A stretch of DNA of 64,000 nt from Bacteroidota bacterium. Its GTDB lineage: Bacteria; Bacteroidota; Ignavibacteria; OLB7. The position numbers were made by a program, and so were the translations under genes. How positions within the stretch are numbered: position 1 is the stretch's first letter; every line of letters starts with the position of its first letter. The DNA lies in NCBI GenBank assembly GCA_018266795.1, contig JAFDZV010000004.1, positions 325,445 to 389,444 of the forward strand. The letters run 5' to 3'. Below are positions 1 to 64,000 of the stretch, in pieces. The notes beneath the pieces are model-generated. The model was not told where the DNA came from. It made no database searches and worked only from the letters and a program-made list of their open reading frames with translations.

Positions 1-96
1 CTGCGCCCATATCTGCGCCCATGCCTGCGCCCATGCCTGCGCCCATGCCTGCGCCCATGCCTGCGCCCATATCTGCGCCCATGCCTGCGCCCTGTT
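1..96. repeat. 12-bp tandem repeat array, at least 8 units
   Basis: Eight consecutive 12-bp units of the form CTGCGCCCATGC. The units at 1-12 and 61-72 end in AT in place of GC, and the last unit (85-96) has diverged. The array runs off the left edge, so its full length is unknown. Because 12 is a multiple of 3, it could be coding: one plus-strand frame reads as a Pro-Ala-Pro-Met repeat that stays open to a stop at 183-185, and a minus-strand frame reads as a Gly-Met-Gly-Ala repeat. Either could be part of a gene lying outside the window. Confidence 0.9.
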
Positions 97-169
97 GCGC
101 CCGCGCCCTCACCTGCCGCATCGCCGCCGCTGCACCACGGCCCACAATCGATCAACAACCACCACCGCA

Positions 170-538
170 ATGCCCATTCGAATAGTCGTGAATGGCCGCG
201 AGGTTAAGAACCCGCATGTGAAGCGTCTGCTTGCGCCCATGGTGATACTCATGGTGTTCATGATGATGGCGCTGGTAATGTTCGTCATTCTTCCGCTGAT
301 CGGTCTGGCTGTTGGTGCTGGCCTGGCGCTTGCGGCAGCCGGAGTGGGAACAATGCTGATCGGCGTGCCGATTGCTCGTGCGCGGATGCGTGCGCTTGGC
401 CGGTCGGGCGCGAAACCTCCTCGTGCCGTGGATGTCCGGTTCAGGGATGTCCGCAGTTCGGATGCCGGCGAACCGGATGCCCCGGGCGAACTTCCCGAAT
501 CGCGCAGGAACGATGCCGGGGAGGAGGAAACTTTTTGA
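170..538 (+). CDS. Small membrane protein of unknown function
   Basis: A 122-residue protein starting MPIRIVVNGR. I do not recognise the family. About residues 20-70 form two closely spaced hydrophobic segments (from LLAPMVILMVFMM through a Gly/Ala-rich stretch), so it should sit in the inner membrane. The C-terminal 45 residues are hydrophilic and charged, ending GEEETF, and are probably cytoplasmic. An ATG at 95 would give a longer protein, but that extension is Arg/His/Thr-rich and runs back to the repeat array, so the ATG at 170 is preferred. A strong hairpin follows at 560-592. Confidence 0.55.
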   Translation: MPIRIVVNGREVKNPHVKRLLAPMVILMVFMMMALVMFVILPLIGLAVGAGLALAAAGVGTMLIGVPIARARMRALGRSGAKPPRAVDVRFRDVRSSDAGEPDAPGELPESRRNDAGEEETF

Positions 539-559
539 AGATGACTCCGTAGGAGCTCA

Positions 560-592
560 GGCGCATGCTGTATCCGCTCCGCAGCATGCGCC
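560..592 (+). terminator. Hairpin after the small membrane protein gene
   Basis: A perfect 11-bp stem, GGCGCATGCTG pairing with CAGCATGCGCC, around an 11-base loop (571-581). It lies 21 bases after the stop of the gene ending at 538. No clear T-run follows, so termination is inferred from position and stem strength. Confidence 0.5.
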
Positions 593-648
593 GTCGCGTT
601 TCTGCCGGACGCGTTACCGCACAGAACACCTAACCCGGAGTTTCTCAG

Positions 649-1176
649 ATGATCACCAAGAACGACCTGCTCGAATCGATGATTCATGAGGCCAATGTCT
701 GCAAGCATCTGCACGGGAAGATCCCGCCGGACGGCTTCGACTTCAGGCCGACGCCGGGGCAGCGCAGTACGTTGGAGCTTCTTCGCTACCTCTCGCTTGT
801 CGGCATTGCCGCCACGCGTTCGATAATCGAGGGGAGCTGGGATGTATGGGGCGTCTATGCCGAGGCAGCCAGGCAGATGGCACCCGAGGATTTTCCTGGA
901 GCGATGGATCGCCAGGTAGAGGAACTGCGCGTGCTCTTCGACCGCTTCAGCGACGAGGAGTTTGCCACACGGCGCGTGCAGCTTCCGTGGCGTGATGACG
1001 TGACGTTGGAGCATGCCGTCTTCGATTCGGTGTGCAAGTGGCTTGTGGGATACAAGATGCAGCTCTTCCTCTATCTCAAGCTCATGGGGCGTACGGAGCT
1101 CGGAACCTTGAACTGCTGGCGCGGTTCCGATCCGATACCCCGTCCGGAACCGATGGAGCCGGCTGTGGCCGGGTAG
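649..1176 (+). CDS. DinB/YfiT-like putative metal-dependent protein
   Basis: A 175-residue cytoplasmic protein. The helical pattern, the N-terminal line MITKNDLLESMIHEANVCKH, a middle helix with RQVEELRVLFDRFSDEEF, and the segment ending KWLVGYKMQLFLYLKL fit the four-helix DinB superfamily, whose members include thiol-dependent transferases and metalloenzymes. The usual three-histidine metal site is not clearly present. One or two histidines (H20, and H in LEHAVF) could contribute, so catalytic activity is uncertain. GGAG lies about 8 bases before the ATG at 649. The gene stands alone, upstream of tRNA-Leu. Family assignment is by fold pattern only. Confidence 0.55.
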   Translation: MITKNDLLESMIHEANVCKHLHGKIPPDGFDFRPTPGQRSTLELLRYLSLVGIAATRSIIEGSWDVWGVYAEAARQMAPEDFPGAMDRQVEELRVLFDRFSDEEFATRRVQLPWRDDVTLEHAVFDSVCKWLVGYKMQLFLYLKLMGRTELGTLNCWRGSDPIPRPEPMEPAVAG

Positions 1177-1368
1177 GCCTGGTTGTTGCACCGAGTTGAC
1201 GGGCGAAGCTCCGCGCCGATCGCTCGAACGTGATGCAACGTTTGCCTGCTGCGTATCACAGTGCGACCGGACTTCGGTTGCGAACGATCACCGCGAAGGC
1301 GAAAAGAATTACACTCACCCGCTTGCACAACCGTACGGGCGGGTTTTATATTCGCAGTCCTCTTTTGA

Positions 1369-1451
1369 GCGGAAGTGGTGAAATTGGCAGACACGCCATC
1401 TTGAGGGGGTGGTGCCCACAAGGCGTGCGGGTTCAAGTCCCGCCTTCCGCA
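1369..1451 (+). tRNA. tRNA-Leu, anticodon GAG
   Basis: The acceptor stem GCGGAAG (1369-1375) pairs with CTTCCGC (1444-1450), and A1451 is the discriminator. The anticodon loop TTGAGGG carries GAG at 1403-1405 and reads CUC codons. The D-arm (AATTGGCAGACAC) and the T-arm (GGTTCAAGTCC) are canonical, and a long variable arm follows the anticodon stem, as in class II leucine tRNAs. CCA is not encoded: ACT follows the acceptor, so CCA would be added after transcription. The tRNA lies 44 bases before the DUF92 gene. Confidence 0.97.
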
Positions 1452-1495
1452 CTCGCAATGCCTCGGCGCAAGCCGGGGCATTTGTATGTTCGGCC

Positions 1496-2320
1496 ATGCC
1501 GGAACCAATCGTTCGCATTCTCGTCGGCATCGTTGCCGCTGGGCTGATCGCATTGCTCGCGCATCGCGTGCGATTTCTCGGCGCGTCCGGCGCGTGGGCA
1601 ACCTTCGTGCTCGGCGCGCTGGTCTTCGGCACGGGCGGTGTGCCGTGGAGTGTTCCGCTCATCACCTTCTTCGTACTCAGCAGCATTCTCTCACGATTCG
1701 GCCCGCGGCGCAAGCGGATGATGGCACAGCGGCTGGAACGCGTGTTCGAGAAGGGCTCCACGCGCGATGCCGGACAGGTTGCCGCGAACGGAGGCGTTGC
1801 CGGAATCATCGCTCTCGCCAACCTGATTGCACCATCTCCACTCTGGTTCACTGCCTACCTGGGGTCGCTGGCCGCGGCCGCTGCGGATACCTGGGCAACG
1901 GAAATCGGTGTGCTGGCAACCGGGCGCACGATATCGATTGTCGGCTTCAGCGTTGTCGAGCCCGGCACCTCGGGCGGGATATCGCTGCCCGGCACGCTGG
2001 GTGCGCTCGCCGGCGCCTGCTCCGTTGCGCTCGCGGGCATGCCTTGGGGAGATCTGCCGCTCGGTGAGCTTCTCGTTGTTACGACAGCCGGAGTGATCGG
2101 CATGCTGGCAGACAGCCTTGCGGGCGCATCTGTTCAGGCACGCTATCGCTGCGAGACCTGCGGCCTCATCACCGAGCAGCGCATGCACTGCGGCGGTGTG
2201 CCGGCGCCCGTGGCGGGCCGCGCCTGGATCACCAATGATGTCGTGAATGTTCTCTGCTGCGCCGTCGGGGCGCTTGCTGCCGCTCTCGGCCTGCTGCTTC
2301 CGTGCCTTCGGGCACGATAG
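1496..2320 (+). CDS. DUF92 family integral membrane protein
   Basis: A 274-residue polytopic inner-membrane protein starting MPEPIVRILVG. The DUF92 hallmarks are visible: a glycine-rich helix with GALVFGTGG, the segment SRFGPRRKRMMAQ, the conserved AAADTWATEIGVL, and GTSGGISLPGTLGA. The family includes plant VTE6 (phytyl-phosphate kinase) and human TMEM19. Bacterial members are generally uncharacterised but may be CTP-dependent isoprenoid phosphate kinases. The CETCG motif near residue 217 looks like half of a metal-binding knuckle and is seen in some relatives. The frame is open back into the tRNA, but a start there is impossible, so the ATG at 1496 is used. A small hairpin (2301-2316) overlaps the last codons. 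Confidence 0.85.
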   Translation: MPEPIVRILVGIVAAGLIALLAHRVRFLGASGAWATFVLGALVFGTGGVPWSVPLITFFVLSSILSRFGPRRKRMMAQRLERVFEKGSTRDAGQVAANGGVAGIIALANLIAPSPLWFTAYLGSLAAAAADTWATEIGVLATGRTISIVGFSVVEPGTSGGISLPGTLGALAGACSVALAGMPWGDLPLGELLVVTTAGVIGMLADSLAGASVQARYRCETCGLITEQRMHCGGVPAPVAGRAWITNDVVNVLCCAVGALAAALGLLLPCLRAR

Positions 2321-2670
2321 TCCGGGATGAACCGCCATCCGCTGCCGCACCGGGCGTTCCGGATCGCCGCCATCCGCACCAAGCCCGGGATGAACCACCA
2401 TCCGCTGCATAATTTTCCGTATCCCGTCATCGGAACCGGTCGGTCGGCGCGGTTACGCGGGAGCTGCGCCGCCTGCACGCCGTGCAATCCGTTTCCCGAG
2501 ATGGAGCCGGCCGGAATACGGGCGGGTGGCAAGGTGTCCGGATCGCCGCGCGCGCCTTGCACCGCAAGACTTCGGGACCGGAGTGCGCGGGCTTTGCCGG
2601 ATTCGCTGCTGTGCCGGTTTCACCTGTAGGCGGAACCACCCTCACGATCACCCTGAACGCAGACACATAT
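2321..2670. other. Intergenic stretch with an imperfect direct repeat
   Basis: I see no convincing gene. A 24-bp sequence at 2322-2345 recurs at 2385-2408 with one mismatch, giving a period of 63 bp. A short open frame (2327-2629) has Pro/Arg/His-rich composition without a recognisable domain. The region leads into the argC promoter and operator region. Confidence 0.5.
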
Positions 2671-2695
2671 CCGGCATGAAGTTCATGTAAAGTCA

Positions 2696-2733
2696 TGTGT
2701 ATTAATATGCAGACTCTTGCATTTATATGCCGG
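2696..2733. promoter_or_regulatory. Tandem ARG-box-like palindromes (putative ArgR operator)
   Basis: Two 18-bp imperfect palindromes start 20 bp apart, at 2696-2713 and 2716-2733. They share the core TGNATTNATATGC, identical at 11 of 13 positions. The first matches most conserved positions of the enterobacterial ARG box (TNTGAAT, four A/T, ATTCANA). ArgR hexamers typically bind paired boxes with 2-3 bp between them, as here. The second box covers the TTG element of the argC promoter, which suits repression. A further perfect palindrome, CATGAAGTTCATG, lies upstream at 2675-2687. Binding by the ArgR encoded at 6915 is inferred. Confidence 0.65.
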
Positions 2734-2747
2734 TGACCCTATCTTTG
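2717..2747 (+). promoter_or_regulatory. Bacteroidota-type promoter of the argC operon
   Basis: TTG at 2717-2719, a 20-base spacer, then TATCTTTG at 2740-2747. This matches the Bacteroidota sigma-factor consensus (TTTG or TTG, 19-21 bases, TAnnTTTG) with no mismatch in the second element. Transcription would start near 2754, leaving a leader of about 33 bases before the GTG of argC. It also shows that the ATG at 2727 cannot be the argC start. Confidence 0.7.
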
Positions 2748-2786
2748 CATCCGAGAGTTCAATTATCCCGGGAGAGATACAGAGGC

Positions 2787-3809
2787 GTGTCGCAGCAGAT
2801 CACGGTTTCCATCATTGGTGCCACGGGCTACTCCGGAACGGAGCTGCTTCGGATCCTGGTGCGTCACCCTCGGGTGGCTCTTGGCGCGCTCGTCGCTGGC
2901 AACTCGGCTGGCCGGAAGATCTGCGAGGTCGTCCCTGCCCTCTGGGGAAGGTTGGATACTGTCGTCCAAGCCTATTCACCCGATGCCGTTGCCGGAAGCG
3001 ATCTGGCTTTCATCGCCCTCCCCTCAGGCGAAGCGATGAAGATCGTGCCGGAGCTGCTGGAGCGCGGTGTGCGGGTAATCGACCTGGGCGGTGACTTCAG
3101 GCTTGCAGAGCCCGGGAGCTACCGCGAATACTATGGTCGTGAGCACACTGCGCCCGAACTGTTGCCGGCGGTCTACGGACTGCCGGAATTGCGTCGCGAT
3201 TCGGTGCGTGGGAAGCAGCTGGTGGCGAATCCGGGCTGCTACCCTACGAGCGCAATCCTTCCGCTGGCTCCACTGCTCGGTGCCGGTGTTGTCGAGCGGG
3301 ATGGAATCGTGATCTGCTCCATGTCCGGCGTTTCCGGCGCCGGGCGTACCGCATCGCAGGACTTCTCCTTCTGCGAAGTCAACGAGTCGGTTCGTGCATA
3401 TCGTGTCGGCCGGCATCAGCACATTCCGGAGATCGCCGCGGCACTCGCGGCTTCGGCCGGAGGCGACGTTGCGATGAGCTTCACACCCCATCTGGTGCCG
3501 ATCACACGTGGCATTCATACCACTATCAGCGCGCGTTTATCCAACGGCGTGGGGGCTGCGGAGATCGAGAATGTGCTGCGTGAGAAGTATGGCTCCGAGC
3601 CGTTCGTGCGGCTTACCGGCTCGGTGCCGCCGGAAGTGAAGAATGTTGCCGGTACGAACCGGGCAGACATCGGGTGGCATGCCGACGAGGCGGGCCGCCA
3701 GGTGACGCTGCTCTGCGTGATCGACAATCTTGTGAAGGGCGCGGCCGGCCAGGCGGTGCAGAACATGAATATCCTGTTCGACTACGAGGAAAGCGAGGGA
3801 CTGCTATGA
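2787..3809 (+). CDS. argC: N-acetyl-gamma-glutamyl-phosphate reductase
   Basis: A 340-residue enzyme, usual length for the family. It performs the NADPH-dependent reduction of N-acetylglutamyl phosphate to the semialdehyde, the third step of arginine synthesis in the cytoplasm. GATGYSG at residues 11-17 is the NADP-binding loop, and the catalytic cysteine is Cys151 in VANPGCYPTSA. The GTG at 2787 is chosen because GGGAGAG and AGAGG precede it and because the in-frame ATG at 2727 lies inside the promoter. The stop overlaps the argJ start (ATGA), so translation is probably coupled. It is the first gene of the arginine operon, behind the ARG-box-like operator. Confidence 0.97.
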   Translation: MSQQITVSIIGATGYSGTELLRILVRHPRVALGALVAGNSAGRKICEVVPALWGRLDTVVQAYSPDAVAGSDLAFIALPSGEAMKIVPELLERGVRVIDLGGDFRLAEPGSYREYYGREHTAPELLPAVYGLPELRRDSVRGKQLVANPGCYPTSAILPLAPLLGAGVVERDGIVICSMSGVSGAGRTASQDFSFCEVNESVRAYRVGRHQHIPEIAAALAASAGGDVAMSFTPHLVPITRGIHTTISARLSNGVGAAEIENVLREKYGSEPFVRLTGSVPPEVKNVAGTNRADIGWHADEAGRQVTLLCVIDNLVKGAAGQAVQNMNILFDYEESEGLL

Positions 3810-5035
3810 ACATCGATGATGGGATGATGGAACTCACGGAAATCAGTGGCGGCGTGACCGCCGCTCTCGGTTTTGTGGCCGGCGGTATGCATTGCGGCAT
3901 CCGCAAGAAGAAGCTGGACCTCGCGATTCTGCGCTCCAAGGTTCCCGCCTCTGTTGCCGGCGTCTTCACCATGAACAAGGCGCAGGCTGCGCCGATCATC
4001 GTGGACAAGCTGCAGCTGAAGCGCACCGATTGCTGCAGCGCGATCGTGGTGAACAGCGGCAATGCTAACGCATGCACCGGCGAGCGCGGCCTGAACGACG
4101 CCTGGCACATGGTGCGTGTGGCCGCCGCCGCGCTCGGCGTTCCGGCCGATGAGGTGCTTGTCTCCTCCACCGGCGTGATCGGCCAGTACCTTCCCATCGA
4201 CGCCATCACCGACGGCATCGCCCAGCTTGTTCCGTTCCTGGAGCAGGAGGGAGGCCACGACGCCGCCGAGGCGATCATGACCACGGACACGTTCGCCAAG
4301 GAGTTCGCGGTCAGCTACCGGATGGGTGGGAAAACCGTCACCATCGGCTCGATGGCGAAGGGCTCCGGGATGATCGCGCCGAACATGGCGACGGTGCTCG
4401 GCTTCGTTGCCACGGACGCCGCCATCTCCACGCCGCTTCTGCAGCAGGCGCTGAGCGGCGCCATCGCCCGCTCGTTCAACCGTGTGAGTGTTGATGGTGA
4501 CACCAGCACGAACGACATGGTGATCGCGCTTGCGAACGGCGAGTCCGGCGCGCCGATGATCACCGAGGGGAGCAGCGAGTACGTGGCGTTCTACACCGCC
4601 CTGGAGTATCTGCTGACGAAGCTCGCGAAGATGATCGCCCGCGACGGCGAGGGCGCCACCAAGCTGATCGAGGTGGTTGTTCGCGGCGCCGCAACGGAGG
4701 AGGAGGCGGAGATTGCCGCGCGTGCCATCGCCAATTCCAATCTGGTGAAGACTGCCATCCACGGCGAGGATGCCAACTGGGGCCGCATCATCGCGGCCGT
4801 TGGATACTCCGGCATCGAGTTCGATCCGGAGGCGATCACGATCGTGCTCAACCAGGTGCCGGTGCTGCTGCCGAATTACGAGATCGTGATCGATGAGGAT
4901 CGCGCCAAGGCCGCGCTTGCATCGGAGTGTGTGGTGATCGAGGTGAACCTTGGCCGCGGAAGCGACGAGGCCACCTTCTGGACGTGCGATCTCTCCAAGG
5001 AATACGTTCACATCAACGCGAGCTATCGTTCCTGA
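3806..5035 (+). CDS. argJ: Glutamate N-acetyltransferase / ornithine acetyltransferase
   Basis: A 409-residue protein. ArgJ transfers acetyl from N-acetylornithine back to glutamate (the cyclic pathway). Bifunctional members also make N-acetylglutamate from acetyl-CoA, and which type this is cannot be read from the sequence. It should self-cleave between Ala195 and Thr196 in KGSGMIAPNMATVLGF, Thr196 becoming the nucleophile of the beta chain. SSTGVIG at about 120-126 is the oxyanion-hole segment. The C-terminus HINASYRS is typical. The ATG at 3806 overlaps the argC stop by 4 bases, and the longer frame back to 3674 lies inside argC. Its stop overlaps the argB start (TGATG). Confidence 0.97.
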   Translation: MNIDDGMMELTEISGGVTAALGFVAGGMHCGIRKKKLDLAILRSKVPASVAGVFTMNKAQAAPIIVDKLQLKRTDCCSAIVVNSGNANACTGERGLNDAWHMVRVAAAALGVPADEVLVSSTGVIGQYLPIDAITDGIAQLVPFLEQEGGHDAAEAIMTTDTFAKEFAVSYRMGGKTVTIGSMAKGSGMIAPNMATVLGFVATDAAISTPLLQQALSGAIARSFNRVSVDGDTSTNDMVIALANGESGAPMITEGSSEYVAFYTALEYLLTKLAKMIARDGEGATKLIEVVVRGAATEEEAEIAARAIANSNLVKTAIHGEDANWGRIIAAVGYSGIEFDPEAITIVLNQVPVLLPNYEIVIDEDRAKAALASECVVIEVNLGRGSDEATFWTCDLSKEYVHINASYRS

Positions 5036-5922
5036 TGGAACACGGCGTTCACCATAGCGGCATCGTTGGTGCGCATGCTGTGCTTCCGGAGGCAGTCGGT
5101 CGTGCAGGCCTGCGCGGGATGACGGTTGTCGTGAAGTACGGCGGCGCTGCCATGGATCTCGCCGAGGCGAAGGATGCGCTTGCCGCCGATGCGGCCGCGC
5201 TGTGCGCCGCCGGCGTGAACCTGGTGCTCGTGCACGGCGGCGGCAACGACATTACCGATCTGGCTGCGCGCCTCGGCATCGAGACGGAGTTCGTGGAAGG
5301 GCATCGCATCACCAGCGCGGCAATGCTCGACGTTGCCACCATGGTGCTCGCCGGACGCATCAACAAGGATCTGGTTCTGCGCCTTGCGAAGCAGGGAGGC
5401 CGGGCGATCGGTCTGAGCGGCCTTGACAACAGGCTCATCGCGGCGCGCAAGCGCATGGCCGGCCCGGATCTGGGGCAGGTTGGCGAAGTGACCGGCGTGA
5501 ACGCGGAGTTCCTTCGGATGCTCCTCTCCGCCGGGCTGCTGCCGGTTCTGGCGCCGCTCGGCATCGGCGACGATGGGACCGCGTACAACATCAACGCCGA
5601 TCTCGCCGCCGGAGCGGTTGCTGCGGCGCTGGATGCCTCCATGCTCCTCTACATGAGCAATGTGGATGGCGTGATGGCGAACGGCGTGAAGCTGGATGCG
5701 CTGAGCGAGAGCGATGCGCTCGGGATGATCGCGGCGAAGACCATCGCCGGCGGGATGATCCCGAAGGTGGAGGCCGCGCTTCATGCGGCAAAGGCCGGTG
5801 CGCGCTCCGTGCGCATCGTTGATGGCTCGCAACCGCACGCACTTGCTGCGGCGCTTGCATATCCGGAATCCGGAACAACTATCCTGCGGGAACAACAGGC
5901 CCCTGTTTATCAGGAATCGTAG
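5035..5922 (+). CDS. argB: N-acetylglutamate kinase
   Basis: A 295-residue amino-acid kinase that phosphorylates N-acetylglutamate, the second step and, in cyclic-pathway organisms, often the point of arginine feedback. VVKYGGAAM holds the phosphate-binding lysine, VHGGGNDIT the glycine-rich loop, and VEGHRIT the substrate-binding arginine. NINADLAAGAVAAAL and the end ESGTTI are also typical. About 20 residues precede the first strand, including HHSGIVGAHAVLPEAVGRAG. An N-terminal helix is found in arginine-inhibited, hexameric kinases, so feedback inhibition is plausible. The start at 5035 overlaps the argJ stop by one base. Confidence 0.96.
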   Translation: MEHGVHHSGIVGAHAVLPEAVGRAGLRGMTVVVKYGGAAMDLAEAKDALAADAAALCAAGVNLVLVHGGGNDITDLAARLGIETEFVEGHRITSAAMLDVATMVLAGRINKDLVLRLAKQGGRAIGLSGLDNRLIAARKRMAGPDLGQVGEVTGVNAEFLRMLLSAGLLPVLAPLGIGDDGTAYNINADLAAGAVAAALDASMLLYMSNVDGVMANGVKLDALSESDALGMIAAKTIAGGMIPKVEAALHAAKAGARSVRIVDGSQPHALAAALAYPESGTTILREQQAPVYQES

Positions 5923-5941
5923 TACGAGAGGAGACGCACAC

Positions 5942-6910
5942 GTGAAGAACGACTTTCTTTCGCTGACCGACATCACGAGCACCGATCTGATGGAGCTCTT
6001 CGAACTCGCCGACGAGTTGAAGATGAACACGCACGCACGCCCGCTCGAGGGGAAGAGCATTGCGCTGATCTTCCAGAAGCCGTCGCTGCGAACGCGAGCA
6101 TCGTTCGAGGTCGGGGTGTATCAGCTTGGCGGCCATTCCGTGGTTCTCCTGCAGGAGAGCATCGGCATCGGCACGCGCGAGAAGGCGTCCGACGTTGCGC
6201 GCGTCCTCTCGCGCTATGCCAGCATGATCGTTGCACGCGTGTTCGATCACGCCGTGCTGACGGAGATGTCGGAGCATGCCTCGGTGCCGGTGATCAATGC
6301 GCTCAGCGATATGGGTCATCCCTGCCAGCTGTTGGCCGATCTCTACACGATGCGGCAGCACAACAGGCTGTGGCCTGGCGTGAAGGTTGTCTACGTGGGC
6401 GACGGCAACAACATGGCGCATTCCTGGCTGGAGGCGGCGACGCTCTATCCGCTGCACCTGGTGATTGCCACGCCGGAGGGATACGAGCCGGACGCGCGGT
6501 TCGTGGAGCTTGCAACCGAAAGCGGGCTCAGCACGGTTGAGATCGTGCGCGATCCCGTGGCCGCCGCGCAGGATGCGGACGTGATCTATACGGACGTCTG
6601 GGCCAGCATGGGGCAGGAATCGGAGGCGGCGGAGCGCCGCCGGGCGTTTGCAGATTATCAGGTGGATTTTCGTTTATTGAACGTCGCACAGCCCAACTGT
6701 GTTGTGATGCATTGCCTTCCGGCGCATCGCGGTGAGGAGATCAGTGCCGAGGTCATCGAGGGCGGCCATTCGATCGTCTTCGATCAGGCGGAGAATCGTC
6801 TCCACGTTCAAAAGGCACTCATGACCCGGCTCTTCGATCGGTGGACCGCCATGCGCGCCGCTGCTGCCTCGGAGGAGCAGTACGCACTTTCACTATTCGG
6901 TCGATGTTGA
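5942..6910 (+). CDS. argF: Ornithine carbamoyltransferase
   Basis: A 322-residue enzyme that makes citrulline from ornithine and carbamoyl phosphate. SLRTR at 48-52 is the carbamoyl-phosphate loop (STRTR in the textbook family, with Leu in many relatives). DMGHPCQLLAD is the second signature, DVWASMGQE the ornithine-closing SMG loop, and MHCLPAHRGEE the catalytic cysteine segment. These point to true ornithine carbamoyltransferase and not the N-succinyl- or N-acetylornithine forms known from Bacteroides and Xanthomonas. The GTG at 5942 follows AGGAGA with good spacing. The gap from argB is 19 bases, so it belongs to the same operon. Confidence 0.95.
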   Translation: MKNDFLSLTDITSTDLMELFELADELKMNTHARPLEGKSIALIFQKPSLRTRASFEVGVYQLGGHSVVLLQESIGIGTREKASDVARVLSRYASMIVARVFDHAVLTEMSEHASVPVINALSDMGHPCQLLADLYTMRQHNRLWPGVKVVYVGDGNNMAHSWLEAATLYPLHLVIATPEGYEPDARFVELATESGLSTVEIVRDPVAAAQDADVIYTDVWASMGQESEAAERRRAFADYQVDFRLLNVAQPNCVVMHCLPAHRGEEISAEVIEGGHSIVFDQAENRLHVQKALMTRLFDRWTAMRAAAASEEQYALSLFGRC

Positions 6911-6914
6911 TCCC

Positions 6915-7364
6915 ATGAGCAAGTCCAGCCGTCACTTCGCCATCAAGCAGATCATCACATCAAATCTGGTTTCCAGCCAGGAGGATCTGCGACAATATCT
7001 CGAGCAGGATGGATTCGATGTGACGCAGGCAACGCTCTCCCGTGATATGAAGGAGCTGGGCGTAGCGCGGGCCAACACGTCCGACGGTCTGCGCTACGTG
7101 CTGCGCCCGGAACTGGAGGAGCATCGCCTGAAGGCCCTGCTCAGCTACGAGGTGGAGTCGATCGAGTCCAACGAGTCCGTGATCATCGTGAAAACCCTGC
7201 CGGGCCGCGCCCAGGGGGTTGCCGAGCTGATCGACACGTTCCACGACATCGACGTTATCGGCACGATCGCCGGCGACAACACGATCTTCATCGCGCCGGC
7301 TACCACAAAGAAGATTCCGCGCATCGTTGCGCGGCTCCGCGAAATAATCGCCGAGGGAGAATAG
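6915..7364 (+). CDS. argR: Arginine repressor
   Basis: A 149-residue transcription factor of normal family length. An N-terminal winged helix (about 1-70) has the recognition segment TQATLSRDMKELG. The C-terminal domain (about 80-149) forms hexamers and binds arginine through GTIAGDNT at 116-123. Most family members have two aspartates there (GDDT); this protein has Asp121-Asn122. The gene starts 4 bases after argF. With arginine bound it would be expected to repress argC through the paired palindromes at 2696-2733. Having the regulator inside the operon allows self-control. Confidence 0.95.
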   Translation: MSKSSRHFAIKQIITSNLVSSQEDLRQYLEQDGFDVTQATLSRDMKELGVARANTSDGLRYVLRPELEEHRLKALLSYEVESIESNESVIIVKTLPGRAQGVAELIDTFHDIDVIGTIAGDNTIFIAPATTKKIPRIVARLREIIAEGE

Positions 7365-7389
7365 GATGCGCTGATCGCTTCGCGCCGCC

Positions 7390-7483
7390 GAACAGTTCGC
7401 CCCGAGGCACTCAGAGTTCCCGCTGCCCGGCGCCGAACCGCCGGCAGGCACTGAACGCGATCCGGTGCCGAGAGGAACTGTTC
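7390..7483 (+). promoter_or_regulatory. Structured leader candidate upstream of argG
   Basis: GAACAGTTC (7390-7398) and GAACTGTTC (7475-7483) are a perfect 9-bp inverted repeat 76 bases apart. Inside it, CGAGGCAC can pair imperfectly with GTGCCG, and TGCCCGGCG with CGCCGGCA, so the 149-base gap between argR and argG could fold into a branched RNA. No TAnnTTTG promoter is visible, so this may be a processed or attenuating region within one transcript. Function is inferred. Confidence 0.35.
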
Positions 7484-7513
7484 AATACAGCATCCCTATT
7501 CCGCTAGAGACCT

Positions 7514-8725
7514 ATGAAGATTGCACTCGCCTTTTCGGGCGGACTCGATACCTCGGTGATGGTGAAGTGGCTGCAGGAGCACTACGACGCCGAGGTTGTG
7601 ACTGTGACCGGTGATCTGGGACAGCAGAAGGAGCTGATCGGCGTCGAGGAGAAGGCGAAGACGCTCGGCGTTGTGAGCGCGCACATCCTGGACCTGCGCG
7701 ACGAGTTCGTCCACGGCTACATCCTTCCGGCACTGAAGGCCGGAGCCCTGTACGAAGGTTCCTATCCGATGGCCACCGCGCTCGGGCGCCCGCTGCTTGC
7801 GAAGGCGTTGGTGGACGTGGCCCGCCAGACCGGCTGCGATGCGGTTGCGCATGGCTGCACCGGGAAGGGAAACGATCAGGTTCGCTTCGAGGCATCCGTC
7901 GCCGCGCTGGCTCCCGAACTGAAGGTGCTTGCGCCGGTGCGGAACTGGGAGTTCCGTTCGCGTGAGGAGGAGATCGCCTACTGCCAGACACACGGTATCC
8001 CCGTTGCGGCCACCACGGCCAATCCGTATTCGATCGACGAGAATATCTGGGGCACGAGCATCGAGTGCGGCGTGCTGGAGGATCCGATGGCGGAGCCGCC
8101 GGAGGATGCATACCAGCGCACGGTCTCCCCGATGAACGCGCCTGATGAACCGTGCTACGTCACCATCGAGTTCGCCGCCGGCATCCCGGTTGCGCTGAAC
8201 GGTGTTGCGATGGAGGCCCCGGAACTGATCGCGAGCCTGAACACGATCGCCGGCGCCAACGGTGTGGGCCGCATCGATCTGGTGGAAAACCGCCTGGTTG
8301 GAATCAAGTCGCGCGAGATCTACGAGGCTCCGGCCGCGCTGGTGCTCTACAAGGCCCATCTGGAGCTGGAGCGCCTCACGCTGGATCGCGAGACCTTCCA
8401 CTACAAGGCGAAGATGGCGAACGACTATGCTGACCTCGTGTACAACGGTCTCTGGCATTCACCGCTCCGCTCCGCGATGGATGCGTTCATCGATCGGACG
8501 CAGAGTGTCGTGAACGGGCTCGTGAAGCTGAAGTTGTACAAGGGGAATATCGAAGTCTCCGGCCGCACGTCGCCGAACTCCCTCTACGATACGGGCCTTG
8601 CCACGTACACGGAGGAGGATGCGTTCGATCACAAGGCGAGCGAGGGCTTCATCGCGATCTATGCGCTCCCGTTGAAGACGTATCATCGCGTCAACAACGA
8701 GGCGCCGAACGAGGTCGCGAAGTAG
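7514..8725 (+). CDS. argG: Argininosuccinate synthase
   Basis: A 403-residue enzyme, full family length. It joins citrulline and aspartate with ATP to give argininosuccinate. [10 protein letters not shown] at residues 6-15 is the ATP pyrophosphatase loop, and [14 protein letters not shown] the second nucleotide and citrulline segment. [15 protein letters not shown] and EITVEF-like [10 protein letters not shown] follow as in the family. It lies 149 bases after argR behind a potentially structured leader. A strong hairpin with a T-rich tail at 8856-8888 ends the unit before argH. Confidence 0.96.
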
Positions 8726-8855
8726 AGGCGCGGCGATGGCGTCGCGATGCGGTGAGGGCCGGCGACAGGCCCCGCGGCCGGCAACGGATGGGATCGCGAT
8801 ACGGTTCGATCCCCGGAGCGCGGAGGCGCTTCCCTCTCGAGATTCGTAATTCAAG

Positions 8856-8888
8856 CGATCCCGGCACGGCGCCGGGATCGTTGTTTTC
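8856..8888 (+). terminator. Intrinsic terminator between argG and argH
   Basis: A perfect 10-bp stem, CGATCCCGGC (8856-8865) with GCCGGGATCG (8871-8880), has a 5-base loop followed by TTGTTTTC. It lies 130 bases after the argG stop, implying that argH has its own start or depends on read-through. Confidence 0.7.
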
Positions 8889-8969
8889 AACCATGCCGCA
8901 ACGATGCCGCGATGCCGTGTGTATCGGCGATGCAGAGTATCGAACGCGGCGCGCAGACTGTTGAGCATC

Positions 8970-10358
8970 ATGGCTTCGGAGAATCTTTGGGCCGGACGGT
9001 TTCGCGAGAGCCTTGCGGAGATCGCGCACCGCTTCTCGAGTTCGATTGCGCTGGATGGCCGCCTGTATCGGGAGGACATCGCCGGCAGTATCGCGCACGT
9101 ACGCATGCTGGGCGCCACGGGCGTGCTTGCGGTTGACGAGGCAACCCGGATCGCGACCGCGCTGGAGGAGATTCGTGGTGAGATCGAGCGAGGCGAACTG
9201 GAGCTCGATGCGCGCCACGAGGACGTGCACATGGCGATCGAGGGGCGGCTGATCGAGAAGCTGGGCCCCGGAGGGGGCGCGCTTCATACCGCACGCAGCC
9301 GGAACGACCAGGTTGCCCTGGACGAGCGGCTCTACCTTCGCTCCGCGCTCGACGGACTTGCCGATGCCATCACCGAACTGCAGCGCGTTCTGCTGAAGTG
9401 TGCGGAGGAACATGCCGGCACGCTGATGCCGGGCTACACGCACACGCAGCGCGCGCAGCCTGTGCTGCTGGCCCACCATCTGCTTGCCTACGCATCCATG
9501 TTCGATCGCGATCGCGAACGCCTGCTGGATTGCCGCCGGCGCACCAACCGGTCGCCGCTGGGCGCGGCGGCGCTTGCCGGAACGTCGTTCGCAATCGACA
9601 GGATGATGGTGGCGGGCGAGCTCGGGTTCGACGGCATCGTGGAGAACAGCATGGATGCCGTGAGCGATCGTGACTACATCATCGAGGCCGTTGCCGCCTG
9701 CTCCATCACGATGATGCACCTGAGCCGCATCGCGGAGGATCTCGTTCTCTGGTCCACACCGGAGTTCGGTTTCGTGACCATCGGCGACGCGTTCACCACC
9801 GGCAGCAGCATCATGCCACAGAAGAAGAATCCGGACATGGCGGAGCTGGTGCGCGGCCGAACGGGACGGGTGTACGGCTCGCTGATCTCCCTGCTCACGA
9901 TGATGAAGGGACTGCCGCTGGCGTACAATCGCGACATGCAGGAGGACAAGGGGCCGATGTTCGAGGCGATCGACACCACCCGCGACGCCCTCGCGATCAT
10001 GGCGCCGATGCTTGCAAGCAGCACGTTCCATGGCACCAGGATGGCGAGCCAGGCGGATGCAGGCTTCTCGCTTGCAACGGAGGTGGCGGACTATCTGGTA
10101 CGCAGGGGGCTTCCGTTCCGTGAGGCGCACCACATCACCGGCCGCGTGGTTGCACACTGCGTCGAACGGGGCTGCGCGTTGAACGATCTCGATCCCGTGG
10201 CGTTCCGTACCTTCTCACCGCTCTTCGAGGAGGACATCGCGGAGTATCTGCGGCCGGCCACCAGCATCGCGCTGAAGGGATCGGCCGGCAGCACGGCGCC
10301 GGCGGAGGTACAGCGGCAGCTTGCCCACTGGCGCGGTGTGCTTGGCGCGCGCGCGTAG
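8970..10358 (+). CDS. argH: Argininosuccinate lyase
   Basis: A 462-residue enzyme of normal length that splits argininosuccinate into arginine and fumarate, the last step. The superfamily signature GSSIMPQKKNPD is intact and contains the catalytic serine. LHTARSRNDQV and PGYTHTQRAQPV are the other two conserved segments. The ATG at 8970 gives the usual N-terminus ENLWAGRF. The in-frame upstream 22 residues are Arg-rich and not conserved in type. I see no TAnnTTTG promoter in the 82 bases between the terminator and the start. Confidence 0.96.
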   Translation: MASENLWAGRFRESLAEIAHRFSSSIALDGRLYREDIAGSIAHVRMLGATGVLAVDEATRIATALEEIRGEIERGELELDARHEDVHMAIEGRLIEKLGPGGGALHTARSRNDQVALDERLYLRSALDGLADAITELQRVLLKCAEEHAGTLMPGYTHTQRAQPVLLAHHLLAYASMFDRDRERLLDCRRRTNRSPLGAAALAGTSFAIDRMMVAGELGFDGIVENSMDAVSDRDYIIEAVAACSITMMHLSRIAEDLVLWSTPEFGFVTIGDAFTTGSSIMPQKKNPDMAELVRGRTGRVYGSLISLLTMMKGLPLAYNRDMQEDKGPMFEAIDTTRDALAIMAPMLASSTFHGTRMASQADAGFSLATEVADYLVRRGLPFREAHHITGRVVAHCVERGCALNDLDPVAFRTFSPLFEEDIAEYLRPATSIALKGSAGSTAPAEVQRQLAHWRGVLGARA

Positions 10359-10392
10359 CGGCGCTATCCTATCATCCTGTTCGTATCACATC

Positions 10393-10665
10393 GTGGCAAC
10401 CATACATATCCGGAAAGAACATGCACGCGGCCGCGAGGCGGCACGCGCCGCCGTGACGGACATCGCCTCCAATCTCGGCAAGAGCCTCGGGATTGCATCG
10501 CAGTGGGAGGGAGACACGCTTCGGTTTCATCACAGCGACGCGACCGGCACCATCGTGATCGACGAGACATCGGTAACCGTTGATGCGCAGCTCGGCGCCA
10601 TGCTCTCGCTTTTCAAGAGCAACGTGCAGTCGCAGATCATGGGCTATCTGAACGAGCGGTTGTGA
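10393..10665 (+). CDS. Polyhydroxyalkanoic-acid-system-like small protein
   Basis: A 90-residue protein starting at GTG with VATIHIRKEH. The layout (a strand, then GREAARAAVTDIASNLGKSLG, then WEGDTLRF and a second sheet with GTIVIDETSVTVDAQLG, ending in an amphipathic helix) matches the short family annotated as polyhydroxyalkanoic acid system protein. Members bind ligands or granules, but their biochemical role is poorly defined. No other polyester genes are nearby, so the name should be taken as a family label. The longer frame from 10321 overlaps argH and is not used. Confidence 0.6.
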   Translation: MATIHIRKEHARGREAARAAVTDIASNLGKSLGIASQWEGDTLRFHHSDATGTIVIDETSVTVDAQLGAMLSLFKSNVQSQIMGYLNERL

Positions 10666-10826
10666 CAGTGAGCGGCGAGCCGCGATAAGATTCCGAACGG
10701 GTCGGGGGGGCGCCGAGAGACAATCGATGACCTGATTACAGCATTCACCAGGTTGGGCCATGCTGCGCTGTGTGCACATGATGTGACGGTGCGGCGATAG
10801 ATGCACAATACATGCTGGAGGTAGTC

Positions 10827-11402
10827 ATGAGAACGCATCGATTTCGGTTCGACCGATGGGTACGTCCTGTTTTTTTGTTGCTGCTCTGGATCATTCTCAC
10901 CGGTGACAGCTGGATGCTTCCAACGAAGAAGGCCGTGCAGTCCGCCAACAAGGAGTATACGTTCACGTTCATTCCACGAGGGTATCGATCGGGGCTGGCG
11001 TGCCGGAGGGCCGATACATGTTCCGGCAATCTGTATTCGGAGCGTGATGGGAAACAGCTATGGGCGCGGCCGTTGTTGAACTACAATGCGCCCGTGGATG
11101 TGCTCGTTGCCAATTCCGGCCGGAGAGTGGTCACGCTCGATAACTGGGGGATGATGGGATATGGTCCGGTGCTGGTCGTCTACGGCGAGGGGGGCATGGT
11201 GCTTCGGGAATCGGCATTGAAGGATATCCTGACCCCGGAACAGATCAAGCACGCTCCGGAGAGCGTCTCGTCGATCTGGTGGCGTGACAGCGCCTGGTTC
11301 GAAAACAGTGACTCCATGCTTGCGATATCCCTGAGGAAGGAATCGCGTGACACTGCGAAGTTCTGGGTTCCCGGGGATACGATCCGTCTGAGAATCGAGT
11401 GA
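10827..11402 (+). CDS. Hypothetical membrane-anchored or exported protein
   Basis: A 191-residue protein of unknown family. A charged N-terminus (MRTHRFRFDRWVR) leads into one hydrophobic segment at about 12-26, then a hydrophilic domain of about 160 residues with strand-rich character, so it is probably periplasmic and either anchored or cleaved. Two cysteines (in ACRRADTCSG) are close together and may form a disulphide. GGAGG ends 7 bases before the ATG at 10827, which favours this start over the ATG at 10812. It converges on the large gene at 11417, with 14 bases between stops. Confidence 0.6.
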   Translation: MRTHRFRFDRWVRPVFLLLLWIILTGDSWMLPTKKAVQSANKEYTFTFIPRGYRSGLACRRADTCSGNLYSERDGKQLWARPLLNYNAPVDVLVANSGRRVVTLDNWGMMGYGPVLVVYGEGGMVLRESALKDILTPEQIKHAPESVSSIWWRDSAWFENSDSMLAISLRKESRDTAKFWVPGDTIRLRIE

Positions 11403-11416
11403 GGGGGTCGTGATCC

Positions 11417-14400
11417 CTACCACCTCTTCACGAAGCTGATTACCGGCGCCACCTTCAATGACGGCGCATCGCCGTCGCCGGTGGTGATGCCCAGATATCC
11501 AAGGCCCGCGTCCACGGCCCATGTCTCGCCGAAGTAGCGGGCGGTGGCCGCCACGGGAACGAAGCCGAGTGTCTGCATGCCGAGCACTTCCGCCGCAACC
11601 TTCCAGCGATTCGCGAAGCGATAATCTCCGCCAACCGAAACGATGGCTGCGTTCTTCGTGAACGTTCCGGCGTCGATCGTGGTATGCTGCTTGAACGCAT
11701 AGCCGGCCGTGACTGAGATGCGGCTGTCGTCATCGCCGTAGCTGGCGGCAACGTACGGTGCGTGCACAACGATGCTGGACTCCAGCGAGTCGCGCGTCTC
11801 CTCACGATCGTAGATGCTGCGGGCGAACTGATATCCCGCCGCGATGTCCAATTTCTCGTGCTCCAGAATGCCGACCTTCAGGCCGAGGGAGTATGCGCCG
11901 TACATCGTGCCGTGCACGCCGCCCCAGTCATCCGGGAAGGGGATGCCGCCGCCGGCGATGATCATCACGCGCGGCACCGGAACCCAGCCGGCCGTCACGC
12001 CCGCCACATCGTACACTCCCAGCACGAACGCTCCCTTCTTCGGCACCACGGCATTCGGCACGGCAATGGTGCGGAATGTCGTCGGGTCCGTGTACGTGAC
12101 CGTGGGCTCCGCCTCGCCGCCGCGGCCGTAGAGATCCGTCTCCGCATCACCCCCCACGCCGCTGTGGCGGAACGTGATACGCGTCGAGGTGCGTCCGGCA
12201 TGCTTCGGCGAGAACCGGAAGGTCATCGCATGCGATCCGTTCGGTGCAAGCGTGAATGCGCTTCCGCCGCTCATGATCGCGAACTGCGATGTGTCCGGAC
12301 CGGTGATCGCGACGCCCGCGATCTCCACGGGGCTGTTGCCGCTGTTCCGGAGCACGGCCGTTACAACGGTGTCGCGATTCGAGCCGACCTCCACATCGCC
12401 GAAGTCGATCGATGATGCATCCATCCGCAATTCGGAACGCGCACCCTCGCCTCGCAGGCTCTGGCGCAGCGTGCGGCCGCCGGCTTCAACCTCGGCCGTT
12501 GCCGTGCGCGCGCCCGTGCTCGCGGGCGTGAAGCGGAACTCCACGTTGTGCGCGCTTCCGGGGGGAACATCGAAGGGGGGAATCCCGGAGACGAGTGAGA
12601 ACTCCTTTGCGTTCGCGCCACTAATCGTAATGCGATCCACACGCAGCGGCGCCGTTCCGCTGTTGCGAATGAAGCCGGAGACAACGGAGTCGTTCTGCGT
12701 GCGCACGGCGCGCCTGCCGAAGTCCACATCCACGCTTGCCGGGTGCGAGTCGATGATGGCCCAGAGCGAATCGCTCCGGTCATCCTGCAGCGTCGCGGGG
12801 TCCACACGCCAGAGCCGCGAGGTCTTGCTGTCGCTTGCGGCGATGCGCGATCCATCCGGCGAGAAGGCGAGGTAGGACATCTGCATGTCCCATGGGAACG
12901 AGTGCGTCTTCCGGTGCGAGTCGATATCCCACACATCGACGGAAGCCTCGCGCACGGCGATCTGCGAGCCGTCCGGGCTGAAGAGCGCATAGCCAACGGA
13001 GGAGCGGGCGTCGTTCTCGTGTTCCTCCAGCCGCATGATCTCCTTGCCGGTAGCCAGATCGTAGAGTCGCGGCGCGATATCCACACCGGCCCATACCAGG
13101 AGCGAGGATGCGTCCGGGCTGAAGATGGCGCGAAGGTCCGTGCCGCCGTGCCGCTCCTTTACCGGGAACGCCGCAAGCTGCTCGCCGCTTGCGGCGGACC
13201 AGACGCGCACCACGTTGTCGTATCCGGCCGTTGCAACGCGTCCGTCGTTGCTGAAGGCAACGGAGGTCACTCCTTCGTGATGTTCGTTGAAGCGGCGCAG
13301 TTCGCGGCCGGTGGCTGCGTCCCAGATGCGGGCCGTGCTGTCGCGGCTGCCGGTGAGAACCCAGCGTCCGTCCGGGCTGAACGTGGCCGCGTTCACCCAG
13401 TCCGTATGCCCAAGCAGCTTCACGGCCGTTCCGGAGGAGACATCGAACACCACGGGGTCGCGATCAGCGCGCGCGATCACGTGCCGTCCGTCGGGCGAGA
13501 AGACCGGATCGGGCGTGACGTCGCCATCCATGCGCGCTCCCTCCACATCCGGCTTCTGGAACAGCTTGCCGCTGAGCCTGCGTGCCAGCCGGCCGCTCGC
13601 CGCATCCCAGATGCCGATGTCGTTCCCGTCCGCGGCCGTCAGTATCCTCCTGCTGTCCGGGCTCATCTCCGCGTAGTAGACGCGTTTCGGGCGGCCGCCA
13701 TTCGCTCCGGTGGAGACCCTGAGCGTCTGCAGCAGCGTTCCACTTCGCGCATCCCACACGCGTGCGGTGCCGTCCCAGCTTGCGGTGATGGCTCGTGACC
13801 CGTCGCCGGAGAAGTTGGTGGACATCACATAGTCATCGTGCGCGGCGAGGCCGATGGCATCGTCCTTCTTCTTCTCCACGCTGTGGTCAACCAGTGCAAC
13901 GCGTGCACGGCATCGCTGGCTGGGAGTTGCCGGCACGCGCCATCGGAAGGCTCCGCCGGTTGCGCGGTCGGTGATTGCATGCCAGGATGCGCCGTCGTTC
14001 GTGCTGTAATCCAGGCGCACGGTGTCGCTGGGGAGCACGCCCTCCCACGTAATGGAGGTCTGTTCGCCGGCGTTGAATCGCTCGCCGCCGTTGGGCGCAA
14101 GCAGATGAATCGTCGGCGCGGCTGCCGCACCCGATCCGGCGGAGGCGGCGATGGAGTTGCCGCTGCACGCATCACCGCGGACCGCCCATCGCGCGAACGC
14201 ATAGTTGGTATCCGCTGCGGTGTAGCGCACGGTGAGCGTACGGCGTTCGCCTGCGGCGAGTGTGAACGGAGTGGATGTTCCGCTCAGTGCGAACGCGCCG
14301 GCGCGGCCCACGGGATCGATCCCCTGCACCGTGATCGCCCGGTTGCGCGCCGTGAGCGTGATCCGCATCTCCTTCGATGTTCCCGGCGCCACGACTCCGA

Positions 14401-15355
14401 AGCGGAGCGCCGGCGGATCGAGGTCGATTGCCGGCACGGATGCCTTCGGAGCCGTGTAGGCAACCGCCGTGGCAAGGCCCTGCGCGGGAAGCGCGATGGT
14501 GGCGTTGCGTTCGGGCGCACACGATGGTTCGCTCTGCCACACCAGCTCGCACGGCTCGCCGCCGAGAGCGCGGAAGAGTATCGCCTGGTAGATCGCACGT
14601 GCCTCCGCGATCGTGGTGACGTTCTCGTAGTATTCGCCGCCGGTCCTCCGTGCGATCCGCTTCAGTTCATCCGGCGCGGGCATCCCAAGCGTGACGCAGA
14701 AGATCGCCGCATTCGCCCTGTTTGCGGAGTCGATGATTGCCGCCTCGTTGCCGCCGCCCCGTCCGTCCGTCAGAAACACCACGATATGCTTCTGCTTCCC
14801 CTCGGCAACGATTGGAATGCCGCCGGCCGGCGGTATCATGAGCGCAGCATTGTAGTTGGTTCCGCCCTTCGGTGCCAGCGCGGCGATTGCGCTCACCAGC
14901 TTCGCGCGGTCGGACGTGAAGTCGCTGATGATCATGCTCCGGTCATCGAAGGAGGCGATGGCGCATTCGGATTCACCCTCCGGCAGTCCCTGCACCCACG
15001 CGTCCGCTGCCGTGCGAGCGAGCTCGATGTTCGGCGTTCCGCCCGATGTGCCCGACGATGCCATCGAGCCGGATACATCGATCACCAGCACGCTGGATAT
15101 TGCGCGCGGCGGCGGAGCCGGCGTGCACGAGAGCGCGGTTACCGTGCGCCGCACGCCGTTCTCGGCCACCACCACATCTCCCGTTCCAAGGCCGGTGAAC
15201 GGACGGCCGTTTGCATCCAGGATGTAGACACGTGCGCGTATCTCGGGGAAGGCGGAGGAGTCGATGGCCGAAACGGTAAGCCGCTGCGCCTGTGCCTGCG
15301 CGGCTGCAGCCACGACGAGAAACGCTGTGAGGAGTGGACGGGGGAGTCGGATCAT
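11417..15355 (-). CDS. Secreted VWA, WD40 and ASH-repeat protein with C-terminal barrel
   Basis: A 1312-residue exported protein. Order of domains: signal peptide (1-24, ending AQAQ); short N-terminal sheet; von Willebrand A domain (about 87-270) with MIDAS DVSGS at 93-97, Thr166 and the TDGRG strand at 196; a choice-of-anchor-D/ASH-like domain (about 310-400); an Ig-like domain with NGGERFNAGEQTSITWEG (about 418-495); a WD40 propeller (about 505-850) with repeated FSPDGRHV and ATGRELRRF patterns; two more ASH-like domains (about 872-1075); and a final 200 residues of alternating strands ending APVISFVKRW, which look like a small outer-membrane barrel. The fusion implies a periplasmic or surface metal-dependent adhesion platform held by its own anchor. 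Function is unknown. Confidence 0.85.
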   Translation of the reverse strand: MIRLPRPLLTAFLVVAAAAQAQAQRLTVSAIDSSAFPEIRARVYILDANGRPFTGLGTGDVVVAENGVRRTVTALSCTPAPPPRAISSVLVIDVSGSMASSGTSGGTPNIELARTAADAWVQGLPEGESECAIASFDDRSMIISDFTSDRAKLVSAIAALAPKGGTNYNAALMIPPAGGIPIVAEGKQKHIVVFLTDGRGGGNEAAIIDSANRANAAIFCVTLGMPAPDELKRIARRTGGEYYENVTTIAEARAIYQAILFRALGGEPCELVWQSEPSCAPERNATIALPAQGLATAVAYTAPKASVPAIDLDPPALRFGVVAPGTSKEMRITLTARNRAITVQGIDPVGRAGAFALSGTSTPFTLAAGERRTLTVRYTAADTNYAFARWAVRGDACSGNSIAASAGSGAAAAPTIHLLAPNGGERFNAGEQTSITWEGVLPSDTVRLDYSTNDGASWHAITDRATGGAFRWRVPATPSQRCRARVALVDHSVEKKKDDAIGLAAHDDYVMSTNFSGDGSRAITASWDGTARVWDARSGTLLQTLRVSTGANGGRPKRVYYAEMSPDSRRILTAADGNDIGIWDAASGRLARRLSGKLFQKPDVEGARMDGDVTPDPVFSPDGRHVIARADRDPVVFDVSSGTAVKLLGHTDWVNAATFSPDGRWVLTGSRDSTARIWDAATGRELRRFNEHHEGVTSVAFSNDGRVATAGYDNVVRVWSAASGEQLAAFPVKERHGGTDLRAIFSPDASSLLVWAGVDIAPRLYDLATGKEIMRLEEHENDARSSVGYALFSPDGSQIAVREASVDVWDIDSHRKTHSFPWDMQMSYLAFSPDGSRIAASDSKTSRLWRVDPATLQDDRSDSLWAIIDSHPASVDVDFGRRAVRTQNDSVVSGFIRNSGTAPLRVDRITISGANAKEFSLVSGIPPFDVPPGSAHNVEFRFTPASTGARTATAEVEAGGRTLRQSLRGEGARSELRMDASSIDFGDVEVGSNRDTVVTAVLRNSGNSPVEIAGVAITGPDTSQFAIMSGGSAFTLAPNGSHAMTFRFSPKHAGRTSTRITFRHSGVGGDAETDLYGRGGEAEPTVTYTDPTTFRTIAVPNAVVPKKGAFVLGVYDVAGVTAGWVPVPRVMIIAGGGIPFPDDWGGVHGTMYGAYSLGLKVGILEHEKLDIAAGYQFARSIYDREETRDSLESSIVVHAPYVAASYGDDDSRISVTAGYAFKQHTTIDAGTFTKNAAIVSVGGDYRFANRWKVAAEVLGMQTLGFVPVAATARYFGETWAVDAGLGYLGITTGDGDAPSLKVAPVISFVKRW

Positions 15356-15659
15356 GATGCCTGCAATCGTGAGGACGAGAAGGAGCTGGGGTGTACGCCG
15401 CCGGATACGCCGGTTGCGCGATGTTGTGGCGCAAAGATGCTGAGAGCGGCGTCAAAGGCCAAAGCGAACATCACCCTGCGCCGATATTGTGTTGCTGCGT
15501 GGGCATGGGTAGTTTCACTCGCTCCGCCGGCTGCCCCGCATATGCTCGTGCATGCGCGTGCGCCGAAGTTCGCGGAGCCGGCCGGGCGGCGGGCCGCCTC
15601 GCGGGGCACACCTTCGGGCCGGCAGGTGCGTTGTGATTGCGACACCAATGGAGATCCCG
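15356..15659. other. Divergent intergenic region
   Basis: Lies between the start of the VWA-WD40 gene (minus strand) and the HEAT-repeat gene (plus strand). I see no third gene, no exact TAnnTTTG element and no strong hairpin. It must hold the promoters of both. Confidence 0.4.
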
Positions 15660-16199
15660 ATGCGTGAAGAGGTACGGCGTAAGCTTTCCGGCGGCGACCG
15701 GCGTTCCATCGGCCGCGCCGATGAAGTTGTTCGCGACGTCGTTGCCCGGCCGGAGCTCTTTGCCGATCTGATCGAAGGGCTGGATGATGCGGACCTGCTG
15801 GTGCGCATGCGTTGCGCCGACGCGGCGGAGAAGATCACGCGGGAACATCCGGAATATCTAGTCCCGCACAGACGCCGCTGCCTGCAGTTGCTCGTGCGAA
15901 GCACGCAGCAGGAGGTACGCTGGCATCTTGCGCAGATCGTTCCGCGGCTGAGGCTTACGCGTGCGGAGCGCGCCTCCGTTGTCGAAGCACTGTTCCGCTA
16001 TCTCGCGGACCGGAGCAGCATCGTTCGCACACTGAGCATGCAGGCGCTCGCCGATCTTTCGTTGGACGATCCGGAACTGCGCCGGCGCATCCTTCCACTG
16101 ATGGAGCACCTTGCGGTTACCGGCACACCGGCCATGCGGGCCCGCGGGCGCAGGCTGCTGAGGCAGCTGCGGGATCTCGATGCCCGGGCCGGGCGATGA
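15660..16199 (+). CDS. HEAT-repeat-like helical protein
   Basis: A 179-residue all-helical protein. Paired helices recur about every 35-40 residues (ELFADLIEGLDDADLLVRMRCADAAEKI, then VRWHLAQIVPRLRL, then SIVRTLSMQALADLSLDD), the pattern of HEAT or PBS-lyase repeats that act as protein-binding scaffolds. The bacterial partner is not evident. GGAG sits 6 bases before the ATG at 15660. An ATG at 15648 and GTG at 15630 are possible longer starts. No neighbour suggests a pathway. Confidence 0.65.
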   Translation: MREEVRRKLSGGDRRSIGRADEVVRDVVARPELFADLIEGLDDADLLVRMRCADAAEKITREHPEYLVPHRRRCLQLLVRSTQQEVRWHLAQIVPRLRLTRAERASVVEALFRYLADRSSIVRTLSMQALADLSLDDPELRRRILPLMEHLAVTGTPAMRARGRRLLRQLRDLDARAGR

Positions 16200-16264
16200 C
16201 GCCGATGGACGTTGTCTGCCGATGAACTTCGCATCGGGCGCATTCGATTCACCAAGGATGAAGT

Positions 16265-16816
16265 ATGGCTTCGGCATTCACGCACGGCCTCGTCGGACTC
16301 GCGCTCGGCCGTCTTTCAACGGCGGAGCGGCAGCCGCGCCGCTTCTGGGTGCTCGCCGCGCTCTGTGCCATCCTGCCGGATATCGACGCAGTCGGCTACA
16401 TGATGGGGGTCGACTACGCCGGCATGTGGGGGCACCGCGGCATCATTCATTCCCTTCTCGTCGCACTTCTTACCGGCTTCGCCGTTGCGCTGCTGGCGTT
16501 CCCTTCGGTTGTCCGGTGGTCGCGTGAGTGGTGGAGACTGGTGCTCTTCTTCTTCGGTGCAACCGCATCGCACGGCCTGCTCGACGCGCTCACAACGGGT
16601 GGGCTTGGCGTTGCCTTCTTCGCTCCGTTCAGCGGGACACGCTACTTTCTTCCATGGCGCGTGATCCGCGTCTCACCGATCGGTGTTGGCTCCTTCTTCA
16701 GCGCGCGAGGTGCTGCGGTAATTGCGAGTGAAGCTCTCTGGGTCTGGTTGCCCATGCTGGTGCTTCTCGCGATCGCCCGGGTCGTTCGCCGCCGCCGGCA
16801 CGGTTCGCCGCGCTGA
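16265..16816 (+). CDS. YdjM/DUF457 family membrane-bound metal-dependent hydrolase
   Basis: A 183-residue inner-membrane protein. MASAFTHGLVGLALG at the start, LPDIDAVGY, HRGIIHSLL and SHGLLDALT are the conserved histidine/aspartate segments of the LexA-regulated YdjM family, thought to form a metal site at the membrane face. The substrate is unknown. Three or four helices are evident. AAGGAT precedes the ATG at 16265. The gene ends 20 bases from the convergent FAD dehydrogenase gene. Confidence 0.85.
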   Translation: MASAFTHGLVGLALGRLSTAERQPRRFWVLAALCAILPDIDAVGYMMGVDYAGMWGHRGIIHSLLVALLTGFAVALLAFPSVVRWSREWWRLVLFFFGATASHGLLDALTTGGLGVAFFAPFSGTRYFLPWRVIRVSPIGVGSFFSARGAAVIASEALWVWLPMLVLLAIARVVRRRRHGSPR

Positions 16817-16836
16817 TGCATAACTCTCGATGCCGG

Positions 16837-18402
16837 CTATCTCCCGACACGCTGTGCCACGCATGCCTCCGCCACACGAATCCCGTCCAGTGCGGCCGAA
16901 ACGATTCCCCCCGCGAACCCGCCTCCCTCACCGCAGGGATACAGGGCTGCAACCGTAGGATGCTCCAGCGTTGCCGCGTCGCGCGGGATGCGCACGGGGG
17001 AACTGGTACGCGTCTCCACTCCCACAACCACTGCATCCTCCGTCAGATAGCCCCGCATGGAGCGGCCGAAATTCTTCAGGCCATCCTGCAGGCGAAGTGC
17101 GAGCGCCGGGGGGAGCAGCCGGTGCAGAGGCGCCGGGGTAAGCCCGGGCTTGTAGCTGGAGGCGGGAAGCGAAGTGGGTGCCCCCCCTTTGATGAACTCC
17201 GTCATGCGCTGTGCCGGAGCGCGCTGCATTCCGCCTCCGGCCTGGCTCGCCATCACCTCCAGCGACTTCTGATAGTACATCCCGGCCAGCGGCCCATGTT
17301 CGGCCCACGGCGCAAGGTCCTCCGGTTCCACGGAGACCACCATGCCGGAGTTCGCAAACGGCGAGTCGCGCCGGCTCAGGCTCATGCCGTTCACCACCAC
17401 CTCGTCTCCCTCCGTTGCAGAGGGAACGATGAACCCGCCCGGGCACATGCAGAAGGAGAAGACGCCGCGTTCGCGAATCGTGCAGGCCAGCCGGTAACTG
17501 GCTGCCGGAAGCCGTTCGTCCCGGGCCGCCGTGTGGTATTGAATGCGGTCGATCAGCGGCTGCGGATGTTCGATGCGAAGCCCCATGGCGAACGCCTTCG
17601 GCTCGATCAGCACGCCGCGCCGGTCGAGGAGCCGGAAGATGTCGCGCGCGGAATGTCCGGTTGCAAGCACCACGCACTCGCCGGTGAACTCCTTCGCGTC
17701 CGCCGTGATCACACCACGCATATGGCGCCGGGCATCGATGACGAAGTCCGTGACGCGCGTCTCGAAGTGAATCTCCCCGCCTGCCTGCAGGATGCTCTCA
17801 CGAATCGCCGCAACCACCTTCGGGAGCCTGTTGGAGCCGATGTGCGGGTGAGCATCTATGAGGATATCCTCCTTCGCCCCATGCGCCACAAGCGTGCGGA
17901 GAACTGCTTCCACGCTTCCGCGTTTGGTGGATCGCGTATAAAGCTTGCCATCCGAATAGGTTCCCGCGCCTCCCTCGCCGAAGCAGTAGTTGCTGTCGTT
18001 GTTGACGATGCCGAAGCGCTGTATGGCGGCGAGATCGCGTCGTCGTGCCCGGACATCCTTCCCGCGCTCGAGGACGACCGGCTTGATTCCGAGCTCGATC
18101 AGCCGCAGCGCTGCGAACAGTCCTGCCGGGCCAGCACCCACGATGAGAACCCGGCGGTCTCCGTTCACGGGGCGATAGTCGGCGTGCGGCGGCTCAAACT
18201 CCGGCATCGGCTCGTCGTAGTAGATCTCCGCCTGCAGGCGCACGCGCACCGGCGCGTGACGGGCGTCCAGCGAACGCTTGCGAATGCGGATGCCGCTCAC
18301 ACGCTCCGGCGTGATCTCGAGTTGTCGCGCTGCGAGTTGTCGCTGTGTATCGGGATTGTCGGCGTTGTCCAGGTCGAGCTGAAGTTCCAGCGAGGTAATC
18401 AT
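16837..18402 (-). CDS. FAD-dependent dehydrogenase, COG2509 type
   Basis: A 521-residue cytoplasmic flavoprotein. An N-terminal domain of about 80 residues with SLDARHAPVRVRLQAEIYYD precedes the Rossmann loop VGAGPAGLFAALRL (about 87-100). NYCFGEGGAGTYSDGKLYTR, VLATGHSARDIF, GLRIEHPQ and the C-terminal PCGEGGGFAGGIVSAALDG are characteristic of this uncharacterised family, which resembles both geranylgeranyl reductases and FixC. Substrate and partner are unknown. It stands alone, converging on the YdjM-like gene. The ATG at 18402 gives the family-typical N-terminus. Confidence 0.88.
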   Translation of the reverse strand: MITSLELQLDLDNADNPDTQRQLAARQLEITPERVSGIRIRKRSLDARHAPVRVRLQAEIYYDEPMPEFEPPHADYRPVNGDRRVLIVGAGPAGLFAALRLIELGIKPVVLERGKDVRARRRDLAAIQRFGIVNNDSNYCFGEGGAGTYSDGKLYTRSTKRGSVEAVLRTLVAHGAKEDILIDAHPHIGSNRLPKVVAAIRESILQAGGEIHFETRVTDFVIDARRHMRGVITADAKEFTGECVVLATGHSARDIFRLLDRRGVLIEPKAFAMGLRIEHPQPLIDRIQYHTAARDERLPAASYRLACTIRERGVFSFCMCPGGFIVPSATEGDEVVVNGMSLSRRDSPFANSGMVVSVEPEDLAPWAEHGPLAGMYYQKSLEVMASQAGGGMQRAPAQRMTEFIKGGAPTSLPASSYKPGLTPAPLHRLLPPALALRLQDGLKNFGRSMRGYLTEDAVVVGVETRTSSPVRIPRDAATLEHPTVAALYPCGEGGGFAGGIVSAALDGIRVAEACVAQRVGR

Positions 18403-18784
18403 CTGATATACGGGGAATTCGGTCCGTGCTCGTAAACCGCCGGGAGGGCCGTGCCGTGGGATCGCGAGTGCGTTGACCTGCGAAATTAGAGAAGCAATAT
18501 GGATCGGAGTGGGACGGAGTATTACAGAACATCTCTGGGAACCAACCGAATGCGGCCGTCTCTAACCCCCAGAACGTGGTGCTCAGGGGCTCTGATGAAC
18601 ATGATTCGACTGGATGCGGCCCCGGTTCCGCAACGTGAACGGTTGGCAGCGCGGGAAAGGTCGCCGGCGGAACAGATGCCCTACAATGGGCCAACGCCGG
18701 GGCAGCCGAAAGGTTAGCCGGCCGATAGAGAGCAAACCAACAAGCGATTTCAACAGAGCAGCATAATCTCAAGGAGTGAGAGCA
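18403..18784. other. Divergent intergenic region without a recognisable gene
   Basis: Between the FAD dehydrogenase (minus) and the Spy-like gene (plus). A short plus-strand frame (18499-18717) has no recognisable features. I see no exact Bacteroidota promoter, only AAGGAG at 18771-18776 before the Spy-like start. Confidence 0.4.
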
Positions 18785-19282
18785 ATGAAGACGAGAATGA
18801 TGAACGGTGTGGTGGCGTCAGTGATTCTTGGACTTGTCGTGATGGCATCTGCCGCCTTCGCGCAGGGCCCAACGCCGAAGCAGGTTGAGCGGCGCCAGGC
18901 GATGGCCAAGCATCTGAAGGAGAAGCTCGGGTTGAGCGACGATCAGGCCAAGCAGATCAAGGCGCTCCGCGATCAGTTCCGCAAGGACAACGGCAGTGCG
19001 CTGCAGGAGATCAAGACGCTCCGCGATCAGTTGCGCGATGCGATCAAGAGCAACGACAAGACCAAGGCGAAGGCGTTGAAGGATCAGCTCAAGGCCAAGA
19101 TGGAGTCGCTGAAGCCGGCCCGCGAACAGCTTCGTGCAAAGGTTGGCGCGATTCTCACGCCGGAGCAGCGTGACATGCTCGAGAAGATGCGCCAGGAGCG
19201 CAAGCAGCGTCGCCAGGAGCGCCGTGAGAAGTGGCGCCAGGGCGGTAATGCCAGCGGCACCACCGACGGCGGCATCAAATAA
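18785..19282 (+). CDS. Spy/CpxP-like periplasmic protein (LTXXQ family)
   Basis: A 165-residue exported protein. A signal peptide (1-26, ending SAAFAQ) is followed by a nearly all-helical, highly charged domain with repeated QIKALRDQFRK and TLRDQLRDAIK segments and the LTPEQ motif (LTxxQ) near residue 126. It resembles Spy and CpxP, ATP-independent periplasmic chaperones or metal-stress sensors. The C-terminal tail after the helices is Gln/Arg-rich and then Gly/Ser/Thr-rich. AAGGAG ends 8 bases before the ATG at 18785, which is better placed than the GTG at 18776. An imperfect hairpin follows at 19335-19362. Confidence 0.8.
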   Translation: MKTRMMNGVVASVILGLVVMASAAFAQGPTPKQVERRQAMAKHLKEKLGLSDDQAKQIKALRDQFRKDNGSALQEIKTLRDQLRDAIKSNDKTKAKALKDQLKAKMESLKPAREQLRAKVGAILTPEQRDMLEKMRQERKQRRQERREKWRQGGNASGTTDGGIK

Positions 19283-19334
19283 GAATGGATTGACCGATCA
19301 GTGCTCCGGCATGTTCGATTGCTTCCCCTACCTC

Positions 19335-19362
19335 GCCGGGCTGAAGGATACTTCAACCCGGC
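19335..19362 (+). terminator. Hairpin downstream of the Spy-like gene
   Basis: GCCGGGCTGAAG pairs with CTTCAACCCGGC (one C-A mismatch) around GATA, followed by ATTGTATTT. It lies 52 bases after the stop at 19282. Confidence 0.5.
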
Positions 19363-19560
19363 ATTGTATTTCGAAACATCGGGAGGAGCCTTCGCGCAGA
19401 CATGCGCACGCACCACGCATGGAGGTTGTGCCTGCACACTCGCCGGCCGCGCTTTCAGGTGCCCGCGTCTGCGGTGGCGTCGTGGCAGCAGGAATTCCCC
19501 TCAGGCTGTGATCGGCCTCCCGCCGTTGAACGCCTGCCGGGCACGGCGTATCTTCTTGGC

Positions 19561-20391
19561 ATGAGCGAGACCTATGACAGCTTGGAACGGCAGCCGCTGC
19601 ATCATCGCATTCACTATCACTATGATGTCACGCGGTGCGACGTTATCGGCGATGTGCACGGCTGCTACGACGAGCTCGCCGAGCTGTTCGTGCGGCTCGG
19701 CCACGAGGATCTTCTCGCTCCCGATGTCCCGAGCGCTCCGCCGGGCCGGATGCCGCGTGTGGTGTTCGTGGGTGATATCGTGGATCGCGGCAACCGAATC
19801 GTGGAGGCTCTCTCTCTGGTACACCGCCTCTGCGTGCGGGGGCATGCGCTCACCGTTCTCGGCAATCACGACGATCGTTTCGTGCGATGGCTGCGCGGCC
19901 GTCCGGTTGAGATACAGCATGGCCTCGGCGAGACGGTGGAGCAGTTCGAGGCGATCGAGCCGGCCCTGCGCGAGCGATGGCGCGATGAGTTGCTGGAGTT
20001 CATGGGCCTGCTTCCTTGGTCCGTGCATCTGGACGGCGGAAGGTTGATCGTGGCGCATGCGGCATGGCATGCCGAGCTGCACAATGAACGAAGCGGCGAT
20101 CGTCTTCGCGCCTACACCATGTATGGGCCCACAACCGGACAGCAGACACCGGAGGGGTATCCGGAACGGATAGACTGGGCGCCTCACTTTCTGGGGCCGG
20201 AACTGGTGGTGTTTGGCCATCAGGTGTACGACGCGCCCTACTGGCACGATTATGCCATCGGCATCGACACCGGCTGTGTCTTCGGCGGCGCTCTCACGGC
20301 GCTCCGCTATCCGTCCATGGAGATCGTAAGCGTACCCAGCCGCGGCGCCCGCTGGCTGCGCCGCGGAGGCAGGGCGGACTATCGGGGATAA
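19561..20391 (+). CDS. PrpE-like bis(5'-nucleosyl)-tetraphosphatase or related phosphoesterase
   Basis: A 276-residue cytoplasmic metallophosphoesterase. The two-metal site is complete: GDVHGCYDEL, GDIVDRG, GNHDDRF, HAAWH and GHQVY, in the order found in PrpE and in the PP1-like phosphatase family. PrpE enzymes split diadenosine polyphosphates, but related proteins are Ser/Thr phosphatases, so the substrate is inferred. The ATG at 19561 gives a compact N-terminus, and the in-frame upstream 53 residues lack conserved features. Terminator-like hairpins lie between it and the convergent bshB1-like gene. Confidence 0.82.
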   Translation: MSETYDSLERQPLHHRIHYHYDVTRCDVIGDVHGCYDELAELFVRLGHEDLLAPDVPSAPPGRMPRVVFVGDIVDRGNRIVEALSLVHRLCVRGHALTVLGNHDDRFVRWLRGRPVEIQHGLGETVEQFEAIEPALRERWRDELLEFMGLLPWSVHLDGGRLIVAHAAWHAELHNERSGDRLRAYTMYGPTTGQQTPEGYPERIDWAPHFLGPELVVFGHQVYDAPYWHDYAIGIDTGCVFGGALTALRYPSMEIVSVPSRGARWLRRGGRADYRG

Positions 20392-20404
20392 CAGTTCGTT
20401 GGTT

Positions 20405-20420
20405 GCGGAGAAAACTCCGC
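20405..20420. terminator. Short GCGGAG hairpin with a repeated loop motif
   Basis: GCGGAG, loop AAAA, CTCCGC. The 12-bp core GGAGAAAACTCC recurs at 20431-20442. On each side are short G/T-rich (AGTTCGTTGGTT) and A/C-rich (CGACAACGTCAGG) stretches, resembling the 7-bp repeat elements elsewhere in the window. Confidence 0.45.
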
Positions 20421-20471
20421 GACAACGTCAGGAGAAAACTCCACGCGTTGGGTCTGAGTTTTAGGTGCACC

Positions 20472-20494
20472 GGGCCCGAGTTGTACTCAGGCCC
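20472..20494. terminator. Strong hairpin between convergent genes
   Basis: GGGCCCGAGT pairs with ACTCAGGCCC (one mismatch) around a 3-base loop, followed by CTTCCTTCC on the plus strand. It is well placed to end both the phosphoesterase gene and the bshB1-like gene. Confidence 0.6.
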
Positions 20495-20572
20495 CTTCCT
20501 TCCGATGGAGCGCGCGGTGTCAAACTCTGCGATACCACTGGGGGATGCGTCAACGACCAATCCCCTCCGTAT

Positions 20573-21313
20573 CTAGATCGTTCCCAGAAGATCGTTCACC
20601 TTCAGCGGCCCGGACACGGTGGTGAACGCCTCGCCGTAGCGCGCTCCGATCATGAAGCCCCAGTGCCGCATGCGTCCCAGCAGCGACTCCATGTACGAGG
20701 CCTCGGAGATGAAGGTCTGCGGCTCGTTGCGCGTCGTGTCGCTCTCGAAGCCGGGCACGGTGAACTGCGACGAGTAGGCCGCCACCGCGGCGAGCTTCCG
20801 CTCCATCTGATCGCTGATATCCACGATGAAGTCCGGTGTACGCTCGTACGTATGGAAGAAGCAGTACATCCGTGCGGGCCGATGCGGCCGCTGCGGTTCG
20901 CCGTCGTACTCCGTTCGGACCATTGCAAGGCCCGCATCGAAACAGGCACGCCGTACCAGTTGATGGCATGCATCGTGATCGGGATGCCGATCGTGCTCCC
21001 AGGAGAAGATGAGAACACGCGGGCGGAAGTAGCGAATGGCCTGCACCGCCTTGAGAATGTTCTCATCGTTGAGCGCGATGTTGCCGTCGGGAATGCGGAG
21101 GTTCCATCGCTCGGCGGCGGTGATGCCGAGCACGCGATTGGCGCGTTCGGTCTCGCGTCTCCGCTCCTCGCGCGACCCGCGCGTGCCGCGTTCCCCTTCG
21201 GTGAGATCGCAGAGCGCTATGCTCTGCCCGGCGTCGCGCGCCTTCAGCAATGTTCCGGATGTGCTGAGCTCGATATCATCGGGGTGCGCAGCCATGGCAA
21301 GTATGTCGGCCAT
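20573..21313 (-). CDS. bshB1: BshB1-like N-acetylglucosaminyl malate deacetylase
   Basis: A 246-residue PIG-L/LmbE-fold zinc deacetylase. AAHPDDIEL near the start holds the His-Pro-Asp-Asp metal site, and HPDHDAC the later histidine. LTEGERGTRGS, IPDGNI, DRHPDHD, DFIVDISDQMERK and GARYGEAF follow the BshB1 layout, the enzyme that removes acetyl from GlcNAc-malate in bacillithiol synthesis, more closely than general PIG-L proteins. The other bacillithiol genes are not in the window. The ATG at 21313 is chosen because the catalytic motif must lie near the N-terminus. No Shine-Dalgarno sequence precedes it, which is common in Bacteroidota. Confidence 0.78.
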   Translation of the reverse strand: MADILAMAAHPDDIELSTSGTLLKARDAGQSIALCDLTEGERGTRGSREERRRETERANRVLGITAAERWNLRIPDGNIALNDENILKAVQAIRYFRPRVLIFSWEHDRHPDHDACHQLVRRACFDAGLAMVRTEYDGEPQRPHRPARMYCFFHTYERTPDFIVDISDQMERKLAAVAAYSSQFTVPGFESDTTRNEPQTFISEASYMESLLGRMRHWGFMIGARYGEAFTTVSGPLKVNDLLGTI

Positions 21314-21363
21314 TCGATCGGAGGGAGAAGATGTTGTTGAGGATGCACGGCGGTTCGCCGGCG

Positions 21364-22386
21364 TTATTGCGTGAGGTTCTTTTGCACCAGCATCGGATCG
21401 AATCGGAAGAGATTCGGATCGGCGTGGTCCACCGTAATCCTGAGCCAGTGATAATTCTGATCGCCGAACCCTTCGGCGCGCGTGAAGTTCGGCAGCCAGC
21501 GCCGCGTGGCGGAGTCCGCAAGCAACGGCTTGTCGATCATGAAATAGTGGCTGTCGCCGTGCACGAAGAGCACCGGCCTGGCGAACGCAATGGAAAGCTC
21601 CCGCAGGGTTGCAAGCAGATCGTTGAACCCGGTGAAGTATTTGCGCGATTGCGGAGGCATACTCTCGCGATCGAACCCGGGATCGGCCTGAACGAAGATT
21701 GCGATGCCGTGCATGTTCTTCCGCGTTGCCATCGCGAACGACTCGCGAAGCCACGCAAGGTTCGCCTGATTGCGCGCAACATATTCCGGATCGGGATGCA
21801 GTGAGTCCGGCCCCCAGTTGTTGTTCGAGCCCGGAATGTTCAGACCGAGGAACAGGACATTCCCCATGGCCCAGCGCACGTTCTCGCGATAGAGCGCATA
21901 CGTCGGGTTGTTGCTCTGACGTTCCAACGTGAGCTTTCTGGAGCCGAGCGATTGATCGTCTCTCGTGAACACCTCACGCAACTTGGCGAGCCGCTCCAGC
22001 GGGTCGAACCCGCCGCGACGGCAGTCCGTCCATTCGTTGTCGCCGAAGACGTAGATCATCGGATGCGCCATCGATTCGAACTCGTTGTAGCGCGCGTAGA
22101 TCACGGAGTCGCCGCAGTAGGGGCCGTTCGTGATATCGCCCACATGAACGATGAATGCCGCAGGATGCGCGTTGATATCGTCCAGCACGTTCCGGTACGA
22201 ACGGAGAATCGGAGTGGGGTCCTTGTAGCCGGTGATATATGGCATGTCGCCGAACACGGCGATTGAAAACGCGTCTGGTGATGGCGCTGGAGGCGCCGAG
22301 CCCTGAGCGGCCGTGGGGGGAGGGAAGAGAAGCGCAGCTGCTACGGCAAGCGCTGCAAGCGCCGTGTAGGGGCGTGCCGTGGGCAT
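21364..22386 (-). CDS. Secreted metallophosphoesterase
   Basis: A 340-residue exported protein. A signal peptide (about 1-28, ending TAAQ) is followed by a calcineurin-like phosphoesterase domain: VFGDMPY, HVGDITNG, VFGDNEWTD (the GNH motif becomes GDN), IFVQADPG and FVHGDSHYF. The DNE-W variant is seen in a group of secreted bacterial phosphatases, but the substrate is unknown. The ATG at 22386 gives a clean signal peptide; the longer frame to 22482 lacks one. It lies 50 bases upstream of bshB1 on the same strand and may be co-transcribed with it. Confidence 0.75.
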   Translation of the reverse strand: MPTARPYTALAALAVAAALLFPPPTAAQGSAPPAPSPDAFSIAVFGDMPYITGYKDPTPILRSYRNVLDDINAHPAAFIVHVGDITNGPYCGDSVIYARYNEFESMAHPMIYVFGDNEWTDCRRGGFDPLERLAKLREVFTRDDQSLGSRKLTLERQSNNPTYALYRENVRWAMGNVLFLGLNIPGSNNNWGPDSLHPDPEYVARNQANLAWLRESFAMATRKNMHGIAIFVQADPGFDRESMPPQSRKYFTGFNDLLATLRELSIAFARPVLFVHGDSHYFMIDKPLLADSATRRWLPNFTRAEGFGDQNYHWLRITVDHADPNLFRFDPMLVQKNLTQ

Positions 22387-22762
22387 GGTGTTCCTCGTGT
22401 GTGCCTGTGGTCCAAGCGTTGCGCACCGGAGTGCGCCGCCGAAGATAGCACGTGCTCCTGTAATGCCAAATCGGACGGGCATTGCGGGAGTGACTCACGT
22501 TGAATCCTGTGTGAAGATCCAGAAGACGTTGCCTGTTATTTCCATGATGGATGCCGGAGCCACGAATCATCTCTGGACAGTCGAGATTATGGCGAAGCTG
22601 GTCGCGTGGACCGGCAAAAATGGTCTCCGAGCAATTGGCCTGTCACGGCCCCTTGAGGGGGGGGCATCCGCGGTACTCTTGCGCCGCTTGCATCCGATGG
22701 GTTAAGTTCCACCGCTTTCCCTCCATCAACTATTCATTCATCTTGCACTTGGAGGATTTTTC
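22387..22762. other. Divergent intergenic region
   Basis: No gene is visible. For the plus-strand gene at 22763, TTG at 22653-22655 and TACTCTTG at 22674-22681 form a weak Bacteroidota-like promoter (18-base spacer, one mismatch in the second element). TTGGAGGA lies just before its ATG. Confidence 0.35.
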
Positions 22763-23221
22763 ATGAATGCGGTAACTCGATTATCACTCACGGCCGCTGT
22801 AGTTCTCGCGGTCACAGCAACGGCAGCAGTAGCCGCCACAGCCTTGCCGCCATTGCTTGTTACGGGCGCGTGCCCGGCGGGAAGTGCCAGAGCGACGAAG
22901 TGGTGTTTATTCGAAGACCTGAACGGTGATGGTATTTACGATTGGGTTGACTTTGGAGATTGCGACGGCGTTGTGCGCGGGCACTCATGGAGCGTATCGG
23001 GTGATCCCTTCGAGCGGCACCCCGATGATGTTCTGATTGGCCAGCTACCGGCCGGTATCGTGGACGTTGCTCCCGATCTTTCCTATACGCAGCAGCCAGG
23101 CGGGTTGTACTCATGGACGGTGACCGAGCGGATTCCGACAGGTGTTGTGGTGTGCGTTCATAGCCGCAATGCGGATATGGTACTTGGTTCGACATGCCCA
23201 CCTGATAACAATCTCGACTGA
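22763..23221 (+). CDS. Small exported hypothetical protein with an Asp-rich loop
   Basis: A 152-residue protein with a signal peptide (1-25, ending AAVAA). The mature part has four or more cysteines and the segment EDLNGDGIYDWVDFGDCDG, which looks like a dockerin- or EF-hand-type calcium-binding loop (D-x-N-x-D-G). No C-terminal sorting domain is present, so it is periplasmic or released. GGAGGA precedes the ATG at 22763. I do not recognise the family. A hairpin with a 10-bp stem follows at 23266-23298. Confidence 0.65.
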   Translation: MNAVTRLSLTAAVVLAVTATAAVAATALPPLLVTGACPAGSARATKWCLFEDLNGDGIYDWVDFGDCDGVVRGHSWSVSGDPFERHPDDVLIGQLPAGIVDVAPDLSYTQQPGGLYSWTVTERIPTGVVVCVHSRNADMVLGSTCPPDNNLD

Positions 23222-23265
23222 GGGATCTTACATTGAGATTCGTTCTCGACGTTTCCCGAATGCGG

Positions 23266-23298
23266 AACGCCCCGTGAGTATTACACTGACGGGGCGTT
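23266..23298 (+). terminator. Hairpin after the small exported protein gene
   Basis: AACGCCCCGT pairs perfectly with ACGGGGCGTT around a 13-base loop, 44 bases after the stop at 23221. There is no T-run. Confidence 0.55.
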
Positions 23299-23676
23299 GC
23301 TGCTATCGTGAGTTCAGGTGCACTCTTCGTTCGGCCCCGCCTCAGCGTGCTCACGGTCTGTGACTGTTTCCCGCTCATCTCCGTCGCGGTGCCTGTTCCG
23401 CGATTGCCATCCCCCGCGCAGGCGCGCATCCGTGTGGCACAATCTCTGGACGATCGCCCCGCGGGGATGACAATGTCGGCTGTGTGCATTACCCATACCC
23501 AACCAACCCACATCTCGGAAATTCATTTCAACTCTCACCAATGCTGCGTACGCCCTCCACGGTAAACGCGGGAGTGTTGTGCCATACGTCATTCGTTCGA
23601 ATTTCAATTCAGCATCATTCCCGTTCGAGAATACTTGCGGACGTATTTTTTTTTCTGCCCGCATCGAAGGGCGTGC
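23299..23676. other. Intergenic stretch, locally AT-richer, with a T-run
   Basis: No gene is visible. The composition is lower in GC than the surroundings. A 9- to 10-base T-run at about 23645-23654 follows a weak AATAC/GTATT stem, which could be a second plus-strand terminator. Confidence 0.35.
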
Positions 23677-24285
23677 TCAGTTGCCGGCCAGGTGATACGA
23701 TTCCAGCATCCAGCGCTCCTCCGGCTGATCGTTTGTTGCGGGCACCAGCTTCTGCACCAATCCCACACCCATTGCCCACCAATATTCCGTTCCATTATCG
23801 AGCCTGAAATGATAGCAGGCGAATGTGCCTGCCGGTGTTGCAACCCGTTCGCTTCCCATGCACAGCAGCTCGCGTGCATATCCATATCGGGTGTTCACAT
23901 CGGGATAAGTGGGAAGGAACGAGGTGATGAGCGATTCGCTGCCGCTGATCGTACCGATCATGATCGTGTTGTAGGATACGATCCATGCATGCGCGCCGTC
24001 GGTGAACGTAGGGGATTCGAAACACTGGCGCTCGCCTCCCTGCACGCTTGGATAGGAATAGACGATGCGGGGGACCGACGTGATCACATAGGGGTCCGCC
24101 GGGATATCGTGCCGTCCGGTGCCCGCCTGCACATATGTCCACGTGTCGCCGACATGAATTGGAATCATCATGCCGGATGTTGCCGGCTGTGGTATCGGCG
24201 GCTGGCCATCCGGCCCGGTTGAATGCGCGCACGAACAGAGAAGCGCGAGAGCAGAAGAGACGAGTATCGAATGAAATGTTCTCAT
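23677..24285 (-). CDS. Lipoprotein of unknown function
   Basis: A 202-residue protein. MRTFHSILVSSALALLCSC is a type II signal peptide with the lipobox LCSC (lipidated Cys19 or an adjacent Cys), so it is membrane-anchored. The mature part begins with a Pro/Ser/Thr-rich linker, then a strand-rich domain containing GDTWTYVQAGTGRHDIPADP and ending with ERWMLESYHLAGN. Secreted proteins of this type (GDTWTYxxxxG opening) are common in Bacteroidota and usually unannotated. CAGGAGG lies 6 bases before the ATG at 24285. A truncated paralogue lies just upstream at 24540-24755. Confidence 0.75.
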   Translation of the reverse strand: MRTFHSILVSSALALLCSCAHSTGPDGQPPIPQPATSGMMIPIHVGDTWTYVQAGTGRHDIPADPYVITSVPRIVYSYPSVQGGERQCFESPTFTDGAHAWIVSYNTIMIGTISGSESLITSFLPTYPDVNTRYGYARELLCMGSERVATPAGTFACYHFRLDNGTEYWWAMGVGLVQKLVPATNDQPEERWMLESYHLAGN

Positions 24286-24539
24286 CACGGCCTCCTGCAG
24301 TTGATTGCCGGTAACCATCGCGGACGCTTCATGAGTCCGATCGCGATGCTTTTTTTACGAGCAGTGTGCCGGCGTTGAACGAGGCTGGTATTTCACATAA
24401 CCCGGGAATGCGCAAAGTGTTCCGGGTTGCCGCAGCGGCTGCGATTATTTTCTGCGCGGCATCCAACGCCGGCGAATCGGTGCGTCGTTGCATCCGATCA
24501 ATTCGCGGCCGGATGATATGGTTCCGGCGCCCGGCACAC

Positions 24540-24755
24540 TCACCTGTTCATTCCCGATGCGATCACGTGCGGATCGGCAGGGATGCCGTGGCGTCCGCTG
24601 CCGGTCTCCACATGCGTCCGCGTGTTGCCGGTGTGAAGCGGGAGCATGGCTCCCGACGTTTCCGTCTGGCGAATCGGTCCCGGCGAGGCCGGCTGCGAGC
24701 ATGAGCAGAGGAGCATGATCGCGAAATACAGGAGTATCAGACTTGCCTTCATCAT
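24540..24755 (-). pseudogene. Truncated paralogue of the neighbouring lipoprotein
   Basis: A 71-codon remnant. Its signal peptide and lipobox (FAIMLLCSC) and the following mature segment line up with the lipoprotein at 23677-24285: TSGAMLPLHTGNT against TSGMMIPIHVGDT, and GRHGIPADPHVIAS against GRHDIPADPYVITS. The frame then ends abruptly, and I find no continuation of the homology in other frames. It is probably a tandem duplicate that lost its 3-prime two thirds. A short lipoprotein in its own right is possible but less likely. Confidence 0.7.
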
Positions 24756-24884
24756 GATCGTCGTAGGCTGCGCCGCTCGCGTGGATCTTCGTACCGGCAC
24801 CGCGTTCTCCGCAAGGTCCGGGGAGAAGCAGGTGCCGTTCCGGAACTCCGGGAGCGGCTGTGACGGGATATCGAACCTGAGCGA

Positions 24885-24936
24885 TACAATGATAGTGTGG
24901 TGGGTACGCATGCGTGCTACTCATTTGCTACGCATG
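24885..24936. repeat. Dispersed stem-loop element, copy 1
   Basis: TACAATGATA (24885-24894), 14 bases, then a perfect 7-bp stem CATGCGT (24909-24915) and ACGCATG (24930-24936) around a 14-base loop containing CTACTCATTT. A second copy is at 41540-41590. The stem differs between copies by a compensatory pair. It is intergenic, between the short-chain dehydrogenase gene and the lipoprotein remnant. Confidence 0.6.
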
Positions 24937-24978
24937 TGCGTGACCGAACATCACGCGCGGCCCGGGGGCGCGGCCCGG

Positions 24979-25740
24979 TCAGGCGGCCATCCAGCCGCCG
25001 TCTACTGCGAGGATGTGGCCGTTCACGTAGGTGCTTGCAGCCGAGGCGAGAAAGACGATTGCACCCTGCAGATCCGCGGGATCGCCCCACCGTCCGGCGG
25101 GGATGCGTGCAAGGAGCGCGTTGTAGCGTTCGGTGTTCTGTTGCAGTGCGGCCGTTGCGTCCGTATGAAAGTATCCCGGTGCGATGGCGTTCACGTTCAC
25201 GCCGTGGCGCCCCCACTCGTTGGCGAGCGCGCGGGTTACACCGGCGATGGCGCTCTTGCTCGCCGTGTAGGCCACCACATTCAGGCCGCCGGAAAACGAG
25301 AGAAGCGATGCGATGTTGATGATCCTTCCGTAGCCGCGTGCAATCATTTCCCGGCCTGTCTCCTGTGCCATCAGGAATGCGGCAGTAGTGTTCACGCCGA
25401 TGACGTCGTTCCAATCCTCCAGCGAGTACTGCTCTGCCGGGCTGCGGCGGATGATGCCGGCATTGTTCACCAGGATGTCGATCGCCCCGAAGCAGGCCCG
25501 CGCCTTCGCAACCGCCGCAGGGATCTCGTGGTGATGCCCAACGTCGCAGACGATCGTCATCGCCGTTACTCCCTGCGCCTCTGCAAGCGAAGCCTGTTCC
25601 TCAAGGGCGCCGAGGTCCCGGCCCACGAGCGCCACGTTGGCTCCCGCGCCAGCGAGCGCCTGAGCCGCAGCCGCTCCCAGGCCGCGCGATGCGCCGGTGA
25701 TGATGGCCGTCCGGCCCGAGCAATCGAACAGAGTAGGCAT
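24979..25740 (-). CDS. KduD-like short-chain dehydrogenase (gluconate 5-dehydrogenase family)
   Basis: A 253-residue SDR enzyme. TGASRGLG (NAD(P)-binding), VNNAGIIRR, NIASLLSFSGG, YTASKSA (catalytic Tyr/Lys), NVNAIAPGYFHTD, RIPAGRWGDPADLQGAIVFLAS and the end ILAVDGGWMAA follow 2-dehydro-3-deoxy-D-gluconate 5-dehydrogenase (KduD) and gluconate 5-dehydrogenase very closely. KduD works in pectin and hexuronate breakdown, but no uronate genes are nearby, so the physiological substrate is uncertain. The ATG at 25740 follows GAGGATACTCACCG and gives the normal N-terminus. Confidence 0.87.
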   Translation of the reverse strand: MPTLFDCSGRTAIITGASRGLGAAAAQALAGAGANVALVGRDLGALEEQASLAEAQGVTAMTIVCDVGHHHEIPAAVAKARACFGAIDILVNNAGIIRRSPAEQYSLEDWNDVIGVNTTAAFLMAQETGREMIARGYGRIINIASLLSFSGGLNVVAYTASKSAIAGVTRALANEWGRHGVNVNAIAPGYFHTDATAALQQNTERYNALLARIPAGRWGDPADLQGAIVFLASAASTYVNGHILAVDGGWMAA

Positions 25741-25846
25741 CGGTGAGTATCCTCGAGAATGCATCGGATGTGCGTTGCCGGTACGGGCAGGCTGAACCGG
25801 GCCGGGCAACGTGCGCGGAACCGAATGTGTTGCTGTGTGAAGTCCG

Positions 25847-26857
25847 TTACGCGCCGAATCCCCAGAACGCCTCGCGGCTGAGGATGATCTCCTCGTACTG
25901 CTTGCGGAGATCGTTGATCTCTCCGCGCCAGTAGGTGCTGGTTCCGAATCCCGGCGCAACACGTGCGAAGCCGCCATCGGCCACCTGCATGGCGCACCAC
26001 GACGTGAAGTAGATGTAGCGCATGGCACGCAGCGGCTCGATGAGCTTCAATGCGCTCCGCTTGAACGGCCGGAACGTTGTATATCCTTCCAGGAAGAGAT
26101 CGATCTCCAGCAGCGACTTGCGGCCGTAGTCCGGCAGGAGCATCCAGAGATCGTGCACCGGCGGGCCGATGGCCATGTCGTCGAAGTCGATCAGGAAAAA
26201 CGATTCACCGGGCCTGTAGACGATGTTCGCACGATGCAGATCGCCGTGAACGCGAATCATCTCCGCCCCCTCGAACATCGGCGCTATCAGCTCCACGAGC
26301 TCGTGCGCAACGCGTTCGTATTCCGTGCGCATGTCACGCGGGAGCACGTTCGCCCGGAGAATCGCCGCGATGTTCGCCTCCGTGGAGCGGCGCGGCGCAA
26401 TCGTGATACGGTCGCGCACGCCATGCCGTTCGCCCACATTGTGCATCTGCGCAATCAGACGTCCCAACGCCTCCCATTCCTCCATGCTCGGCTCGTCGCA
26501 CGCGCGCCCGAGCTTCTTCGGGAACAGGGCGAAGTACATGCCGCGGTGGCGGCCAAGCGTGTGCCCCTGCGAAAGTTCGAGCGGTGGAATCACCGGCAGC
26601 TCGTGCCCGGCCAGCTCGGTGAGGAAGTCGTGTTCATCCTGGAGCGCCTCGGCGCTCCAGCGCCCGGGGCGGTAGAACTTCGCGATCACCCATGTCCCAT
26701 CCTCGGCCTGCAGTTCGAAGACGCGATTGATATAGCTGTTGAGCGCGCGGCAGAGGTTGGTCATGCGCCTGCCGAGTGCGCGCTCCGTTACATCGATCAC
26801 GATGTCCGGAGTCAGATCGCCGAATGTTGCCAGCGGTTCCCGCGTGTCGTATGTCAT
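25847..26857 (-). CDS. SrkA/RdoA-like kinase (phosphotransferase family)
   Basis: A 336-residue cytoplasmic kinase of the APH/choline-kinase fold. RVHGDLHRANIV is the catalytic loop and FLIDFDDMAIGPPVHDLWML the metal-binding loop. WVIAKFYRPGRWS holds the ATP-binding lysine. The overall sequence, including ALNSYINRVFELQAEDG and the length, is that of stress response kinase A (YihE/RdoA), a Ser/Thr kinase that protects E. coli from stress-induced death. The ATG at 26857 is preferred to upstream starts, which would run into the 7-bp repeat element just 5-prime of the gene. Confidence 0.85.
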   Translation of the reverse strand: MTYDTREPLATFGDLTPDIVIDVTERALGRRMTNLCRALNSYINRVFELQAEDGTWVIAKFYRPGRWSAEALQDEHDFLTELAGHELPVIPPLELSQGHTLGRHRGMYFALFPKKLGRACDEPSMEEWEALGRLIAQMHNVGERHGVRDRITIAPRRSTEANIAAILRANVLPRDMRTEYERVAHELVELIAPMFEGAEMIRVHGDLHRANIVYRPGESFFLIDFDDMAIGPPVHDLWMLLPDYGRKSLLEIDLFLEGYTTFRPFKRSALKLIEPLRAMRYIYFTSWCAMQVADGGFARVAPGFGTSTYWRGEINDLRKQYEEIILSREAFWGFGA

Positions 26858-26870
26858 GCCCGAAGATAGT

Positions 26871-26978
26871 GGTTCGGGGTCAGTAGTCAGTCGTTCGTCG
26901 TCGGTAGGGTGGAGCGAAATGTTGACGTTCCCGATCTTCCGGGTGCGCGCCACCAACTGACCAATGACCACTGACAGC
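26871..26978. repeat. Degenerate 7-bp repeat element, site A
   Basis: A G/T-rich array of five heptamers (26871-26905, for example GGTCAGT then AGTCAGT) is followed by a 45-base spacer and an A/C-rich array of four heptamers (26951-26978, for example TGACCAA then TGACCAC). The two arrays are roughly inverse complements. The spacer can form GGTGGAGCG with CGCGCCACC (one mismatch). The element lies 14 bases upstream of the SrkA-like start codon and has the same architecture as sites B and C around mutL. Confidence 0.7.
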
Positions 26979-27061
26979 CGCCGGTCTCCAGGCCCATGGT
27001 TCGTTCGAAGCCGGAAACCGGTGGCACCGGCCGGCTGCGTACGTACCGGCCAGACGCAGAA

Positions 27062-27096
27062 CAGCCCCGACGCGCGCAATGCGCGCGTCGGGGCTG
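27062..27096. terminator. Very strong hairpin after the CAP-domain gene
   Basis: A perfect 16-bp GC-rich stem (27062-27077 with 27081-27096) closes a 3-base loop. It lies 31 bases beyond the stop of the minus-strand gene ending at 27128. No long T-run is present on either strand. Confidence 0.7.
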
Positions 27097-27127
27097 CATG
27101 TTTCGATTCGCCGGCGTTCGCTGCGTA

Positions 27128-29023
27128 TTAGCGGGCCACCACCACGCATGCCGTGCCGGTGCCCGACGGCGTGGCGACGGTGCAGAAGAAGGCTCCGGAG
27201 GGAAGCCCCGCAGCATCCCACATGGCCACGTGGCTGCCGGCGGCAAGAGGCCCCTGCGGCAGCGTGGCGACGATATTGCCGCGGGTGTCCGTGATCGTGA
27301 GGATCACGTTCTCCGCACGACCCAGCTCGAACGCGATCCGCGCAACTCCGTTGGTGGGATTCGGAGCCAGGCTTGTGATCCGCATTCCCTGGCCGGTGGA
27401 GGCACTCTCCACGCCCGAGGTGGACGTGGTGAAGTTCCAGATGGAGCTGAACGGACCCCAGCCGGCGGCATTGCGTGCCTTCACGTGCCAGTAATAGGTC
27501 TGGTTCGCGGTGAGGCCGTTCACGGTTGTGGACGTATCGGTGATCGCCGTATCACGCTGTGCCACAGTGCTGAAGGCGGCATCGGTTGATATCTCCAGCC
27601 AGTACTTCTGCTCGCTCGATGCACCACGATGCCACCACAGCCGTGTGTTGCTGGTGGGGACCGTGGAGGAGGATGTCGGCCCGGAGAGCGCCACCTGAAC
27701 CGGCACCAGGAGCAGGTTGAACTTCCGGATGCTGCTGTAGCTTCCCCAGCCCACATTGTTCTTTGCGCGAACCCGCCAGAAGAATGGGGAGCCGGCAGGA
27801 AGGCTTGCGACGCTCTTCGTGGAGTCCGTTACGGTGGAGTCGCTTGCCACGATCGTGTTGAACGTGGAATCGGAGGCCACCTGCACCTGGTATGCGGTTG
27901 CGCCCGTCACGCGGAGCCAGGAGAGGTTCAACGGCGTGGAGGAGACCACTGCTCCGTTCAACGGCAGGTTGAGCGTAACCGTTGCCGGTGCGCTCGGCTG
28001 GCCCGGAATGAAGTCCACCTTCACATTGATGCTGCCGGCGGTGACGTTCTTGGTAATGACCTCGGCGCCGAGCGGTCCGCCGGATGCCGTGATCTCCATG
28101 GTGCCGGTGGCGGTGATCGGAATTGCATAGCCTCCGGACTCGGAGGATACGGCGTAGTACGTTCCGGAGGCCGGGGTGATCTTCACGCCGGAAATTCCCT
28201 CGCCGACGTCGTAGAAGTTGTTGTTGTTCAGATCGCGGTAGACGACGCCGGTGATGAAGTGATTCCCCTGATCGCCGTAATCCTCCGTGACGATCTTCGG
28301 GCCGGTGTGGCTGCCGCCGGTGTTGTCCGTGACGATGCCGATGCCGATCTCCGTCTCGATGGTCTGCTCGAAGTTCATCACGTTCTTGCGATGCCCGAGA
28401 TCGGCATTTCCCCAGTCCACGTTGAACGCGATGTGGGCATACTCCAGATCCTTTGCATATGCGAAGACGTTCTCACCGAGTGCAAGCCAGTTGAGGTAGT
28501 TCTGTGCCTCCACACGCTGCACGAGCGTCGAGCCGTTGCTGCCGTTGTGACCCTGGAAGTTGTTCGTGGACATGTCCTGGCTGTGCAGGCGGGCCGCCGT
28601 GAGGAGCTTGGAGTTGATTGCCAGCGGCGGACGCACCGGATACCCGGCGAAATCACTCTTCAGCTTGTTTGTATCGACGCTGTACGTGGAGTACGCGAAG
28701 AGAATGTTCGGATCGGTGACGCTCGCAAGGCGGGCTCCCTCAGCCGTTGGATTGGCTCGTGCGCGGTTGATCATCTCAACCATGTACTGCTCCTCGGCCG
28801 TCGGGTTGCCGTGGCTGTACTCCTGTGTGGGAATGCTCGAGAGCACGGTGCGGGTTTCGGTACCGGCCTTCCCGGAGCCCGATGCCGCACGTGTGATGCT
28901 GATTGCCGCGGGTAGCAGTGTGTGTGCCGTGCCTTGCGCAAGGGCGCTTCCGCCGGCAAGCAATGCACCGGCTGCAACCAGGCTCGCAAGCGCACGACTC
29001 CTAGAGGGTGAATCGATCTTCAT
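27128..29023 (-). CDS. Secreted CAP/SCP-domain protein with FN3 repeats and T9SS sorting tail
   Basis: A 631-residue protein. Signal peptide about 1-30 (ending ALAQ). The CAP (SCP/PR1) domain, about 77-245, has EMINRARANP, ARLHSQDMSTNNFQGH, ALGENVFAY and GHRKNVMN, with histidine and glutamate positions of the CAP cavity preserved. A linker sheet with GVVYRDLNNNNFYDVGEG (SdrD-B/carboxypeptidase-regulatory-like) follows, then two fibronectin III domains (about 350-540), and a C-terminal domain with LAPNPTNGVARIAFELG that fits type A T9SS sorting (secretion and cell-surface attachment). CAP proteins bind lipids or act as peptidases, and the ligand here is unknown. The ATG at 29023 gives the signal peptide. 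Confidence 0.85.
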   Translation of the reverse strand: MKIDSPSRSRALASLVAAGALLAGGSALAQGTAHTLLPAAISITRAASGSGKAGTETRTVLSSIPTQEYSHGNPTAEEQYMVEMINRARANPTAEGARLASVTDPNILFAYSTYSVDTNKLKSDFAGYPVRPPLAINSKLLTAARLHSQDMSTNNFQGHNGSNGSTLVQRVEAQNYLNWLALGENVFAYAKDLEYAHIAFNVDWGNADLGHRKNVMNFEQTIETEIGIGIVTDNTGGSHTGPKIVTEDYGDQGNHFITGVVYRDLNNNNFYDVGEGISGVKITPASGTYYAVSSESGGYAIPITATGTMEITASGGPLGAEVITKNVTAGSINVKVDFIPGQPSAPATVTLNLPLNGAVVSSTPLNLSWLRVTGATAYQVQVASDSTFNTIVASDSTVTDSTKSVASLPAGSPFFWRVRAKNNVGWGSYSSIRKFNLLLVPVQVALSGPTSSSTVPTSNTRLWWHRGASSEQKYWLEISTDAAFSTVAQRDTAITDTSTTVNGLTANQTYYWHVKARNAAGWGPFSSIWNFTTSTSGVESASTGQGMRITSLAPNPTNGVARIAFELGRAENVILTITDTRGNIVATLPQGPLAAGSHVAMWDAAGLPSGAFFCTVATPSGTGTACVVVAR

Positions 29024-29482
29024 GTTCCATCCAGCAGTGAATGTGAGTGACTCCATGGACAATCAGCAAAAATAGGGAAGTGTGTGGAGATGTCGAGATG
29101 GAAAATCCGGTGCGAATCCGCGACGAACCGGTGCGGACCCGCGACGGACGAAACCGCCGCGCAGGGACCCGCGGAGTGCGCGCAACATTGAGGTGACGCC
29201 GGGATGCGCGCGGGATATTAGGAGATCATACCGGCCAGCTTGGGCGGCGGGATTCTGTTGGCTACGTTGGCGCCGCCTTCCGGAGCGCGCATGCCACTCA
29301 CCCCGTTGCCTCATGGAACGACGAAGCCCTCGCGAGCCGGAACGAACGGGAGAGAGAATCCTTCCGGCCGCAGCGGATGTATCGATCCCGACAGGCTGGT
29401 GTATGGCACGCCTGTGGCGGCGCAGCGGCGAACGCCAACAATTGTCGTCTGCCTGCTCCGGTATCCAACACAATTTTCTCGA
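29024..29482. other. Divergent intergenic region with a 21-bp direct repeat
   Basis: No gene is supported. Two imperfect 21-bp copies beginning CCGGTGCG lie in tandem at 29107-29127 and 29128-29148. Antisense and sense frames here are Arg/Pro-rich and lack domains. The region holds the promoters of the CAP gene (minus) and the nuclease gene (plus), but neither shows a clear TAnnTTTG element. Confidence 0.4.
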
Positions 29483-30475
29483 ATGGCCATGAACAAACAG
29501 ATGCGATCGATTGCCGCCATGCTGCTGCTGCTGTTCGCGGCGGTCCACACCACCTACGGCTGGGGGAATGTCGGGCATATGGCGGTGGCGGGCGTGGCCT
29601 ACAACGGGCTCACCGCCAAGGTTCGCAAGCGTGTGGATGCGTTGGTTCAGTTGAACCCGAAGGTTCACGAGTGGGAACAGAGGATCCCCGCCGGCACGCC
29701 GGCCTCCAGGAAGTCGATGATGCTCTTCATGATCGCGGCGAGCTGGGCGGACCAGATCAAGGGCGATCAGCAGCATGTCGCTGACGGACCGGATGGGGGG
29801 AATCGTCCACCGACGGACGGAACGGCGGGGCGGAACACCGGCTACGGAGATTCGGCGATGCACAAGTACTGGCACTTCATCGACATGCCGTTCTCATCCG
29901 ACGGAACACCGCTGCATCAGCCATATGATCCGAACGCGCGAACGCAGATAGCCCTCTTCCGCTCGGTGATTGCATCGAACGCGGCCGACCCGCTGAAGTC
30001 GTACGATCTCGTGTGGCTGCTCCACCTCGTGGGGGATATCCATCAGCCCCTTCACTGCACCAGCAGATTCAGCAGCGCGCTTCCCGATGGCGACGCCGGC
30101 GGCAACAGCGTTCAGCTCAGCGGGATCAAGCTTCAGGGAGTCGGCATCTCCAACCTGCACTCGTACTGGGATGACCTGCCGGGCGTGGGGGATCGCAATC
30201 GGGACTATATCAAGGATGTCGCCGCTGCGATGGTGCTGGTGCCGAACCTGCCAGCCGCGTCGGCATCCGCTGCCGCGAATCTCGATGTGGCTGCGTGGGT
30301 GAATGAGAGCTTCGATGCCGCGAAGAGCAGAGCGTACGCAAAACTTCTCAGCGCATCGAACGGCACGTTCACGTTCAATGCCGCATACAAGAGCCTGGCG
30401 CTCAGCACGGCGCGGCAGCGTGTTGCGCTTGCCGGTGCCCGGCTGGCCAACATCCTGAACAAGGAATTGAAGTAG
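29483..30475 (+). CDS. S1/P1-type zinc-dependent nuclease, exported
   Basis: A 330-residue protein. A signal peptide (about 1-26) is cleaved before Trp in TYGWGNVGHMAV. In this family the mature N-terminal Trp and the next His bind zinc. Further ligands are in HKYWHFIDMPF, WLLHLVGDIHQPLHC, GGNSVQL and NLHSYWDD, so the three-zinc site looks complete. S1/P1 nucleases cut single-stranded DNA or RNA and release 5-prime nucleotides, and in Bacteroidota they are usually periplasmic or secreted. ATG codons at 29483 and 29489 are both possible. A 13- to 14-bp hairpin follows. Confidence 0.9.
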   Translation: MAMNKQMRSIAAMLLLLFAAVHTTYGWGNVGHMAVAGVAYNGLTAKVRKRVDALVQLNPKVHEWEQRIPAGTPASRKSMMLFMIAASWADQIKGDQQHVADGPDGGNRPPTDGTAGRNTGYGDSAMHKYWHFIDMPFSSDGTPLHQPYDPNARTQIALFRSVIASNAADPLKSYDLVWLLHLVGDIHQPLHCTSRFSSALPDGDAGGNSVQLSGIKLQGVGISNLHSYWDDLPGVGDRNRDYIKDVAAAMVLVPNLPAASASAAANLDVAAWVNESFDAAKSRAYAKLLSASNGTFTFNAAYKSLALSTARQRVALAGARLANILNKELK

Positions 30476-30495
30476 GTCGAGGTGCCGATCATGGC

Positions 30496-30529
30496 GAAGC
30501 GTTGCGCGCACCCGGGCGCGCAACGCTTC
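30496..30529. terminator. Bidirectional terminator between nuclease and glycosidase genes
   Basis: GAAGCGTTGCGCG pairs with CGCGCAACGCTTC, extendable by one pair, around a GC-rich loop. It lies 20 bases after the nuclease stop and 46 bases from the stop of the convergent gene. Confidence 0.7.
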
Positions 30530-30575
30530 ATGCCTGAGACCGTTGATAACGTGATGGACCGTTCGGTCGGAACCT

Positions 30576-32405
30576 TTAATCGTTCGACTTCGCCGTTGCG
30601 CGTGCGGAACGTTTCGTTGTCTGGAACGGACGCACCGCCATCAGCGCGTTGGAGACGCGCCGCGTGGAGGGGCCGGATCCCTGGCGGCTGACCATCAGTC
30701 CGTTGATGGCCATCGAGGCGGAGCCGCCCCCGTCGAAGTTCATCGCCTGATAGGCGCCCTGCGACTTCATGAACGCCGCAAGCTGCGAGAGCGTCATGCC
30801 GTTGGTCTCCGTGCAACTGCAGCCGCTGTTGACCGTTGCGAGGATCAGCGTATCGCCATCCTTCGATATGCCAACGGCCGTTCGCGCAAGCTTGCCATCC
30901 ACGAACCGCCGCGCCTTCGAGCCTTCCGTCTCGTATTCCGGATTCGCGATGCCGTCGCGCACCAGCCGCGGCGTGCCGGTAAGCATGTCGCGTACCGGCT
31001 TCGGCGGAGTGGGGGAGATGGTGTAGAGCAGACCGATGGTGTCCCCCGTCTGCACAACGGAGAACCACTCCGCCTGAACTCCCAGCGAGAGCACGTAGCC
31101 GTTCTCGGGAACGGCTACAGCGCCGGTGTCCACGGCTGTAACCACCAGGCGCATCGTGTCGCCGACGGCAGGGACGGGAAGGGGATCGCGTTTGCGGCGG
31201 GGCTTGATCGGCAGGCAGGCGATCTTCAGAATGGAATGCTCCCTGTCCTCCAGTACCTTGCTTTCCCGGTAGCTCCTGATCACCGCAGCGGTATCGACAC
31301 CCGTGCCCTCGCTGTCGTCACCGGATTCGGCCATCACCCGGTTCGCGAATGCCTCGGCAACGATGGCGCTGTCGCTCTTGCGCGAGCCCATCGGCACGGA
31401 GTCGCCGTAGTGATGGTTGTAGACCACGATTCCCTCCGCTCCGCCCCGGCGGTTCACTGCGGAGACCTGGAAGTGGCGCGCCTTCCAGAACAGATCGCCG
31501 CTCAACGATATGCGATTGATTGCGGCGGTGCCGTCCTTGAAGATCATCAGCGACGACCACTGCTTGTAGCCGGGCATCTCCACAACCTCGCCGTTGGTGA
31601 TCGTAGGCCCGATCGGCGAGTTGGAGCCGGCGCGCCAGAAGCTCGCGTTGGTTGCGGCCAGCACCGTATCGTTGGTGCGCTGCTGGGCAAGCGTGGCGAT
31701 ATCCGCAGCGTTGGCCAGGCCGTCGTATCGGCAGAGCGCCTTGTAGGAGCAGAGGCGGGCACCGGCCTTCAGATTGATGGTCACTACGTTTGCCACCTGG
31801 TTCCCCTGCGTCCTGATGCGCCGATGCGTGATGCCGTCCGCCAGTTCCACGATCGTTGTGGAGTCAGCGCGCACAACGTCTTCCATGGTCATCGCAACCC
31901 GGTGCGGGAGCGGCGCCGGCGCCGCGTGCGCAACGCTTCGATGCCGGCCCTTGCGCGAGCCGGATGCCGAGCGGTCATTGCGCGACTTCGACGAATGCTT
32001 CGCGGCCACCTTGGCTGATGCCCTGCTTCGGTAGGCGCCGCTTCTGGATGACGTGTTCTTCGATGCGGCCGCCTTGTGAGCCGCGCTCTTCGTGCTCGTC
32101 TTCTTCGCTGTGTTTCGCGAGGCCGTTGCGCCGTGTTTCTTCGGCCGCGTGCGTTCGGTGTGAGCGTGCGCGCGATTCATTTCGTTCGCGGATTCGATCG
32201 CCGGCATGAGCGCGAGCAACGTGAGCGAAAGGACGAGTGCGATCGCTGCACGAGTGGCCTGTGCGAACCGTTGCGGGCCGTTCCGGATGTACGAGCGATC
32301 GGTTTGATTCACGTGCGATTGCGCGAAGAGAGGATTGGGGGACGCATCGCGGCTGGAGAGGTGCCGGCTTGTGAATGCGTGCGTGCGTGTCTGAAGGAAT
32401 GTCAT
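30576..32405 (-). CDS. Phosphodiester glycosidase family (NAGPA-like) exported protein
   Basis: A 609-residue protein. A hydrophobic segment (about 60-80, IALVLSLTLLALMPAI) serves as a signal or anchor, followed by a Lys/Ser/Ala-rich linker (about 90-150) and then the catalytic domain (about 165-600). ATNASFWRAGSNSPIGPTI, TVNSGCSCTETNGMTLSQLA, AMNFDGGGSASMAING and RVSNALMAV match the uncovering-enzyme/phosphodiester glycosidase domain, which removes GlcNAc from phosphodiesters in mammals and acts on cell-wall sugars in bacteria. The ATG at 32405 is chosen; a GTG at 32435 would add 10 residues. It sits just downstream of the membrane protein gene ending at 32445, so the two are probably co-transcribed. 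Confidence 0.8.
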   Translation of the reverse strand: MTFLQTRTHAFTSRHLSSRDASPNPLFAQSHVNQTDRSYIRNGPQRFAQATRAAIALVLSLTLLALMPAIESANEMNRAHAHTERTRPKKHGATASRNTAKKTSTKSAAHKAAASKNTSSRSGAYRSRASAKVAAKHSSKSRNDRSASGSRKGRHRSVAHAAPAPLPHRVAMTMEDVVRADSTTIVELADGITHRRIRTQGNQVANVVTINLKAGARLCSYKALCRYDGLANAADIATLAQQRTNDTVLAATNASFWRAGSNSPIGPTITNGEVVEMPGYKQWSSLMIFKDGTAAINRISLSGDLFWKARHFQVSAVNRRGGAEGIVVYNHHYGDSVPMGSRKSDSAIVAEAFANRVMAESGDDSEGTGVDTAAVIRSYRESKVLEDREHSILKIACLPIKPRRKRDPLPVPAVGDTMRLVVTAVDTGAVAVPENGYVLSLGVQAEWFSVVQTGDTIGLLYTISPTPPKPVRDMLTGTPRLVRDGIANPEYETEGSKARRFVDGKLARTAVGISKDGDTLILATVNSGCSCTETNGMTLSQLAAFMKSQGAYQAMNFDGGGSASMAINGLMVSRQGSGPSTRRVSNALMAVRPFQTTKRSARATAKSND

Positions 32406-32444
32406 GGTGATCCGGAAGAGTGCCGATGTTCGCACGTCGCGCTG

Positions 32445-32924
32445 CTACGCGACATCCTCGAACGATTTCGGTTCCCATCCCTCGCCGTGGCATGGGAGAT
32501 AGTCCTCGGAGACAATTTCATCGAGCTGCATGCAATGCAGCCCTTCGGGATTGAAATAGCGGCAGCTGGAGCAGAGCGTCTGCTCGATGAGCCTGCGGTT
32601 GATCCGCTTGAAATGGCTGTACTGAATCTGTGCGGGGTAGATGGCGATGCCGTAGATCGCGGCGATCGTAATCCCCCACCACACTCCATACTCCGAGCTG
32701 GGGATGTACTGGCGGATGTACCACGAACCGAACATGGTTGCAGTGAGGCGGAGCATCGCAAGCCAGATCACCGGTCCCAGGGCATGCCGGTCCCCATTGC
32801 GCGGCGACCGTTCCCCATGCTGGGGATCGGAACCGTGCTGCGGATCGAGTATCCGGAATTGTATGGGGCGCCGTGTCACGCGACTGGCCTTGTTGAAATG
32901 CTTCGAATTGCTGGCGATATGCAT
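32445..32924 (-). CDS. Two-helix membrane protein with a four-cysteine C-terminal tail
   Basis: A 159-residue protein of unknown family. A basic N-terminal 50 residues precede two hydrophobic segments (about 52-70 and 78-98). The C-terminal 50 residues hold CSSCRYFNPEGLHC and LPCHGEGWEP, four cysteines spaced like a small zinc ribbon. The positive-inside rule puts both ends in the cytoplasm, where the cysteines could bind zinc or a partner. It ends about 40 bases before the ATG of the phosphodiester glycosidase gene, suggesting an operon. Start 32924 is the first ATG. Confidence 0.6.
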   Translation of the reverse strand: MHIASNSKHFNKASRVTRRPIQFRILDPQHGSDPQHGERSPRNGDRHALGPVIWLAMLRLTATMFGSWYIRQYIPSSEYGVWWGITIAAIYGIAIYPAQIQYSHFKRINRRLIEQTLCSSCRYFNPEGLHCMQLDEIVSEDYLPCHGEGWEPKSFEDVA

Positions 32925-33159
32925 CGCACCGTTGGCGGCCGGCAGTTCTACCGCATCACTGGACGTACTCGTTCATGAGCGGACCTGCCGACAGATGCGA
33001 TGCCATAGACGCCGAGGGCATCGTGATATTACAGCGTGCGCGAATCCCAGGCAAGGGGCATGATGACCGGACTGGTGATTTTTACGATGAAGTTTTGTTC
33101 ATCGTGTGCCAACAGCGGGGAATTGCCGCGCAAGAGCGGATACTGCTGAAAAAACAGAG

Positions 33160-33188
33160 GGCCGCGATGCGGCGTGCATCGCGGCCCG
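33160..33188 (-). terminator. Intrinsic terminator of the haloperoxidase gene
   Basis: GGGCCGCGATGC pairs perfectly with GCATCGCGGCCC around a 5-base loop. On the minus strand it is followed by CTCTGTTTTTTC, a genuine U-tract. It starts 25 bases beyond the stop at 33213. It is one of the few hairpins here with a T-run. Confidence 0.85.
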
Positions 33189-33212
33189 GACAGGATCGGA
33201 ATGTGCGGACGA

Positions 33213-34577
33213 CTAGTTGCGGGTATGCACGTTCTTCCAGATGTAGTCGGCGATCTCAATGCCGTTCTTCGTGCCGGACTCATTCGAATGGCGGAAGTGG
33301 ATGCCGCCCCAGAGCCGGCTCATTGCGGCCTCGCGCGCCGCGGTCATGAAGTTCGGGAAGGAACGCACCGGCATGTGGCCATCGCGGTACTGCAGATAGG
33401 TCTCGGTGTTGTCGTCGAACGCCATCTCGCCGAACAGATGTGTAAGCATCTCGCCGGCGGCGGCGGAAATGGTGCTGTGCCCGCTGCTGTGCTCCGGGAA
33501 CGGCGGCGTCTGGATCTCCGGAAGCCATGCCGTATCGATGTACCTGCGGATGTAGGTCACCGGCCTGATGCCGCCATCCTTTATACCATACTTCTCCGTC
33601 CAGCAACTGAGGAATGCGTCGGCGACCGATATGGAGACCATCGCATAGGCCTGCAGCGACTCCATCATCCCGGCGCCCTTCTTCTGGCAGGCTATCTTCG
33701 TGATGTTGATCCAGTGCCCGGCCGGGCTGATCTGCCGTGAGGTGAACATCACATGGCCGTGATGGAAGGAGTGGATCGGGTTGCAGTCCCAGAACGATGC
33801 CACCAGCTTCTCCGAGTCGCTCAGGTTCTTGTTGATGGTATACACTTCCATCGCCTGCTTGTAGAACACGGAGCCCTTCTTCGTGCTGTACGGCTTTGGC
33901 GGATTGATCGGGATCTGACTGGCGGACTTCAGAACCCATGGCTGCACATCGTTCCAGAACGGGTCCACCGGATCGCCGAAGTCCGGAGGTGTCGGCTCCC
34001 AGAGCCCCGGGCCCTTCGGGATCACGTAACGCGCGCGCGCGGTGTTCTTTACGTAGCCGTCGGTCTTTGCACGCTGCATCAGGCGCTTGGCGACGCTTTC
34101 TCCGAACGCGCGGGAGCGCTCGATCACGTCCGCAGCAACGCCGGATGACTTGAAGCGGGACATGTCTTCGTCGTACATGCTGTCAACGCGCCCGGCCGTG
34201 AACGTAAGCTCGTCGCCGATCACCTTGAAGGCGGCCACCATCGAGACCCGCCAGTCGTAACGTTTGCCGGCCTCCGGTTGCGGCAGGCTGGCAAGGCCGC
34301 TCACCTGGCCGGCAAAGGAGCGGAAGTTCGGGAAGCCGGGGCGTGCAGCCTCGTATCCCGCCATGTCCAAATAGGCGTATACCCGGCTGATGTTGCACGG
34401 CGTGCGGATCTCATCAACCATGATATCGGTGATGAACCAGTTCCACCGCTGCACGATTTCCGCAGCATCGTGGTAGAGCTTCGCGTCGTCATCGGCGCGC
34501 ATTGGCAGTGCCGTTGCAACAGCCATGGCAATCATTGCCAGGGCCGTACTGCAGAGAGTTCGGGAGAGATGCTTCAT
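33213..34577 (-). CDS. Vanadium-dependent haloperoxidase-like PAP2 protein, exported
   Basis: A 454-residue protein with a signal peptide (about 1-28, ending MRAD). The three PAP2/vanadate-binding segments are in order: KDGGIRPVTYIRR (Lys, Arg-Pro), PEHSSGHSTISAAAGE (PSGH type, with Ser-Gly-His) and SRLWGGIHFRHSNESG (SRxxxxxH). The long helical N-terminal part is like plant-type and bacterial vanadium haloperoxidase relatives and unlike small lipid phosphatases. Whether it oxidises halides or hydrolyses phosphate cannot be told. The ATG at 34577 (or 34586) gives the signal peptide, and the longer frame to 34889 does not. Confidence 0.85.
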   Translation of the reverse strand: MKHLSRTLCSTALAMIAMAVATALPMRADDDAKLYHDAAEIVQRWNWFITDIMVDEIRTPCNISRVYAYLDMAGYEAARPGFPNFRSFAGQVSGLASLPQPEAGKRYDWRVSMVAAFKVIGDELTFTAGRVDSMYDEDMSRFKSSGVAADVIERSRAFGESVAKRLMQRAKTDGYVKNTARARYVIPKGPGLWEPTPPDFGDPVDPFWNDVQPWVLKSASQIPINPPKPYSTKKGSVFYKQAMEVYTINKNLSDSEKLVASFWDCNPIHSFHHGHVMFTSRQISPAGHWINITKIACQKKGAGMMESLQAYAMVSISVADAFLSCWTEKYGIKDGGIRPVTYIRRYIDTAWLPEIQTPPFPEHSSGHSTISAAAGEMLTHLFGEMAFDDNTETYLQYRDGHMPVRSFPNFMTAAREAAMSRLWGGIHFRHSNESGTKNGIEIADYIWKNVHTRN

Positions 34578-34912
34578 CGTTTGCATGAATGATGTGTGGA
34601 CCACCCGGCGAGGAGCTTCGAAGGCGGGGGCCACGTACTGAAGGCCGCGGTTGCGATAACCAACCAATATAACCCGATCGTCCGAACGGAGTTTCATGGG
34701 TCGCGTCCTGAGGAATGACAGACTCGACGTACCGGATGTGACAGGGTTGAACCGCAAACCGGGATGCGTCGAATCGTATCGTGCCCATTTCGTTGCCTGG
34801 TTCCGATGCGGGCGAACGGTTTTTTCGGAAGGATGCGGCGGCGGGAATGCCGCGTACTGCGATGCGTTCGCAATCGGGGGCTCCGTCATCGTTCATGCTC
34901 CCGCGCGCGCTA
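34578..34912. other. Intergenic stretch without a recognisable gene
   Basis: Between the glycosyltransferase stop (34913) and the haloperoxidase start. The frame of the haloperoxidase continues upstream here but has no conserved features. I see no matching TAnnTTTG element on the minus strand. Confidence 0.4.
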
Positions 34913-36052
34913 TCACTTCACACGGCCGTAGCTGCGCCCCTTCCACGACGCGCCGCGCCGCGAGTAGGCCCAGCGAACGGAGTTGACGGCGATCAGGGAG
35001 ATCGCGATCGCCGAGATCGGATGCAGAAGCGCCTGCTCGGCTCCCATCCTGAATCGTATTGCCAGCATTGCGCGCATCACGGCAGCAAGCACAAGCTGTA
35101 TCAACGGAAGCCAGAACAGAACGAAGGTATAGCTGCGGGAGGCGATCGCGGCCGCGGCGAATATCGCCGGCGCCGTGTAGAGGAGGAGCGCGGAGGCTAT
35201 GAAGAATCCCAGGCCGGTAAGACTGTAGTCGAATCCCGGAAAGAAGTTCTTCGAGAACCCGGAAAGCACCTCCGTCGGAGTTCGGTACATTCTGCACTCC
35301 ACGGTTTCAACCGCCGTGGCGAGCGCGGTGCGAAGGCCGCGGCGCTTGGCCGCACGTCCCAGCCACACATCCTCCACGAGTTGCGAGCGAACGGCCTCGT
35401 GGCCGCCGATGCCTGCGTACGCTCGGCGGGTCATGCAGAGCAACTGGCCGTTGGTTGCGGAGAACTTGGGGTCGCGCCGGTTGGTGATCCATTTGTTGGG
35501 GAGATACGCGAAGTAGAGGAAGATCACCATCGGCACTACTGCACGTTCCCAAAAGCCGCGCAGGCGCTGGTGCGGAACGCCGGAGAGGAATTCCACGCCG
35601 GTGCGCTCCGTGAACGCGATGCACGCTGCAATGCTTTCCGGGCTGTGCACCGTATCGGCGTCCGTGAAGATCAACCACTCCCCATCCGCCAGCAGTGCAA
35701 GCTGATGGCATGCCCAGTTCTTCCCCACCCAGCCGGCAGGGAGCGGAGTCCCGGTGAGCACCCGAAGCTCCGGATGTTCGGCGGCGAGCTTGGCGAGGAT
35801 GGAGCCGGTGGCATCGTCCGAGGCATCATTCAGCACACATACTTCGAAGTCCGGGTAGTTCTGTGCCAACAGCGATCGCACGCATGCGGTGATGGTACGT
35901 TCCTCGTTTCGCGCCGGAACCAGAACGGAGACACGCGGCGTCTGCGACGGGCGCTCGTTCTGCCGGATGGCGGCAAAGGAGAAATAGTTCCATACCGCTA
36001 TGCAGAATAGAAGCGTCAGAATCAGTGTGACGGAAAGCTGATACAGAAGCAT
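34913..36052 (-). CDS. Family 2 glycosyltransferase, carotenoid-glucosyltransferase-like
   Basis: A 379-residue membrane glycosyltransferase. One N-terminal helix (LSVTLILTLLFCIAV), then a GT-A domain: SVLVPARNEERTI, VLNDASDDAT, TPLPAGWVGKNWACHQ, FTDADTVHSPES (DxD) and QLVEDVWLGRAAKRRG, then three or four C-terminal helices and SRRGASWKGRSYGRVK. The GWVGKN-W and WKGRxY segments are typical of CrtQ/CruC-like enzymes that glycosylate carotenoid hydroxyls. That role is supported by the divergent CrtC-like hydratase gene at 36303. The ATG at 36052 is used; the 40 extra in-frame residues upstream are not conserved in type. Confidence 0.8.
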   Translation of the reverse strand: MLLYQLSVTLILTLLFCIAVWNYFSFAAIRQNERPSQTPRVSVLVPARNEERTITACVRSLLAQNYPDFEVCVLNDASDDATGSILAKLAAEHPELRVLTGTPLPAGWVGKNWACHQLALLADGEWLIFTDADTVHSPESIAACIAFTERTGVEFLSGVPHQRLRGFWERAVVPMVIFLYFAYLPNKWITNRRDPKFSATNGQLLCMTRRAYAGIGGHEAVRSQLVEDVWLGRAAKRRGLRTALATAVETVECRMYRTPTEVLSGFSKNFFPGFDYSLTGLGFFIASALLLYTAPAIFAAAAIASRSYTFVLFWLPLIQLVLAAVMRAMLAIRFRMGAEQALLHPISAIAISLIAVNSVRWAYSRRGASWKGRSYGRVK

Positions 36053-36146
36053 GCGAGGACGCGTGACTAGAAAGGCCGGATACGGAAAGGCCGGATGCAG
36101 GGGGTGATCGAGTGAGATGGGGAATTGAAACCGAACCCCAAGATAC

Positions 36147-36210
36147 ACGAATCCCCTTCCATTATCGAACAAAGATTCGTAGCCGCCGCGCCGGGCACGC
36201 CCGGCGCGGC
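36147..36210. promoter_or_regulatory. Inverted repeat and hairpin between divergent carotenoid genes
   Basis: ACGAATC (36147-36153) and GATTCGT (36174-36180) form a perfect inverted repeat with a 20-base spacer, an operator-like arrangement. Directly beside it GCCGCGCCGGG (36185-36195) pairs perfectly with CCCGGCGCGGC (36200-36210) around CACG. A terminator is unexpected between divergent genes, so one or both may regulate the pair. Confidence 0.4.
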
Positions 36211-36302
36211 GCGGATGCGTACAGATTGAGAGACATTACGCGATGGTAACCGGCGGTGCTTGACGCTATCTTGCCCGCCATTCCCTCAATATTCCTCGAC
36301 GC

Positions 36303-37367
36303 ATGATCGTTGATGCTCCATCGGATGATCGTTTCCACGACCTGCAGGCTGCGGGATCGTACGAGTGGAGCTATTTCGACGGGCTTGCGGATGACGGCGA
36401 AACCGGCTTCGTAGCCATCTGGTTTCGCGGTTGCCCGATGTCGCCGTACTACGCTGCCGCAATCGGCCGGCAGAGGAGGCGCCCGGAGAGTGCGGCGGCG
36501 CTCCCAACGGACTACTGTGCGTTCAGCATCAGCCTCTATCGGCGCGGACGCCGCCTGTTCTCCATTCTGGAGGAAGGCCCCGGTCGTGAGTTCGTTCATC
36601 GCGATGCCGACGTGCGCTACGGAAGGAACGCAGTTCGTACCGATATGGCCGCGAACGGAATGCGCTGCCATATGATCAACGTAGATGCTGCGCTTGCATT
36701 GGGTCGCGCACGGCTTGCAGGTGATATCGAGATCAACGCGCTTCCATCCGGGCAGATCGCCGGAGCGGACGGCCGCATGCTGATTCAGGAACGCGGCGGA
36801 CACTTCTGGGTGCCGGCTGCGCTGGACGGGCGTTTCACCGCGCGGCTCGATCTGTGGCGCGCGGGACGCGGCATGCTGAAGCTCCGGTTCAGCGGCCGCG
36901 CCTATCACGACCGCAATGCCGGCTCCGAGCCGTTGAGCACGCTCAGTGCGGACTGGCATTGGGGAAGGCTTCACGCGGGTGACCGAACGTTTGTGTGGTT
37001 TCAGGTACGTCAGCAGAATGCCGCGCTTCCATCCTTCCAACGCCTCCTTCTCCTGGAGCGTGGGGGGCTGGTTGCCGGGGCCGATGCATGGCAGCTGGAG
37101 GAGACTGCTCCGATGGCGCACTGGTCAACGCTTCCACGGCCGCGTTCGATTCGCGGCACAGCTCGGGGGAGGGCGCTGGCGTTCAACGCCGCCCCCCGCT
37201 TCGTTGTGGACTCCGGGCCGTTCTATCATCGCATGATCTCGCGGATCGCCGTGGAGCACGAGGGCGCACTCTTCGAGGGGGATGGCATCTCGGAGTATCT
37301 GCGCCCTTCACGCCTCGCGGTTGCGGCCTTCAGGCCATTCGTTAAGTTCAGAGTGCGAAGAAGGTGA
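36303..37367 (+). CDS. CrtC-like carotenoid 1,2-hydratase
   Basis: A 354-residue protein. GSYEWSYFDGLADDGETGFVAIWFRG, SPYYAAAIG, DYCAFSISLYRRGRRLFSI and LRFSGRAYHDRNAGSEPLS with W.WGRLHAG are the conserved segments of the CrtC/AttH lipocalin-like family, whose founding members add water across the end double bond of acyclic carotenoids. The histidine/aspartate cluster in RAYHDRNAG is in place. It stands divergent from a carotenoid-type glycosyltransferase, so together they could make a glycosylated hydroxycarotenoid. Chlorobi use the unrelated CruF for hydration. The ATG at 36303 lacks a clear Shine-Dalgarno sequence. Confidence 0.78.
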   Translation: MIVDAPSDDRFHDLQAAGSYEWSYFDGLADDGETGFVAIWFRGCPMSPYYAAAIGRQRRRPESAAALPTDYCAFSISLYRRGRRLFSILEEGPGREFVHRDADVRYGRNAVRTDMAANGMRCHMINVDAALALGRARLAGDIEINALPSGQIAGADGRMLIQERGGHFWVPAALDGRFTARLDLWRAGRGMLKLRFSGRAYHDRNAGSEPLSTLSADWHWGRLHAGDRTFVWFQVRQQNAALPSFQRLLLLERGGLVAGADAWQLEETAPMAHWSTLPRPRSIRGTARGRALAFNAAPRFVVDSGPFYHRMISRIAVEHEGALFEGDGISEYLRPSRLAVAAFRPFVKFRVRRR

Positions 37368-37368
37368 G

Positions 37369-37578
37369 CTTCGTTCTTGGCTCTTCGTTCGTGGTGCTTC
37401 GTTCTTGGCTCTTCGTTCGTGGTTCTTGGTATTTGGCAATCCGTTCGATGTACGTGCTGTGGCGGTTGAGACACTTCCCATCCGGCAGATCCGCTGCCGG
37501 GCTCCACAGCCGGGCGATCAAAGCACCAAGTACCAAGTACCAAGTACTACCGACAACTGACTACTAACAACCGACATC
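37369..37578. repeat. Degenerate 7-bp repeat element, site B (5-prime of mutL)
   Basis: Ten G/T-rich heptamers (37369-37438, such as CTTCGTT then CTTGGCT) begin just after the CrtC-like stop. They include a 28-bp block repeated once with one mismatch (37369-37396 and 37397-37424). An 84-base spacer contains the perfect stem CCGGCAG with CTGCCGG inside CTGTGG with CCACAG. Eight A/C-rich heptamers (37523-37578, such as GTACCAA and CGACAAC) then run to 4 bases before the mutL ATG. Confidence 0.85.
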
Positions 37579-37582
37579 TCCC

Positions 37583-39538
37583 ATGTCCCGCATTCATCAA
37601 TTGCCCGATTCGCTCGCCAACAAGATCGCTGCCGGTGAGGTTGTGCAGCGTCCGGAATCGGTGGTGAAGGAGCTCGTGGAGAACGCGCTCGATGCCGGCG
37701 CCACGCAGATTGCCGTGGTGGTTCGCAATGCCGGAAAGTCGCTGATCTACGTGAGCGACAACGGCATCGGCATGGATGAGGATGACGCGCAGATCGCATT
37801 TCAGCGGCATGCCACCAGCAAGATCGCGACGCAGGATGATCTGGACCGGATCATGACGCTCGGCTTCCGGGGCGAGGCGCTTGCCGCCATTGCCGCCGTT
37901 GCCCAGGTGGAGTTGAAGACGCGTCGTGAGGATGACGAGCTCGGGACGCTGGTGCGGGCCGAGAACGGTGCAATCGTGGAGGTCACGAAAACCGCGATCG
38001 AGCGCGGCACGTCGATAGCAGTGAAGAATCTCTTCTTCTCCGTTCCCGCGCGCCGCAAGTTCCTGAAGTCGAACGCAACGGAGTTCAAGCATATCGCCGA
38101 AATGATGCAGCGCTTCGCGCTCTCCTATCCGGAGGTGGCGTTCACGCTGAGCGAGGACGATACGCTGGTGATGAATGTCCGTTCCGGGACGTTGGAGGAG
38201 CGTATTCAGGCGCTTTACAATCAGGAGATGATGAACGCGCTCCTTCCGTTCCATGTTGAGGGGGAGGGCATTGTGGCGCGCGGATATGTTGGCCGTCCGA
38301 ACTTCGCCCGCAAGTCGCGGAGCGACCAGTACATGTTCCTCAACGGACGGCACATCGCGAGCAAGCTTCTCTCGCACGCGATCTTCACCGGGTACGAACA
38401 CCTTATGGATGCGCAGGGCTATCCGCCCTACATCATCTTCCTGGAAATCGATCCGGAGCGTGTGGATGTGAACGTGCATCCCACGAAGTCCGAAGTGAAG
38501 TTCGACGACGAGAATCAGATCTATCAACTGTTGCAGCGCGGCACGCGCGAGACGCTGTCGCGATTCAACCTGACTCCCGCGATGACGCTCCCCGGCGGCG
38601 GCGCATCCGATACGGCTGAGAGCGTGATCGCGGCGCTCCGCTTCGCGCTGCCCGGGTACGATCGTCCGGAGGCCTTCCCGGTGCCGTCCTCCGGAGCGCG
38701 TCCAGACGCGGGCGCCGGCCCCGGAACGCGTTCGGCGGAGTCGTGGCGCGATCGGTCGCCGGCTCCGGACGCCTGGCGCGATCGCTCCGCGGAGAATGCC
38801 CGGGGAGGGATGACGAGCGACATGTTCCGCCAGCTTTTCGGCGAGCCCCGGTCGCCCGCGCACACGGACGTGCAACAGGCGGCAGGGATGGGGGGCGCGC
38901 AACCGGAGGCATTTCCCGGCATGGTGCATCGCCAGGAGGTGCGCGCGGTGGAGGAGGGGGCGCCGGAGCGGAGCGGGCTGTGGCAGATTCACAACAAGTA
39001 CATCCTCTCCCAGATCCGTTCGGGCATCATGATCGTGGACCAGCATGTGGCGCACGAACGGATACTCTACGAACGTGCGCTTGCCAGCATGCGTGCGGCG
39101 ATGCCGATGTCGCAGCAGCTTCTCTTTCCGTTGGAGATGAAGGTTGCACCCGCGGAGTATGCGTTGCTGCGCGAGCTGAGGAGCGATCTGCTCTCGCTTG
39201 GCTTCGACATCACGCTGGAGAAGGGGGAGCAGGCGATGATTCACGGCGTACCGAACGATGTTCGTGCCGGGCAGGAGGGGGCCATCCTTCGCGAACTGCT
39301 GGATCAGTATCTCGAGTACCAGCAGATGGGGAACACCGATCAGCGCGATCTCATCGCCGCCTCGTTTGCATGCCGCGCATCGATCAAGGCAGGCGATCCG
39401 CTCTCGCAGGAGGAGATGCTGAATCTGATAGAACAGCTCTTCTCCACGTCCATGCCGTACGTGTGCCCGCACGGCCGCCCGATCGTGATCCGCATCGATC
39501 TTGCCGAACTGGATCGGCGGTTCGGGCGAACGTCGTAG
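37583..39538 (+). CDS. mutL: DNA mismatch repair endonuclease MutL
   Basis: A 651-residue protein. The N-terminal GHKL ATPase (about 1-330) has KIAAGEVVQRP, ELVENALDAGA, VSDNGIGM, RHATSKI and GFRGEALAAI. A Pro/Gly/Arg-rich linker (about 365-460) leads to the C-terminal dimerisation and nicking domain. The endonuclease motif reads DQHVAHERILYE, with Val in place of the usual Ala but the metal-binding D, H and both E retained. CRASIKAGD, CPHGRP and the final FGR are also present, so it should be a nicking MutL as in bacteria lacking MutH. The start at 37583 follows the heptamer array directly and has no Shine-Dalgarno sequence. Confidence 0.96.
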   Translation: MSRIHQLPDSLANKIAAGEVVQRPESVVKELVENALDAGATQIAVVVRNAGKSLIYVSDNGIGMDEDDAQIAFQRHATSKIATQDDLDRIMTLGFRGEALAAIAAVAQVELKTRREDDELGTLVRAENGAIVEVTKTAIERGTSIAVKNLFFSVPARRKFLKSNATEFKHIAEMMQRFALSYPEVAFTLSEDDTLVMNVRSGTLEERIQALYNQEMMNALLPFHVEGEGIVARGYVGRPNFARKSRSDQYMFLNGRHIASKLLSHAIFTGYEHLMDAQGYPPYIIFLEIDPERVDVNVHPTKSEVKFDDENQIYQLLQRGTRETLSRFNLTPAMTLPGGGASDTAESVIAALRFALPGYDRPEAFPVPSSGARPDAGAGPGTRSAESWRDRSPAPDAWRDRSAENARGGMTSDMFRQLFGEPRSPAHTDVQQAAGMGGAQPEAFPGMVHRQEVRAVEEGAPERSGLWQIHNKYILSQIRSGIMIVDQHVAHERILYERALASMRAAMPMSQQLLFPLEMKVAPAEYALLRELRSDLLSLGFDITLEKGEQAMIHGVPNDVRAGQEGAILRELLDQYLEYQQMGNTDQRDLIAASFACRASIKAGDPLSQEEMLNLIEQLFSTSMPYVCPHGRPIVIRIDLAELDRRFGRTS

Positions 39539-39541
39539 AGG

Positions 39542-39634
39542 CAGTCGTTATTGGTCAGTAGTCAGTAGTCAGTAGGATAATGATTCACTATCCGACCTGT
39601 TGTTTTACCAACGAACGACTAACCAGACACTCTA
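39542..39634. repeat. Degenerate 7-bp repeat element, site C (3-prime of mutL)
   Basis: Five G/T-rich heptamers (39542-39576, CAGTAGT type) begin 3 bases after the mutL stop. A spacer of about 30 bases includes the stem GGATA with TATCC. Four A/C-rich heptamers (39607-39634, such as ACCAACG then AACGACT) follow, the last one containing the stop codon of the convergent membrane protein gene. The architecture is the same as at sites A and B. Confidence 0.8.
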
Positions 39635-41257
39635 CCACCGCACCCTTCCAATCACGATCGTGTCCGTGCCGCTCGTGAAGGGAATGCTGCTGCGTACCTC
39701 CAGCGATTGCAGGATGGAGTCGCGGCCGCCGTTCCAGTACGGTGTGAACACGTTCAGCGTGCGCGCCTCGTCTGCAAGCCATGTGATGCCGGCCGTGCGC
39801 GCATAGAGCGCCAGCCGGTGTTCGCGGATGGCGCCGGCGGCAGCGTTGTTGACAACGCCGTCCAGATTCACCACGGTTCCGTGCTCGAAGTAATACCCCA
39901 CGATTCCGGCATTCCACGCACCCACGATACTCCCCTCCGGAACAACGCTGTTCAATTCCTGCGCCGCGCGATACCTGTTCGTATCGGAGCCGCTGTGGCC
40001 GGAGATGGTGATGTATCCGGCAACGCCAAGCCCTGCAATGGCCGCGAGCATGGACCCGCGCACGATACGCGCGCGAACGCCCCTCTGATTCCGCTGCCAG
40101 ATGGAGCCGATGGCCTGGCCGAAGCGCGCAAGCAGATGTGGAACGAACGCGTAGTAGTACCATGAACGCATGAAGATGGTGCGCGCCGTTTGCACTGCGA
40201 AGAATACAACCGCCGCAGCCTCCACCGGCGGTGCAGGGCTGCGGTCCGTTTCCCGCCTGCGTTCACGGTACAGCAGCATGGCAGCGCCAACGGCCAGCGC
40301 CAGATTTACCACGAACCCCGGCGAACCCTTCGTCGAGAAAAGGAACGCAGCCGGTGCGTAGCGGAGCAGGTCTGCCAGGTTCTTGATGAATTGCGCAACC
40401 AGATCCAGGGCGCTCCAGTGCTGCAGATGCACGTAGTCGCGCGCGACAACCGCCATCGATATGCCGCTGATCTGAACCGGCGAGCCGAACCTGATCTGGC
40501 ACCAGAGGAACCAGGGGAGTGTTACCATGAGCGTGGTGATCGCCGCGGTTGTAATGTGGCGCCACGAGGGAGCAGTGCCCCGTTTCCACGCCTGTCGCAA
40601 CACCACCGGCCCTGCCACGAGGAGCAGGATCACATTGTCCGTACGTGCAAGCAGCAGGGCGCCCGCAAGCAGGCCCAGCGCAAGGGCTGCACGGCGATCG
40701 GCAATGCCGTCCCGTGCGATGCCGGCGCCTGCGTTCAGGAAGAGAAGCGTGAGGAACACATTCAACGCGGTCTCCATGCCGTTCATCGGCCCGCCGTATT
40801 CGAACAGCGCCGGAGAGAGGGCGTACATCGCCATCACAATGAACGCGGCCGGCGCATGTACACCCAGCCGGCGGCAGTAATGCCCGAGAAGCAGGATGGT
40901 GGCCGTGTCGATGATTGCACAGATCAGGAGGACGGCGTGAACCGCGAGATCGCGATCGGAGACCAGCGCAAAGATCGGAGTGATCAACGCCAGCCAGAGC
41001 GGGTGGAATCCATTGGTCAGGGTAAGGCCGTCGAACGTGGTGCCATGCCCGGCAACGAAATGGCGCGCGATGGTGAAGTAATAGAATGCATCGTCGGGGA
41101 GCGAGTGGCCGGTAAGCCATGCGACCGGCTGCAGCGCGATCGCAATACGGACGGCAAGGCCCGCCGCCGCGATGCAGCCTGCATACTGCGCGCGGCGGGT
41201 TCGAACTGGGTGCTCTGGACCGGGCGGGTTCACGTGAATGCTATATAGCGCTTTCAC
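39632..41257 (-). CDS. Polytopic membrane glycosyltransferase-like protein (GT-C fold)
   Basis: A 541-residue protein with about ten to twelve hydrophobic segments over residues 25-430 and a C-terminal soluble domain of about 110 residues. LPDDAFYYFTIARHFVAGHG in the first extracytoplasmic loop carries the acidic pair typical of GT-C enzymes that use lipid-linked sugars, followed by TNGFHPLWLALITP. I cannot tell the substrate. The start is GTG at 41257; the next ATG lies far inside the domain. It converges on mutL across repeat site C, which supplies its last bases. Confidence 0.65.
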   Translation of the reverse strand: MKALYSIHVNPPGPEHPVRTRRAQYAGCIAAAGLAVRIAIALQPVAWLTGHSLPDDAFYYFTIARHFVAGHGTTFDGLTLTNGFHPLWLALITPIFALVSDRDLAVHAVLLICAIIDTATILLLGHYCRRLGVHAPAAFIVMAMYALSPALFEYGGPMNGMETALNVFLTLLFLNAGAGIARDGIADRRAALALGLLAGALLLARTDNVILLLVAGPVVLRQAWKRGTAPSWRHITTAAITTLMVTLPWFLWCQIRFGSPVQISGISMAVVARDYVHLQHWSALDLVAQFIKNLADLLRYAPAAFLFSTKGSPGFVVNLALAVGAAMLLYRERRRETDRSPAPPVEAAAVVFFAVQTARTIFMRSWYYYAFVPHLLARFGQAIGSIWQRNQRGVRARIVRGSMLAAIAGLGVAGYITISGHSGSDTNRYRAAQELNSVVPEGSIVGAWNAGIVGYYFEHGTVVNLDGVVNNAAAGAIREHRLALYARTAGITWLADEARTLNVFTPYWNGGRDSILQSLEVRSSIPFTSGTDTIVIGRVRW

Positions 41258-41539
41258 GGTTACCGCGTACCCGATCCGTGCATGGCGGCGGCATCATCAT
41301 GTACCGCATCTGCATGGAAGCGGATTGCGCACGCTGCAGTCCGGCGTTCATTTCCGAGTCTGCATCTGCGTGGATGCAATCTCACCGCCCCGCAACATTC
41401 CGGAGAAGAACGAAGCGAGGCGGTTCGTGATTCGACGCAGGGAGGAACCCTGTGTACAAGCAACTTCCGAAGGGCTTTGCGTGCGCGCCTGCAGGCAGCG
41501 TTCCGTTGGTAAGCATCACCCTGTGTCATTGTTCTCAGG

Positions 41540-41590
41540 TACAATGATAATGCAAGGTAATTGTGCGTCCCCTACTCATTTCCTACGCAC
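41540..41590. repeat. Dispersed stem-loop element, copy 2
   Basis: TACAATGATA (41540-41549), 13 bases, then GTGCGT (41563-41568) pairing with ACGCAC (41585-41590) around a 16-base loop with CTACTCATTT. Compared with copy 1 (24885-24936) the outermost A-T pair of the stem has become G-C, while the loop core and TACAATGATA are unchanged. Confidence 0.6.
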
Positions 41591-41644
41591 GGCCGTGCCG
41601 GCCCGTCACGGCGGGCATGCGCGGCGTTGAAGGCCGTAAATGCA

Positions 41645-41675
41645 GCGGAGCAATCACGCGATGTGATTGCTCCGC
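41645..41675 (-). terminator. Hairpin after the secreted protein gene at 41741
   Basis: GCGGAGCAATCAC pairs perfectly with GTGATTGCTCCGC (13 bp, 5-base loop), 66 bases beyond the stop of the minus-strand gene. There is no clear T-run. Confidence 0.65.
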
Positions 41676-41740
41676 CTCTCTGGTCACTGGTTGATGATCC
41701 GGCCATCGAATCATGAGAACGCCGGCCGTGCCGATCGGAT

Positions 41741-44200
41741 CTATCGTACGATCTGCAGCGGCAGTGTGACCGCGCTGTGGGTGCCAGTGACCGCAACGAG
41801 ATAGTTGCCGCTCGGCAACGCGCTCACATCGATCTGCCGGGCCATCCCGCTCCCCGCGCTTCTGCGCATCACCTCGGCTCCCAGCATGTTCCGCACGATG
41901 ATCGTGCTTCCCGGTGCGAGCGCACCGTTGATCGTGATCGTCTCCTTCGCAGGGTTCGGCGCAAGCGTTACCGCATCGGCCGATGCCCACGGTACTTCCG
42001 ATGCATCGGGCGTTGTCACCACCACGGTGTTGGTTGGAACCGGCGCGTTGTAGTCGAAGTAGATGCTGGCATGATTGGGGATGCTGGTGCCGGGCTGGAT
42101 CCCGCGTGCCAGACGGATGCTGTAGTTGAAGTATCCCTGGCTTGCGGCTTCGTCCAGTGTGCTGTCCGGCAGGTTGATCTCGATGAATCGCCAGATGAGG
42201 GCACCGCCGCGTCCGAAGCTGAGCGTGTAGGGATGGCTGGAGGCGCCAAGCTGCAGCGTTGTGGGGTCCAGCCCCGGCGGCAGCGTGTCGTACACGGCTA
42301 CGTCGAACGCGGTGTCCGTGCCGTTGTTCTGGAAGCGGACGGTGTACTTGAGCACCGTGTCCGCCGGGCCGATCGTGCCGTGTGCACCGTTGCCGGAGGG
42401 GAGTACGCCGATCTCGTTCGGATCGTGCGAGCTGAGCGCGCGCGTGCAGAAGCGTGCGACGTTGTCGGCAGGCGTCTGATCCTTCGGGTTCTCCACCATG
42501 AGCTCATGGCATATATCGGTCCCTGCAAGCAGCGTCGTGTCCGCAAGCACGCGCACCTTGATCACGACGCGGGCGCCCACGGCCATCGGCCCCAGCTTCC
42601 ACTGCGCCAGCCCGGGCGATGAGCCTACTGGAGCAGGAACCGCACCGAGAAGATCCAGATGCCTGTCCATCACGAAGTGAACGTATGCGGAGTCCACCGG
42701 GACCGTGCCCACGTTGTCCACGGAGATCGCCACCGTGCTCTCGCGTCCGGGGCGTATCGTGCCGGATGCCACGTCGATGCGGAGATCGCGCATACCCGGT
42801 ATCGGCACTGTTCCAAACTCGCGGCCGTCTGCCACCTCCGCCGGCCGTACGACGCTCGCCGAGCGCGGCGCTCCGTTCGCCGGGCATGTCTGGTTCCAGT
42901 AGAGATAGGGGGCCAGCATGATGTTGTACGCGCCAACGGGCACCATCGTGCGATAGTTGCCGGCGGTGTCGGTGATGGCATAGTAGGGGCCGGGCTTCAC
43001 CGCCACGATGCGTCCGGGGAGCGGAGCATCGCCGGCCTGCGGAGCGCAGTAGGGATAGTGATCAGCGTAGACGTTGCCGGCAACCGTGCCGCAGGTGCCG
43101 TCGTCGCAGAGGATGGCGGCATAGTGGAGAAGCTGGTTGCAGGAGCGCGTCATCGAGCCGAGCACCACGATGTTATTGCCATACTCCGCGAACCAGGTGA
43201 GCGGAGCCACCGCGTTGAACCGCGGCAGCATGTGCCACTGCGTGCCGTCGTAGCGGGCCATGTAGTTGTACAGGGATGCTCCCGATACGGCCGCGCAGGC
43301 GACATACACCTGGCCGTTGTGCGGCAGGGCGGTGAGCCAGTACTGATTGTCTCCGCTCGGAAGCGGGATCGCCTGCCATGCGGAGCCGTTCCACTTCCAG
43401 AGGCCGTCGTAGGCCTGCGGGATCCTGACGATCGCATACAGCTCGCCATGAGCGGCCACGATCTCCCTGATGCCGTCCGGGAATGGATCGCCGAGCTGTT
43501 CCCAATCTGAACCGTTCCATCGGACCACCACATCGTTGAACTTCGTGGAGTGCAGTTGGCCGAATGCATAGAGCCTGTCTCCGTCGCCGGTGATTCCCTC
43601 CAGGTTCGTGAGTGCGCCGGAGGGGATCGAGTCCCACGCCGATCCATCCCATGCAGGAAAGTCCTTGCGGTAGTTCCGTACGGAGCCCCTGCGGAAGCAT
43701 GCACGGTCACCGTGGATTGTCATGGAGATGATGGCCATCGAATCGTCACCTGGCACATGCACCGTGTCCCATGCCGTACCGTTCCATCGTACCAGCGTCG
43801 GCCTCGATCCCGACCTGTTGAAGTTCGCCAGGTTGCCGAAGACATAGAGCTGATTGCGGTATGCTGCTATCCCTGCAACATATCCACCGGAGCTGGCAAC
43901 GGTGAACCCTGCGAACTGCCGCCAGTACGATCCGTTCCAGGCGGAGATCTCCACCACACTGTCCGGGTTCCCGTAATTGTGGTGTCCCGCATGGCAGGCA
44001 AGCAGTTCGCCGTTCAACGTGGCGGTAAAACTTGCGCCGGCCTGATCGGAAGCCCATGAGCCCGGGTTGGAGAGCCCCTCCCCCATGCCGATCCATGCTG
44101 CTGAGTCGGAACACTCGGGGGGCTGTTGTGCATGCGCGGTATCTGCTGCCGCAACGATCACGAGTATCGTTGCGGCAAGAAGGAGTGCCATTCTGTTCAT
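41741..44200 (-). CDS. Secreted propeller and repeat-domain protein with T9SS sorting tail
   Basis: An 819-residue protein with a signal peptide (1-24, ending AHAQ). Residues about 30-390 contain repeated VRWNGTAWDTV and WKWNGSAWQAI patterns, a beta-propeller-like string of W-N-G-x-x-W motifs. A carboxypeptidase-regulatory-like domain with ITDTAGNYRTMVPVGAYNI, a CARDB/DUF11-like pair (IDVASGTIRPG and HDPNEIGVLPSG, then YTVRFQNNGTDTAFDV) and a C-terminal domain LAPNPAKETITING with SALPSGNYLV follow. The last is a type A T9SS sorting domain, so the protein is exported to the surface. Function is unknown, perhaps adhesion. The ATG at 44200 gives the signal peptide. Confidence 0.8.
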   Translation of the reverse strand: MNRMALLLAATILVIVAAADTAHAQQPPECSDSAAWIGMGEGLSNPGSWASDQAGASFTATLNGELLACHAGHHNYGNPDSVVEISAWNGSYWRQFAGFTVASSGGYVAGIAAYRNQLYVFGNLANFNRSGSRPTLVRWNGTAWDTVHVPGDDSMAIISMTIHGDRACFRRGSVRNYRKDFPAWDGSAWDSIPSGALTNLEGITGDGDRLYAFGQLHSTKFNDVVVRWNGSDWEQLGDPFPDGIREIVAAHGELYAIVRIPQAYDGLWKWNGSAWQAIPLPSGDNQYWLTALPHNGQVYVACAAVSGASLYNYMARYDGTQWHMLPRFNAVAPLTWFAEYGNNIVVLGSMTRSCNQLLHYAAILCDDGTCGTVAGNVYADHYPYCAPQAGDAPLPGRIVAVKPGPYYAITDTAGNYRTMVPVGAYNIMLAPYLYWNQTCPANGAPRSASVVRPAEVADGREFGTVPIPGMRDLRIDVASGTIRPGRESTVAISVDNVGTVPVDSAYVHFVMDRHLDLLGAVPAPVGSSPGLAQWKLGPMAVGARVVIKVRVLADTTLLAGTDICHELMVENPKDQTPADNVARFCTRALSSHDPNEIGVLPSGNGAHGTIGPADTVLKYTVRFQNNGTDTAFDVAVYDTLPPGLDPTTLQLGASSHPYTLSFGRGGALIWRFIEINLPDSTLDEAASQGYFNYSIRLARGIQPGTSIPNHASIYFDYNAPVPTNTVVVTTPDASEVPWASADAVTLAPNPAKETITINGALAPGSTIIVRNMLGAEVMRRSAGSGMARQIDVSALPSGNYLVAVTGTHSAVTLPLQIVR

Positions 44201-44539
44201 GATAGTGCCTGAATGGCCGTGCCGGCTCGGAGAGGCGCCCGCCTCGGCTGTGTGTGCTGTTGAGAGAAGGAGAATCGTACCTGATGGATCAACACGAACA
44301 GGCGCGTTCCGTTGCAGGGAATTGCAGCGCGCGGGAGCACGTTCTACTGGAACGGGCAGGGGCCGCCGCGTTCTCTGCGCATGTGTAGTTCCCATTGCAG
44401 ATGCGGAGGAATCGATGTATGTTCAGCGCATTCCCCCTACATCTGTAGTCTTCTCATGGTTGCCCGGATATAGTCCTCTGTTGCCGATCCATTCCCTGGG
44501 TTGACGGCGTTCTATCGATTCATCTACATCAGTATCATC
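44201..44539. other. Divergent intergenic region
   Basis: No gene is visible. It holds the promoters of the secreted protein at 41741-44200 (minus) and of the interrupted gene at 44540 (plus). I see no exact TAnnTTTG element. Confidence 0.4.
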
Positions 44540-45628
44540 ATGGATTATCGATCCCTTCGATGCAGTGCGGTGCAGGTCCTTGCCGCCGCCATCGCGATTC
44601 TCGCCACACGGCCCGCCACGGCCTAGATACACACCAATCCCAACGCGCCGTACAAGCGGCCGCCGTGGGATGGAGCGCTGGAGATACGTTTTCCCAGGCC
44701 GGCCATTTGCCCGCCGCTCAGCCTGACCATGCCGCTGGATGTGATGCTCGGCTATATCGGCGGCGACAGCCTGGTGCGAACACTTTCGCTTGCAGGCACT
44801 GATACGCTGGCTCGCACCATGGCCTACACGGACACGCTCCGTCAGGCAATGAAGTACATGTATCTGATGGACGACTATGATCCGATTCGTTTCTTCCAGT
44901 GGAGCGGTTGGACAACGACTCAGATCCTTCACTATCGTACTGCGCCCGATTATCTGTGCGAAGCTCTCGTCTATCGTGCTCGTGTTGCCTGCCCGGATAC
45001 GCAGCGCACCGCCGTGCTCGGTGCTTCGGACATCATTGCCTATGTGCACGTCAACGCCACGCAGACCAAGATCGACACGAACGCCGCGCATGCGATTCAT
45101 GCAACGCTTGTCTCCTGCACGATGCTGGACACGATCAAGGGGCGGCGCATTCCGAACTGCTGGAGCAACGATGCCGGCAGCAAGCTGAAGAGCCCCGGCA
45201 CGGCGGCGGTTTCCGTTGCCCGCGCCGAGGGGAGCCAGCCGTCCGTGCCTGGTGCGTGCCTTCAGTTCGAGATCAGCCCGGAGTGGTCCCGCGTGGGAAG
45301 CAGCCACCATCCAGGGTGGCCGGGAATGTCGTTCGGCATCAACGATTCCACCGTCGGCCAGGGCTTCGCCGGCCGGCCGGGGCCGTGGGTGCAGCCGGAT
45401 GTGGACTACATCGTGCTCCTCCGCTTCCAGGGGATCGGCGGCGATTCCCTTTTTCAATATGCGTCCGTATTCCCAATTCAGTGGTTCGGCAACGCCTGCT
45501 GCATGTATCCGGTTCTGGGCGGCACGGTGTATGATCCGTACGATGACTTCGGCTTCGGCCCCAGCCGGACGCCGGCGCAGTTCATCGCCGGGCTTCGCTC
45601 GCGGATCTATTCCATCACTCATCCGTAG
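44540..45628 (+). pseudogene. Secreted hypothetical protein interrupted by an amber codon after the signal peptide
   Basis: The frame starts at ATG 44540 and encodes a normal signal peptide (SAVQVLAAAIAILATRPATA). Codon 29, TAG at 44624-44626, then stops it exactly at the expected cleavage site, and the same frame stays open for 333 more codons to 45628. A C-to-T change (CAG to TAG) would restore Gln, the usual first mature residue in this phylum. The downstream part has about ten cysteines, DDYDPIRFFQWSGW and PGMSFGIND, and no recognised domain. It is either a recent pseudogene, a sequencing error or, less likely, a read-through gene. Translation from an internal ATG (44729) would lack a signal. 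Confidence 0.75.
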
Positions 45629-45640
45629 CGGAGGCATCAC

Positions 45641-46746
45641 ATGAACAATCGTACAACGCGAGGCCTCGCCGGCCTGGTGTTCTGCGCCATGGCAATGGTT
45701 GGAGCGAGGGGCTGTATGCGCAATGCCCTCCCGATGCCGAGTACCCCTATCGCTTCTGCAAGAATGGGCAGCTCGTGACCCGCTGCGCATCGGATCCCTA
45801 TCATCTCTGGGAGGATGGGCAGCAGCTTGTTCCTCTCAAGCGGCACTATCCCGGCTGCATGACGATCGAGCAGGAGGGGCGGCTGGATATCTACATGCCG
45901 AAGGTGGTGACCGGCGGCGGCCCGGATGACTACGTACCGGTGTTTCTGCTTGCGAATCAGGAGAGGGATATCGTGGACGGCTTCAACGACTGGAACGCGA
46001 TCTGTCCGCCATCGGACGGGGAGTTCGACTGCTGTATGAAAATCTACTTTTCTGGCGACGACAGAGACTTCGGCGGGCCGGGCGACGGGATCAATGGGAA
46101 TTTCGAACTCGATGCACGCACCTGCCGTCCGACATGCAACGACGACCATCGTATCTATGTCAACGACTCTCCGCTGTGGCTGTATAAAAGGCGTGATCCG
46201 GCGCCAGGCGACGAAATCGTACATGCATTCTACACCGGACGCTACCCGCCGTCGATCGCACCGGATTATGAAGCCTACAGCCTCTACCAGGCGATCCTCT
46301 TCGGCGTCGGTTTCTGGTACGGCCTTCCGGACATCCGGTACAGCGACCCCGGCTGCAAGCGCCCCAACTCCATCATGGCGAACGAACTGGCCGACGGTCC
46401 GCCTACCGGCATCACGCTGGACGACATCTGCCAGTTCCAGAAGCTCTACTGCGATCACGAGGTCGGGCTCGGGGTTGAGGACGCACGGGCACCATCGCTT
46501 TCGTTCAGCGCATCGCCCAATCCGGCGAACACCACCATCACCCTTCGGCTGCCGGAGGATCTTCCGCACGATCCGTTGACGCTTCGGCTGGTGGACGCGA
46601 ACGGAGCAACGGTGCGCCAGATGCAGTGGGATGAGGCCGCGCGTGAAGTCACGGTGAACGTCTCCGCGCTCTCGAGCGGCGTATACATGCTCACGCTCTC
46701 GGACTGCGCATACTGCCACGGTGAGAAGGTGATCGTGCAGCGTTGA
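45641..46746 (+). pseudogene. Frameshifted secreted metzincin-like protein with T9SS tail
   Basis: ATG 45641 opens a signal peptide (MNNRTTRGLAGLVFCAMAMVG), but that frame stops at about 45780. The mature protein continues in another frame from GLYAQCPPDAEYPYRF at about 45709 to 46746. Adding one G to the GGGG run at 45708-45711 joins the two and recreates a perfect LYAQ cleavage site (368 residues). The mature part resembles a metzincin protease but lacks its catalytic residues: HExGHxxGxxH is replaced by FGVGFWYGLPD (46300-46332), while the Met-turn segment SIMANEL and DDICQFQKLYC remain. The last 80 residues (ASPNPANTTITLRL to VIVQR) are a type A T9SS sorting domain. It starts 12 bases after the preceding gene and is likely in its operon. 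Confidence 0.75.
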
Positions 46747-46828
46747 TGCCGCGATGATGGTTGGCCATCGGCACCGGCGGGCGCCCTGCGCTGCGCCAAC
46801 GGTCAGGCGATCCGATGCGAAACGAGAC

Positions 46829-46856
46829 GGGGCCGCTGCAACAGTGCAGCGGCCCC
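46829..46856. terminator. Bidirectional terminator between the metzincin-like gene and argS
   Basis: GGGGCCGCTGCA pairs perfectly with TGCAGCGGCCCC around ACAG (12-bp stem). It lies between two convergent gene ends (46746 and 46896). Confidence 0.75.
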
Positions 46857-46895
46857 GATCGCGCTCGTGCCGAGGATGTTCGTTCGCTCGTGCGC

Positions 46896-48659
46896 CTACA
46901 TCCGCTCCGGTATCTCGATGCCGAGAAGATCGAGCGCAAGCTCGAACTGCCGCAGGCAGAGTTCCACAAGGCCAAGCCAGGAGGCGCGCAGCGCGGCGTC
47001 GCTCTCGGAAAGAATGTGGCACTCGGCAAGGAAGCGGCTCAGCGTCTGCGCGAGATCGTAGACGTACTCGCAGAGGAAGCTCGGTGCGCGCTTCTCGTAC
47101 ACGTCCTCCACGGCATCGGGGAGGCGCGTAAGCTGAAGCAGCAACGGACGTTCGCGGTCGCCGGGTGCAAGCACCTCTCCGGGCGAGAAGCCGCGCTCCG
47201 TGGCCTTGCGCAGGATGGACTTGGAGCGCACGGCCGCATAGAGCAGATAGGCGCCGGTGCGGCCCTCGAAGCGGGTGAACTTGTCGAGGTCGAAGATGTA
47301 GTCGCTTGTCCGGTGATTCATCAGATCCGCGTACTTCACCGCAGCGATGCCCACCGTGCGGGCAATCAGCTCCTGTTCCTCACCGGGATAATCCTTCGCG
47401 ATCTCCGCCTCGCTCATCCGTTCGGTTGCCTGAACGGTTGCCATCGAGATCAGGTCGCCAAGCTTCATCACGCCTCCCTCGCGTGTCTTGAACGGCTTGC
47501 CGTCCGGACCGTTCATCGTGCCGAACGCAACGTGCTCCAGAATAGCATTGCCGGCGATGCCGGTGCGCCGCGCGGCGCGGAACACCTGATCGAAGTGCCG
47601 TCCCTGCCGCGCATCCACAACATAGAGCACAAGGTCCGCATGCAGATCGTTCACACGCTGCTCCAGCGTTGCAAGGTCCGTGGTGCCATACATCACGCCC
47701 CCCTCGCGGTTCACCACGATCAGCGGCTCGATCTCCTTCTCACCATCGGCCGGCGGAAGCTTGATCACACGCGCACCCTGATCCTCCTCGATGAAGCCGT
47801 TCCCTTCCAGGCGTTCCAGCATGGCGGGGATGCGCGGGTTCGCGTCGCTCTCACCCAGCCACAGGTCGAACTGCACGCCGAGCGATTCGAAGTCGCGCTT
47901 CAGCGTTGCGCTGGAGACATCCACGAAGTGGCGCCAGAGCGCACGGTATCCCGGGCGCCCCTGCTGCAACTCCATCGTTGCAACGCGTGCGGCATCCATC
48001 GCCTCGGGATCGTTCTTGCAGCGATCGTTCGCACGAGGATAGAGCGCCTCGAGATCCTCGGAGGCAATCGGCGGCTCCGTGGGATAGGGCCCGGTATACG
48101 CCTCGTCGAAATACGGGAGGCCCGGCTGTTCACGCTTCAGCTCCATGATCAGCATTCCCATCTGCCGTCCCCAGTCGCCGAGATGTACGTCGCTGGTGAC
48201 AACGTCGCCGCGGTAGCGGAAGACGCGCTGAAGGCTGTCGCCGATGATCGAGGAGCGGAGATGCCCAACATGCATCGCCTTCGCCACGTTCGGTCCGCCG
48301 AAGTCCACCACGACATTGCGCGGCCGCTCCACGAGCGGGCAGCCCAGGCGTTCATCCCGGCCCATGCCGGCAACCCATTCGCCGATGAACGCATCGGTGA
48401 GCGTGGCGTTCACGAAGCCCGGGCCCGCCAGCGAGAGATCGGCGAAGATCTCCCGTTCGGCTAGCGCCTCCAGCATCTGCTCTGCAACCTCTCGCGGATT
48501 TCGCTTCAGGGCCTTCGCCGCGGCGAGCGCGCCGTTGCACTGGAACTGGCCGAGGTCCGGACGAGCCGATACCACAACGGTTCCATGGGAACTGCCGATG
48601 CCGATCTCCTCGAAGGCATCACCGAAGAGAGCGGAGAGTTTCGTGAGAAGCGATTGCAC
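46896..48659 (-). CDS. argS: Arginyl-tRNA synthetase
   Basis: A 587-residue class I synthetase that charges tRNA-Arg. The N-terminal Add1 domain (about 1-100) is followed by FGGPNVAKAMHVGHLRSSI, where HVGH is the HIGH motif, then DVHLGDWGRQMGML, YGTTDLATLEQR, and FGTMNGPDGKPFKTREGG. The classical KMSK is absent, as in most arginyl enzymes. The C-terminal anticodon-binding helices end LGIEIPERM, the usual terminus. The GTG at 48659 gives VQSLLTKLSALFGDAFEE, a normal start; an ATG at 48755 would add an atypical 32-residue Arg/His-rich extension. It is not linked to the arginine cluster at 2.8-10.4 kb. Confidence 0.95.
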   Translation of the reverse strand: MQSLLTKLSALFGDAFEEIGIGSSHGTVVVSARPDLGQFQCNGALAAAKALKRNPREVAEQMLEALAEREIFADLSLAGPGFVNATLTDAFIGEWVAGMGRDERLGCPLVERPRNVVVDFGGPNVAKAMHVGHLRSSIIGDSLQRVFRYRGDVVTSDVHLGDWGRQMGMLIMELKREQPGLPYFDEAYTGPYPTEPPIASEDLEALYPRANDRCKNDPEAMDAARVATMELQQGRPGYRALWRHFVDVSSATLKRDFESLGVQFDLWLGESDANPRIPAMLERLEGNGFIEEDQGARVIKLPPADGEKEIEPLIVVNREGGVMYGTTDLATLEQRVNDLHADLVLYVVDARQGRHFDQVFRAARRTGIAGNAILEHVAFGTMNGPDGKPFKTREGGVMKLGDLISMATVQATERMSEAEIAKDYPGEEQELIARTVGIAAVKYADLMNHRTSDYIFDLDKFTRFEGRTGAYLLYAAVRSKSILRKATERGFSPGEVLAPGDRERPLLLQLTRLPDAVEDVYEKRAPSFLCEYVYDLAQTLSRFLAECHILSESDAALRASWLGLVELCLRQFELALDLLGIEIPERM

Positions 48660-48995
48660 GTGATGTCCGGATTGATGATGGGCGCCTGACAGGCGCCGCG
48701 ATGCTACCGTTGTATGCAGTGGCGATAATTTACTGCAGGCGTGCCGGGGTTCCACGGCCGTTCACACGTTGATGCGTATTTGGGGCCGTGACAAGCGGCC
48801 GATCACAGTGTCGGCGGCTTTTTGCAACCGGGGGCCTGGTTCTTTGGACACCCGCCTGCGGCTGGCTGTAGTGCCTGGTCAGCTGCAGGAAAACATGGAG
48901 CGGCGAAGAGGACGGCGCGCTGTCGTGTCAGGATGTCCGTGCCCGGATGCTGCGGCGCATGCAGGCACACAGCAACCGGAGCATGCGAGCGGGGA
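48660..48995. other. Intergenic stretch upstream of argS
   Basis: No gene is visible. A short palindromic hairpin, GGCGCC, TGACA, GGCGCC (48681-48697), lies 22 bases upstream of the argS start. It may be the end of the response regulator transcript or a leader structure. Confidence 0.4.
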
Positions 48996-49748
48996 TCAGA
49001 CTATCGAGAGCCTGCGAATCAACTCGTCCTTGCGCCGCCGCGACACCGGAATGGTGGCGCTGTCGGACATGATCACGAACCCTCCCTCGCCGCGCAGATA
49101 CTTCCGCACGTGCGCCATGTTCACCAGATGCGAGTGATGCACGCGAAGGAAGTCCTTCTCGCCGAGAATGGTGTCGAACTCCTTCATCGTGCGCGACACC
49201 AGAATCTGTTCATCGCGCACCAGATGAAACCGCGTGTAGTTGCCGTCCGCCTCGCAGCGAATGATGTCGCTCATCTGTACCAGGATAAGCCCGTCGTCCG
49301 TCGGGAGCGCAATCTTGCTGTGTTCCGGCGACGCATGGCGCAGGTTCGCGAGAAGGACCTCGATGTTCTGGCTCAGCGTACGCTTGCCGCCAAGCTTCTG
49401 CTCGGCCTTCGCCACTGCGGCAATCAGCTCGTCGCGATCGATCGGCTTCAGCAGATAGTCCAGCGCTGCCGCCTTGATGGCTCGCAGAGCATACTGATCG
49501 TACGCCGTGGTGAACACCACTTCAAATGTCTTCTCCGGCAGCGTTGCAAGCAATTCGAAGCCGTTGACGAACGGCATCTCGATATCCAGGAACACGAGAT
49601 CGGGCGAGCACTTCTCGATCATCTCCCGGCCGCTTGCAACGGAGTCCGCCATGCCCGCTACGTGAACGGATGGGCAGCACTGTTCCAACAGGCTTCGAAG
49701 TGTCTCGCGCCCAATCCGTTCGTCGTCGATAATGATCGCCTCAATCAT
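48996..49748 (-). CDS. LytTR-family response regulator
   Basis: A 250-residue two-component regulator. The receiver domain (about 1-125) has IIIDDE at 5-10, the phospho-acceptor Asp55 in LVFLDIEMP, TTAYDQYAL and LLKPIDRDEL. The LytTR DNA-binding domain (about 145-248) has ILVQMSDIIRCEADGNYTRFH, FLRVHHSHLVNMAHV and IPVSRRRKDEL. It overlaps the stop of the histidine kinase gene by 4 bases (ATGA), so the pair is translationally coupled and should work together. Target promoters cannot be named. Confidence 0.95.
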   Translation of the reverse strand: MIEAIIIDDERIGRETLRSLLEQCCPSVHVAGMADSVASGREMIEKCSPDLVFLDIEMPFVNGFELLATLPEKTFEVVFTTAYDQYALRAIKAAALDYLLKPIDRDELIAAVAKAEQKLGGKRTLSQNIEVLLANLRHASPEHSKIALPTDDGLILVQMSDIIRCEADGNYTRFHLVRDEQILVSRTMKEFDTILGEKDFLRVHHSHLVNMAHVRKYLRGEGGFVIMSDSATIPVSRRRKDELIRRLSIV

Positions 49749-52700
49749 GACTGCGCCTCCTCTGAACTCGGATGCTCCTCGCCCGCGGCCACATCCTGCG
49801 GAATGTAGAGATCGATGCGCGTCCCCGCGGCTGCGCCTGTCGGGTCAACCAGGTCCGTTACCTCCAGCGTGTAGCGCTGCCGGCTCAACAGGCTCAACGT
49901 GTCCAGCCGGTTGCGCGTAATCTCCATGCCGTACGAGCGATGATCCACCAATGCATTCTTCTGAATCTGGGCGGCGCGAATTCGTCCCACACCGTTGTCG
50001 ATGATGGAGCAGACCAGATGCGCAGGCGTCTGCCGGAAATCGATCGTGAGCGTGCCGGGCGATGAGCGATGCGCCAACCCGTGCTTGATTGCGTTCTCCA
50101 CGTACGGCTGAATCAACATCGGCGGCACTTCCATGTTGTTCGTGTTGATTGCCGGATCCACGGTGATCCGGTACGTGAAGCTGTTATCGAAACGGAGCGA
50201 CTCCAGGTCCAGATAGAGCCGGAGCTGTTCCAGTTCATCGGCCAGCGAAATCGTTTCCGCCTTGGAGTTCTCCAGCGTGGCGCGCATCAGACGCGAGAAC
50301 TTCGAGAGATAGCGATGCGCGGATTCGGTATCGTGCCCGACGATGAAATGGAGAATGGAGTTGAGCGAATTGAAAATGAAGTGCGGATTCATCTGGGCGC
50401 GCAGCGCCTGCAACTGATACTCCACAAGCTTCCGATTCAATCGCTCCTTCCTCCGCACGTCGCGGATGCGATAGAGCGCCGCGAGGGTAATCAGCAGCGC
50501 CACCGCCGCAAGGCAGCAGATCAGGAACGCCCACGTCTGCCAGAACGCCGGGTGCACCTCGATGCCCAGTGTAAGCCCGGCGTGATTCCAGACGCCGTCG
50601 CAGTTGGAACCTTCCAACCGGAACCGGTAGGAGCCCGGAGGAACGTTTGTGTACTCGGCAATCGGCCGCGTGCCGTCCGCCTCCCGCCAGTCCGAATCGA
50701 ACCCTTCCAGCATGTAGCGATAGACATTGCGCGACGGGTTCGTGAAGTCGAGAGCCGCGAACTCGATGGTGAAGAAATTGTTGTTGTGTTCCAGGTCTAT
50801 CCGACGCTTGAACACAGCCGATGTATCCAGGTGGAACGCTGTGTCCACCGTCTTGAACGATGTAATGCGCAGTGCCGGCTCCGTTCGGTTCAGATCCAGA
50901 CTGTCCGGATGGAAACGGAGCAGGCCGTAGGTGCCGCCGAAATAGATGTACCCTTCGGTATCGCGCGCGCAGGCCTTGAAGTGGAAGTCGTAGATGGCAA
51001 GCCCGTCGTCCGAATAGTAGTTGCGGAACCTCCCGCTTGCAGGATCGAATCGCGAGAGCCCGTTGTTCGTGCTGATCCAGAGCCGCTCGCGATCGTCCTC
51101 CACGATCGCACAGACCGTGTTGTTGATCAGCCCGTCGCGCTCCATGTATCGTTTCGCGATACCGGTTGCCGGATCGAATCTGTTGAATCCGCCGCCGGAG
51201 GTTCCTATCCATAGAATCCCGTGCCTGTCCTCATGGATGAACCAGATGCGATTGTTGCTCAGCGTCCGCGTGTCGCTTGGGACGCTTACATACCGTCTGC
51301 AGCGTCCGGTCAGCGGATCGAAGAGATTGAGACCGAAATCAGTACCGACCCATATTCGCCCCAGATGGTCGCGCAGCATGCAGAGAATCTTGTCGTTGCT
51401 GAGGCTGTTCGTATCCGCCGGATTGTTCCTGTAGTGAATCGCACGGCCGGTTGCCGGATCGAACCGGTTCAATCCACCCATGCTCCCAACCCAGATGCCA
51501 CCGTCCCTGTCGTCCAGAATGCTCCAGATGCCCCCCAGGGTCAGCGAGGTGGTATCGGCATCGGAATGCTCGTATCGCCGGAACGTGCCGGTTGCAGTGT
51601 CCAGCGCGTTCAGCCCCTTGTTCGTTCCGAACCACACCCTTCCCAGTGCGTCGGGATAGGCGGTGTTGATGGTGACATCGGTGAGGTTGGTCGGGGTATT
51701 GCCGACGCTGTAGTGCATTGCAACGCGTGAGCCGGAGTCCACGCGGTTGATGCCGTCGCCTGCGGTTCCAATCCAGATGCGTCGCCGGGAGTCGATGAAG
51801 ATCGAGCGCACAACCGATGCGCCGATGCTGGTAGGATCGTACGGGTCGTAGAGATAGTTCTGAAACTGCCAGCGGCGGCGGTTCACCTTGCAGACGCCCA
51901 GGTTCGTGCCGATCCAGATGTTCCCGGAATTGTCTTCGGCGAAGCAGTTGATCTGATTGCTCGAAAGGCTGTTGGGGTTGCTGGGATGGTTCGTGAAGCC
52001 GAACATCCTATGGTGAGCCGAATCAACCACCACGCCGCCGCGTCCGCTGGTTCCAATCCAGAGGGTGCCGCTGCGATCCCGAAACACCGTTGTAAGCGCC
52101 ACACGCGGCGTGTCGGAGATATGGTATTGATCGAACTTGCCGACGCTGTTGTCACGGGGGTTGAGCAGGTAAAGCCGGCGGAACGCCAGCACCCAGATCG
52201 TCCCGTCGGGCTCCGCGTACAACTGCCTGATCTGCTCCAGCGGCGCGGAGTTGAACGCCGGGATCGTGTGGTGATTGATGAATCCGCAAATGGATGGATC
52301 GTACAGATTCATTCCGCCGTCGTACGTGCCAACCCAGATGCGGCCCGAGCTGTCGCGGCAGACGGCCGTTACGAAGTCGCTGCTCAGGCTGTGCGGATCG
52401 TCCGGTTGGTGCGTCAGACGCTCCACGCGGCCGGTCACGGGCTCGAGAACCGAGACGCCGGCATCGGTCGCGGATGTTCCTATCCAAAGACGTCCGCTGC
52501 CATCCTCGCAGATCGATGTGACGATCCCCTCGCCGATGGAGTTCGGATTGCGAGGATCGTGCCGGTAATGCGTGAAGCGATTGGTGATGCGATCGTAGCA
52601 GTCCAGCCCGGCGCCCTGCGTTCCGAACCAGAGCATGCCGCGGCTGTCCTCGAATATGCAGTCCACACTTCCGTCGGCAATCGAGAGCGAGTCGGTGGGG

Positions 52701-53038
52701 TCGTTCCGGAAGATGGTGAAGGAGTGCCCGTCGTATCGGTTGACGCCATCCTGTGTTGCAAGCCAGATGAAGCCGAGCCTGTCCTGCAGGATCGCGAGGA
52801 TGTTGTTGTGCGACACCTGCCCCTGCTGCGCGGTGATCCGGTCGATCTTCAGATTCTGTTCCTGTGCGGATGCCTGCCGGCTGCACAGTGCGATGCCGAG
52901 GATTGCAGCCGAAAGCGCGGCAAGGAACGCACGGCGCGAACAGCGAAGTGCCGGAGGAAAGACATGCCCACAATGGCCGTGCCTGCCTCCACCTCCATGC
53001 TCGCCGTGCCCGGGCCGCCGGCTGAGATCCTCCGTCAT
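49745..53038 (-). CDS. Periplasmic-propeller LytS-type sensor histidine kinase
   Basis: A 1097-residue membrane sensor. Signal (about 32-59) has SRRAFLAALSAA, a twin-arginine-like motif. Then come about fourteen two-component-regulator-propeller repeats (about 70-725; recurring RLWIGTSGGGFNRFDPATG patterns), a Y_Y_Y sandwich domain (about 735-830) with YRYMLEGFDSDW, one membrane helix (about 838-858), and the His_kinase domain with His886 in QMNPHFIFNSLNSI, followed by an ATPase domain with PYVENAIKHGL and DNGVGR. It resembles the Bacteroides SusR/hybrid sensors without the fused regulator. The ligand is probably an extracytoplasmic polymer or surface signal. It is coupled to the LytTR gene. 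Confidence 0.93.
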   Translation of the reverse strand: MTEDLSRRPGHGEHGGGGRHGHCGHVFPPALRCSRRAFLAALSAAILGIALCSRQASAQEQNLKIDRITAQQGQVSHNNILAILQDRLGFIWLATQDGVNRYDGHSFTIFRNDPTDSLSIADGSVDCIFEDSRGMLWFGTQGAGLDCYDRITNRFTHYRHDPRNPNSIGEGIVTSICEDGSGRLWIGTSATDAGVSVLEPVTGRVERLTHQPDDPHSLSSDFVTAVCRDSSGRIWVGTYDGGMNLYDPSICGFINHHTIPAFNSAPLEQIRQLYAEPDGTIWVLAFRRLYLLNPRDNSVGKFDQYHISDTPRVALTTVFRDRSGTLWIGTSGRGGVVVDSAHHRMFGFTNHPSNPNSLSSNQINCFAEDNSGNIWIGTNLGVCKVNRRRWQFQNYLYDPYDPTSIGASVVRSIFIDSRRRIWIGTAGDGINRVDSGSRVAMHYSVGNTPTNLTDVTINTAYPDALGRVWFGTNKGLNALDTATGTFRRYEHSDADTTSLTLGGIWSILDDRDGGIWVGSMGGLNRFDPATGRAIHYRNNPADTNSLSNDKILCMLRDHLGRIWVGTDFGLNLFDPLTGRCRRYVSVPSDTRTLSNNRIWFIHEDRHGILWIGTSGGGFNRFDPATGIAKRYMERDGLINNTVCAIVEDDRERLWISTNNGLSRFDPASGRFRNYYSDDGLAIYDFHFKACARDTEGYIYFGGTYGLLRFHPDSLDLNRTEPALRITSFKTVDTAFHLDTSAVFKRRIDLEHNNNFFTIEFAALDFTNPSRNVYRYMLEGFDSDWREADGTRPIAEYTNVPPGSYRFRLEGSNCDGVWNHAGLTLGIEVHPAFWQTWAFLICCLAAVALLITLAALYRIRDVRRKERLNRKLVEYQLQALRAQMNPHFIFNSLNSILHFIVGHDTESAHRYLSKFSRLMRATLENSKAETISLADELEQLRLYLDLESLRFDNSFTYRITVDPAINTNNMEVPPMLIQPYVENAIKHGLAHRSSPGTLTIDFRQTPAHLVCSIIDNGVGRIRAAQIQKNALVDHRSYGMEITRNRLDTLSLLSRQRYTLEVTDLVDPTGAAAGTRIDLYIPQDVAAGEEHPSSEEAQS

Positions 53039-53659
53039 GATGAGTGGGTCGATACGTCGCTGCGTGATGTGTCTCTACCACCGAGCCGATATTGTTGCCG
53101 GTTGGCAACGGGGCGCCGGTCCGCTGGGAAACGTGAGCTGCGCCAAAAAGCTACAGAAACATCTAGGGTTGCGCAATGCGACGACGTTGGGTGTGGCATC
53201 TCGTTGCGGTGTCTCGACGTCTCGCCCCGGCCTGAGCGCCGGTTCGCGCCGCGGGCGATTGGGTAGCGTCACAGTTTGCGTATCAGCACCGTCGGGTCGC
53301 CCTGAGAACATCAACCTCGAATGCGTCGAGGTATCTATCAGCAATGCTTCGCCCGTGGTCATCGCGTGCACGGCGAAGCCGTGGCGACCGTTCCCGCTGG
53401 GTGCATCGTTCCGCCGGGCGGATTGTGATGCCGGCCGGAACAGGTTGTCACGTCCCGGCTTCGCCTCTGCTGCGCGGGGTCTCGCGAAGACGATCGATGT
53501 ACGTGGTGGCACAATGCCTGGAGTCACGAGCAGCCGCAGGCGGGGGAAGCCTCCGCTGCTGGTGATTGCCGGTGCGATACGAATGTGGCAGGCACGCGAG
53601 CGATGCCGCTCGCCGGTTCTGTCACGGCGGAACGGGTGAGGTGGATCGGGCGAACGCCT
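53039..53659. other. Long intergenic stretch without a supported gene
   Basis: 621 bases between the stop of the gene at 53660 and the kinase start. Frames on both strands are Arg/Pro/Ser-rich without domains, and I judge them non-coding. A small CACGGC, GAA, GCCGTG hairpin (53369-53383) is the only structure noted. The promoter of the kinase must lie here. Confidence 0.45.
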
Positions 53660-55543
53660 TCACTCCGTGATGGTGTTCCGGTTGAAATCCAGTATCCGCT
53701 TCCTGTTCCCGGCATGCAGTTCGATTACTCTGCTTCCGGCGATGCTGTACATGTTCGGTCCGTTGAACAGATGGACGGCATCGAAATTCACCGCGCTGCC
53801 ATTCACATGCAGCGTAAGGGAATCGAGCTGCGATCCCGCAACGCTGAACCGCACTCCTGTCCGGGTTCGAACGTCCAGAACGTTCTCGTCGGTTCGCGGA
53901 GTCCGGCACCAGCGGGGCGGCTCACGGTGCGCCTCCCTGAATGCCGCGAACGAAAGTTCCGCCGCGCGCGCGCACTCCACCACATAGCCGGTGAGGGAAT
54001 CCACCGGCGCCGGGAGCCGCAGGCGCCAGTTGATCTTCTCCTCCATCCAGATCCGCTCGGCGGCAAGGGGGTAGATGGCCACGAAGGCATCTCCCATGCG
54101 GCAGAAGATCCAGCCGCTGTCGGAACGATCGCACTCGTCCAGCGACTTCGGGAGGAACAGATCCACGTGATGCGTGCTCGCCTCGGCAGGGATGGCGTAC
54201 AGCGCCGCAAGCATGTTCCGGTACTGCACGATGTGCTCGTACGGCGAGCCGCCAACCCACTTGTTCTCGTTGGTATAGCTCCCCTTCGTCCTCGCGATGG
54301 AGCCTACGATCAGTTCCGGCTCCTCGGGGAAGAACATGCCGGCCTCCATGGCGGACCATTGCGGGTGGAGGCCGAAGATGGTGTTGTTCGGTTTCGGCGA
54401 TGCGAACGTGACATCCCAGGAGTGCTGCTGGATCGGCTGCAGCAGGCCGCCCGGCACCGAGCCCAGGCAGTAGTCCGGCGTCATGAAGTCGTACTTCCCG
54501 GCAAGCGTGTAGCGCTCGCTGCTGGAACGCATCTTCGCGCGCGAACGCTTCAACTCCGTGTGAACGAACGCGGTGTCGCGATCGTGCGCGATTGCACGAA
54601 TGATCGGGGGGCATTGAAAGCCGCTCAGCGCGGCGAACGTCAGCTCGTTGCCGAGGCCGTTCGGCATTGCAAGCGAATCCTCGAAATAGAATCCCGCGTA
54701 CGTTCCGGCCTCCGCCCTTCGCGGATCGATAACGCTGTTGTCGCCATGGCGCGAGTGAGCGCCGCAGTACGATCCGTTCAGGTACTCCGCCGCGAAGTCC
54801 GCGAGAAGATATTCGATCATCATATCCACCCGCTTGCGCAGCAGCGGATCGTTGGTGAAGTCGCGCAGAACCAGCAGCGGCGTGATGTACAGGTAGACGT
54901 AGCGCGGCGAATCCCACTCGGTGACGCTGTTCGCCGCAACGTCGTCGATCCAGTGATCGATGTACTCCTTCGCGTCCGCATAGTTCTCTGCGGAACTCTT
55001 TCCGTTGAACCAATCGCCGCGTCCCAGCTCCGGCCACTCCTGGCTGAAGAGGAGGATCGCCGAGTAGTACATCAGGTAGTGATTCTCCGTATCGCCGCGA
55101 TACGGAGAGTAGCTTTTCATCATCCCCCGGAAGCGCCCGCGCCAGTAGCTGTTCAGACGGTCCTTGCAGTGGAAGTAGAATCCCACCGCCGGATACAGCC
55201 AGAACATGTCCCCTACCGGATGCGTGAGGAACGTATCCACCAGCTGCCATGCAAATGCCGTGTCGATATTCAGCTTCAGCTTTGCGGCGGCAACGGGGAG
55301 GAAGTTCGCTCGATCGTCCGCAACGGCCTTCAGCGCCTTGAAGCGCAGTTCAGCGGAGGGAGTGGCCGGCCAGGCCGTGCGATGCGATGGCGACTCCTGC
55401 GACTGCGCTGCCGCCCGCATCGTGCACAACGCGGCGCAGAGGAGAAGCAGGGCCGGCGCCGGGATGCAGCAGACATATCGTTGTGCGACATATCGAGCCG
55501 CTGCGGCAGTCCGGCCGAATGCGGTGCGTTTCCAGTTCACCAT
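53660..55543 (-). CDS. Secreted protein of unknown function, possible alpha/alpha toroid
   Basis: A 627-residue exported protein. The hydrophobic segment PAPALLLLCAALCTMRAAAQ (about 28-48) is the signal. Residues about 60-420 are rich in helices with aromatic and acidic pairs (NHYLMYYSAILLFSQEWPE, WDSPRYVYLYITPLLVL, GSYCGAHSRHGDN, PDYCLGS), and about 420-627 are strand-rich. This helical-toroid-plus-sandwich layout is seen in polysaccharide lyases and heparinase-like proteins, but I cannot identify catalytic residues, so this is only a suggestion. GGAGG lies 8 bases before the ATG at 55543. The start overlaps the stop of the gene upstream by 7 bases, so the two form an operon. Confidence 0.6.
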   Translation of the reverse strand: MVNWKRTAFGRTAAAARYVAQRYVCCIPAPALLLLCAALCTMRAAAQSQESPSHRTAWPATPSAELRFKALKAVADDRANFLPVAAAKLKLNIDTAFAWQLVDTFLTHPVGDMFWLYPAVGFYFHCKDRLNSYWRGRFRGMMKSYSPYRGDTENHYLMYYSAILLFSQEWPELGRGDWFNGKSSAENYADAKEYIDHWIDDVAANSVTEWDSPRYVYLYITPLLVLRDFTNDPLLRKRVDMMIEYLLADFAAEYLNGSYCGAHSRHGDNSVIDPRRAEAGTYAGFYFEDSLAMPNGLGNELTFAALSGFQCPPIIRAIAHDRDTAFVHTELKRSRAKMRSSSERYTLAGKYDFMTPDYCLGSVPGGLLQPIQQHSWDVTFASPKPNNTIFGLHPQWSAMEAGMFFPEEPELIVGSIARTKGSYTNENKWVGGSPYEHIVQYRNMLAALYAIPAEASTHHVDLFLPKSLDECDRSDSGWIFCRMGDAFVAIYPLAAERIWMEEKINWRLRLPAPVDSLTGYVVECARAAELSFAAFREAHREPPRWCRTPRTDENVLDVRTRTGVRFSVAGSQLDSLTLHVNGSAVNFDAVHLFNGPNMYSIAGSRVIELHAGNRKRILDFNRNTITE

Positions 55544-56598
55544 TCCTTCCTCCGCAGTGTCCAGACAATCGATCCCTCCAGTCCGCTCTGCACCCAGGAA
55601 TTGCCGGCCATGCGGAACAGACCGTCGCCGTAGGTGCCGGCAACAAGGGTGTCGTTCGCCATCACCAGCGCATGCACGATGGGGTTGGCGATGTTCGCCG
55701 TCCGTTCCTCGCAGCGCGGCGTGCAGGCGTTGTACAGCCATACGCCGCTGTCGCCCGCCACATAGGCGGAGGCTCCGCCTGCCGAAATCATTGCGTACAC
55801 GTTCATGCGCGGGCAGCCGGGAAGCTGCGCCGGCGCTCCGCGCGCGGGGCCGGCTGCAGCAACCATCACACCCTCACCGGTGGCATACATCCGGCAGCCC
55901 CCTCGTGAAGCGCTGCAGGAGCCGTCCGCGCATCCAACGATGCCGAGAATGCCGCGCGGCTCCGTGAACGAGCCCATTGCCTGCCATGATGAGCCGTGGT
56001 CCGTGGAGCGGAAGAATCGGTTCTCTCCCGCCACAACCAGCTCGTTGCCCGGGCCGGGCGTTTGCAGACGATAGGTATACCCACCGTGCAGTTCGCCGGG
56101 CGGATTCTCCCAGTGGTCGCCGCCGTCGCCCGAACGCCAGAAGCCGAACGCCGTTGCCGCATAGATCCAGCGCGGATCGTGCTGGTCCACCATCACATCC
56201 ATCACCTCGGTCATGCGCCAGTCCGTCACGATCCTCCATGTTGCTCCGAAGTCCGTGCTTCTGTGAACGCCGTTCCCCGCCGCCATGAACAGGATACGGC
56301 CGCGCGATGAATCGACAGCATCCATGCTGTAACCCTTCACGTTGCGCGGGCCAAGCTGTCGCCACGTGTGCGCGTTGTCCGTGCTTACGAACAGGCCGCT
56401 TTGAAGTGTGCTGGCGCCGACTGCGTAACGGGGGGTGGCGAGTACAACGGCATAGAACGTGGTTGCTCCTGCCGGTTGCTGGAGAAGCGCAGCCCATAGG
56501 GCCGTTGCGAACAACAGAGCGGTACGATAGCTGCACGGCGTTGCCTGCGCCGTGCGCTGATGGTTGCGACTGGATGCCCAGTCGTGTTGATACGGCAT
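55537..56598 (-). CDS. Exported BNR/Asp-box propeller protein
   Basis: A 353-residue protein. The hydrophobic segment ALLFATALWAALLQQPAGA (about 27-46) is the signal. The rest is a sortilin/sialidase-like beta-propeller: the Asp-box pattern S-x-D-x-G-x-x-W recurs (STDNAHTWRQL, STDFGATWRIV, SGDGGDHWEN, STDHGSSWQAM). Sialidase catalytic arginines are not evident, so a binding role is more likely. Several cysteines between about 240 and 310 may form disulphides. It precedes and overlaps the toroid-like gene by 7 bases. Confidence 0.75.
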   Translation of the reverse strand: MPYQHDWASSRNHQRTAQATPCSYRTALLFATALWAALLQQPAGATTFYAVVLATPRYAVGASTLQSGLFVSTDNAHTWRQLGPRNVKGYSMDAVDSSRGRILFMAAGNGVHRSTDFGATWRIVTDWRMTEVMDVMVDQHDPRWIYAATAFGFWRSGDGGDHWENPPGELHGGYTYRLQTPGPGNELVVAGENRFFRSTDHGSSWQAMGSFTEPRGILGIVGCADGSCSASRGGCRMYATGEGVMVAAAGPARGAPAQLPGCPRMNVYAMISAGGASAYVAGDSGVWLYNACTPRCEERTANIANPIVHALVMANDTLVAGTYGDGLFRMAGNSWVQSGLEGSIVWTLRRKEW

Positions 56599-57085
56599 TA
56601 TCGAATCCGTGAATCTTGTGCTTCGCTGGCTCCGGAGCCTCCGCCGAGCAGGGCGGCATGGTGCGCGGCCGTTCGGCGCTGCCGGCACGGCGGGTTGGCG
56701 GTTGGCAGTCCGCCATGATCCGCGTCGATGTACGACTGGCGTACGATCGCCGGCAATTCGCTGCAGGCAATCAACCGGTTCGCATCCTCGATCAACAGCG
56801 ATCGGTCCGCGAAGCCGGCAATGCCCGGCAGTAATGGAAAGCTAATCGGAATTTTTGATAGAGACGAGCCGCAGCCATTTCGGCCGGAGCTGAACGAGGG
56901 TCTGAACGGGATGAGTCGAGTATTGCCGTTCCTGGACGGCGTAGGGAAGATAGGTTCCGGGCATGCGCCATGCCACTATCGATGAGCAGTTGGAGGATTA
57001 TCCGATGTGGATGAACGGATTCCCGTGACCGGCGGCGCCACGGCGGTCCAATGCCCGTGGGCGCAGGGCGGCTTGCAGCCGGCCG
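56599..57085. other. Intergenic stretch between sprA and the propeller operon
   Basis: I see no gene. Several short Arg/Pro/Gly-rich frames on both strands lack domains. The 13-bp repeat array begins at the right edge of this stretch. The promoter for the 55537-56598 operon should be here, but no clear element was found. Confidence 0.4.
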
Positions 57086-57190
57086 CCCCTTGGCGGCGCC
57101 CCTTGGCGGCGCCCCTTGGCGGCGCCCCTCGGCGGCGCCCCTCGGCGGCGCCCCTTAGCGTCGTCTCTTGGCGGCCGCCCCCTAGCGGCC
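57086..57190. repeat. 13-bp GC-rich tandem repeat overlapping the sprA stop codon
   Basis: Eight units based on CCCCTTGGCGGCG: units 1-3 identical (57086-57124), units 4-5 with one change (TC for TT), and units 6-8 increasingly diverged, the last having 14 bases. The final unit contains the sprA stop codon (57182-57184 read on the minus strand) and its last codons. Adjacent units place GGCGCC sites in inverted arrangement, so the array can form many alternative hairpins and may end sprA transcription. Confidence 0.9.
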
Positions 57191-60100
57191 GCCCGAGATG
57201 CCGATCCGAAGATCGATCCCCACCCGGGTTGTGCTGCGGCTGATGTCGCGCGAACCGGCGGCATCGGGGATCGTTGCCTCGTAGCTCACGAACGCAGAGG
57301 CCTGCACCGTGTTCGAGAGTGTGTAGCGGAACTGCGGACGGCAGCTGATGCGCGTGGATCCGTCGTTGTTCCCCTCCGGCTGGAAGTTCGTCAGATCGAA
57401 CCGCTTCCGGTTGGTTCTGCCGTACGTGAAGTTCAACTGGAACTCCACGTCGTTCTTCAGATTGAGCCCGAAGAGTGGAAGCGAGAGGCCGCGCTTCTGA
57501 TAGGCGAACTGCAGCTCCAGATCGTTCTTCAACTCCTTGGAGACTTCGCTCCGGTCCGATGTGATCAGCGAGAAATCGCTCGTAGTGCGATACGTGATCG
57601 AGCCGCTCATCGTTCCCTTCCAGTAGTCCGGAAGGCCGGTCACGTTGATCTGAATCAGGGGCGAGAACCCGCGCGAGACAGTCTGCGATTCCGGTATCTC
57701 ACCTTGGTCCGTGATCCGATAGTTCTCCGTGTACTGGCTCTTGTATTCGTGCCGCACGGAGACGCTGGACGCCCAGCCCGAGAAGAAGGGGAGCTTCTGC
57801 AGGTTGTTCCAGGTGAACCGCCAGTTCACGCGCGGGAGGTATCGCGCAAGATTGCCGGGAAGCCAGTTGAATGCCTCCAGCTGCTGCTCGAAGATGCGGG
57901 AGGTAAGCTCCGTCAGTTTCCGGTTGTAGACGTTCAATGCGGAGTCCGAGCCGGGCCCGGACGGAGCAGGGCCCAACCCACCGCGCTGCTGGATGTATGC
58001 ATTGGCGATCCCCTCGATATCGTTGCCGAACGGATCGAACCCGAAGAAGCTCGGCAGGCTCAGGTAGGTGCGCGAGATCTTGCCCGTTGTGCGCGGGTTC
58101 GAGATCTCCTGCACCACGCCGTTGCCGTCCGTGGTGACGAAGTAATCCTTGTTGTACCCCCACTCCAGATTCCAGTTCAGCGTAAGCCGTGCATCGGTCC
58201 ACAGATCGCGATCGGTGGTTGCGGTGAGGCTGTTGTTCTGCGTGAAGCTGTTCGGTGCGAAGATGTTCGGCGCGCGGATCCCCTGCTCGCTTGTGACATC
58301 GACGAAGGGGAAACGCGAGGATGGATGGAACGAAAGCGTGCCGTTCGGATCGGAGGTAAGGCCGAGCTGATAGGCCGTGCCGGGACCGAAGTCCGGTGAC
58401 TCCGAGCGGAACAGAAGCGAGCGGCCCCAGAGATTCGAGACGCCGGTGGAGCCCACGATGCCCGGGTTGTTGGAACGATTCGCCTCGGTGAAGCTGAAGC
58501 GAACCGTCTGGAAGTCCAGCAGCGGAACCTTGATCAGATATCGCAGGATGTTCGTGATCACGCCTGCGCTGTCGGCGGCGCGGTCGTTGCCGAAGATCGC
58601 CGTGCCGATCGAGGCCAGCCGGACATCGAGGCCAAGCGTGGCGTTGCTGGTCCAGTCTGCGGACTTCGTGTATCCACCTACACGGCCGGCGGTGACAGGA
58701 ACCAGATCGTCGTGCCAGTGATACCGCACGGTGTAGTTCGCCGACGGCGTGAGGTAGCTCTCCGCGTTCGGGATGAAGGGGATGCGCGGCCGCGTGTTGA
58801 ACGTGATCTTCTGATTCAGATCCTGATCCAGTCCGAAGTTGAACAGGCGCCCTTCCTTCAGGAAGATCTCCTTCGCGATCTCGCCTCCCGTGCGCTGTGT
58901 GCCCATCAGATCGGTCTCCAGATGAGCCAGCGAACTGGTGGCGTCCACGGAGTAATCCGTGGTCACGTTCACGATGCCCCCCTCGGTCATCTGCCAGTTG
59001 AACTGCGCGTTGCGTGTGGCGTGGAAGTCGCGCACAACCGGGCTCGGCTCCGGGATATTGCGCAGCTGCTCCGTGGTGCGTCCGCGCGTGAACGATGTTC
59101 CGGCGCTCAACTGCGATGGAAGGAAGTTGATGCGGAAGTCCTTCCAGAAGTTCAGTACCGGCACGCTTCCAAGGAAGGTGAGCGGCTGCAGATCGTACTT
59201 CCGCGGGATGTCCACCGCGTAGCGCCCCTGAAACACCCACTGCCAGCGGAACCGCTGCTCCACGATCGGCGAACGCTCGCGCGTCTGGTCGTACGTGTAG
59301 CCGAACGTGAGGCGGTTCAGCAGATCCTTCACCATCCAGTTCTCGCCGGGGAAGTTGATCTTGATGTTGGAGAGGGCGAACCCATCCTGAACCACCAGCG
59401 TTTCGGTTGCATTGCGCAGACTGTCCGCCTGCTTGCGCGCGGAGTCCGGGTTTATGCCGGTCTGCTCGCCGATCTGCCGCACGGCGGCATCAACCTCCAC
59501 ATCGGACTGCGATACATAGCGTGGCTTCTCGATCTTCTCGGAGTGCTTGTATACCAGCGGGAGCGACGATCCCTTGAACGCGTTCGGCAGGAACTTCTCC
59601 ATCCGGAAATCCGAATTGAACGCCCAGTCCGTGGCCTCCACACGATTGCCGAACCGCTCCTCGAGTTGATGGAAGTTCGGGTTCACCCGTTTCACATTGT
59701 AGTTGAGCGTCCCAAGGTCCGCCAGTTTCGCGTTGGCCGCAAGCGTTGCGGCCCAGTCGCTCGCGTCCTCCGCGCTCGTAGCCCGCAGTTCATCCACCCA
59801 CATCGTGGTGGAGAGCGAGCCGGGGTAGGCATTGTTGACGATGCCGAACGCGATGAACTGCACGCGCGTGAGCGAGGGGATTCCCTTGATGAAGAACTTG
59901 TTCCCGGGCTGTCCCGGAACCGCGAAGCCGTCCGGGTTGGGCGCCTGCCCCTTGATTGCCGCCAGGTCGCCGAAGTTCACCGTGTATTCGTTCCATCCGC
60001 GGAGCAGCGGCACGCGATACTCGTAGTAGTTCAGCGAGTCCCAGCCGAAGCGCATGAACGCGATCACCTTCGGCGCCTGTCCCGGCGTGGGCTGATCGTC

Positions 60101-63100
60101 CATGTCGCCGCCGCCGTGCAGGAAGAACTTCATCTGCTTGTAGTTGAACACGTCGAACGGACGCGGGCGAACGCGGATGGCGCCGCGCGATTCGCCGCGA
60201 GCCAGATCCTTCACGCGGATGGTGAGCGACTGCTCGTTCTTCAGCACGTCCGTGCTATACTCGCGCTCCTGCTGCACGCCCGGCGGAATGGTGTAGAACT
60301 CCGGCGGCCCGGAGTTGTCCACCAGATTCACGAAGGCGATGTCCAGCTTCGGATCGCGCGCCGCATCACCCGTGGTCACGTCCACGATCGGCGTATTCAG
60401 GTTGCGCCAGTCGCTTCCAACCAGGTTCATCTCGGCGATGCGCACGTGCATGTGCGTCGGACTTTTGAACCAGATCCTCGCGAACTGCACGTTCGCGAAC
60501 GACGGCGATCCAACCGCGCGATAGCCGGTACGTATCGGAATGCGATACTGGCGCCAGCCGTTCGGGTTGTTGCCGCCGCCAACGATCTGCGGGTTCGTTG
60601 CCGGGTTGGGATCCAGATTGATCTCGTAGCTGAAGTACGTGTTGTCCAGATCCAGGCCGCGGTTGCCGTTCAGATCCTCGGTATCCGGGTACGGGCCCCG
60701 CTCCGGGCCGACGTTGTTCTCCAGCCCGTTCACGTTCGCGTAGTCCGCCTCGTTGTCGCTGCCGGGGGCGTTGAAGAAATAGTCGTCGCGCGAGGGATCG
60801 GGTTCGGCGGAGTTGTACCTGACGCGCTCCGAATCGTTGTTCATCGCGTCGATGCCGACATCCTCACCCTGGTTCAGAATATCGTCCAGCTGCGGATTGG
60901 TGGGCGTGATGCCGTCCTCCGTGTTGATCTTCTGATCGGGGATCACATCCTCCGAGATCTGCCCCAGATCCATGTACATCTTCATGTGCGGATCGTAACC
61001 CTCCACCTGCATCGTCACCTCGATGTAGTCGATATTCTCCTCATCGAGATTCGTAGTGTAGAACGAGAGGCTGCGCATCATGCCGCCCCATACGGAGTCG
61101 CGCGATACGGCGCCCTGCTCGTAGGGGAAGTTCATGTTGTACATGCCGCGGCGTTCGGGGTTGAACGCGAGATCGAGCACCGTTGTCTTCTGTGCCCCCT
61201 GCGCCACATCACGATTCGGCCAGATGTCCGTGGTGGCGGTGTTGGCGGGGATATGATTGTACCAGAAGAAATGCCCCTTGTGCGCAAGGCGGTTGGAGTC
61301 GTTGGTGCCGATCGCGGGATCCACCGGCGCGCTGGAGGGATGCCAGTAGCTGTAGCTTGTGCTGAGCTGGATCTGGCGCTTCGCGCCGGACTCGAAGTCG
61401 TCGATGTAGGCGGCCCCCTTGCCGAGATCGCTGGAGACGAGGCTGGCCTTCGTGTTCGGGTTCGGCATCACCAGTGCCCATTCGCCCTGCAGCGACAGCG
61501 TGGACATCTCTTTCGTGTCGATCAACGGCAGCGCGTCGATCGCCTTCGTGAGCCATCCCGCCTGATGTTCCACCGATCCGTCGAAGCCCAGCATCACATT
61601 CATCGTGGGCTCGTCGCCGGAGTAGATCTGCACCTTCTCGGTCTGCAGCGACTGCTCGTAGCGCATCAGCGTCATCCCCAGCTTCGCCTTGGTGTAGCGT
61701 TTGTGCAGCAGATCGTAGTCCGCGCGCAGGCCAAGCAGCGTCTTGACGGAGGTGGTGAGGAAGTCGTTCTGTTCGTACTCCACCACGATGTTGCCGGTGG
61801 AGTTGTTGGCGCGTGCGGAGATAAGCGTAACCTCGCCGAACACCGGGTCCACTCTGTAGTCGATATTCTCCTGCAGCGGCTGTCCGTTGGCGATCACGCG
61901 GATGGACGTAGGGGGCACGCCCCAGCCGGTTCCCAGCGGGATCTTGTTGCCGCCTGCGCCGGCGATCTCTCCATCGATCGTATAGCGGCTTGCCCGCTCG
62001 TCGCGCCGGGCCTCCTCGCGCGGACGGTCGTAGATCGCGTTGATCACGTAGTTCTCCGCATCACCGCCAAGCAGCGGGGAGGCGCGGAGCCCCTTGCGGA
62101 ACGGCTCGGACGAGGGGAAGATGATCTCCCCCTTCGCCGGATCGAAGAAGTAGGGGGAGTGAATATCGAAATCGCCATCGGCCTTCAACTCGTTGGAGCT
62201 GTTGTACCGGTCCACGCCCAGCACCGTCACCAGCCGCGGGCTGCCCCCCACCTTCAGTACCTCGCTGGTATCGGGCGGAACACCGTAGGTGATCTTGATG
62301 GTGGAGTTCTGCAGGTCGATGTTGCGGACGCCGGAAAGCTGATAGATGTTCTTCATCTGCCGCGCCCAGAGAATCTTGAACGTCGGCTGCATGTTGTTCA
62401 CGTAGATCAGCTTCAGCACCGTGCGCGATGTGTCGCTGCGCGATGTGGAGAGTTCTCCGTAGCTGCGGCCGTCCTGCGTGCGATAGGCAACGGCGTACAT
62501 CTTGTCCTGCTGCAGCGAGCGGATCGTCACCGTGCCGAGCAGGCGATCCACATCGTAGCCGCTGCCGGCATCCAGACGGCGGAACGCGCCAAGCTGGATG
62601 GAGCCGGAAACCGTCACCGGCGGGTAGCGCTTCGCGTTGTCGTAACGCTGGTTGGAGGTGATGGCGGGGAGCGTATCGTAGGCAACCGCCTGGATCTGGG
62701 CAGGGATGGATGCGTCCTTCACCTGCTCGTACACCTCGATGTCCGTGATGCTGTACGGCTGCATGTCCGGCGTCGCCGTCGGCACCGGGCTCGAGTAGTA
62801 CTCATCCCAGAAACGGGTGTAGACGGTGTCCAGCCAGAAGTGATTCTGAGCGTACTCGTACGGCTTGATCGCGATCGAGGTCTTCACCGATCCGCCGGAG
62901 ACCGTCACCGTCTTCTTCTCGCCGCGCTTCTGCGATGCGATCGCCGTAAGGTTGAGCGGTCCGAACTTGAACGCGGACTTTACGCCGAAGAGCGTCTGGC
63001 TGCCGCCGATCAGCGTGCTCGGCGTCTGCAGCTGCACATTGCCCGCCTCCACGTCCTGAATGATATCGTCGTCGGAACCGGGGCCGCCGCCGAATGCGAT

Positions 63101-63805
63101 CTTCAATTGATTGTCGAAATCGAACTGCCGTCCGTTGTCGAAGTCGGCGTTCAGCTTCAGCTTGTCGCCAACCTTGCCCGACGCCGATACCTGGATGTTC
63201 TGCTGGAAGAATGGCGCGGACTGCGTGGAGCCGAGCGAGCCGATGGTGGTAAGGTTGTTGTTGTCCCACTGCCATCCGGCCGAGAGCACCACGCTTGCGT
63301 TGACGTTGATGCTGACGGTAGGTGCGCCGAAGATGGAGAAGATCGGGTTCTGCGGAATCGGGATCTCGAAGTTGGTGCCGTTGCCGATGATCTTCTCCAG
63401 CGCATCCTTCGGTTCGCCGGACGGAGCGCTGCTCAGTTTGTAGTCGGCGCCGCGCTTCTCCCAGAGCGAACGTTCCTGTGCATGCTGGCGCTGTGCCAGA
63501 AACTCCTCCAGCGAAAGTGTCTGCGGCTGGCCGTAGCCAAGCCCGAACACGCTCTCTTCAAGGCGCACATCGCCGCTTGCGGAATCGAACTGGATGGTGT
63601 GCTTGTATGCACCGAACGGAAACGATGCATCGAGTGGGGAGAGCGGAGTCCGCGGTGTGGTTGTGGTTCGCCCAACCGTGTCGCGCACCGCAGCGGAGGA
63701 ATCAACCTGCGCGAATGCTCGCGGTACGATCACGGCGCCGAATACCAGCGCCACGATCATTTGCGCACAACGAATGCCACTACGATATCTGGTGCTATCG
63801 CTCAA
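57182..63805 (-). CDS. sprA: T9SS outer-membrane translocon SprA
   Basis: A 2207-residue protein, near the usual size of SprA/Sov (about 2400). An N-terminal signal (about 12-33, IVALVFGAVIVPRAFAQ) precedes a giant beta-rich protein. Recognisable SprA segments include EKIIGNGTNFEIPIPQNP, LKLNADFDNGRQFDF, MRYEQSLQTEKVQIY, KAIDALPLIDTKEMS, GKGAAYIDDFESGAKR and WVDELRATSAEDASDWAA. SprA forms the very large barrel through which T9SS cargo crosses the outer membrane, and it is needed for gliding in Flavobacterium. Three T9SS-tailed proteins lie in this window. The start codon appears to be TTG at 63805, since the next in-frame ATG would leave a signal without basic residues. The C-terminus ends in a 13-bp repeat array. 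Confidence 0.95.
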   Translation of the reverse strand: MSDSTRYRSGIRCAQMIVALVFGAVIVPRAFAQVDSSAAVRDTVGRTTTTPRTPLSPLDASFPFGAYKHTIQFDSASGDVRLEESVFGLGYGQPQTLSLEEFLAQRQHAQERSLWEKRGADYKLSSAPSGEPKDALEKIIGNGTNFEIPIPQNPIFSIFGAPTVSINVNASVVLSAGWQWDNNNLTTIGSLGSTQSAPFFQQNIQVSASGKVGDKLKLNADFDNGRQFDFDNQLKIAFGGGPGSDDDIIQDVEAGNVQLQTPSTLIGGSQTLFGVKSAFKFGPLNLTAIASQKRGEKKTVTVSGGSVKTSIAIKPYEYAQNHFWLDTVYTRFWDEYYSSPVPTATPDMQPYSITDIEVYEQVKDASIPAQIQAVAYDTLPAITSNQRYDNAKRYPPVTVSGSIQLGAFRRLDAGSGYDVDRLLGTVTIRSLQQDKMYAVAYRTQDGRSYGELSTSRSDTSRTVLKLIYVNNMQPTFKILWARQMKNIYQLSGVRNIDLQNSTIKITYGVPPDTSEVLKVGGSPRLVTVLGVDRYNSSNELKADGDFDIHSPYFFDPAKGEIIFPSSEPFRKGLRASPLLGGDAENYVINAIYDRPREEARRDERASRYTIDGEIAGAGGNKIPLGTGWGVPPTSIRVIANGQPLQENIDYRVDPVFGEVTLISARANNSTGNIVVEYEQNDFLTTSVKTLLGLRADYDLLHKRYTKAKLGMTLMRYEQSLQTEKVQIYSGDEPTMNVMLGFDGSVEHQAGWLTKAIDALPLIDTKEMSTLSLQGEWALVMPNPNTKASLVSSDLGKGAAYIDDFESGAKRQIQLSTSYSYWHPSSAPVDPAIGTNDSNRLAHKGHFFWYNHIPANTATTDIWPNRDVAQGAQKTTVLDLAFNPERRGMYNMNFPYEQGAVSRDSVWGGMMRSLSFYTTNLDEENIDYIEVTMQVEGYDPHMKMYMDLGQISEDVIPDQKINTEDGITPTNPQLDDILNQGEDVGIDAMNNDSERVRYNSAEPDPSRDDYFFNAPGSDNEADYANVNGLENNVGPERGPYPDTEDLNGNRGLDLDNTYFSYEINLDPNPATNPQIVGGGNNPNGWRQYRIPIRTGYRAVGSPSFANVQFARIWFKSPTHMHVRIAEMNLVGSDWRNLNTPIVDVTTGDAARDPKLDIAFVNLVDNSGPPEFYTIPPGVQQEREYSTDVLKNEQSLTIRVKDLARGESRGAIRVRPRPFDVFNYKQMKFFLHGGGDMDDQPTPGQAPKVIAFMRFGWDSLNYYEYRVPLLRGWNEYTVNFGDLAAIKGQAPNPDGFAVPGQPGNKFFIKGIPSLTRVQFIAFGIVNNAYPGSLSTTMWVDELRATSAEDASDWAATLAANAKLADLGTLNYNVKRVNPNFHQLEERFGNRVEATDWAFNSDFRMEKFLPNAFKGSSLPLVYKHSEKIEKPRYVSQSDVEVDAAVRQIGEQTGINPDSARKQADSLRNATETLVVQDGFALSNIKINFPGENWMVKDLLNRLTFGYTYDQTRERSPIVEQRFRWQWVFQGRYAVDIPRKYDLQPLTFLGSVPVLNFWKDFRINFLPSQLSAGTSFTRGRTTEQLRNIPEPSPVVRDFHATRNAQFNWQMTEGGIVNVTTDYSVDATSSLAHLETDLMGTQRTGGEIAKEIFLKEGRLFNFGLDQDLNQKITFNTRPRIPFIPNAESYLTPSANYTVRYHWHDDLVPVTAGRVGGYTKSADWTSNATLGLDVRLASIGTAIFGNDRAADSAGVITNILRYLIKVPLLDFQTVRFSFTEANRSNNPGIVGSTGVSNLWGRSLLFRSESPDFGPGTAYQLGLTSDPNGTLSFHPSSRFPFVDVTSEQGIRAPNIFAPNSFTQNNSLTATTDRDLWTDARLTLNWNLEWGYNKDYFVTTDGNGVVQEISNPRTTGKISRTYLSLPSFFGFDPFGNDIEGIANAYIQQRGGLGPAPSGPGSDSALNVYNRKLTELTSRIFEQQLEAFNWLPGNLARYLPRVNWRFTWNNLQKLPFFSGWASSVSVRHEYKSQYTENYRITDQGEIPESQTVSRGFSPLIQINVTGLPDYWKGTMSGSITYRTTSDFSLITSDRSEVSKELKNDLELQFAYQKRGLSLPLFGLNLKNDVEFQLNFTYGRTNRKRFDLTNFQPEGNNDGSTRISCRPQFRYTLSNTVQASAFVSYEATIPDAAGSRDISRSTTRVGIDLRIGISGGR

Positions 63806-63905
63806 GGGAACTGCTCGCTACGAAGAGAACTGGACGAGTCGAATCGTGTTTGTGATGATCGCCCGAACCGGCGGTACCGGGCATCACCGGTATACCGTAT
63901 TCATG

Positions 63906-63935
63906 CAATAATAACCGTCCCCCCACATACGGCAA
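63906..63935 (-). promoter_or_regulatory. Candidate Bacteroidota promoter of sprA
   Basis: On the minus strand TTG (63935-63933), a 19-base spacer, then TATTATTG (63913-63906), one mismatch from TAnnTTTG. Transcription would begin near 63898, about 90 bases before the TTG start. Confidence 0.4.
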
Positions 63936-64000
63936 TGGTAGCGTAGGGCTGTAAACGGCTCTGTGTACCCGTGGGAACACATCTTACTTGACCAGGCAAT

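Follow-up and report, generated by a model that had tools for sequence, protein, structure and literature searches.

The two sites of degenerate 7-bp repeats that bracket the mutL gene of this genome are ordinary copies of a dispersed repeat, and nothing in them is specific to mutL. The repeat is present in many copies (an estimated total of about 350 arrays), lies mostly between genes, keeps almost exclusively to a period of 7 bp, and is gained or replaced between sister species. Where two arrays stand in inverted orientation, the G/T-rich strand comes first, an order that is near-absolute across about eight phyla. Some copies at unlinked loci are homologous to one another, and duplications of several units at a time are found within the arrays.

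Arrangement of the repeats around mutL

The window, the whole 64-kb stretch of DNA that was analysed, contains mutL with one repeat-bearing gap on either side (sites B and C; Table 1). Direct reading of the sequence revealed the same layout in both gaps, a G/T-rich array of heptamers followed by a spacer and then by an A/C-rich array of heptamers. The G/T-rich unit on the + strand, with the consensus T-[C/T]-[A/G/C]-G-T-N-[G/C], is designated F and its reverse complement R, so that the order of the arms is F-R-R in site B and F-R in site C. Site B occupies nearly all of the 215-bp gap upstream of mutL (37368-37582), and site C nearly all of the 93-bp gap downstream of it (39539-39631). The next gene, on the - strand, ends at 39632, convergent with mutL and separated from it by 93 bp.

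Table 1. Coordinates of the repeat-bearing sites and of mutL in the 64-kb window
Feature	Position	Strand	Description
Site B, F array	37369..37446	+	About 11 units of the TTCGTTC/TTGGCTC type; begins right behind the stop of the upstream gene
Site B, spacer	37447..37522	.	7-bp stem CCGGCAG (37482-37488) / CTGCCGG (37494-37500)
Site B, R array	37523..37578	-	CCAAGTA units, then CAACTGA/CTACTAA units
mutL	37583..39538	+	DNA mismatch repair endonuclease MutL, 651 aa; TIGR00585, 518 bits
Site C, F array	39541..39575	+	TCAGTAG type
Site C, spacer	39576..39608	.	Most of a short stem, GGATA (39575-39579) / TATCC (39589-39593)
Site C, R array	39609..39634	-	CAACGAACGACTAACCAGACAC
Third composite	26866..26974	.	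F array 26866-26907, 46-bp spacer, R array 26954-26974

An earlier note on this DNA had described degenerate 7-bp arrays on both sides of mutL, and these were borne out by the sequence itself, by Tandem Repeats Finder, and by a profile scan. Tandem Repeats Finder reported arrays with periods of 7, 14, and 28 bp at 37369-37447, and with a period of 7 bp at 37521-37547 and 39554-39575. The profile scan placed the G/T arm of site B at 37370-37446 and its A/C arms at 37523-37550 and 37547-37574, and the two arms of site C at 39541-39575 (G/T) and 39609-39622 (A/C). The sites abut the gene as closely as had been stated: 4-8 bases lie between the array of site B and the mutL ATG (37583), the figure varying with the end chosen for the last unit, and site C begins 3 bases past the stop (39538). 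The described composite form, with a hairpin in the spacer, held in part; the arms are inverted and a short stem is present in both spacers, but the hairpin does not define the element, as many composites have unrelated spacers of 8-18 bp. Likewise, the inverted match between B and C across mutL exists, but extends over no more than 10 bp when exact and 22 bp at 86%. The change in unit number that had been envisaged is partly borne out by a 28-bp (4-unit) tandem duplication inside the left (F) arm of site B, detected by Tandem Repeats Finder in this one genome. The window holds a third FR composite of this family (26866-26974), which the earlier finding on mutL does not mention. The window also carries tandem arrays that are not heptameric and are unrelated to these repeats, with a 12-bp unit (CTGCGCCCATGC, 7.7 copies) and a 13-bp unit (CGCCCCTTGGCGG, 8.4 copies), at 1-92 and 57084-57194, and a T9SS sorting domain is encoded within it, which points to the Bacteroidota side of the tree.

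Abundance, period, and polarity

A search for further copies, which the earlier note had proposed, found them throughout the genome, a draft of 71 contigs. With a genome-trained profile and a score of at least 15, 105 arrays were detected in 678 kb, compared with 4 in Markov-simulated sequence, and 99 of the 105 were intergenic. The pattern GTCAGTAGTCAGTAGTC, allowing up to 2 mismatches, matched 175 + 105 places genome-wide, against 0 + 1 for its reversed control; exact 4-unit matches numbered 279, against 1 for the control. In three other genomes (G024, G060, and G326), the reversed control pattern was itself abundant (tens of matches, on both strands), a possible sign of another family of heptamers whose consensus is the mirror image. 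The scaled estimate for the genome is 347 arrays in 189 clusters. Densities were taken from 893 kb of stretches that were in part picked around matches, and the density in three unselected stretches (23 arrays in 384 kb) agrees with the scaled estimate.

The period of 7 bp exceeds chance expectation, as shown by the excess over Markov sequence and by a comparison of periods in the window, where the lag-match threshold was reached at 38 places for period 7, at one place for period 6, and at none for periods 5, 8, 10, and 11. A profile-free scan, requiring about 35 bp with 86% column agreement, gave 2.7 period-7 arrays per 100 kb in this genome (G000), 11.9 in G003, and 13.2 in G004, whereas other periods tested in the three genomes gave 0-0.6 (0 for periods 6 and 8 in G000). 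The same scan revealed no array of any period in 80 kb of G001, which belongs to the same genus. The commonest units are TCAGTAG, TCAGTGG, TCAGTTG, and TTCGTTC, and the degeneracy is confined, with T1, G4, and T5 each conserved at about 90%. Several unrelated heptamer types coexist in one genome, and the 7-bp period remains constant.

These numbers also define how common the situation of mutL is. Arrays were found on at least one side of 117 of 554 sampled genes and on both sides of 13, indicating that genome-wide roughly a hundred genes share the bracketed position of mutL. In the 893-kb sample, the 10-mer common to B and C, ACTGACTACT, was counted 46 times. A special link to mutL is thus not supported.

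The order of paired arrays was found to be fixed. In this genome, pairs no more than 300 bp apart comprised 42 FR, 6 FF, 9 RR, and 0 RF. For other bacteria, 80 named loci were fetched, all with one single-array pattern, and their pairs no more than 400 bp apart comprised 36 FR, 6 FF, 16 RR, and 0 RF. The records with FR loci belong to Bacillota, Planctomycetota, Acidobacteriota, Cyanobacteriota, Chloroflexota, Bacteroidota, Verrucomicrobiota, and Pseudomonadota, although several are metagenome bins whose names are uncertain. The binomial probability of the combined 78:0 outcome is about 7e-24. Because detection had relied on one profile, polarity was recounted using arrays defined by period 7 only and oriented only by the excess of G over C. 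This profile-free count gave 97 FR and 6 RF pairs, and 72 FR and 6 RF when at least one arm carried another unit, indicating that unit types beyond TCAGTNG/TTGGTNC follow the same polarity. An FR pair reads as FR on either strand, so that the rule does not depend on the direction of the genes.

Plain slippage, in which the arrays would be microsatellites with nothing special about them, has to be weighed against these results. In-register duplications do exist, and 7-nt loops should be poor substrates for MutS, which is present in all genomes tested. However, slippage does not favour a period of 7 over 6, 8, or 9, and it does not create inverted pairs of a single polarity. We consider it very improbable as an explanation.

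Turnover, gene context, and folding

Comparison with relatives revealed conserved synteny and variable arrays. The orientation of mutL and the identity of the upstream gene are the same in G001, G003, and G004. The gap before mutL, 215 bp here, measures 58 bp in G001 and contains no arrays, so that site B is absent from that genome. In G004, the gap holds a different composite, with a left TCAGTGG array and a TTCCCGA/AACCCGA array that reaches the ATG, and in G003 it holds a short remnant. The sister genomes G003 and G004 are 80-89% identical across aligned blocks; one orthologous gap contains about 286 bp of arrays in G004 and none in G003, and two further gaps contain unrelated sequence in each genome, with arrays in one or both. 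Judged from these gaps, the time that separates sister species is enough for arrays to be gained, lost, or replaced, and the examined sites have retained their synteny. No insertion with exact boundaries or with a target duplication could be made out in the compared gaps, as the flanking gap DNA is too diverged. A dispersed repeat of about 100-160 bp, containing CTCATGCTGAGCTCCGTCGAAGTATGAG, lies beside heptamer arrays in G004 (C26; L296:10056-10220) and in many contigs of G003. It was considered as part of the array family in these two genomes, and proved to be a different repeat of about 160 bp.

The earlier note had raised the possibility that mutL is a contingency locus, in which recombination between the inverted arrays flips the gene, or slippage tunes its expression and thereby the mutation rate. 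It is true that the arrays on the two sides of mutL are turned towards each other, with the 22-bp match, and that site B abuts the start codon. However, exact inverted identity is limited to a 10-bp string that recurs widely, bracketing by arrays is common among other genes, the same-genus relative lacks site B, and the shared orientation and upstream gene in three relatives speak against an inversion switch. This reading is, in our judgement, extremely improbable.

Among gaps of 60-600 bp, arrays were present in 42 of 212 between co-directional genes (20%), 10 of 64 between convergent genes (16%), and 5 of 58 between divergent genes (9%), a difference that is not significant (p 0.13). Among 58 arrays facing a stop codon, 37 had their outer end no more than 20 bp from it; for starts, which were crudely predicted, the corresponding count was 15 of 46. 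These distances fit better with insertion or growth that is tolerated away from promoters than with a dedicated terminator or leader. A tRNA-like gene, judged by eye, was also seen between two F arrays (C10:47858-48031 of this genome; L123), and arrays may therefore flank RNA genes too.

The relationship between the two arms of a composite was analysed in 36 loci. The inner 21 bp of the arms matched less well within a locus (0.680) than when arms were swapped (0.709 ± 0.010), position 6 of the second unit was identical in 8% of cases within a locus compared with 27% after swapping, and the folding energy was -38.7 kcal/mol with own arms compared with -41.2 kcal/mol with swapped arms. Same-locus arms are thus less complementary than swapped ones, which argues against a maintained hairpin. 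A hairpin function was rejected, as the arms do not co-evolve, and fold-back copying of one arm into the other is contradicted by the absent similarity of arms within a locus. Taken as a class, composites have a more stable fold than shuffled sequences (mean z -2.9), because any F arm and any R arm are roughly complementary, whereas sites B and C fold only weakly better (z -1.1 and -1.3). Selection against perfect palindromes is plausible.

These results bear on the proposal that the arrays are RNA elements selected at gene ends, where they would act as bidirectional terminators or insulators (through a Rho-type C-rich stretch or a stem) and, before starts, as unstructured A/C leaders. A leader role of the A/C type before start codons has been proposed for TAACTGA repeats (PMC4679880). 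The way in which arrays hug stop codons, the A/C arrays that precede starts, the folding of composites as a class, and the position of site C between convergent genes 93 bp apart, where array-free G001 has a strong hairpin behind mutL (GTCGGGGCGGTTTTTAAAACCGCCCCGAC; L092), are all consistent with such a role. However, dependence on the type of gene pair is not significant, the arms of a locus are less complementary than swapped ones, B and C themselves fold only slightly better than shuffles, no intrinsic terminator was found, and a search of Rfam gave no match. We regard selection as gene-end RNA elements as unlikely.

The spacers are mostly short and mostly unrelated, so that most composites are not demonstrably copies of one another. 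Families with a common spacer and similar arms were nevertheless found at unlinked loci (AAAATACAACC at three loci, TGTGCTTGG at two), and site C shares 38 identical bp, running from the array into the spacer (39554-39591), with a position on contig C4 (about 188.5 kb). Higher-order repeats of 21 and 28 bp are present elsewhere. One inter-array spacer (L005, around 1350-1500; contig C1, about 154.8 kb) includes a palindrome of the GTCATTCTGAGGGAGCAAAGCGACCGAAGAATCT type; this seems to belong to another dispersed repeat family that has come to lie within the composite.

Known heptamer repeats and possible origins

The likeness to heptamer repeats of the cyanobacterial type, pointed out in the earlier note, is upheld by the exact 7-bp units, the dispersal, and the mostly intergenic location. 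The STRR sequences of Calothrix are seven-base tandem repeats in multiple copies, as here, with different unit sequences; to our knowledge, they have not been described as forming inverted pairs.

The composite form had been thought unfamiliar, but related pairs have been described in two other groups. The GGGAATC heptamers of Xanthomonas and the GGGGA(C/T)T heptamers of Nostoc are dispersed, degenerate, about 90% intergenic, and mostly of 4 units (Rehm et al. 2015, PMC4692102). Xanthomonas has 70-75 close convergent GGGAATC pairs with the G-rich strand first, the same order as here, and its unit in the phase TCGGGAA fits T-Y-V-G-K-N-N; these pairs were noted without a test for the missing reverse order (PMC4692102). 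The G-tracts of the Xanthomonas and Nostoc units can form quadruplexes, whereas the units here (TCAGTAG, TTGGTAC) cannot, and no tract of three or more G occurs in the commonest units.

TAACTGA direct repeats are intergenic and patchily distributed across phyla, in Beggiatoaceae, cyanobacteria, and Bacteroidetes, with indels of 7 nt among strains of Cyanothece and, in Bacteroidetes, shorter homologous gaps that lack arrays (MacGregor 2015, PMC4679880), both of which agree with the array turnover seen here. Their reverse complement, TCAGTTA, is one base away from the TCAGTTG unit. However, TAACTGA repeats are mostly lone arrays just 5′ of start codons, with one inverted pair, whereas here inverted FR pairs prevail, unit types are mixed, and outer ends lie closer to stops.

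In Geobacter metallireducens, class 3 paired sites consist of five MTYCTGA heptamers, mostly in opposite-strand pairs, at 16 sites; such opposite-strand pairs of heptamer or octamer sites were read as binding sites of a global regulator (IHF/HU) (PMC2700814). The reverse complement, TCAGRAK, resembles the unit here, although the sites there number only 16. Cooperative binding of a nucleoid or IHF/HU-like protein would agree with the confined degeneracy of the unit and with the fact that three units (21 bp) span two helical turns. The coexistence of several unrelated heptamer types in one genome, the fast replacement in sister species, and the lack of arrays in a same-genus relative argue against it, and we regard protein-binding sites as a quite improbable origin.

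REPINs, which accompany RAYT genes, consist of two inverted repeats with a spacer, and are dispersed, extragenic, mostly fixed in relative orientation, and predicted to form a hairpin (Bertels and Rainey 2011, PMC3116915). Of the known systems, their architecture is nearest to that of the composites, with two inverted arms, a spacer, and an extragenic location. The arms of REPINs are conserved palindromic sequences, whereas those here are heptamer arrays with no sign of compensatory pairing, and two defining features of REPINs, the accompanying RAYT and the paired arms, are lacking here.

Sites B and C are two of some 190 copies of a non-coding, intergenic dispersed repeat, and the reading of it as a REPIN-like element that grows by in-register duplication stands about an even chance. 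The element is bipartite, with two inverted degenerate 7-bp arrays, the G/T-rich strand first, and a variable spacer between them. Arms and spacer would be copied together into intergenic gaps in a REPIN- or MITE-like manner, and new copies would be tolerated chiefly right behind stop codons. The arms would lengthen and change as one or more whole 7-bp units are tandemly duplicated in register, and selection would prevent them from turning into perfect palindromes. Any effects on mutL, as an A/C-rich leader or as a barrier between convergent genes, would be incidental. Copying of one element does not predict that unit types vary within a genome while the period stays fixed, and no mobilising gene for such copying was found among Y1/RAYT and RVT_1 candidates (Pfam models). 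The lack of a clear-cut insertion in the compared gaps and the unrelated spacers of most composites also count against it.

Several candidate engines were tried in that search. Pfam-model searches for the Y1 transposase domain (Y1_Tnp, PF01797) gave no match in array-rich G003, yet three in array-free G001, and six in G000; a RAYT/Y1 transposase was rejected as the engine. An IS200-like Y1 transposase gene (177 aa) with arrays of several unit types on both sides was seen in L271 (G385 C91, about 12.7 kb); it could be there by chance or could be an element with arrays as its ends, and chance suffices for one case among 30 fetched loci. A reverse transcriptase (RVT_1, PF00078) was absent from all six array-rich genomes searched (G000, G003, G004, G008, G205, and G385) with the Pfam model, which a diverged enzyme could escape, and a Pfam-detectable reverse transcriptase was set aside as the engine. 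The hairpin nuclease SbcD is present in array-rich G000, G003, G004, and G205 as well as in array-poor G001 and G002, and MutS in 24 of 24 genomes tested; neither tracks array content, and loss of either was rejected as the cause.

An enzyme that works like telomerase offers another scenario, in which the 3′ G/T strand on both sides of a break is extended in 7-nt steps and the ends are joined, leaving the G/T-first order as a scar. It would account for a period that is independent of sequence, for the polarity, and for unlike arms, and the bacterial DRT10 reverse transcriptases, which synthesise tandem-repeat DNA from a short RNA template in a telomerase-like manner (PMC12632851), provide a precedent; no link between DRT10 and heptamer arrays emerged from the present data. 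However, RVT_1 was not detected in the six array-rich genomes, a diverged enzyme being able to escape the model, units vary inside one array in a way that the product of a single template would not, and synteny is retained at the examined sites. We judge a telomerase-like origin to be rather improbable. Also unlikely, in our judgement, is the broader view that many phyla share a machine that advances along the G/T-rich strand 7 nt at a time, for the most part whatever the unit sequence, with the mutL sites as two of its scars. That such a machine would be a DNA-synthesising or copying one, so far undescribed, which leaves G-strand-first inverted pairs in intergenic gaps, is part of the same view and equally tentative.

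Heptamer arrays and convergent pairs have thus been published before, and the cross-phylum rules of polarity and period appear to be new. The near-exclusive period of 7, the near-absence of the reverse order across phyla, and the refilling of orthologous gaps with different arrays were not found demonstrated in the papers searched. For mutL, the lesson is a warning, as bracketing of a gene by inverted repeats is in this genome a background event at the level of 2%. The question shifts from mutL to what makes heptamer repeats, and to a rule that is common to many unrelated bacteria. Earlier work had met such repeats one group at a time, in cyanobacteria, Xanthomonas, Geobacter, and Beggiatoa, and had explained them as quadruplexes, global-regulator sites, or translation signals. 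A single process behind all of them is suggested by the shared period, by a polarity that hardly varies across about eight phyla, and by the turnover of arrays between sister species. In that case, its enzyme or copying mode is still to be found, and such an engine could be searched for by comparing array-rich with array-free species of one genus or family.
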